From a virus, in IMG/VR virus record IMGVR_UViG_3300025112_000146, positions 1-27,375 of that record: DNA of 27,375 nt. One strand, written 5' to 3'. Shown here piece by piece: positions 1 to 27,375 of this stretch. The notes under the pieces are model-generated. The model was not told where the DNA came from. It was given only the letters and a program-made list of their open reading frames with translations, and made no database searches. Both the position numbers and the translations under genes were made by a program. Positions within the stretch are counted from its first letter, which is position 1; each line of letters starts with the position of its first letter.

Positions 1-1
1 T

Positions 2-961
2 ACTGCTGGTGTCTTGCAAGCTGACGGCGCTGGTACTTTTGGTGGGGCTCTTACTTGCGCCACTAGTTTAACTATCGGTAGTGCCGCCATGAGCGAAGCC
101 GATTTGGAGAAGCTTGATGGCATCACCAATGGCACAGCCGCAGCCTCTAAGGCTGTTGTTCTTGATGCCAGTAAGAACATTGCAACAATTGGAACAGTTG
201 GTTGCGGTGCTATTACTTCTACTGGAAACAGCACCTTTGGAAGAGTGCAGATTGACAGCGCTAACGACTACATTGACGTCGACACCGACCTCAAGGTTAT
301 TGCTGCAGCTGACATTGTCCTTGACCCCGCCGGCGGCGAAGTCAAGGTTGATGGTAACTTGATTCCCAACAGCGACTCAGCTGACGACCTTGGTGCTTCC
401 GGCACCGCTTGGGCAAACCTCTATGTTGATGCAATTGATCTTAACGGTCAAGGTCACCTCAGCATGGGAGGCGGTAAGGTTCAGCTCGATGCCGATGACG
501 ACACTTTCATCTATGCTGGTGCTGATGATGTTATCAGCTTCGCAGTCGAGAACACCGCTCAGGTCAATATTGATAACGGCACCTTCTATCCCGAAACGGA
601 TAGCGATGTCGCTCTCGGTAAGACCGCCAAGCGCTTTTCCGAGCTTTATGTCGACGGCATCGCCGCAGCTTTTAGTGGCAGCGTTACCCTAGCGTATACC
701 GCTACCGCCGGCGACTTTTTTATCGGCTGTAACACTGTTGGTGGCGAAGTTGTCGTTACGCTTCCCGCCGCCTCCTCGGCTGGCTCCGGTAAGATGTACG
801 TCGTCAAGGACGTCTCTGGTTACGCCACTGGCAGTAACCTCGTGTCCGTGACCGGTAGCTCCGGACTCATCGATGGCGCCACCAGCAAGGTTCAGATTGA
901 TTCTGCCTATGGTGCTATCAACTTGATGTCTGACGGCTCCTCTAACTGGTACGTCTGGTAA
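2..961 (+). CDS. Tail fibre / virion surface protein, 3' part
   Basis: The reading frame is open to the left edge of the window, so the true start lies upstream; the in-frame TTG at 14 has no special claim. The visible 319 residues are rich in Ala, Gly, Asp, Ser and Thr with no membrane segment. A motif of the form D-x-A/V-x-LG, about eight residues, then LYVD-G/A-I occurs twice (around bases 370-441 and 595-662), the kind of repeat seen in phage fibre and spike shafts. The last 85 residues contain a beta-type stretch (VVVTLPAASSAGSGKMYVV) and end in SSNWYVW, typical of a fibre tip. This suggests a receptor-binding or decorating fibre, but no specific family is recognised. The gene is closed by a strong terminator, so it ends a transcription unit. 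Confidence 0.6.
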   Translation, partial: TAGVLQADGAGTFGGALTCATSLTIGSAAMSEADLEKLDGITNGTAAASKAVVLDASKNIATIGTVGCGAITSTGNSTFGRVQIDSANDYIDVDTDLKVIAAADIVLDPAGGEVKVDGNLIPNSDSADDLGASGTAWANLYVDAIDLNGQGHLSMGGGKVQLDADDDTFIYAGADDVISFAVENTAQVNIDNGTFYPETDSDVALGKTAKRFSELYVDGIAAAFSGSVTLAYTATAGDFFIGCNTVGGEVVVTLPAASSAGSGKMYVVKDVSGYATGSNLVSVTGSSGLIDGATSKVQIDSAYGAINLMSDGSSNWYVW

Positions 962-987
962 GAAACCACTCCCTTTGTAGGGATGAG

Positions 988-1017
988 GGGCGCCCAAACG
1001 GGCGCCCTTCTTTTTTT
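988..1017 (+). terminator. Intrinsic terminator after tail-fibre gene
   Basis: GGGCGCCC (988-995), loop AAAC, GGGCGCCC (1000-1007), then TTCTTTTTTT. The 8-bp all-G/C stem followed by a U-tract is a textbook rho-independent terminator. It separates the fibre gene from the capsid module. Confidence 0.92.
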
Positions 1018-1036
1018 GGGTGTTTGTCAACTCGAC

Positions 1037-1046
1037 AACTATTTAT
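1037..1046 (+). promoter_or_regulatory. Candidate late-promoter motif (variant AACTATTTAT)
   Basis: AACTATTTAT lies 20 bases after the preceding terminator and about 50 bases before the scaffold start codon. It differs by one base from AACTAATTAT, found exactly at 4660, 5065 and 12677. Function is inferred from recurrence and position only. Confidence 0.45.
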
Positions 1047-1096
1047 CTTTGATGTAAAATATCTTTTGTTTGTTGAGATATATTAGGAGAATATAA

Positions 1097-2113
1097 ATGT
1101 CATCACTGCTAGAACAAGCGATCGTCGACGCGACAGCCCTCCGGGACGCTGCGCTCAAGAATGCCGAAGCGGCCATTATTGAAAAGTACGCACCTGAAAT
1201 TAAGAATGCTGTGGATACGCTGCTTGAGCAGCCCGACTTGGGCGCCGCTGAAGAAGAGTTGGCCCCGGATCTCGGCGCCGAAGAGTCCGCATCGCCTGAA
1301 ATTGATGCGCCCCTAGGCGGCCTTGACGCGACCGACAAGTGCCGATGCCCCGATGAGGGAGAAAAGCTTGAGCTGACGCTAGAAGCGCTCCAGGAGATGG
1401 CAAGAGAGCTGATGCCCGAAGAAGAAGAAGAAGAAGTGAACGAGGCACTAGACGATCCCGAAGGAACGGAGGAGGCGCCTGAAACTAGCAAAGACACGCC
1501 CCCCGAAGAACTCAGCGGAGAAGATGATGAAATTGTCCTTGATGAAGAGGCGATCGCATCACTGGTCGAAGAACTTGTTGTTGATATTACACCCCAGAAG
1601 AGCGGATGGGCGGGCACCCCCGAACCCATTATGCAGTATAACTTGGAGCTAGAACTAGCCCACCGCGCTGCCACTGAGGTTAAAGCCGACAACACTGCAC
1701 TCACGAAAGCTATTGAAGAGCTTTCTGAGTCTAACACGAATCTTAAGAAGTCTAATAAGACTTTAAAGGAAACAGTTTTGAAGCTGAAGAGCGCATTTGA
1801 CGATATGAGCACTTCAAACGCAAAACTAATATATACGAATCGTATTTTGAGTAGCCCCTCCTTGAATGAGCGACAAAAAGAGAATATTGTTGAAGCTATT
1901 TCCAAAGCCGGTTCGGTTGATGAAGCAAAGGTCATTTATGAGACACTTCAGAGCACAGGGGGCACCGCTAGACGAAAGCAAGTGCCACAATCCCTAAGCG
2001 AAGCAATCAAGCGATCTTCATCTACGGTTCTGCCCAGGCGTCAGCCCGAGCGAACAACCGATACTGCTATTGACAGATTGCAAATTCTTGCAGGTATTAA
2101 ACATAACAAATAA
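1097..2113 (+). CDS. Prohead core / scaffolding protein (gp22-like)
   Basis: A 338-residue protein directly upstream of the major capsid gene, the normal place for the head scaffold. Residues 1-45 are helical. Residues 46-165 are extremely acidic, with a run of Glu near 108-113. Residues 180-250 form a probable coiled coil, followed by a helical segment (SLNERQKENIVEAI, 255-268) and a basic tail ending DRLQILAGIK. Acidic, helical, coiled-coil proteins of this kind form the temporary core around which T4-type heads assemble and are later degraded by the prohead protease. ATG 1097 is preceded by TTAGGAGA. The protein could also include protease-derived or other core functions, but I see no catalytic motif. 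The assignment rests on composition and position more than on sequence identity. Confidence 0.7.
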   Translation: MSSLLEQAIVDATALRDAALKNAEAAIIEKYAPEIKNAVDTLLEQPDLGAAEEELAPDLGAEESASPEIDAPLGGLDATDKCRCPDEGEKLELTLEALQEMARELMPEEEEEEVNEALDDPEGTEEAPETSKDTPPEELSGEDDEIVLDEEAIASLVEELVVDITPQKSGWAGTPEPIMQYNLELELAHRAATEVKADNTALTKAIEELSESNTNLKKSNKTLKETVLKLKSAFDDMSTSNAKLIYTNRILSSPSLNERQKENIVEAISKAGSVDEAKVIYETLQSTGGTARRKQVPQSLSEAIKRSSSTVLPRRQPERTTDTAIDRLQILAGIKHNK

Positions 2114-2117
2114 TAAT

Positions 2118-2128
2118 AAGGAGGTGAT
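2118..2128 (+). promoter_or_regulatory. Full-length Shine-Dalgarno sequence of capsid gene
   Basis: AAGGAGGTGAT matches the complement of the 3' end of bacterial 16S rRNA over 11 bases. Ten bases separate GGAGG from the ATG at 2135. It is the longest match at any start in the window, on the gene expected to need the most protein. Confidence 0.85.
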
Positions 2129-2134
2129 ACTTTT

Positions 2135-3937
2135 ATGTCTGTATTAAATAAATTAACTGAAGGTATCGTCAATCGAGATATGAAGAAGGAAGGCGATGCT
2201 CTTCTCTCCAAGTGGGAAAGAACTGGTCTTCTGGAAGGTCTCGACAACGATACTAAGAAAAACGGCATGGCTCGTCTATTAGAGAACCAAGCCAAAGAAC
2301 TACTACGTGAGGCCGCCAGCACAATGGCTGGTGGCGACGTCCAGGGTTTTGCTTCTGTAGCATTCCCGATCGTCCGTCGCGTATTCGGTGGACTCATTGC
2401 GAACGACCTTGTGTCTGTTCAGCCCATGAGCCTGCCCTCTGGTCTGATCTTCTTCCTAGACTTTACCTATGGTGACACTAGGATGGGAGCTGACTCCGGC
2501 GCTGAGGCCGCTTTCTCTCAGAGCGCTTCCATCTATGGTGGTGGCGTCGTTGCTAGTGGAATCACTGGTGGCGTGGACCTCACCGGCGCTAACGCTGAGC
2601 GAGGACTATATGCCTTGAACAACGGCTATGCGTCTCCTACTGGTTCATGCGTAGCCGGGCTTGTCCCCGGTTGCTTCATTTGGGGCACTGGCTCAGGTGG
2701 TGCAGCAACTCCCGGCGGCGCCTACACAATTGGCGACGGACAAGAGGAGCTGAACCAGCTAATTAAGTTCGATCCCGATCTTTCTGGATCTGGTGTCGCT
2801 GTTGGTATCTTTACCGGTAGCACCACCGCCGGAACCGACTTGGGCCAGCTGAATGTTGCTGACCTTATTGCTATGAACGTCACCGGCACTATGACCAATG
2901 GTCAGCTCGTGCGGCGCTTGACGCAGTATGCTTCGGGTTCAACGCAAAGTTCCGACCCGTCCCTTAGCACGTTCCAGTTGCTTCTGGTGTTCGAGGCGGA
3001 CACCCCGAACCAGGCCGAAACCCTCGCCGACGAGCTGGGTGCCACCGGCACCGACCAGGGCATTGGCTTCACTTTCACTATCAACGATAACTTCACAACC
3101 GGTGGTGGTATTGGTAGCGTTGCAGGTACGGCCGAATGGGCGCTAGAAAACCAGTCCGTTATCCCCGAGATTAACATCAAGGTGGATAGCGTTGCGGTTA
3201 CGGCGATGACCAAGAAGCTCAAGGCGAAGTGGACCCCGGAATTGGGACAAGATCTCAATGCCTACCACAACCTTGATGCCGAGGTTGAGCTTACTAGCAT
3301 TCTCTCCGAGCAAATTGCTCTAGAGATCGATCAGGAGATCCTTGCGGACCTCGTGAATCGCGGAACTGCTGGTACGCTTTACTGGTCACGCGCTCCTGGG
3401 CTCTTCGTGAACCGTGAGACCGGCCGCGAGATTGGTGCCGCTTCTGCAGCACCGGACTTCACCGGCACGGTGAGCGAGTGGTATGAGACGCTCCTCGAAA
3501 CCATTAACGACGTGTCAGCTCGTATCCATCGTAAGACTCTACGTGGTGGGGCAAACTTCATTGTCTGCGGACCTGAAGTTGCCAACATCCTTGAGTTTAC
3601 CGCTGGGTTCCGAGCCTCTGTCACTGTTGACGGCGATCGCGGAACTGCCGGTGCTGTAAAGACCGGCTCTCTTTCCAAGAAGTTGGATGTCTATGTAGAC
3701 CCCTACTTCCCACGTCAAGTAATTCTCGTGGGACGCAGAGGTTCGAGCTTCCTAGAGAGCGGATTTGTTTACGCTCCCTATGTGCCCCTACAGGTCACTC
3801 CCACTATCTTTGGGCCTGAGGACTTCGTACCCCGTAAGGGCGTCATGACTCGCTATGCGAAGAAGATGGTCCGACCGGATATGTATGGTCTCGTTATTGT
3901 CCGTGGGCTAATCGGTGAGGCTGGTTCAACCAGCTAA
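2135..3937 (+). CDS. 23: Major capsid protein (T4 gp23 family)
   Basis: A 600-residue major head protein of the T4 gp23 family (HK97 fold). Visible family features are the N-terminal LLENQAKELLRE segment (48-59), then FASVAFPIVRRVFGGLIAND and VQPMSLPSGLIFFLDF, which corresponds to the T4 segment VQPMNSPTGQVFALR. The C-terminus contains VRPDMYGLVIVRGL. T4 gp23 is 521 residues, so this version carries about 80 extra, mostly in the Gly/Thr-rich region at roughly 125-240. T4 gp23 is cut by the prohead protease after an [LI]xE site near residue 65; LRE at 57-59 followed by AAS is a good equivalent. It starts 21 bases after the scaffold stop with an exceptional ribosome binding site and is followed by its own terminator. 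Confidence 0.95.
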   Translation: MSVLNKLTEGIVNRDMKKEGDALLSKWERTGLLEGLDNDTKKNGMARLLENQAKELLREAASTMAGGDVQGFASVAFPIVRRVFGGLIANDLVSVQPMSLPSGLIFFLDFTYGDTRMGADSGAEAAFSQSASIYGGGVVASGITGGVDLTGANAERGLYALNNGYASPTGSCVAGLVPGCFIWGTGSGGAATPGGAYTIGDGQEELNQLIKFDPDLSGSGVAVGIFTGSTTAGTDLGQLNVADLIAMNVTGTMTNGQLVRRLTQYASGSTQSSDPSLSTFQLLLVFEADTPNQAETLADELGATGTDQGIGFTFTINDNFTTGGGIGSVAGTAEWALENQSVIPEINIKVDSVAVTAMTKKLKAKWTPELGQDLNAYHNLDAEVELTSILSEQIALEIDQEILADLVNRGTAGTLYWSRAPGLFVNRETGREIGAASAAPDFTGTVSEWYETLLETINDVSARIHRKTLRGGANFIVCGPEVANILEFTAGFRASVTVDGDRGTAGAVKTGSLSKKLDVYVDPYFPRQVILVGRRGSSFLESGFVYAPYVPLQVTPTIFGPEDFVPRKGVMTRYAKKMVRPDMYGLVIVRGLIGEAGSTS

Positions 3938-3962
3938 TCTCTGATTAGATAAAACACAAACG

Positions 3963-4002
3963 AACCCCTGGTTTCTTTCGAGGAGCCAGGGGTTTTGTTT
4001 TT
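3963..4002 (+). terminator. Intrinsic terminator after major capsid gene
   Basis: AACCCCTGG (3963-3971) pairs with CCAGGGGTT (3986-3994) across a 14-base loop, followed by TTGTTTTT. Two smaller inverted repeats lie just upstream, GCTGGTT/AACCAGC (3920-3934) and CTAATC/GATTAG (3934-3948), so the 3' end of the capsid transcript is unusually structured. Confidence 0.9.
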
Positions 4003-4007
4003 AGGGA

Positions 4008-4017
4008 AACTACTTAC
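4008..4017 (+). promoter_or_regulatory. Candidate late-promoter motif (variant AACTACTTAC)
   Basis: AACTACTTAC begins six bases after the capsid terminator and keeps 8 of 10 bases of AACTAATTAT. A second partial match, CCTAATTAAT, lies at 4058-4067, closer to the ATG at 4093. Which of them acts, if either does, cannot be told from sequence. Confidence 0.3.
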
Positions 4018-4092
4018 CCGTGAAAAGGGAAGCATGTCTTCCCCGATCGTTAATTGACCTAATTAATATCATTATAAAGGAGAAAACATATT

Positions 4093-4593
4093 ATGGGAAC
4101 AAAAAGAGTAGGTTGGGCACGAATTCGTAGCCTGATTAACGAAAATCAAAATGCACTATATATGCAGAAGCAGGTGGCCACGACGATTACGGGAGACACC
4201 ACTTTGACAGCCGCCGACAGTGGCAAGATGGTGGCTATTAATTATGACACCGCCGCAACCATTACGGTAACGCTGCCCACACCAGCCAGCGGCTTGGCGT
4301 TTGACTTTGTCTTCGTTGCCGACATGACAGCCAACACCGCCAAAATCAGATTTGACGGTCTTGAAACCGGCGCCATGACAGGCGTTGTTATCGCCATGGA
4401 GGACGACGGCACCGGACAAGGCGCTAAAGCCGACGGCGGCGGCGATCGGTATTTTGACGTGGACGGCAACCCCGATGTACGAGCCGCCTCAAAACTACGA
4501 TGCGAGTGCGCTGATGGAAGCAACTGGACCATAACGGGAATTGTCATCGCCGGCTCCACCGCGAAGGACTCTATTGGTTTCGCTAGCTCTTAA
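4093..4593 (+). CDS. Small beta-rich virion protein, possible head decoration
   Basis: A 166-residue protein between the major capsid gene and the neck genes. ATG 4093 has AAAGGAG ten bases upstream. The first 30 residues are basic and helical (RVGWARIRSLINEN). The rest alternates Thr/Val/Ile with small residues and contains TITVTLPTPASG, a pattern also present in the C-terminal domain of the fibre protein at the left end (VVVTLPAASSAGSG). That suggests a shared beta-sandwich used on virion surfaces. A decoration protein or head fibre is plausible given its place and its own terminator, but I recognise no named family. No signal peptide or membrane segment is visible. Confidence 0.55.
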   Translation: MGTKRVGWARIRSLINENQNALYMQKQVATTITGDTTLTAADSGKMVAINYDTAATITVTLPTPASGLAFDFVFVADMTANTAKIRFDGLETGAMTGVVIAMEDDGTGQGAKADGGGDRYFDVDGNPDVRAASKLRCECADGSNWTITGIVIAGSTAKDSIGFASS

Positions 4594-4620
4594 GTCTTAA
4601 GAAGCAGGTTTGAGCCCCTA

Positions 4621-4653
4621 AAAACCCCCTCCCACCGGAGGGGGTTTTCTTTT
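4621..4653 (+). terminator. Intrinsic terminator
   Basis: AAAACCCCCTCC (4621-4632), loop CACC, GGAGGGGGTTTT (4637-4648), then CTTTT. The 12-bp stem is perfect. It ends the unit containing the 166-residue gene. Confidence 0.92.
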
Positions 4654-4659
4654 GTTAAC

Positions 4660-4669
4660 AACTAATTAT
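4660..4669 (+). promoter_or_regulatory. Candidate late-promoter motif (exact AACTAATTAT)
   Basis: An exact AACTAATTAT begins seven bases after the preceding terminator and ends 18 bases before the ATG at 4688. If transcription starts about six bases downstream, as at T4 late promoters, the ribosome binding site at 4677-4683 would just be included. Confidence 0.5.
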
Positions 4670-4687
4670 TATATTACGGAGGACCCT

Positions 4688-5044
4688 ATGGGTAAGAAGA
4701 AGAGATATAGACTAAGAACAGCAAAGTTCGGCAGAAAGTATGCTGCCAAGTATGGACTTGGCGGTACCGCAGAGATAGAAGAAGAGGCATTAATTGAGGA
4801 AACGCCGGCGCCAATTATTATGGCCGCTCCCGAACCGGCCAAGCCAGTTGTAGAGGCACCCGTCATTGTTGCGGCGCCTGAGCCAGTGGTAGAGCCCGCG
4901 GCTATTGTGGCGGCTCCCGAGCCAATTGTGGAGGCGATTGAGGCTGCAACGCCACCTAAAAAGAAAAGGGCGACGAGGAAAAAGGCGTCGACTCCTCGCA
5001 AGACTACAAGAAAAAGAGCCTCGCGAGCAAAAACAGCAAGCTAG
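4688..5044 (+). CDS. Short basic protein with AAPEP repeats
   Basis: A 118-residue protein of unknown function. ATG 4688 is preferred over an in-frame TTG at 4652 because CGGAGGA lies at 4677-4683. Three parts are visible. The first is a basic head (GKKKRYRLRTAKFGRKYAAK). The second is an acidic, Pro/Ala/Glu-rich middle with three copies of AAPEP followed by V/E/P residues. The third is a strongly basic tail (KKKRATRKKAS onward) of Lys/Arg/Thr/Ser/Ala, like histone H1 tails. The ends could bind nucleic acid or the acidic capsid interior, with the middle as an extended spacer. It sits between capsid and neck genes, so a minor head component is likely. There is no recognisable fold or catalytic motif. 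Confidence 0.7.
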   Translation: MGKKKRYRLRTAKFGRKYAAKYGLGGTAEIEEEALIEETPAPIIMAAPEPAKPVVEAPVIVAAPEPVVEPAAIVAAPEPIVEAIEAATPPKKKRATRKKASTPRKTTRKRASRAKTAS

Positions 5045-5064
5045 CCGTGCTTTCCAGTTCTCCC

Positions 5065-5074
5065 AACTAATTAT
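5065..5074 (+). promoter_or_regulatory. Candidate late-promoter motif (exact AACTAATTAT)
   Basis: An exact AACTAATTAT lies in the 49-base spacer before the gene at 5094, ending 19 bases before its ATG. No terminator precedes this copy. Confidence 0.5.
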
Positions 5075-5093
5075 CTAGAGGAGAATTCTCAGT

Positions 5094-6365
5094 ATGGTTG
5101 CACCCCCCACCCTAACTCCGACAAGCACTATAAGCGCCGTTAGGCTGCCGCCCACTGGTTCGGCCGCCGCCGTGTCGGCGGTACTTCCCTTTGGCCTCTA
5201 TACCGGCTCAGCTGACTTTTTAACAGGCGCCGCCAAACAGGTTGCCTATACATACAAAAAGTTGGGGGGAGATGTGCTCGATATTGAGCTAAGCTCCTCT
5301 AATGTATATGCTAATTATGAAGAGGCCGTTCTAGAATATTCTTATCTTATTAACACCCATCAGGGTAAAAATGTATTATCTAGCATTCTCGGTAACGCAA
5401 CCGGATCGTTTGACTCTCTTGGCGAATTAAAGTCAGGGTCTCTTTCTTCCAGCCTGGGAGGGAAGGGAATTGAACTTAAGTATCCGGAAATGAGATTTGA
5501 ATATGCGAGGCGCTTTGGCAACGCTATGACACTCGATGCCGGCATGGGCGGCACTGTCCCCGAGTATTCAGCCTCTTTTGACATTGTTCAGCGGCAGCAG
5601 GATTACGACCTACAGGCAATCGTTTCTGGTTCAGCTGCAGCCGGCGGCGTATTATACTCAGATATCGATCGCACTAAAAGAATAATTGTCAATCGAGTCT
5701 TCTACAAGACGCCGAGATCTATGTGGCGCTTTTATGGCTATTATGGGGGGCTCAATGTTGTGGGCAACTTGGCCACATATGGTCAATATGCCGACGATTC
5801 CACGTTTGAGCTGGTGCCAACATGGCAAAACAAACTTCAGGCAATGAATTTTGAAGACATGATTTATACGCGGACCTCTCAGTTTTCTTATGAGATAAGA
5901 GACAACAAGCTGCGCATCTTTCCACAGCCCGTATTGGGCGAGATTAAAAAGATGTGGTTCACGTTTCAAGTTCTTGGGAACGCCTGGGATGTTGACGATA
6001 CTAAAACGGATGGCGTTAACGGAATCAATAATCTTAATACTATACCGTTTGCGAATATTCCTTATGAGAATATTAACTCAATTGGAAAGCAGTGGATACG
6101 CCGGTTTGCGCTAGCGCTATCAAAGGAGACGCTGGGGCAGATAAGGGGCAAGTTCGGCACCATTCCGATTCCAGGGGAGAGTTTGACCCTCAACGCTTCC
6201 GACCTTTTGGGGCAGGCGAAAGAGGAGCAAGCGGCCCTTCGCGACGAACTGAAGGCCGTATTGGATGAGATGGTCTATTCAGCTCTTGCTGAAAAAGATG
6301 CGTCACTTGCCGGTAGCATTACAACAATTAAGCAGGGGGCGCCTCTCCCCATCTTCCAGGGGTAG
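5094..6365 (+). CDS. Neck / head-completion protein (gp13-like candidate)
   Basis: A 423-residue protein that opens the neck gene cluster. ATG 5094 follows GAGGAG (5078-5083). The N-terminal 50 residues are Pro/Ala/Ser/Thr-rich. A region around 60-100 (DIELSSSNVYANYEEAVLEY) and a later aromatic stretch (IYTRTSQFSYEIRDNKLRIF) look like a structural protein. The C-terminal 100 residues are helical (LALSKETLGQIRGKFGTIP). T4 gp13 joins the filled head to the tail. I assign the role from gene order, since it precedes candidates for gp14 and gp15 and then the sheath and tube as in T4. It is longer than T4 gp13 (about 310 residues), and I cannot confirm the family by sequence alone. Confidence 0.5.
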   Translation: MVAPPTLTPTSTISAVRLPPTGSAAAVSAVLPFGLYTGSADFLTGAAKQVAYTYKKLGGDVLDIELSSSNVYANYEEAVLEYSYLINTHQGKNVLSSILGNATGSFDSLGELKSGSLSSSLGGKGIELKYPEMRFEYARRFGNAMTLDAGMGGTVPEYSASFDIVQRQQDYDLQAIVSGSAAAGGVLYSDIDRTKRIIVNRVFYKTPRSMWRFYGYYGGLNVVGNLATYGQYADDSTFELVPTWQNKLQAMNFEDMIYTRTSQFSYEIRDNKLRIFPQPVLGEIKKMWFTFQVLGNAWDVDDTKTDGVNGINNLNTIPFANIPYENINSIGKQWIRRFALALSKETLGQIRGKFGTIPIPGESLTLNASDLLGQAKEEQAALRDELKAVLDEMVYSALAEKDASLAGSITTIKQGAPLPIFQG

Positions 6366-6375
6366 GGGGTAAGAA

Positions 6376-6864
6376 ATGTCGGACAAGTGGAATCAGCCCG
6401 CACAGCCTCCGCCGCCACTTTTTATTGGCAAGAAGGAACGCGATTTAATCAAGCAGGTTAACGATGAGCTAATTGAGCGCGTCGTGGGGCAGCAAATTCT
6501 TTATTATGCTATTGACGTGGAGACCACCAATTTTCACCCCTTATATGGAGAGGCGATTGAGAAAACTTTTTTACCCCCCATTCGCGTATATGCACTTGTT
6601 GACTGGGAAGCCTATGGTACCGAATATTCAGAAAATATTGGTGTCGACCAACGAGTGGAGATTACGGTTCACTTTCACAAAAGGCGCCTGACTGAGGATC
6701 AAGATCTTTATGTGCGCGCTGGCGACTTTGTGTCTTACGGTGGTATATACTATGAGATCGTTAACTGGGCAGAGCCTAGAAAGATTTATGGACAAGTCGA
6801 CCATAGCATAGAAGTGTCGGCTAAATGCGTTAGAGCGCGCCCGGGAGTATTCGATGGCGGATAG
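6376..6864 (+). CDS. Neck / head-closure protein (gp14-like candidate)
   Basis: A 162-residue protein starting ten bases after the previous gene and overlapping the next by 11 bases, so the three are probably translated together. After a Pro-rich start (PAQPPPP, about 8-14) come a short helix and then a mostly beta protein (VRVEITVHFHKRRL-type strands; GDFVSYGGIYYEIVNW). The pattern of a small beta-barrel with a conserved aromatic end fits head-closure or neck proteins that sit between portal and tail. The gp14 label rests on position and size class only (T4 gp14 is about 256 residues). A tail-completion or stopper protein unrelated to gp14 is the main alternative. Confidence 0.45.
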   Translation: MSDKWNQPAQPPPPLFIGKKERDLIKQVNDELIERVVGQQILYYAIDVETTNFHPLYGEAIEKTFLPPIRVYALVDWEAYGTEYSENIGVDQRVEITVHFHKRRLTEDQDLYVRAGDFVSYGGIYYEIVNWAEPRKIYGQVDHSIEVSAKCVRARPGVFDGG

Positions 6865-7708
6865 AGAATATGAGTTGATGCCCTCGACGTTACAGACGAT
6901 TGATCAGGCTTTTTATACATGGGTCGATGAAACGTTGGACATCTTTGCATCGTCAAACAAAGGGTGGAAGAAGGTGCCCCTTGTCTGGGTCTCCGCAGAG
7001 AGATCCTATCAGATAAAGCACGACAAGAACCTTCGCGATGATTACGGCGTTTTAAAGCTGCCGATAATTAGTATCGAGCGCACATCAATTGTAAAAGATC
7101 CGTCGAAAAAGGGAAGCTATCAAGCCAATGTTCCCCCTATTAATGATGCGCGCGGCGGTTCAATCACATTTAGTCGGGTGATTAATCAGACAAAGACCGC
7201 CGATTTTGCCAACGCAGATGCTTATAAAACGCAGCCCACCTTCAACGCCCAGGGTCCTCTCGCAGGTCAGATAAACTTTCCGTTTAAAAATAAGAAAATT
7301 GTATATAATACAATTACTTTGCCGTTGCCTGTGTATGTTAATGTATCTTATAACATAGTACTTAAGGGAGAGTACTTTCAACAGATCAACGAAATGCTAA
7401 CTCCTTTTATTGTCAATACGGGACAAATTAATAGTTTTTATATTAATGCCGATGGCCATAAGTATGAGACGTTCCTTCCTCAAGATTTTGCTCAAAATAA
7501 TAATGTGGCGAACTTGGGAGACGATGAGAGAGCTTTTGAGACAAAAATAGAAATTCGGGTGTTAGGTTATCTAATGGGCGCTGGCAAGAATGAAGAGCGC
7601 CCAAAGGTGGCTATTCGGGAGAATGCGGTCGAACTTAGAATTCCCAGAGAGCGTGTGATTTTTGGTGACATTCCCACCACGGTCTCGGGCGCCTTTTATC
7701 GAGAGTAA
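6854..7708 (+). CDS. Tail completion / sheath stabiliser (gp15-like candidate)
   Basis: A 284-residue protein, close in length to T4 gp15 (272), the ring that caps the end of the tail tube and sheath and joins the tail to the neck. It lies just before the sheath gene. Visible segments include an N-terminal helix (TIDQAFYTWVDETLDIFASS), KVPLVWVSAERSY, a beta region with LPLPVYVNVSYNIVLKGEYF, and a C-terminal region of charged strands (VELRIPRERVIFG). The alternation around 155-185 resembles tail-tube-terminator folds. ATG 6854 lies inside the end of the previous gene, with GGGAG near 6842 as a weak ribosome site. The assignment is stronger than for the two genes before it because length, order and texture all agree. 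Confidence 0.55.
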   Translation: MADREYELMPSTLQTIDQAFYTWVDETLDIFASSNKGWKKVPLVWVSAERSYQIKHDKNLRDDYGVLKLPIISIERTSIVKDPSKKGSYQANVPPINDARGGSITFSRVINQTKTADFANADAYKTQPTFNAQGPLAGQINFPFKNKKIVYNTITLPLPVYVNVSYNIVLKGEYFQQINEMLTPFIVNTGQINSFYINADGHKYETFLPQDFAQNNNVANLGDDERAFETKIEIRVLGYLMGAGKNEERPKVAIRENAVELRIPRERVIFGDIPTTVSGAFYRE

Positions 7709-7731
7709 TTTTGGAGTTTACGGTTGTGCGT

Positions 7732-7741
7732 TACTATTTAT
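7732..7741 (+). promoter_or_regulatory. Candidate late-promoter motif (variant TACTATTTAT)
   Basis: TACTATTTAT lies 61 bases before the sheath ATG, in the only spacer between the neck cluster and the tail genes. It matches the copy at 1037 in 9 of 10 bases. Confidence 0.35.
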
Positions 7742-7756
7742 TACGAGAAGTCCTAA

Positions 7757-7770
7757 GTAGTAATTACTAC
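7757..7770 (+). repeat. 14-base perfect palindrome upstream of sheath gene
   Basis: GTAGTAATTACTAC is its own reverse complement and lies between the candidate promoter motif at 7732 and the sheath ribosome site at 7787-7792. It could be an operator or an RNA hairpin. It has no U-tract, so it is not a standard terminator. Confidence 0.5.
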
Positions 7771-7802
7771 AGCGTGAAAAATTAGTAAGGAGATTTTTAA
7801 CA

Positions 7803-10799
7803 ATGGCAAGTGGAGCTAGCAAATTTAAGTTCATTTCCCCTGGCATTTTCATTAACGAAATCGATGAATCAAAATTGCCAGCCGACCCCGCCGTCGATCC
7901 GGGTCCAACCATTATTGGGCGCACCCGCACCGGTCCAGGTATGCGCCCTTTGGTGATCAATTCGTTTGATGATTTTGTTCAAACATATGGTGGCCCAGAC
8001 CCGGGCGCCGATACGGGGGATAACTGGCGCAGCAATGAGTTCGATGGGCCCACCTATGGGGCTTATGCAGCCCAAGCGTGGCTCGTAAGCGAACAGTCTC
8101 CTGTCAACTTCGTCCGTCTGTTGGGCACCGAAGACCCCCTTAACGACGGAACGACCAGTGAGCCATCATCGAAAGCAGGCTGGATTACGGACGCTGCAGC
8201 GCCCACCAACATCGCCTCCACCAATGGCGGAGCATATGGGCTCTTCGTCATAGATTCTGGGTCGGTTTCCGGATCGGTTCCCCAGGCTGGCGCATCGCTC
8301 ACCTCATGCCTCACCGGCGCCTTGGCCGCTGTCTGGTATTTGCAAGAGGGTGCGATGGTGCTGACTGGAACCATATTGGGCGGAGGCGCCGCCGACACCA
8401 CTGGGTCGGCTGCAACTCTAATGGCTGCGGACGCCAATGGGAACTTTAGGGCTTCCATTGTTAATACCGACAACACGACGGGCTCGCATGTTTGCTTCAA
8501 CTTCGATGTTACGAGCGACAAGTATATTCGCAAAGTGTTCAATACGAACCCCGCTCAGACGAATACCTCTGTTATCTCCACTTCTTCCCCAAGCTACTAC
8601 ACATACTGGCTTGGTGAAACTTATGATCAATTTTTGAACTCCTTGGTAACAGGCTCCGGCGAAGGCGCCACCCAGGCGTTCATCGTGGCACTAGAATCTG
8701 GCTCCATCGATAAAGCTGAGATGAATAACAATTATGTTAATGCAGAAACTCCTTGGTTCTTTGGTCAAGATCTTGGCGAGGCCTCCAACAATACTTTTCA
8801 AGAAGCGGACATGCAGCCGCTCTTTAAGCTTGTAGCGCGCGACTTAGGAGAATCTGCACACCGCTATAAGGTGTCTATCGCCAACCTTAAGGCCGCTGCC
8901 TATCCTGAGTTTGATCCCTATGGGACCTTCTCGGTTCTGCTCCGAGTTGCAGCGGATAATGACAAGTCCCCTGTGGTTATCGAGAGATATGACGAGTGCG
9001 ACTTGAACCCTCTTTCCCCCAATTATGTGGCTAAAAAGATCGGCGATCGCTATTCGACGTGGGATCCAGATGAGGGGCGCTTCCGCAATTATGGCAGCTA
9101 CCCCAACCAGTCTAACAACGTGCGCGTGGTCGTTAATAGTGAGGTTGAAGCCGGAGGATCAACCATCTCCCAGCAGCTTCCTGTGGGGTTCTTGGGGCCT
9201 TACCGATATTCGGGCTTCTATGTTGGATCTGGCTCAATTGAGTTGGGCGAATTCCACGCCTCGGGCACCGCCGACGTAAACGTCGCCGGCGCCGGCTACG
9301 AGACCCTGTTCACCGGTTCGGTTGCTATACCCCTCGTCGCTTATGGCGTCGGCTCGGCGGAATCCAAATATATCTTAGCAACCGACGTCGACGACACCGT
9401 CGCCCAGCCGACCGAGGTCTGGGCCGGCCGCTATCGGTTCCCCACTTTCTTAACGCGCGCTAGCGCCAGTGATGCTGGGGGCAATTTGAACACTTCGTAT
9501 TTCGGAGTGCGAACGAATAAAACGTCTACTTCTACTGCTTTTGACGAGAGTTACTATGATGTTTGTCGCCCACTTCCTTTTGGCACGGCCAACTTGAGCA
9601 GTTTTGATAACACGGCCCAGCCGTCCTTGGAGAGAGGGTTTGTATTCTCTCTAGATAATGTTATCTCTTCCTCGGACGGTTTCGGCTATGCGTCTGGTTC
9701 TCGCCAAACTGCCACTTCTTATACGGCTACGAGTACCAATACTGTGCGAAACCTTTTTGAGGCTGGGGTTGATAAGTTTACGGCACCCCTTCACGGTGGC
9801 TTCGACGGACTCGACATTACAGAGCGGGACCCCTTCCGCAATTCTCAATGGTCCACATCAGACACCTCCAAGACGAGCTACGCCTTGGATGCGCTGCAAC
9901 GAGCCGTCCGCACCGTGGCCGACCCCGAGCGAGTCGTCACCAACTTAATTACAGTCCCCGGCGTTTGGCAAGATCAGGTAACCGATGACGTAATTAGCGT
10001 ATGTGAAAATCGCGGTGATGCGCTGGCACTAATTGATATCGAGGATGCTGGGACGCCCCCCAACACGGAAGGTACCGCCCTCCAGACGCCCGAGCAACGG
10101 CGCCCAAGCGTGACTGGATCAGTAACAAAGCTGCGTGCTCGCGCAATTAATTCAAGTTATGCTTGCACTTACTTCCCGTGGGTGCGTGTGCGAGACCCGT
10201 CCAGCAACGCGGTTCTAGAGATGCCCCCTTCGGTGGTTGCTCTGGGCACCCTAGCCTCTTCGCAGGCAAAGACAGAGCTGTGGTTCGCTCCCGCCGGGTT
10301 TGTTCGCGGCGGCTTGTCCGCTGGTTCGGCCGGCCTACCGGTAACCGGGCTCACCTACCAGGCTACAGCGAAGGAGAGAGATACTCTATATGCTGCCAAT
10401 ATTAATCCAATTGCTCAGTTCCCGAACGAAGGAATTGTGATCTTTGGACAAAAGACTCTTCAGATTACGCGCTCCGCGCTAGATCGCATTAATGTTCGCC
10501 GCTTGATGATTTATGTCAAGAAGGAAATTTCGAAGATGGCCGCCGGTATTTTGTTTGATCCGAATAACGACGTAACGTGGTCGCGCTTCACATCACAGGC
10601 CCGCCCGTTCCTCGCGAGCGTTAAGGCAAGATTCGGACTATCAGACTTTCTTGTTGTCCTTGATAAGACGACGACGACTGATGATATGGTCGATCGAAAC
10701 ATTATGTATGCCAAGATTTTCCTGAAGCCCACTAAGGCTATCGAGTTTATCGCGCTTGACTTCATTATTACACGACAGGGTGCATCTTTTAATGATTAA
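7803..10799 (+). CDS. 18: Contractile tail sheath protein (gp18-like)
   Basis: A 998-residue sheath protein whose many copies wrap the tail tube and contract to drive it into the host envelope. The N-terminus shows the family opening (KFISPGIFINEIDES, about 6-20, then IIGRTRTGPG). The C-terminus shows the conserved domain that links subunits (about 870-998: FGQKTLQITRSALDRINVRR, DKTTTTDDMVDRN, IEFIALDFIITRQG). T4 gp18 is 659 residues, so some 340 extra residues sit in the middle. They are Gly/Ser/Thr/Ala-rich and mostly beta-like, as expected for surface-exposed insert domains. ATG 7803 follows AAGGAG. It is directly followed by the tail tube gene. Confidence 0.93.
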   Translation: MASGASKFKFISPGIFINEIDESKLPADPAVDPGPTIIGRTRTGPGMRPLVINSFDDFVQTYGGPDPGADTGDNWRSNEFDGPTYGAYAAQAWLVSEQSPVNFVRLLGTEDPLNDGTTSEPSSKAGWITDAAAPTNIASTNGGAYGLFVIDSGSVSGSVPQAGASLTSCLTGALAAVWYLQEGAMVLTGTILGGGAADTTGSAATLMAADANGNFRASIVNTDNTTGSHVCFNFDVTSDKYIRKVFNTNPAQTNTSVISTSSPSYYTYWLGETYDQFLNSLVTGSGEGATQAFIVALESGSIDKAEMNNNYVNAETPWFFGQDLGEASNNTFQEADMQPLFKLVARDLGESAHRYKVSIANLKAAAYPEFDPYGTFSVLLRVAADNDKSPVVIERYDECDLNPLSPNYVAKKIGDRYSTWDPDEGRFRNYGSYPNQSNNVRVVVNSEVEAGGSTISQQLPVGFLGPYRYSGFYVGSGSIELGEFHASGTADVNVAGAGYETLFTGSVAIPLVAYGVGSAESKYILATDVDDTVAQPTEVWAGRYRFPTFLTRASASDAGGNLNTSYFGVRTNKTSTSTAFDESYYDVCRPLPFGTANLSSFDNTAQPSLERGFVFSLDNVISSSDGFGYASGSRQTATSYTATSTNTVRNLFEAGVDKFTAPLHGGFDGLDITERDPFRNSQWSTSDTSKTSYALDALQRAVRTVADPERVVTNLITVPGVWQDQVTDDVISVCENRGDALALIDIEDAGTPPNTEGTALQTPEQRRPSVTGSVTKLRARAINSSYACTYFPWVRVRDPSSNAVLEMPPSVVALGTLASSQAKTELWFAPAGFVRGGLSAGSAGLPVTGLTYQATAKERDTLYAANINPIAQFPNEGIVIFGQKTLQITRSALDRINVRRLMIYVKKEISKMAAGILFDPNNDVTWSRFTSQARPFLASVKARFGLSDFLVVLDKTTTTDDMVDRNIMYAKIFLKPTKAIEFIALDFIITRQGASFND

Positions 10800-10810
10800 A
10801 ACTTTAGAGG

Positions 10811-10820
10811 CACTAATTAA
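10811..10820 (+). promoter_or_regulatory. Candidate late-promoter motif (variant CACTAATTAA)
   Basis: CACTAATTAA shares the core ACTAATTA with AACTAATTAT and lies 20 bases before the tail tube ATG. A start six bases downstream would cut into the ribosome site (10824-10830), which weakens the promoter reading for this copy. Confidence 0.3.
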
Positions 10821-10840
10821 AACAAAGGAGAAAAAGTAAA

Positions 10841-11515
10841 ATGGCATTCTGGACAGATTCGCTCGGTACCGAGCCAAAAAGACAATTTAGGTTTAAGGTG
10901 ATCTTTCCCGGGATGCCCGATGGTGGTGTGTGGTATGCGCGCAGCGCCACAAAGCCCACCTTTACTGTTTCTCAGTCGGAGCACAAGTTCCTAAATCATA
11001 CATTCTATTATCCGGGCAAAGTTACCTGGAACACGTCAACCATCTCCTTTGCAGATCCGGCGAATCCTGACGCCACCGGTGGAATTATGCGTATCCTGGC
11101 ATCTAGTGGCTATAGAATTCCAGATGCTGGCGGTTCTGCCCCAGAAGATTTCCGAACTATGGGAAAAAAGAATTCTGTTAACTCTCTTGGTGATATCCAG
11201 ATTATAGGGCTCAACGAGAATGGCGAGAAGAATGAAGTATGGACTCTTCATAATGCATTTGTCGTTGGTCTTACGCTGAACGATTACAGCTATGAATCCG
11301 AGGATCTCTCGACGGTCGACGTTGAACTTCGTTACGACTGGGCTGGCTTTTCTAATAAGGGCACAGACTACGCCGGCGGGGGACGCACAGGCGAGCAAGA
11401 TGGCGGCATTACGTGGGGCGCGCTTGGAGGCAATGACGACGTCGAACTCGGCTCATCGCTGGGCGCCGGCGCCGGCGGGGTCCTCCCACCCGGATCCGGG
11501 CCGACAAGCAGCTAG
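10841..11515 (+). CDS. 19: Tail tube protein (gp19-like)
   Basis: A 224-residue tube protein; hexameric rings of it form the inner tail channel. It starts MAFWTDSLGTEPKRQFRFKV, a typical opening for this family. It continues with KPTFTVSQSEHKFLNHTFYYPGKVTW, which corresponds to the strand pair seen in T4-type tubes, and ends its core with DLSTVDVELRYDWAGF. T4 gp19 is 163 residues. The excess here is a Gly/Ser-rich C-terminal tail (about 176-224), probably flexible. ATG 10841 has AAAGGAG ten bases upstream. It lies between sheath and tail-assembly genes as expected. Confidence 0.9.
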   Translation: MAFWTDSLGTEPKRQFRFKVIFPGMPDGGVWYARSATKPTFTVSQSEHKFLNHTFYYPGKVTWNTSTISFADPANPDATGGIMRILASSGYRIPDAGGSAPEDFRTMGKKNSVNSLGDIQIIGLNENGEKNEVWTLHNAFVVGLTLNDYSYESEDLSTVDVELRYDWAGFSNKGTDYAGGGRTGEQDGGITWGALGGNDDVELGSSLGAGAGGVLPPGSGPTSS

Positions 11516-11554
11516 CCTTGGGGTTTAAATTCCCTTAACATCTGCTTTTAAATA

Positions 11555-11564
11555 AACTATAATA
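11555..11564 (+). promoter_or_regulatory. Candidate promoter motif (variant AACTATAATA)
   Basis: AACTATAATA lies 21 bases before the TTG start at 11586. It matches AACTAATTAT in 7 of 10 bases and also contains TATAAT, so it could equally be an ordinary -10 element. I see no good -35 hexamer 17 bases upstream. Confidence 0.3.
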
Positions 11565-11585
11565 CTCTTAACAGAGAGGTTCAAA

Positions 11586-12443
11586 TTGCCAAGAAATAAT
11601 ACCCGGCGCACCGGGAGCACGCCAAAAGAGGCCGCCACCAAGGCAGCCCCAGCTCCCGCCGCGTCCGTTTTAGACTTCGTAACCCCAACAGAGTTGGTGG
11701 ATTTACCTAGTCGCGGGCGCTTTTACAGCGAAGATCATCCTTTACACAACAAAGAAACCGTCGAAATTCGCTACATGACAGCGAAAGACGAGGATATTCT
11801 TACAAGCCAAACGCTCCTTAAGAAGGGCGTTGCCCTTGAAAGACTAATGCAGAATATTCTTGTTGATAAGTCGGTCAACCCTGCCACCCTTTTGAGTGGC
11901 GACAGGAACGCCATTTTGGTGGGCGCCCGAATCACCGGCTATGGTCCAAAGTACAAGGCCAACGTGGGGTGCCCTTCGTGTGGCGATACCGCAGAATCGT
12001 CTTTTGACTTGTCCGATCTTGAGGCCATAGAGACTTCAGAAGAAGAGCAGCAAAGGTTGAATGTCAGCATGACTGAAAACACTACTTTTATTACCACGTT
12101 GCCCCTTACTGGTGTTGCTGCGGAGTTTCGGCTGCTCACTGGTGCCGATGAAAGAGTGATCACCCAGAATGTTCAAAAAAAGCGCAACAAGAATGTCCTT
12201 GACGGAAGCCTAAGCACGCAGTTCTCCAGGGCTGTTTTGGCTCTAAACGACGAAACCGATCGAGCTACAATTCAGAAGTTTATGCTTATGATGCCAGCCC
12301 GAGATGCGCGCCATCTTCGCAGCGCCTTTCAGGCTGTTACTCCAAATGTGGACCTTGCGCAAGATTTCGAGTGTAGTGCTTGTGGCTATGAGCAGCAAAT
12401 GGAGGTGCCGCTAACCGCGGATTTCTTTTGGCCTGACCGCTAA
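11586..12443 (+). CDS. T4 gp26-family protein, probable tail-assembly chaperone
   Basis: A 285-residue protein of the T4 gp26-type baseplate family. Diagnostic segments are VDLPSRGRFYSEDHPLHN (38-55) and IRYMTAKDEDILTSQTLLKKG (61-81). Two Cys pairs, C129/C132 and C263/C266, form a probable zinc ribbon. The first 27 residues are a Pro/Ala/Lys-rich extension. The start is TTG with AGAGAGG seven bases upstream; the next in-frame ATG (residue 64) would remove the conserved front. T4 gp26 was described as a baseplate hub component. Here the gene lies between tail tube and tape measure and is followed by a small coupled ORF, which is the place and arrangement of the lambda G/GT tail chaperones. I therefore infer a chaperone-like role in tail assembly. 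Confidence 0.75.
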   Translation: MPRNNTRRTGSTPKEAATKAAPAPAASVLDFVTPTELVDLPSRGRFYSEDHPLHNKETVEIRYMTAKDEDILTSQTLLKKGVALERLMQNILVDKSVNPATLLSGDRNAILVGARITGYGPKYKANVGCPSCGDTAESSFDLSDLEAIETSEEEQQRLNVSMTENTTFITTLPLTGVAAEFRLLTGADERVITQNVQKKRNKNVLDGSLSTQFSRAVLALNDETDRATIQKFMLMMPARDARHLRSAFQAVTPNVDLAQDFECSACGYEQQMEVPLTADFFWPDR

Positions 12444-12447
12444 ATAC

Positions 12448-12621
12448 ATGGAGGGCGTTTATGAGCAATTTTTTGCCCTCACGTATCACGGACGCTGGGA
12501 CTTCCAGCAAGCTTACTCGCTACCAGTCGGGCTCAGAGAGTGGTTTGTGAAAAGACTTGTTAAGCAAAAGGAAGATGAGAACAAAGCGGCAGAAAAAGCC
12601 CAAGCGCAAACTCGCTCCTAG
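12448..12621 (+). CDS. 57-residue coupled ORF before tape measure
   Basis: ATG 12448 lies four bases after the stop of the gp26-family gene (TAAATACATG) and runs 57 codons to TAG. There is no Shine-Dalgarno sequence, so translation probably depends on ribosomes finishing the upstream gene. The protein starts MEGVYEQFFALTYHGRWDF, continues with LPVGLREWFVKRLVKQ and ends in a charged Lys/Glu/Ala helix. That composition and the position directly before the tape measure fit the second tail-assembly chaperone of many tailed phages. The frame is +1 (or -2) relative to the upstream gene, and I find no convincing slippery site, so re-initiation is more likely than frameshifting. Confidence 0.7.
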   Translation: MEGVYEQFFALTYHGRWDFQQAYSLPVGLREWFVKRLVKQKEDENKAAEKAQAQTRS

Positions 12622-12641
12622 GCTTTTGGGCGCCCACAACG

Positions 12642-12673
12642 AAAGCTGGAAGCAATTCCGGCTTTTTTGTTTT
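12642..12673 (+). terminator. Intrinsic terminator before tape measure
   Basis: AAAGCTGGAA (12642-12651), GCAA tetraloop, TTCCGGCTTT (12656-12665), then TTTGTTTT. The stem has one G-U pair. It ends the tube-chaperone unit. Confidence 0.88.
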
Positions 12674-12676
12674 AAA

Positions 12677-12686
12677 AACTAATTAT
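12677..12686 (+). promoter_or_regulatory. Candidate late-promoter motif (exact AACTAATTAT)
   Basis: An exact AACTAATTAT begins four bases after the terminator and ends 34 bases before the tape measure ATG. The ribosome site (12705-12711) would be well inside the transcript. Confidence 0.5.
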
Positions 12687-12720
12687 TTTGGACACTTGTA
12701 TTTTAAGGAGGCTTTATTAA

Positions 12721-15516
12721 ATGCCTGATTCAGACGGCAACCCCACTCCAGAAGAGCTAGCTGCGCAGACGAGCGCGGACGAAGAGGAGATAGAAACCGG
12801 AAAGAATCGACTTCGAAGGCTACAGGCTGAGCGCCTAGCGGAGGCGAAGCGAGAACTCCAGGCCAAAAAGGACGAGGCCGCCGCGGAGGGGGACATTCTC
12901 AAAGTCGCTCAGGCGAGCGCCGAGCTAGAGCGCCAGCGCCTTGAGTATGTCATCAAGCACGCATCCGTGGAAGAGCTGATCAACGCGGCCAAAGAGGACG
13001 GCATCAAGCTCACCGGCACCCAGGAAGAGCAGCACCGCCAAGTTTTACAAACCCTCCAGGCGGAAAAGGAAGCAATTCAGGCGCGCAATAGGCTAATACA
13101 GCGGGGCGTGGGACTCGGGAAGAAATTCCAAGACACACTTAAGATCCCCAGGACAGGGATGCCCGAGCTAATTGAAGACTTCGCCAAAGCCGGCGGAAAG
13201 CTAGGCAACATGCTGGAGGGCGTTGATAAGACTAAGGTTGCCATACGAGGGTTCTCTACTCTTCTTCTAGAGACCTCGGCCTTTGCGATGAAGTCCTTTA
13301 TCGGCCAAGGCATAAAGATGGCGTTTGCCATTGATAAGGTAGGCGCCGCCTTTACCGCACAAACTGGCATTACGGGACGGCTAAGGGATGCAATTAACGA
13401 AACATATCAAGCTAACCTGCTGCATGGGATTAGCCTAGAAGACGCTAGTAAAGCCCAGTCGGCCCTTCTCGGCGGATATTCAGGGTTTATTACCCTTTCT
13501 CACACAGCGCAGGAGACCACACGTCAAGAGGTCGCGTTGCTTGAGAAGCTAGGGCTCAATGCCGAATCCTCGGCGAAGATGATAAACGAGCTTACTAGGT
13601 CTTTGGGGGCATCCGTGCCCGAGTCCCGGGCAACTATTCGAAATATAACCCAGCTGGGAATAGCGTTGGGCATTCCAGCAGAAACCATTAACAATGAGTT
13701 TATTCAGTCTCTCCCCAAGCTGAGGGTGTATGGAGACAGGGCCACCGATGTTTTCCGCGAACTAACAATTGCCGCGCGTGAAACAGGTACCACTGTATCA
13801 GGGCTAATCGGAGTCTTTAGCGACCAGTTCAACACTTTTGAGGGCTCTGCAACAGCCGCCGGCAAGCTGAACGCCGTGTTGGGTACTGATTTATTTAGCT
13901 CTTCTGAGCTTTTGATGGCAACAGAGTCTGAACGTATGGAGATTATGCGCGATCGCTTGTCGATGGCTGGAATTGAATTTGCGAATATGAGCAAGTATCA
14001 GCAAATGGCCTTAGCTAATGCTGCTGGCATTAGTGATGTTAACGAGGCGGCAAAGATATTTGGCAATACACAAAGTGGCATCGGGCTGCAAATTGGCGAT
14101 CTTGCGATGAGCCACCAAGAGTTGGAGGAGCGCGCCGAAGCTGCACGCGATGTTCAAAACAAACTATCGTTTGCGATGCAATCTATGGGCCAAATAATCG
14201 AGCCCCTTTTAACTAACTACCTGATCCCCTTCCTAGAGTGGTTTTCGGAGGTGATTATTGAGTCCCCGAAAATGACAAAAACCATCATCTCCGGTATCGG
14301 ACTCATCATCGGCGCCTTTGGGCTGTGGCACCTGGCGGTAAAGCCGGTCCTTCGGGTCAAAGGCGCCCTGCTGAGCCTCGTCGGCAAAGCACCAGGCATA
14401 CTTGGCGCGGAAACAGCGTCGATGGCCACGAATACGGCCGTCACCGATGCAAATACCGCGGCGGTGGCGCGCAACAACAGAGTCCGCCGTCAGCGCCCCG
14501 GCGGTGGAGGCGGCGGCGGATACGGCGGCGGCTGGGGCGGCGGCTGGGGCGGCGGCGGCGGCGGCTTCATGGGCGCCTCCGGCGGTGGTGGCGCTAGCTC
14601 ACTCTCCTACCGCACTGCCCCCACTGGTGGCCCCGCGCCGAACACTTCACTGTTCACCTCATCGGGACTTGTCAATCCTACTGGTACCCGCGTGTCTCCG
14701 ACTCCACCCCCGGCAGGACCGACCCCCATCGGACCCACGCCGACACCCGGCGGCGCCGTCCCACCCCCATCCGGTACGCCCCCGGGACGATTCGCTGGCT
14801 TAAGGGGCTCCTTCGCTGGCTTAAGGGGCTCCTTCGCTGGAGCCGCGGCTTCCCTCCGGTCAGGCGGCTGGAAACTCGCCTTGCGCGAAGCGCTTAAAAC
14901 ACGGGGCGCTGCCGTCAAGGGCGTTTTCTTGAAGAGCCTTAAGGGCACCGGCCCCATCGCCGCTTTGTTTGAGGCCTTCTTTGCCGGGTCGGATTTTCAA
15001 CGAATAGCCGGGTCGGATATTCCTCGGCAGGAGAAGGAACAACAAATTGGAGTGCGCCTTTTGGAAGCGCTGGGCAGAGTCGGCGGCGCTGTCGTCGGCG
15101 GCGCCCTGGGCGCCCCGCTTAGCTTGATCCCGGGTATTGGCTGGATTGCTAACCTGGCTATGATGACCGGCGGCGCCCACTTCGGGGGCATGCTGACGGG
15201 CGCCCTGGGCAAGCCCGATGGTATTTTCGGAGGCGCCGGCGGCTTGGGAAGGGCCGTCATTTCAGTGTGGCCCGGGCTTAGTGAGAAGGTCGCCTCTGCG
15301 CAAAAAGGCGGCATCACGACAGCAGAGGGGTTGGTGAACGTCCACCCGCAGGAAGCCATCATACCCCTTGATAAGCTGATGGACAAATTTGATGATTTGA
15401 TTGCTGCCCTCGCCGGTCGACCGGTTGAAATAGCTCTTCAGCTCAATGGGCGAACGATACAAGAAGAACTCATCGTCCCGACGATTAATCGCCACCTCTT
15501 GCAGAAGACTGGTTAG
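12721..15516 (+). CDS. Tail tape measure protein
   Basis: A 931-residue protein that sets tail length and is released on infection. The first 130 residues are charged and coiled-coil-like. Residues about 135-515 are a long helical body. A hydrophobic segment lies at about 520-545 (IISGIGLIIGAFGLW), then a Gly-rich run (about 594-625), a Pro-rich stretch (about 660-690) and a 7-residue repeat (FAGLRGS twice). A second hydrophobic region spans about 785-830 (IPGIGWIANLAMMTGGAHFG). Near the end, GGITTAEGLVNVHPQEAIIP is the hallmark of tape measure C-termini. At roughly 1.5 angstrom per residue, the length predicts a tail near 140 nm. ATG 12721 follows AAGGAGG. T4 itself uses a different ruler (gp29, 590 residues). 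Confidence 0.85.
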   Translation: MPDSDGNPTPEELAAQTSADEEEIETGKNRLRRLQAERLAEAKRELQAKKDEAAAEGDILKVAQASAELERQRLEYVIKHASVEELINAAKEDGIKLTGTQEEQHRQVLQTLQAEKEAIQARNRLIQRGVGLGKKFQDTLKIPRTGMPELIEDFAKAGGKLGNMLEGVDKTKVAIRGFSTLLLETSAFAMKSFIGQGIKMAFAIDKVGAAFTAQTGITGRLRDAINETYQANLLHGISLEDASKAQSALLGGYSGFITLSHTAQETTRQEVALLEKLGLNAESSAKMINELTRSLGASVPESRATIRNITQLGIALGIPAETINNEFIQSLPKLRVYGDRATDVFRELTIAARETGTTVSGLIGVFSDQFNTFEGSATAAGKLNAVLGTDLFSSSELLMATESERMEIMRDRLSMAGIEFANMSKYQQMALANAAGISDVNEAAKIFGNTQSGIGLQIGDLAMSHQELEERAEAARDVQNKLSFAMQSMGQIIEPLLTNYLIPFLEWFSEVIIESPKMTKTIISGIGLIIGAFGLWHLAVKPVLRVKGALLSLVGKAPGILGAETASMATNTAVTDANTAAVARNNRVRRQRPGGGGGGGYGGGWGGGWGGGGGGFMGASGGGGASSLSYRTAPTGGPAPNTSLFTSSGLVNPTGTRVSPTPPPAGPTPIGPTPTPGGAVPPPSGTPPGRFAGLRGSFAGLRGSFAGAAASLRSGGWKLALREALKTRGAAVKGVFLKSLKGTGPIAALFEAFFAGSDFQRIAGSDIPRQEKEQQIGVRLLEALGRVGGAVVGGALGAPLSLIPGIGWIANLAMMTGGAHFGGMLTGALGKPDGIFGGAGGLGRAVISVWPGLSEKVASAQKGGITTAEGLVNVHPQEAIIPLDKLMDKFDDLIAALAGRPVEIALQLNGRTIQEELIVPTINRHLLQKTG
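14791..14840 (+). repeat. 21-base tandem repeat inside tape measure gene
   Basis: The unit TTCGCTGGCTTAAGGGGCTCC occurs exactly twice (14791-14811, 14812-14832), followed by a partial third copy of eight bases. It encodes FAGLRGS twice. Complete identity at synonymous positions points to a recent duplication. Confidence 0.95.
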
Positions 15517-15546
15517 TAAAAAGTAAACTTTAGGATAGTTATAGAT

Positions 15547-16542
15547 ATGACCGCCCCCAACGATACGGTAATTTTTAATTCCACCGGCGATTCTACAACG
15601 GCCGTTGACGCTAGCGATGCATATGCAAACAAACATCAACTTTATTTAAGCGTTTTTCACTTGCCGAGCCAGATCGAGGTTAACTTAAAAGCTTTTGTCA
15701 CTACATATACCGAGACTTTTTCTTCTGATTGGGCCCAGGAGCCGGTGTTTGGTCGCAACGACCCCATCGCCACCTTTAAACACACTAGTCGCCGAATAGC
15801 TGTGAGTGTTGATATCCCCGCATTCTCCATGAAAGAAGCAAAAGACAACCTTTCAAAGTGCAACCGCTTGGCACAATTCACCTATCCGGCTTATCTTCAC
15901 GGCAACCGCGCCAATACCCTTGCAAAGCCCCCTTTGCTGCGAGTTACTTTTGCCAATTTAATCAGGAATGCCGCAGTCCCTCACAGTCCGCATGCGAAAG
16001 AGTCTGGCTTGTTGGGCTTTATAACATCTTTATCTATAGTTCCCTCATTTGGAGAAACTAACTTTTTTCAGTCTGACGTGGCCGTTATTTACCCCCAATT
16101 GCTGACAGTTAATTTTGATTATATTGTGCTCCACGAACATGATATGGGCTGGGGGAATGAGCTTGGCTTTGCCAAAAATGAGCAGTTGGCCAATTTTCCC
16201 TTTGGAGACACCGGATTGGTTCAAACAGACATCCCGGCTGACAGCGTTACGCGAGTTTCGCAACCCAGCTCGCCAGATACGAGGGTCAGCCCCGGCGCTA
16301 CTCCACCGGTAGTTACCGCGGAGGAGGACGACGAAAATGCGGACATGAATGCCGATGCGGACTCCGACCCGCAGTACGCCTACGACGAGCACGGCGTTGC
16401 CTACACCTCCCATGAACGGCTTAGGGCCTATGCGCACCGGGAGGGCCTTGACAGCCCGCAGACACTCGGGTTCGCGAACCTAACCGACGAGCAGGCCGAC
16501 CAGACGCTCGACAGCCTCCTCACCCGCGGCGTCGACTTGTAG
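15547..16542 (+). CDS. Baseplate / tail-tube initiator candidate
   Basis: A 331-residue protein between tape measure and the LysM gene. Its core (about 30-205) contains EVNLKAFVTTYTETFSSDW, then VFGRNDPIATFKHTSRRIAV, KPPLLRVTFANLIRN and YPQLLTVNFDYIVLHEHDMG. This string of beta strands around a GR-x-DPI motif recalls tube-like proteins that start the tail on the baseplate (the role of gp48 and gp54 in T4). After residue 215 the protein changes to a disordered linker with an acidic run (EEDDENADMNADADSD, about 258-273) and a small helical C-terminal domain of about 45 residues. ATG 15547 has only a weak AGGA 12 bases upstream. The exact family is not certain; a wedge component is the alternative. 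Confidence 0.5.
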   Translation: MTAPNDTVIFNSTGDSTTAVDASDAYANKHQLYLSVFHLPSQIEVNLKAFVTTYTETFSSDWAQEPVFGRNDPIATFKHTSRRIAVSVDIPAFSMKEAKDNLSKCNRLAQFTYPAYLHGNRANTLAKPPLLRVTFANLIRNAAVPHSPHAKESGLLGFITSLSIVPSFGETNFFQSDVAVIYPQLLTVNFDYIVLHEHDMGWGNELGFAKNEQLANFPFGDTGLVQTDIPADSVTRVSQPSSPDTRVSPGATPPVVTAEEDDENADMNADADSDPQYAYDEHGVAYTSHERLRAYAHREGLDSPQTLGFANLTDEQADQTLDSLLTRGVDL

Positions 16543-16556
16543 GACGATAGATAATT

Positions 16557-16898
16557 ATGGCAAATAGATACGCAAACGCAAAACCTTTTATCAACACTAA
16601 CGACCTATACGAAGAATTCTTCGAAGAGCGCGATGTTAATTATATAGAACAATATCGAACAGGTATTTTAACGCAACCTTCCAAGGCCCAGCGCGCTCGC
16701 CTTCAGACCATAAAGCACGTTTGGGGTATGGGCGACCGGCTTTATAAGTTAGCCTATAAACATTATGGCGACTCAACCGCGTGGTGGATTATAGCGTGGT
16801 ATAATCTAAAGCCCACTGAGAGCCATTTTAAAGAAGGCGATCTCGTCTACATCCCCCTTCCCTTGAACCGGGTTATGGGACTCCTACAGAGGTTATAA
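16557..16898 (+). CDS. 53: LysM-domain baseplate wedge protein (gp53-like)
   Basis: A 113-residue protein with a single LysM-like domain at about 57-105: GDRLYKLAYKHYGDSTAWW, IIAWYN and a closing GDLVYIPLPL. LysM modules usually bind peptidoglycan, but in T4 gp53 and in the small LysM proteins of Mu, P2 and contractile injection systems the fold serves to join wedge and hub at the baseplate. The N-terminal 50 residues are a charged helical extension. T4 gp53 is 196 residues, so this is a short version. It follows the previous gene by 14 bases and is one base from the next gene, so these are translated as a group. Confidence 0.75.
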   Translation: MANRYANAKPFINTNDLYEEFFEERDVNYIEQYRTGILTQPSKAQRARLQTIKHVWGMGDRLYKLAYKHYGDSTAWWIIAWYNLKPTESHFKEGDLVYIPLPLNRVMGLLQRL

Positions 16899-16899
16899 G

Positions 16900-19800
16900 A
16901 TGGCAGCAACTGCTCAAGAGATCGAAGAGGCTATTCAGGCCGAATTCGGCGGCCGCTACACAGAGGAGCACATCAACGGGGAAGCCAACAGTGTCCGACA
17001 AGCCTCCAACGTTTCAAGGATGGCGATCATCCTCGATATGGATTACAAGATCTTTGCTCCCACTGTTAGCAACTCTTCTTCGCCAACCGCGATCCTCCAG
17101 CGCTACGCCACGATGGAGCAGCAAGACGCCCTCGGTCGGGGATACAATGAAGATGGCACCCCCAGCCCGGCAGCCGATTTTTATCCGCGCGCCCAAAATA
17201 GTTTCATATACCAAATTACCGGCGACCAGACCGGCGACCAACGATCGGAACTTGACGCCCTAGTAAGGCAGGCGAACCAGGCTACGAATGTTCCGAAGGT
17301 CGATGGAACTGCCGGGTTAGAGCAGCGCTTGCAAGACGAGTTTGCAGCTCGTGTTCGCGCAGCAGATCTTGGTGATGTTGCGGACTCACAATTTGATGTC
17401 GACCCGGAAATCAATCGCGGATGGACTTGGGCCGGCCCAAATTGGGGCAACCGCGACCGCAACGCTGCAGCCACCCGCGGTACCGAGGAAAACACGCTTT
17501 GGTGCGCGCAAGAGGAATTTGTATGGTTCGCCTACAATATGCAAATTCTCAATAATGGCGTTGCCCCGACAGAGACTGCAGTGTTTGAAGCCATGGACTT
17601 GGATAGATACGTCCAGCTTTATTTAGAAATTAAAATACGGCCGTTGTTGGTGGAGGCCTTTGAGGCTTTGGCCGAAGCGGAAGAGGCCGGGGAGGTCGAT
17701 GGCCACGATGACGAGGGGAACCTGAATCAGGAAGGTCGCGAGTTCCTTGCTGATCAGGCCAGGCAACGCGGCCGCGATGCGCTTGTTCCGGAAGAAGCTG
17801 GTTCCGCGGCCGAACAGGCTCAGCTAAAAAGGCTAGCGGAACAATCATTTTTGGTGGACTTTTTGCCGGAATTTGCTGTTTTAAATCAGGACCGCGCTTC
17901 CACTTATGAGAATTATTTCTGGATGTTGCACGGACACACCGACACTATTATGAATAAGCTGCTTTATAACCCTGCTTTCGAAACTTTGGACACCTTGAGG
18001 CCATCTGAAATTAGCGGGCTTGTTCCGCAAATAAGGCTTTTTAAGGTCGAGTATGCGACAGAGGGCAATTCTGTAGAATATGAGATTCCCTTTGCTAGCC
18101 ATATCGACCCGGCTGATATACAAGCCATGATGGGCACTTCTTTCGATCGCGGGAGAGGCGCTGGACTTAAGAGCTTTGACTGGACGCTTCACGGGCGCGA
18201 TCCGTTTACGGCAAGGCGAGATATTTTCGGAGAACTTAAGCTTTATTTTCAAAGTTTTGATGAGCTATTGCGCCCTCGCGCAATTCAAAGTGTCGATAGC
18301 CAGCACACAAACTCCGATTTTACTTATATGGAGTTGGTTAATTTTGCAGGCCCCGGCACTGTGAGACATCGAGAGGACGGGAGTTGGAATCCTGAGTATT
18401 ATAGACTGAGAGTAGAGGTGGGTTGGGCCGATCCTGGCACAAACAACAGCTTTTTGGGCTCCGGCGCGGAGAAGAGCCAGAAGCAGCGCGCCATTGTAGA
18501 GTCGCGTTCGGTAATGTATTTGACGGCCAATGATCACACTATTGATATATCTGACGAGGGTATTATAAATCTGACAATTAGTTATATCGCCTATCAAGAG
18601 GCGTCTTACATGGACAATAATTCAGACATCTTGGCTACGGAGCACACCCGGCAAAGGCGACTGGACCGACGCGCCGACCTTGCCGCGGCCGCTGAAGCAT
18701 GCGACACCCGAGCCAGGGAGAGGATTTTGCGGGATTATACTAAGGAATTTCGAAGAGAAAAGTATAATTCTTTTCAAAGAATATTGGGCGAACTATACGA
18801 TGATCGGAGCATAAAATATGTAAGCGTCCCCGTGGGTACTCTTGAATCTTATATTAATTATGGCGAACAGGGAGTTAACATTCGGGGTCTAGACCGCCTT
18901 TTCGGCGCTGCCCGCGGGGGCAACCAGCAGGCTACTTTTGATGTTCGAACGGCAGCGCAACAAACAGGACTTTTGATGGAAGCTCTGGGTCTTGATGTCG
19001 GCAGCCTTGACGAGACCGAGATAACGGAGGCTATACAAAACTTGACGTATGGCGATACAGCCGACAACGGCAACGTGAGGGTGCAATTTTTTTATTTGGG
19101 TGATTTAATTCGCGTGGCTTTGAGAAACATTTCCACGTCGACACAGGGCGCCGTTTCTGGGTTGCGAGTGCCTGGCAAGTTGGATAGAAATTTACGAATT
19201 TTGCTGGGGCCCATCACCTTCAAGAGGAGAAACTGCCCCGCGGATCCAACAGAGGACTGCCATACAGAAATTTTATATAATATTAATTTAGCAGATATTC
19301 CTATAGCTGTAAATCTGTATGTAGAGTGGTTTTTAAGGACCGCGGTGGGACGCGAGCTGGACACCTATCCAATATTGGCATTTCTTAGAGATTTAGCCAA
19401 CTCTCTTATAACAAGCGTTATACGCGATCAGTCCCATGGATTAACAAATGTCCCGCGGCAATCACTAAAATTAAGATCTAATTTCATTACGGCGGCCGCC
19501 ACCGCCGGCGGGGCTGATGTTCTTGCGACTAGCCGTAATATCCTGCCTGCTTCTTCCGGCGGCACCGATTACACTCGCATCGATGTCGACGGCACTATGG
19601 GCGCAACCCTCCGAAGCGGCCGCCCTTTGTTGCGCTCTCCCGTTGACAACGAGCGCGCCTATCACTATATGGCGCTCTACGCACTTAATCTTGGTACCAC
19701 TCAGCCCTTGGGAGGCCACCTTGAAGATAGGGGGGGCGTCCCTGGCGATCGAGCCCGCGGCATATATCATTTTGCAATTGCTAAGGATCGCGGGATATTT

Positions 19801-20250
19801 AAAACTGTGCGCTTTACGAAGGCCGGACTCCCTTCCGCGCGGGAGGCCCGCATTGTTGCTGATTTAGAACAAACGGCGACTGGTCTGATTCTTCTTAAAA
19901 ATGTATATAATGTAGATGTAAAGACTGTGGGGAACGCTCTTTTTGTGCCCGGAATGAAAATATACATAGACCCTGCTGGGATTAGCCCTTCGATGGGGTC
20001 TCCCAATCGATCGGGAGACTGGTCAAATATTCTGGGAATTGGAGGCTATCATGTGATAACACAAGTACAGTCTTTCATCGAAGGGGGCAAATTTGAAACA
20101 ACCATAAAGGCCATCTTTGAGGGCGCCGGCGTACACGGCGCCATTGGGTTCACGGGAGAGGTGCTGACCGAGGAAAGCGACAACTGCCCAGACCGCGTTC
20201 AGGCGTCGAGCATTCTTCGTGGTCCCTCCACATCGGGAGGCGCTTCTTAA
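16900..20250 (+). CDS. Very large baseplate hub / structural protein
   Basis: An 1116-residue protein starting two bases after the LysM stop; AGAGG at 16888-16892 overlaps the end of that gene. Residues 1-360 are charged, helical and low in recognisable motifs (an Ala/Glu-rich part near 255-310). A core at about 365-570 begins LRPSEISGLVPQIRLFKVEY and includes SFDWTLHGRDPFTARR and a Ser-Phe-Asp-Glu-Leu helix. The C-terminal 110 residues contain LFVPGMKIYID and GGYHVITQVQSFIEGGKFET, the kind of ending seen in gp27/XkdQ-type hub proteins that sit below the tube. Tape measure, LysM, then hub is also the order of the PBSX and Mu tails. I infer hub or hub-wedge fusion; the N-terminal third is unassigned. 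Confidence 0.5.
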   Translation: MAATAQEIEEAIQAEFGGRYTEEHINGEANSVRQASNVSRMAIILDMDYKIFAPTVSNSSSPTAILQRYATMEQQDALGRGYNEDGTPSPAADFYPRAQNSFIYQITGDQTGDQRSELDALVRQANQATNVPKVDGTAGLEQRLQDEFAARVRAADLGDVADSQFDVDPEINRGWTWAGPNWGNRDRNAAATRGTEENTLWCAQEEFVWFAYNMQILNNGVAPTETAVFEAMDLDRYVQLYLEIKIRPLLVEAFEALAEAEEAGEVDGHDDEGNLNQEGREFLADQARQRGRDALVPEEAGSAAEQAQLKRLAEQSFLVDFLPEFAVLNQDRASTYENYFWMLHGHTDTIMNKLLYNPAFETLDTLRPSEISGLVPQIRLFKVEYATEGNSVEYEIPFASHIDPADIQAMMGTSFDRGRGAGLKSFDWTLHGRDPFTARRDIFGELKLYFQSFDELLRPRAIQSVDSQHTNSDFTYMELVNFAGPGTVRHREDGSWNPEYYRLRVEVGWADPGTNNSFLGSGAEKSQKQRAIVESRSVMYLTANDHTIDISDEGIINLTISYIAYQEASYMDNNSDILATEHTRQRRLDRRADLAAAAEACDTRARERILRDYTKEFRREKYNSFQRILGELYDDRSIKYVSVPVGTLESYINYGEQGVNIRGLDRLFGAARGGNQQATFDVRTAAQQTGLLMEALGLDVGSLDETEITEAIQNLTYGDTADNGNVRVQFFYLGDLIRVALRNISTSTQGAVSGLRVPGKLDRNLRILLGPITFKRRNCPADPTEDCHTEILYNINLADIPIAVNLYVEWFLRTAVGRELDTYPILAFLRDLANSLITSVIRDQSHGLTNVPRQSLKLRSNFITAAATAGGADVLATSRNILPASSGGTDYTRIDVDGTMGATLRSGRPLLRSPVDNERAYHYMALYALNLGTTQPLGGHLEDRGGVPGDRARGIYHFAIAKDRGIFKTVRFTKAGLPSAREARIVADLEQTATGLILLKNVYNVDVKTVGNALFVPGMKIYIDPAGISPSMGSPNRSGDWSNILGIGGYHVITQVQSFIEGGKFETTIKAIFEGAGVHGAIGFTGEVLTEESDNCPDRVQASSILRGPSTSGGAS

Positions 20251-21471
20251 ATGGGCAGGTTTCAAGGTAAAAATAAATTAAACTCTGGTGAGCTTTTTTA
20301 CGAAAGGATGCACTATTCTCACGAAGCCTTCGAAAGGGAGTTTGGCTCCCTTTACGTTAAGCCGGTAGCTGATTTTTATTTTGCGGAAAGGGCTTTATAC
20401 GGAAGGATTAACAAAAATCATAATCCGATAATTTTAAATAAAGCGAATACTAAAAACATTGGGAATAAGGCCGATAGTGTCCAAACGCTGTCCGCCGTTA
20501 ACTTTGTTGTAGATGCGTTTGAGGCTTTAGCGGCGGACTTTAACAAGGCCGTCTTTAACGGAAAACTTGATTTACAGGATCCACACCTTTCCGAGCTGAC
20601 TGCTTACGGCGCTTATCAGGATGTGGATACCCTGTACACCAGATACCTTGATGGTTTGGAGGCGGTGTTTCGGGAGAGCTTTTTAGATGGAGCCCGCAAC
20701 CGACGCATTCGGGACTTTAAAAGTTTTCTTCCCGTATTTTTTGAATTTATAAAACAAGTGTCCTCAACCGGCGGCGTTACTATGGTTGCGTTTATTGCTA
20801 GCAATTTTTGCAATTCAACGATTTCGGGACTTACAATTAGCGTGTCCGAGCTGGACCCTACCGATGATAGCAAAAAAGAAGAATTTTTGACTAGTCCCAA
20901 TTTTGATTATTATCGGGAGCTTCTTAAGTCTCATGGGTTTTATATTAATAAGCATCGTCCGTGGGAGTTGGTCGCGGATATCGCCAGCCCTTTTATGTTG
21001 CAGTATGCCAATGCTTACGGGCTGTCGACCGAGAACGATGTTCTAAAACGATATTATCACCGGGCCGGCGGCGCTGGAGTTACTTTGCTTAAACGCCTAG
21101 CTTTGCGTTTTTATAATGGCGTGGTGGTAAGAAGAAAATTTGTGACAGTGCGCCAGAATGGGGTAACGAAGCGAATTTGCCGCCGCGTAACAAATCTTGA
21201 AACTGTCGATCGAACCTATTCGCAAAACTTTTGGCTTGACAAATACACCGATATACGATATGCTGAACAACGTGAGCCAATTAGCCCAGGAGAGTTGATC
21301 TCTCTTAAGAAAGATCAGGCAGGGCTGTTCGCCACAAAGGGGCTAAAATATACCCTTTCTCATATTAACAACAAGCTGAATGGTTTTGCGAATTATGAAG
21401 GCTCATTTGCCAAGATTCGGCTCCGTAGACAGTCTCAGCTAGAAAACCGACCTCTTAAACCCACATATTAA
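20251..21471 (+). CDS. Unknown 406-residue protein ending the structural block
   Basis: The start codon touches the hub stop (TAAATG) and the stop overlaps the polymerase start (TAATG), so it is coupled on both sides. The protein is helical, rich in Phe, Tyr, Arg and Lys, with no signal peptide. One moderately hydrophobic stretch (TGGVTMVAFIASNFCN, about 172-187) is flanked by charged helices. Other visible segments are FYFAERALYGRINKNHNPII and, near the end, KGLKYTLSHINNKLNGFANY. I do not recognise a family. Its place suggests a baseplate or virion protein, but neighbouring the replication genes it could equally belong to that set. Local base use is more AT-rich than the hub gene. Confidence 0.75.
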   Translation: MGRFQGKNKLNSGELFYERMHYSHEAFEREFGSLYVKPVADFYFAERALYGRINKNHNPIILNKANTKNIGNKADSVQTLSAVNFVVDAFEALAADFNKAVFNGKLDLQDPHLSELTAYGAYQDVDTLYTRYLDGLEAVFRESFLDGARNRRIRDFKSFLPVFFEFIKQVSSTGGVTMVAFIASNFCNSTISGLTISVSELDPTDDSKKEEFLTSPNFDYYRELLKSHGFYINKHRPWELVADIASPFMLQYANAYGLSTENDVLKRYYHRAGGAGVTLLKRLALRFYNGVVVRRKFVTVRQNGVTKRICRRVTNLETVDRTYSQNFWLDKYTDIRYAEQREPISPGELISLKKDQAGLFATKGLKYTLSHINNKLNGFANYEGSFAKIRLRRQSQLENRPLKPTY

Positions 21472-22658
21472 TGCTATTTCAGACACTCGATAACAAAGAG
21501 GAATGTGTCGGCGTCTATTGCAACAGCGAGTTGCACTTCGACACTATTCCAGACAACCTAACACACACTTGGAACTACTCAGCCCTCCTCCGAGAGAGGG
21601 AGAATGTGGAGTATGCGTTCCTATATGCCCAGAAGGCGCTAGGAGACGTCTGTGCGCCCCACCTCGCTCAGGAGTGGGGAGCCATCAATGACAGGATGAA
21701 GGCGTTCCTACGTGCCTTCACGGCGGCTAAAGTAGACCTTACTGAAAACTGCTTTTTTGACCTCGTTAACGAGCGGTTTTTGCGGGAGTATTGCGAGATC
21801 AGAAACAAGATTACTGAGTATGTTTTTGAGAACCACAGCAAACCCGAAAACTATGATTTTCTTGTAGAATTAACAAAGGTGCTTCACGACATTAAACACA
21901 GAAAACTAAACGTTGATCCGTGGGCTCTTAAAGACATTATCCATGAGAAGAGAGCGCGCGATTTTACACAAAAGTTAAGCGAGATTTCACTTTCGTGCGA
22001 CTACAATATCTTTGGAACGAAGACCGGTCGCCTCACCACGAAGAGAAGCAGCTTCCCCATTCTCACAATGGACAAGAAGTTCAGAAAAGTAATAAAGCCA
22101 ACTAATGATTGGTTTGTGTCGCTTGATTTTAATGGCGCCGAGCTACGCACTTTTCTGGCTTTGTCCGAAATGGAGCAGCCAGATGTGGATGTTCACGAGT
22201 GGAACCGCCAAAATGTATATCGTGGCATCGGAACGAGGGATGAGGCTAAAGAAAGGTTCTTTGCGTGGCTTTATAACCCCAAGTCGCACGATCATTTAAC
22301 TGATGATGCCTATGATAAGGACGCCGTGATGGAAAAATATTGGTATGAGAGTGCCATCACCAACCCTTTTGGCAGAACTATCGCGGCAGACGCCCATCAT
22401 GCAATGAGCTATCTTATTCAGAGCACTTGTTCGGACGTGGTGTTGCGCCAAATGATCAAGCTTGATAAGTACCTGCAAGATAAGGCGTCCTTCGTTGCAT
22501 TTTGCGTCCACGATGAGGTGGTTTTGGACATAGAAGACGGTGACTGCTCCTTAATCAATATTTTAGTTGACCATTTTTCAAATACTCCTTTAGGAAATTT
22601 CGGAGTTAATGTAAAATATGGGAAGAGTTATGGGGATATGAGAGAATGGAAACAATAA
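21471..22658 (+). CDS. Family A DNA polymerase, polymerase domain only
   Basis: A 395-residue DNA polymerase of the Pol I/T7 family. Visible motifs are GTKTGRLTT (182-190) before the palm; motif A SLDFNGAELR with catalytic D219; motif B with R256, K260, F264 and Y268 in exact R-x3-K-x3-F-x3-Y spacing; TNPFGR and LIQSTCSDVVLRQM (315-328); and motif C FCVHDEVVLDIE with H347, D348 and E349. F264 is equivalent to E. coli Pol I F762. The first 170 residues are thumb-like. No 3'-5' exonuclease domain is present, although T7 polymerase (704) and Pol I carry one, so proofreading must be separate or absent. The start overlaps the previous stop by one base and the end overlaps the next gene by 13. Confidence 0.9.
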   Translation: MLFQTLDNKEECVGVYCNSELHFDTIPDNLTHTWNYSALLRERENVEYAFLYAQKALGDVCAPHLAQEWGAINDRMKAFLRAFTAAKVDLTENCFFDLVNERFLREYCEIRNKITEYVFENHSKPENYDFLVELTKVLHDIKHRKLNVDPWALKDIIHEKRARDFTQKLSEISLSCDYNIFGTKTGRLTTKRSSFPILTMDKKFRKVIKPTNDWFVSLDFNGAELRTFLALSEMEQPDVDVHEWNRQNVYRGIGTRDEAKERFFAWLYNPKSHDHLTDDAYDKDAVMEKYWYESAITNPFGRTIAADAHHAMSYLIQSTCSDVVLRQMIKLDKYLQDKASFVAFCVHDEVVLDIEDGDCSLINILVDHFSNTPLGNFGVNVKYGKSYGDMREWKQ

Positions 22659-23482
22659 TTGGACTCGGCAAAGCAGGGTGTGCGATCGCCGATAGATTCT
22701 CACAATATCCGCAGTATGAAGCCTATAAAATGGATGTGGGGCTTAAGCGCACTCCGCGAACTTACGGACTCAAGGCTGCTGGCCATCCGGAAGGCCACGA
22801 AGAGTCCATAGGAAGCTTGAAAAGGTTTTTTAAGGATGTGGGGGGCGATGTATTATTTACTGTGGGGGGTAGTGGTGCCGTTTCTGGTGCGTCTTTGAGA
22901 ATACTTGAACAGCTTAAAAAATGTAATCTTTATATTTTATATATTTATTCCGATCCTGAACTCCTCGGGGAAACCGCTCGAATGCAGCAGCGCCTCACTC
23001 TCAATGTCTTTCAGGAATACTCTCGCTCGGGCGTTTTTCAAAAAGTCATTTTGATAGATAACTCGCGCTTGGAAGAAATCCTGGGGGATATCCCTATAAT
23101 TGGTTTCCACAACACATTAAATGAACTGGTGGTGCCCACCATTCATATGGTAAACGTGCTCTCTCGTTCCGTTAGTATTATGGGTAATATTTCGCCTCCG
23201 CACGATATCAGCAGGATTGTTTCTTATGGCCTTGTAGATTTTGAAACCGGCACAGAAAACTTGTTTTTTCCTCTTGACAACGTTCGGGAAAAGGTGTATT
23301 ATTATGCTATAAATGAGGACAAGCTGAAGGAGCAGGGCGGAATTCACAAGAAGATCATTGCGCAGGTTAAGGCAAACGCCCAAAATACCAAGACAACGTA
23401 TGGGATTTACCCCACGCAGTATGATCAGGACTATGTTTATTGCGTTGCCTACAGCTCGATAATTCAAGAAAATAACTCTTGA
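22646..23482 (+). CDS. Divergent FtsZ/tubulin-like protein
   Basis: A 278-residue protein whose layout follows FtsZ. It opens with a Rossmann-type strand and Gly loop, IIGLGKAGCAIADRF (4-18), like the start of FtsZ. At 68-92, DVLFTVGGSGAVSGASLRIL matches the FtsZ strand and phosphate loop before its helix, but the loop reads GGSGAVSG instead of GGGTGTG. Then a strand (NLYILYIYSDP, 94-104) leads to VILIDNSRLEEILGD (134-148), like FtsZ IPNDKLLKVL. The segment ISPPHDISRIVSYGLVDFET (182-201) sits where the T7 catalytic loop is expected, with only D187 kept. Phage tubulins (PhuZ, TubZ) form filaments that position DNA. Altered nucleotide and catalytic loops leave GTPase activity doubtful. It is coupled to the polymerase by a 13-base overlap. 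Confidence 0.55.
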   Translation: METIIGLGKAGCAIADRFSQYPQYEAYKMDVGLKRTPRTYGLKAAGHPEGHEESIGSLKRFFKDVGGDVLFTVGGSGAVSGASLRILEQLKKCNLYILYIYSDPELLGETARMQQRLTLNVFQEYSRSGVFQKVILIDNSRLEEILGDIPIIGFHNTLNELVVPTIHMVNVLSRSVSIMGNISPPHDISRIVSYGLVDFETGTENLFFPLDNVREKVYYYAINEDKLKEQGGIHKKIIAQVKANAQNTKTTYGIYPTQYDQDYVYCVAYSSIIQENNS

Positions 23483-23507
23483 CATTTGTCGCCCAATTTG
23501 ATATAAT
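23479..23507 (+). promoter_or_regulatory. Consensus sigma70 promoter for the SSB gene
   Basis: TTGACA (23479-23484), a spacer of exactly 17 bases, then TATAAT (23502-23507). Both hexamers are perfect. The -35 box overlaps the TGA stop of the preceding gene (23480-23482). Transcription should start near 23514, giving a leader of about 54 bases. This fits strong early transcription by unmodified host RNA polymerase. Confidence 0.88.
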
Positions 23508-23516
23508 AAGAGTCAG

Positions 23517-23537
23517 AAGTCAGGAAGATTCGCCTGG
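23517..23537 (+). promoter_or_regulatory. Short hairpin in SSB leader
   Basis: GTCAGG (23519-23524) can pair with CCTGGC (23533-23538) with one G-U pair across an 8-base loop. It lies just before a leader block shared with the downstream ATPase gene. The T4 gp32 mRNA also has a structured leader used in autogenous control; the parallel is suggestive only. Confidence 0.35.
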
Positions 23538-23567
23538 CTTACTATAACCAAAAAAGGAAAAAACAAC
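23538..23567 (+). promoter_or_regulatory. Shared leader element, copy 1
   Basis: CTTACTATAACCAAAAAAGG followed by AAAAAACAAC leads into the SSB ATG. A near-identical block (CTTACTATAAC, A-run, GG, A-run, CATG) precedes the GHKL ATPase at 24387. It contains the ribosome site. A common translational operator is one reading. Confidence 0.5.
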
Positions 23568-24320
23568 ATGGGAATCAATCTAGATAAGATGCGAGCAAAG
23601 CTCGTTGCAGTGCAAAATAAGGGCGATCGACAGAGCATTTTCTGGCGTCCCAACGACGGGAATCAGACTATTCGTATCGTGCCCACGGAAGACGGAGATC
23701 CCTTCAAGGAGGTCTTCTTTCATTATAACGTAACTAAGGGTGGAATTTTATGCCCTAAGCGCAACTTCGGCGATGAGTGCCCAATCTGTGAGTTCGCGTC
23801 CAATCTATGGCGCGAAGGCGTAGACAACAATGACGAGGACTCGAAACGCACAGCTAAGAACCTGTTCGTTCGCCAGCGCTTCTTCAGTCCGGTTCTCATC
23901 CGTGGCGAAGAGACTGATGGTGTCCGCTGGTGGGGCTACGGTAAGACCGCTTACGAAAGCCTGCTCAATCTTGTTCTAAACCCGGATTACGGTGACATCA
24001 CCGATACTGAAGAGGGCACTGATCTTGTGCTCAATTATGGAAAGCCTGCTGGTGCTTCGTATCCGCAGACTAAGCTGCAGCCCCGACGACGCCCGTCGCT
24101 TCTGGCTGACGATGCGGATAGGACTGCAGAGCTTCTTGGCTCGATTGAAGACTTCATGGGGGTTTTCGAGCGAAAGACTCCCCAAGACGTCGAAAAGATC
24201 CTTGAGGAGTTTATTTCGGGGGGTGTTGATGCAGAAGGTAACTCGACAGAGACCGTACAGTATGCTAAGAACAACGCTGACACCGTTGACAATGCGTTCC
24301 AAGAGTTGATGAACGCCTAA
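23568..24320 (+). CDS. 32: Single-stranded DNA-binding protein (gp32-like)
   Basis: A 250-residue single-stranded DNA-binding protein of the T4 gp32 type, which coats DNA at forks and recombination intermediates. It shows FWRPNDGNQTIRIVP (25-39), a zinc-binding set H52, C62, C71, C74 (T4 uses H64, C77, C87, C90), then VRQRFFSPVLIRGEE, WWGYGKTAYESLL and YPQTKLQPRRRPSLL, all consistent with the OB-fold core. T4 gp32 is 301 residues; this one is shorter, mainly after residue 200, but it still ends with an acidic, helical tail where partner proteins would dock. It has its own perfect sigma70 promoter and a structured, A-rich leader. Neighbouring polymerase and RecA/UvsX are its expected partners. 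Confidence 0.92.
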   Translation: MGINLDKMRAKLVAVQNKGDRQSIFWRPNDGNQTIRIVPTEDGDPFKEVFFHYNVTKGGILCPKRNFGDECPICEFASNLWREGVDNNDEDSKRTAKNLFVRQRFFSPVLIRGEETDGVRWWGYGKTAYESLLNLVLNPDYGDITDTEEGTDLVLNYGKPAGASYPQTKLQPRRRPSLLADDADRTAELLGSIEDFMGVFERKTPQDVEKILEEFISGGVDAEGNSTETVQYAKNNADTVDNAFQELMNA

Positions 24321-24330
24321 GACAGATACC

Positions 24331-24356
24331 GCAGGGGGCACGATTGTGCCCCCTGC
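24331..24356 (+). other. Strong RNA hairpin without U-tract
   Basis: GCAGGGGGCAC (24331-24341), loop GATT, GTGCCCCCTGC (24346-24356): a perfect 11-bp stem just after the SSB stop. No run of T follows, so it is not a standard terminator. It may protect the SSB mRNA 3' end, pause polymerase, or limit read-through into the ATPase gene. Confidence 0.7.
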
Positions 24357-24386
24357 TGGTTCAGGGGTTGCGGAGATTTGCGCAAC

Positions 24387-24408
24387 TTACTATAACAAAA
24401 AGGAAAAC
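24387..24408 (+). promoter_or_regulatory. Shared leader element, copy 2
   Basis: CTTACTATAACAAAAAGG plus AAAA directly precedes CATG of the ATPase gene and matches the SSB leader at 23538 apart from shorter A-runs. TATAAC (24391-24396) with TTGCGG 17 bases upstream could be read as a weak promoter, but it would start the mRNA within or after the ribosome site. Confidence 0.5.
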
Positions 24409-26139
24409 ATGAATTATACAATTAAAGCAGATGAGAGAGCCCTCTCTAATTTACTAGACACGCTGAGCCGCGGCTGTAAAAATTCACAAATTATTAGAGA
24501 GCTTCTATGGAACGCCATCGAAGCAATCTTAAGATATCATGCCCAGCTTGGTGTAGAGCCCAAGGGGGTGGTTACCATAACCAAGGACAAGCTGGACCCC
24601 CGCAAAGCGTTGTTTTGTAACTCCCTTGGTGACGCTCTTACTCGCGCGATTGTGGGCGCCCACTTGGTGTCCCTGGGGAGCAGTGGCAATACCGATGAAG
24701 AAGGGGATAATTTTGGAATTGGGGCAAAGGTCGCGTATTTGCCAAACAACCCACTCGGACTTATATATCGCTGCCGCACAGAAATGATGCAATTTCAATT
24801 CGGCAAGAACGAGAACAACTGCTATGGACTTATCCCAGAAGAAGTCGAACTCATCGACGAGGAGGGCAATCTAGTCGACACGGAGTGGGCGGACTTCCCT
24901 GATATCAGACCAGATGAGTTTACACTGCCAGACAGTGAAACCGAGGTTAAGATGCTTGGCTCCGCTGAAGACGAAGACACTTGGAAGCAAATATGCAAGT
25001 TTGCTGGTGCGGAGCATGCGGGAACCGATCCTTGGTCTGGGCACACCATCGCTGATTTCATTGAGCAGCGTATGTGGGCTCTGCCTTGCCCCGGAATTGA
25101 GATTCGCGTCTCAATTTATAATGAAGCCGGCGACGAGATAAGTCAGCGTCTCATTCGTCCACTAAAAGACATCATTCATTCATACCCTGTTAGTGGGAAG
25201 GTGGAGCTGTCCAGCGGGGTGAATATTCATTACTTTGCAAAGAAGTTCAACAAGGGCGTGAAGCTCGGCGATCGCCGACGCACTGGTTATGTAGGGTGTG
25301 TCGTGGGGAGGGAGTCATACGTCGATACTGCTATATCCCCAAGCAGCCGGCAAAAGAACATGTCAGAGTGGGGAATCTTCACTCACCATAAGCATATTGG
25401 GATTTATGCTGAACTGCCCGAAGAGCTGGGCTTCCGCCCACAGCCAAATCGCTGCAGCGTAAGGGGTCCTAATGGCGAAGTTCCCCCACTGTCAGATTAT
25501 GCCGAAGAGTTTCGCAGGAACATTCCCGAAAACCTTAAGCAGTGGATGAGCGAGCTACACACCCCCCATAACTCTACCATCCAAGATGAGATGAACAGGC
25601 TGTTTAGAAAGACAGCTACAGCCTCTAGTACTCAAGGGACAGGCTCTAGCAGAAAGACTTCAGTTGCTGGAGGCTCTGTGTCCAGCCGTGGAAGCCTAAG
25701 CAGCGGCACAAGCTCACCCCGAAGGCGCAAAAAGACAAGAGCAGCGGGCATCGGGTCCAACAAGACATCTACAGCTCCGGAATTTTTACTGCAGAGCGAC
25801 GGCGCTGACTCTCCTGCCGTAACACTTGATACGACTAGCTGGGTTATAACTGTTAATATGGATAGTCCTTTGTTTTTGCATAGATTTGCAAAGCTGAGGG
25901 CATACAAGGGCGCACCGGACGAATTGCTTAAGACTACAGTTGGTGAAACCATGTACCAAGTCTCGTGCCTCTTCTACATAGAGGCAAGGAATGCCCACGC
26001 TAGTGGCAAGTCCATGGACGCGATTCATCGAGACATCGAAGGAAAATTCGATAGTTGCTATGATGAGACGCGAGCTAAGCAGCGGCTCACCAAGCAGCTC
26101 AATCGGGTTGAACGTACCGAGGAAGCTTCAGCCGCCTAG
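24409..26139 (+). CDS. GHKL-type ATPase, possibly rIIA-like
   Basis: A 576-residue protein. ATG 24409 is chosen for its AAAAAGG; a longer frame from GTG 24346 begins inside the hairpin. The N-terminus shows the Bergerat ATP fold: N-box RELLWNAIEA (30-39, with E31, N35, E38) and a glycine lid DNFGIGAKVA (100-109). The G1 position reads CNSLGDALT (70-78), without the usual Asp-x-Gly. The middle domain (about 225-380) resembles the second domain of Hsp90/MutL/MORC-type proteins. Residues about 402-456 are a Ser/Gly/Arg-rich linker with a basic RRRKK patch. The last 115 residues are helical and charged. T4 rIIA (725 residues) is a GHKL protein too, so a relative is possible, but a chaperone, topoisomerase-like or anti-defence role is equally open. 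Confidence 0.75.
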   Translation: MNYTIKADERALSNLLDTLSRGCKNSQIIRELLWNAIEAILRYHAQLGVEPKGVVTITKDKLDPRKALFCNSLGDALTRAIVGAHLVSLGSSGNTDEEGDNFGIGAKVAYLPNNPLGLIYRCRTEMMQFQFGKNENNCYGLIPEEVELIDEEGNLVDTEWADFPDIRPDEFTLPDSETEVKMLGSAEDEDTWKQICKFAGAEHAGTDPWSGHTIADFIEQRMWALPCPGIEIRVSIYNEAGDEISQRLIRPLKDIIHSYPVSGKVELSSGVNIHYFAKKFNKGVKLGDRRRTGYVGCVVGRESYVDTAISPSSRQKNMSEWGIFTHHKHIGIYAELPEELGFRPQPNRCSVRGPNGEVPPLSDYAEEFRRNIPENLKQWMSELHTPHNSTIQDEMNRLFRKTATASSTQGTGSSRKTSVAGGSVSSRGSLSSGTSSPRRRKKTRAAGIGSNKTSTAPEFLLQSDGADSPAVTLDTTSWVITVNMDSPLFLHRFAKLRAYKGAPDELLKTTVGETMYQVSCLFYIEARNAHASGKSMDAIHRDIEGKFDSCYDETRAKQRLTKQLNRVERTEEASAA

Positions 26140-26146
26140 AGTAACG

Positions 26147-26962
26147 ATGCCCAAGACACCCCTACGATATCCGGGTGGCAAATCCCGTGCTGTAAAGCAC
26201 ATTCTGCCACTCATCCCCGAGGATATAACGGAGCTTTGTTCTCCGTTCCTCGGGGGTGGGTCGGTGGAGCTTGCTGTAGCTGAACGAGGAACGCCAGTCC
26301 ACGCTTACGACATCTTTGAGCCGCTTGTGTGGTTCTGGAATGCCCTCTTGACAGACCCCCGATTGCTGGCGGTTTGTGCCGATTCCTACCGAAAAGAGCA
26401 TGCCGACTTTGAAGGAAAAAGAGGTCTTTTAAAAGAAGACTTTAGGCGCCTTCGGGATGAGCTGAGAGAGGAAGGCCGCTTTTCCTACGACAACGCAGCC
26501 AAGCTCTACGCTATCAATCGCAGCAGCTTTTCAGGGGCAACGTTCTCTGGGGGGTGGTCAAAACGAGCATCTTACGCTCGTTTTACGGATAGCTCAATTG
26601 ATCGTATTTATAATTTCCGAGAGTCCAACATGGCAGTAAGCTGTGAGGGCTTTAAAACTTCAATTAATAGGCACCCTGACGCATTCCTATATTGCGACCC
26701 GCCATACTTGCTAGGTGCTGACAAGGACAAGCTATATGGCGATAGGGGCAATACGCACGCAGGCTTTGACCACAGAGCCCTGTATGATATACTCAGCGAA
26801 CGAACCAACTGGGTATTGTCATACAACGACTGTCCCGAAATACGAGACCTATACGAGAGCTATGAGGTTTGCGAAGCTGAATGGGCTTACGGAATGAAGA
26901 ATGTAGGTGGAACCAAGATGGACAAGTCATCAGAAATATTAATCATCAATAAGGAGACATAA
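26147..26962 (+). CDS. dam: N6-adenine DNA methyltransferase (D12 class, Dam-like)
   Basis: A 271-residue enzyme that transfers a methyl group from S-adenosylmethionine to adenine in DNA. Motifs are LRYPGGKSR (6-14) and SPFLGGGSVELA (32-43) for cofactor binding, NRSSFSGATFSGGWS (124-138) typical of the D12 group, and catalytic DPPY at 184-187. The length agrees with T4 Dam (259). ATG 26147 lies eight bases after the ATPase stop; a longer frame from 25991 overlaps the ATPase and lacks motifs. The target is unknown; GATC is usual for this group. The enzyme may mask phage DNA from host restriction or mimic host methylation. No restriction partner is visible. Confidence 0.88.
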   Translation: MPKTPLRYPGGKSRAVKHILPLIPEDITELCSPFLGGGSVELAVAERGTPVHAYDIFEPLVWFWNALLTDPRLLAVCADSYRKEHADFEGKRGLLKEDFRRLRDELREEGRFSYDNAAKLYAINRSSFSGATFSGGWSKRASYARFTDSSIDRIYNFRESNMAVSCEGFKTSINRHPDAFLYCDPPYLLGADKDKLYGDRGNTHAGFDHRALYDILSERTNWVLSYNDCPEIRDLYESYEVCEAEWAYGMKNVGGTKMDKSSEILIINKET

Positions 26963-27375
26963 TGGCTAGAGTTTCAAAAGCCAAGACAGGAAAGCTGTCT
27001 TTGGCGGATATGAGAAATCTTATTAATAAGAAGGCGGGAATGAATGTCGCCCACGATCTAACAAAAGAAAACCCCACGGAAGTTAAAGACTGGATTCCAA
27101 CCGGCTCCCGCTGGCTGGACTCAATCATCTGCCGCGGCAAGTCAGCGGGCATTCCCGTTGGCAAGACGACAGAGATCGCCGGTCTAGAGGCGACAGGCAA
27201 GTCATACATGGCTGCGCAGATTGCCGGCAACGCCCAGAAAATGGGGATCGACGTAGTTTACTTTGATTCAGAGTCAGCCATCGATCCGACCTTCCTTGTG
27301 AAGGCTGGTTGCGACCTAGAGCAACTTCTATATATTCAAGCCGCGTCTGTGGAGTTCGTTCTAGAGACTATCGAG
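26962..27375 (+). CDS. uvsX: RecA/UvsX recombinase, 5' part
   Basis: The first 138 residues of a strand-exchange protein; the gene runs off the right edge. ATG 26962 shares its A with the methyltransferase stop (TAATG), and AAGGAG lies at 26951-26956. The Walker A loop is GLEATGKS (74-81), preceded by GIPVGKTTEIA as in RecA (LPMGRIVEIYG). VVYFDSESAIDPTFL (98-112) is the strand with the catalytic acidic residue. The 45-residue N-terminal extension (basic, helical) would mediate filament contacts. The protein forms filaments on single-stranded DNA, with the gp32-like protein as partner, for repair and recombination-driven replication. The motifs look somewhat closer to RecA than to T4 UvsX. Confidence 0.92.
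   Translation, partial: MARVSKAKTGKLSLADMRNLINKKAGMNVAHDLTKENPTEVKDWIPTGSRWLDSIICRGKSAGIPVGKTTEIAGLEATGKSYMAAQIAGNAQKMGIDVVYFDSESAIDPTFLVKAGCDLEQLLYIQAASVEFVLETIE

Follow-up and report, generated by a model that had tools for sequence, protein, structure and literature searches.

The 27,375-base window analyzed here, a virus record, holds a short gene between those of a DNA polymerase and a single-strand DNA-binding protein (SSB), and the initial annotation took this gene for a divergent relative of FtsZ and tubulin. Tubulin-superfamily proteins are self-assembling GTPases that serve in cell division, in the positioning of plasmid and phage DNA, and in the cytoskeleton. The question raised by the locus is whether a protein with such a fold is indeed encoded there and what it could contribute next to a polymerase. 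The window also encodes tail sheath and tail tube proteins and a major capsid protein of the T4 type (gp23, E value of 3e-73), and we therefore regard its source as a T4-like contractile-tailed phage.

The T1 gene and its family

The open reading frame, which we named T1, lies on the plus strand at 22646-23482, with its ATG at 22646 and its stop codon ending at 23482, and encodes 278 residues; coordinates and neighbors are as first annotated. Its start overlaps the end of the polymerase gene (21471-22658, plus strand, with the stop codon at 22656-22658), which encodes a family A enzyme of 395 residues consisting of the polymerase domain only (PF00476, 3.7e-13; phrog_17, 2e-17). Downstream, 85 bases separate the end of T1 from the start of a gene for a gp32-like SSB of 250 residues (23568-24320, plus strand; PF08804, 7.6e-15; phrog_1192, 2.4e-22).

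T1 is a genuine gene and not a chance reading frame, because relatives are encoded by at least 587 stretches in IMG/VR, all 145 of the 145 relatives extracted are intact and full length, and the ratio of nonsynonymous to synonymous substitutions (dN/dS) is about 0.06. The lower bound of 587 comes from a pattern scan; an earlier pattern scan had confirmed 91. The extracted relatives are 274 to 299 residues long, with pairwise identities as low as 30%. The dN/dS values, calculated from close relatives, were 0.06 for T1 and 0.07 for the polymerase and are rough, since dS exceeds 1 and is saturated. All 20 large records inspected (54 to 204 kb) carry exactly one copy of T1. Judging by the record numbers, these phages are probably marine.

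No family was recognized when the single T1 sequence was searched against Pfam, PHROGs, and PDB sequences and with HMMER. Cultured phages gave no match in a tblastn search of 50,697 phage records with four diverse T1 members, and no cellular relative was found when 84,980 bacterial and archaeal genomes were scanned with two conserved peptide patterns. Nor did a literature search that excluded subscription papers and preprints find a published description of the family. The T1 family is large in environmental phages and missing from the cultured-phage collection, Pfam, and PHROGs, and it has therefore been hidden from annotation.

Predicted fold and putative nucleotide pocket

An alignment of 116 diverse T1 members (A4) served as input for an AlphaFold2 model and for residue conservation. 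The model has a pLDDT of 95.3 and a pTM of 0.92 (each of the five models exceeds 93), and it shows a two-domain tubulin fold with a Rossmann-like GTPase domain, a core helix H7, and a C-terminal alpha/beta domain. The final strand reaches residue 270 of the 278, with no helix or tail beyond. Foldseek against the PDB matched the model to FtsZ (E value of 5.8e-13, TM score of about 0.70), TubZ (4ei7, 2.3e-12), and microtubule tubulin (1.8e-11). Among viral structures the top match was a phage protein of 452 residues called FtsZ (E value of 4.5e-14, query-normalized TM score of 0.78). Other phage tubulins, PhuZ among them, came next. T1 is thus predicted, almost certainly correctly, to have a tubulin/FtsZ superfamily fold, as the initial annotation had proposed; this claim, which rests on structure prediction, is strong, and an earlier, shallower model (pLDDT of 73) matched the same structural families.

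At the sequence level, support for membership in the superfamily is weak. The Pfam Tubulin profile (PF00091) matched 11 of 60 T1 members, with a best E value of 0.0055 and without reaching the gathering score, and the matches that could be located covered the N-terminal glycine loop only, at about 13 bits against a cutoff of 33. An hhalign comparison with Escherichia coli FtsZ placed the motifs in register at a very low overall probability that is not significant. The T1 profile aligned colinearly over the GTPase domain with T2, a second FtsZ-like phage family (344 to 410 residues; alignment A5) that was first met in one T1 phage, with an E value of 0.003 and a probability of 11%; as a control, A4 scored 20 against the unrelated polymerase and 30 against T2. 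According to the annotation, a profile of some other Rossmann family that fitted T1 better would count against its reading; none was seen. A reading of T1 as an NAD(P)-binding Rossmann protein (TrkA_N, E value of 0.0007; ApbA) was rejected, as these Pfam matches are sporadic, the located dehydrogenase-type ones are short and lie at the N-terminal glycine loop, and the whole fold fits tubulins.

The order of motifs along T1 follows that of FtsZ, as first noticed: a GLGxAG loop, a strand with a short glycine-rich loop, (V/I)(D/S)N at the IPND position, and a helix matching H7. The first glycine loop of the pocket, the T1-loop equivalent (residues 6 to 12, GLGxAGC; 22661-22681, plus strand), is highly conserved among the 116 members, with G6 at 98%, G8 at 100%, and G11 at 96%. 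The T4 phosphate loop (residues 75 to 83, GSGAVSGAS; 22868-22894, plus strand), which aligns with GGGGGTGSA of T2, is degenerate. Its family form over the same 116 members is GxGx(I/V)(S/T)(G/A) instead of the FtsZ signature GGGTG(S/T)G, and Gly75 or Gly77 is replaced in 15 to 19% of members. The degeneracy had also been described as a loop one residue shorter than in FtsZ, a difference that depends on the alignment, with two gaps against E. coli FtsZ and none against T2.

On the guanine side of the pocket, two asparagines are each 93% conserved. Asn139 (23060-23062, plus strand) belongs to the (V/I)(D/S)N motif, and Asn159 (23120-23122, plus strand) lies in the core helix; profile alignments of low overall probability put them on N165 and N186 of E. 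coli FtsZ and on the invariant N204 and N225 of T2. In FtsZ and tubulin, the asparagines at these positions contact the guanine base. The T7-loop/H8 region (residues 174 to 190; 23165-23215, plus strand) lacks the catalytic acids, most of which the annotation had already found missing. No Asp or Glu is conserved there, the best position being 187, which is acidic in 69% of the 116 members, and the model runs from the core helix to strand S7 through about 16 residues with no helix H8. The T7 acids are needed for GTP hydrolysis across the subunit interface. The family also has invariant residues of its own, Q123, R127, S128, and M168, together with H167 at 98%, for which we know of no counterpart. 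Judging from the pocket residues, which were assigned by alignment, T1 would be expected to bind a nucleotide without canonical hydrolysis; the phosphate loop may, on the other hand, be degraded enough that nucleotide binding is lost.

Linkage to the polymerase and the slot in sister phages

In loci collected through T1 itself, the polymerase lies upstream and the SSB downstream wherever the contig reaches far enough. To avoid circularity, we used a polymerase-profile scan instead of the T1 anchor on 74 newly fetched loci. T1 followed the polymerase in 72 of these; in the remaining two, the sequence stops too early to hold it. Polymerase and T1 meet or almost meet in 57 of the 72 loci and lie about 0.1 to 1.5 kb apart in the other 15; when T1- and polymerase-anchored loci are taken together, a minority has 0.2 to 2.6 kb of other DNA between them. 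The position between polymerase and SSB is fixed across the family, which bears out the suggested tie to replication. The annotation had also placed T1 beside RecA. The SSB does adjoin T1, but the RecA/UvsX-like recombinase is near and not adjacent, with two lineage-specific open reading frames between it and the SSB. The start of the recombinase gene (26962-27375, plus strand) is cut by the window end and was assigned by eye from opening residues that resemble the UvsX-like protein of locus L284, which itself matches phrog_97 at 6e-62.

Several other genes of the neighborhood deserve mention. A gene of 406 residues (20251-21471) lies directly upstream of the polymerase; it is present in 125 loci, evolves fast (median identity of 0.25), and had no match in a Pfam scan. 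A 597-residue open reading frame at 24346-26139 has motifs like those of GHKL/HSP90-type ATPases by eye (RELLWNAIEA and GDNFGIGAKVA), with no relative in the other loci searched and no Pfam or PHROG assignment. A probable D12-class adenine DNA methylase (25991-26962; PGGK and DPPY by eye), between SSB and RecA, has relatives in only 17 loci and so occupies a variable slot.

Ahead of the SSB gene, and overlapping the stop codon of T1, is a host-type consensus sigma-70 promoter, TTGACA-17-TATAAT, with 12 of 12 matching positions (23479-23507, plus strand). Sites with at least 10 of 12 positions were found at the T1 end in 92 of 126 relatives, compared with 9 of 126 same-length controls inside the gene. 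The promoter between T1 and SSB is thus conserved. It gives SSB a start of its own and leaves T1 in one unit with the polymerase.

Among 72 nonredundant loci in which all four genes are present, the median identity between pairs was 0.468 for the polymerase, 0.435 for T1, and 0.584 for SSB, compared with 0.249 for the gene upstream, and T1 distances correlated best with those of the polymerase (r = 0.82). T1 evolves as a core replication protein rather than as a host-directed inhibitor.

The slot that T1 fills can be compared with that of sister phages carrying T2. At least 107 stretches in IMG/VR encode T2, on contigs of up to 281 kb; examples are L176 (1027-2121, minus strand), G018:C1:103389-104480, and loci L179-L258. 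No T2 was found among cultured phages. T2 keeps GGxGGTGS and an acidic FDxxDL motif matching the catalytic T7 region, its profile aligns with FtsZ at a probability of 96%, and Pfam Tubulin matches all 29 of the members scanned. A conserved acidic DDFDFV motif stands at its N terminus. T2 has no fixed neighbors, and 5 of 20 T2 records also contain T1.

Phages with T2 only have a related SSB (36 to 39% identity), and their polymerase, SSB, and replication genes are arrayed in the same way. In four of the seven cases read, a 3'-5' exonuclease subunit occupies their polymerase-SSB slot (by phrog_192 in the one scanned and by size and opening sequence in the others), and T1 therefore occupies a slot that in related phages belongs to a polymerase accessory. 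The T1-phage polymerase itself has no exonuclease domain. None of 16 large T1-phage records (from G001-G028), which may themselves be incomplete, contained RNase_T (PF00929) or DNA_pol_A_exo1 (PF01612), and phrog_192 gave one marginal match; RNase_T was present in three of five T2-only records. The equivalence of the T1 slot with that of the exonuclease subunit is suggestive. In sister phages (L277-L283), small open reading frames of about 160 to 195 residues with a conserved N-terminal (R/K)xxIRxxLxE-like motif directly follow the polymerase. No tubulin homolog was found in the polymerase/SSB slot of cultured relatives, which are Bacillus, Lysinibacillus, Flavobacterium, and Microcystis phages with a similar polymerase and SSB.

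Proposed role and known systems

The interpretation that we favor, at somewhat better than even confidence, is that T1 belongs to the tubulin superfamily, is catalytically degenerate, and serves replication as an accessory or scaffold linked to the polymerase. T1 would have lost the FtsZ-type GTPase machinery while keeping the tubulin fold, and across a large clade of T4-like phages, all uncultured, it would belong to the core of the replication module, tied to the polymerase. Guanine nucleotide would most likely still be bound, though not put through the usual T7-driven cycle of hydrolysis, and T1 would serve the phage DNA polymerase or replisome as an accessory or scaffold and not as a dynamic cytomotive filament. 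We infer that T1 binds nucleotide, that it contacts the polymerase physically, and that it affects replication; the neighborhood of the two genes could reflect shared expression timing without contact. That T1 is a dedicated subunit or a processivity or fidelity factor of the family A polymerase, in the slot of the sister phages' proofreading exonuclease, seems to us rather unlikely. Such a function is proposed because the slot is shared with the exonuclease and the T1 phages themselves, in the 16 large records, show no recognizable proofreading exonuclease beyond the one marginal match.

Of the roles suggested by the initial annotation, the tie to replication is supported, and both a DNA-positioning filament and a decoy for host FtsZ are weakened. 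Like PhuZ and TubZ, T1 might form filaments that position or organize phage DNA during replication, with a non-canonical or slow nucleotide cycle or as static filaments. The predicted superfamily fold with both domains present, the structural matches to phage PhuZ proteins, and the location in a replication module would all fit, and there are phage precedents for cytoskeletal proteins in DNA positioning and replication, namely PhuZ (PMC4244570, PMC3678025) and the actin-like AlpC (PMC4446434), both of which polymerize. However, the T7 acids for hydrolysis across the interface are not conserved in T1, and this loss weakens the case for a dynamic filament. The C-terminal helix or tail of PhuZ and TubZ (PMC3678025) is missing as well, there is no tubC-like iteron array within 20200-25000, and no TubR gene was recognized beside T1, whose neighbors are the polymerase and SSB. 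We therefore consider a filament role possible but doubtful.

Binding to host FtsZ as a decoy or cap, which would block cell division during infection, appears improbable. An FtsZ-like fold without hydrolysis residues might suit a capping subunit, and FtsZ is the closest PDB match of the predicted structure. Host-directed inhibitors, however, usually vary and move, and T1 evolves like the polymerase: it is about as conserved, covaries with it, and is universal in a divergent phage clade, fixed in the replication module. T1 has also not retained the residues with which T7 of FtsZ makes longitudinal contacts. There is similarly little probability that T1 has given up nucleotide binding and serves only a structural purpose, as an adaptor or a virion-associated protein whose location is coincidental. 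The degenerate T4 loop, with its replaced glycines, and the position of the polymerase directly after structural (tail) genes speak for it, but conservation is 93% or higher in the first glycine loop and at both asparagines on the guanine side, and sister phages have replication genes in the same slot.

If the replication accessory reading is true, a universal, single-copy, polymerase-linked tubulin fold without hydrolysis residues would be a fold recruited into DNA replication itself. The data suggest a cytoskeletal fold turned into part of the phage DNA-copying machinery, and T1 offers a clear test case for a tubulin fold working without the GTPase cycle.

Among known systems, FtsZ shares with T1 the two-domain fold with its core helix, and the glycine loops and two guanine-side asparagines are in register. 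T1 differs in having no GGGTG(S/T)G, T7 acids, or C-terminal linker and tail peptide, and in being viral only and tied to a DNA polymerase. PhuZ of nucleus-forming jumbo phages is likewise a phage-encoded tubulin-superfamily protein and is matched structurally (E value of 1e-6), but no sequence similarity to T1 was found, including by hhalign against a single PhuZ sequence. The phiKZ protein has 327 residues, is encoded about 8 kb from its own DNA polymerase, and carries a C-terminal polymerization tail (PMC3678025); the helix H11 and acidic tail or knuckle that PhuZ uses for polymerization (PMC3678025) are missing in the T1 model. TubZ of the plasmid and phage TubZRC partition systems resembles T1 in fold, whereas T1 has no C-terminal tail and has lost the catalytic residues. 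The top viral structural match, UniProt A0A6J5RW92 (annotated "FtsZ Cell division GTPase," from an uncultured Caudovirales phage), is only 16% identical to T1 and much longer. Bacteria and archaea are reported to have divergent FtsZ-superfamily families that lack the known motifs, in an account with no mention of phages (PMC2875224). T2 is longer than T1, canonical in its GGxGGTGS and FDxxDL motifs, recognized by Pfam, and free of fixed neighbors, yet it occurs in phages related to the T1 phages and matches T1 colinearly across the GTPase domain.
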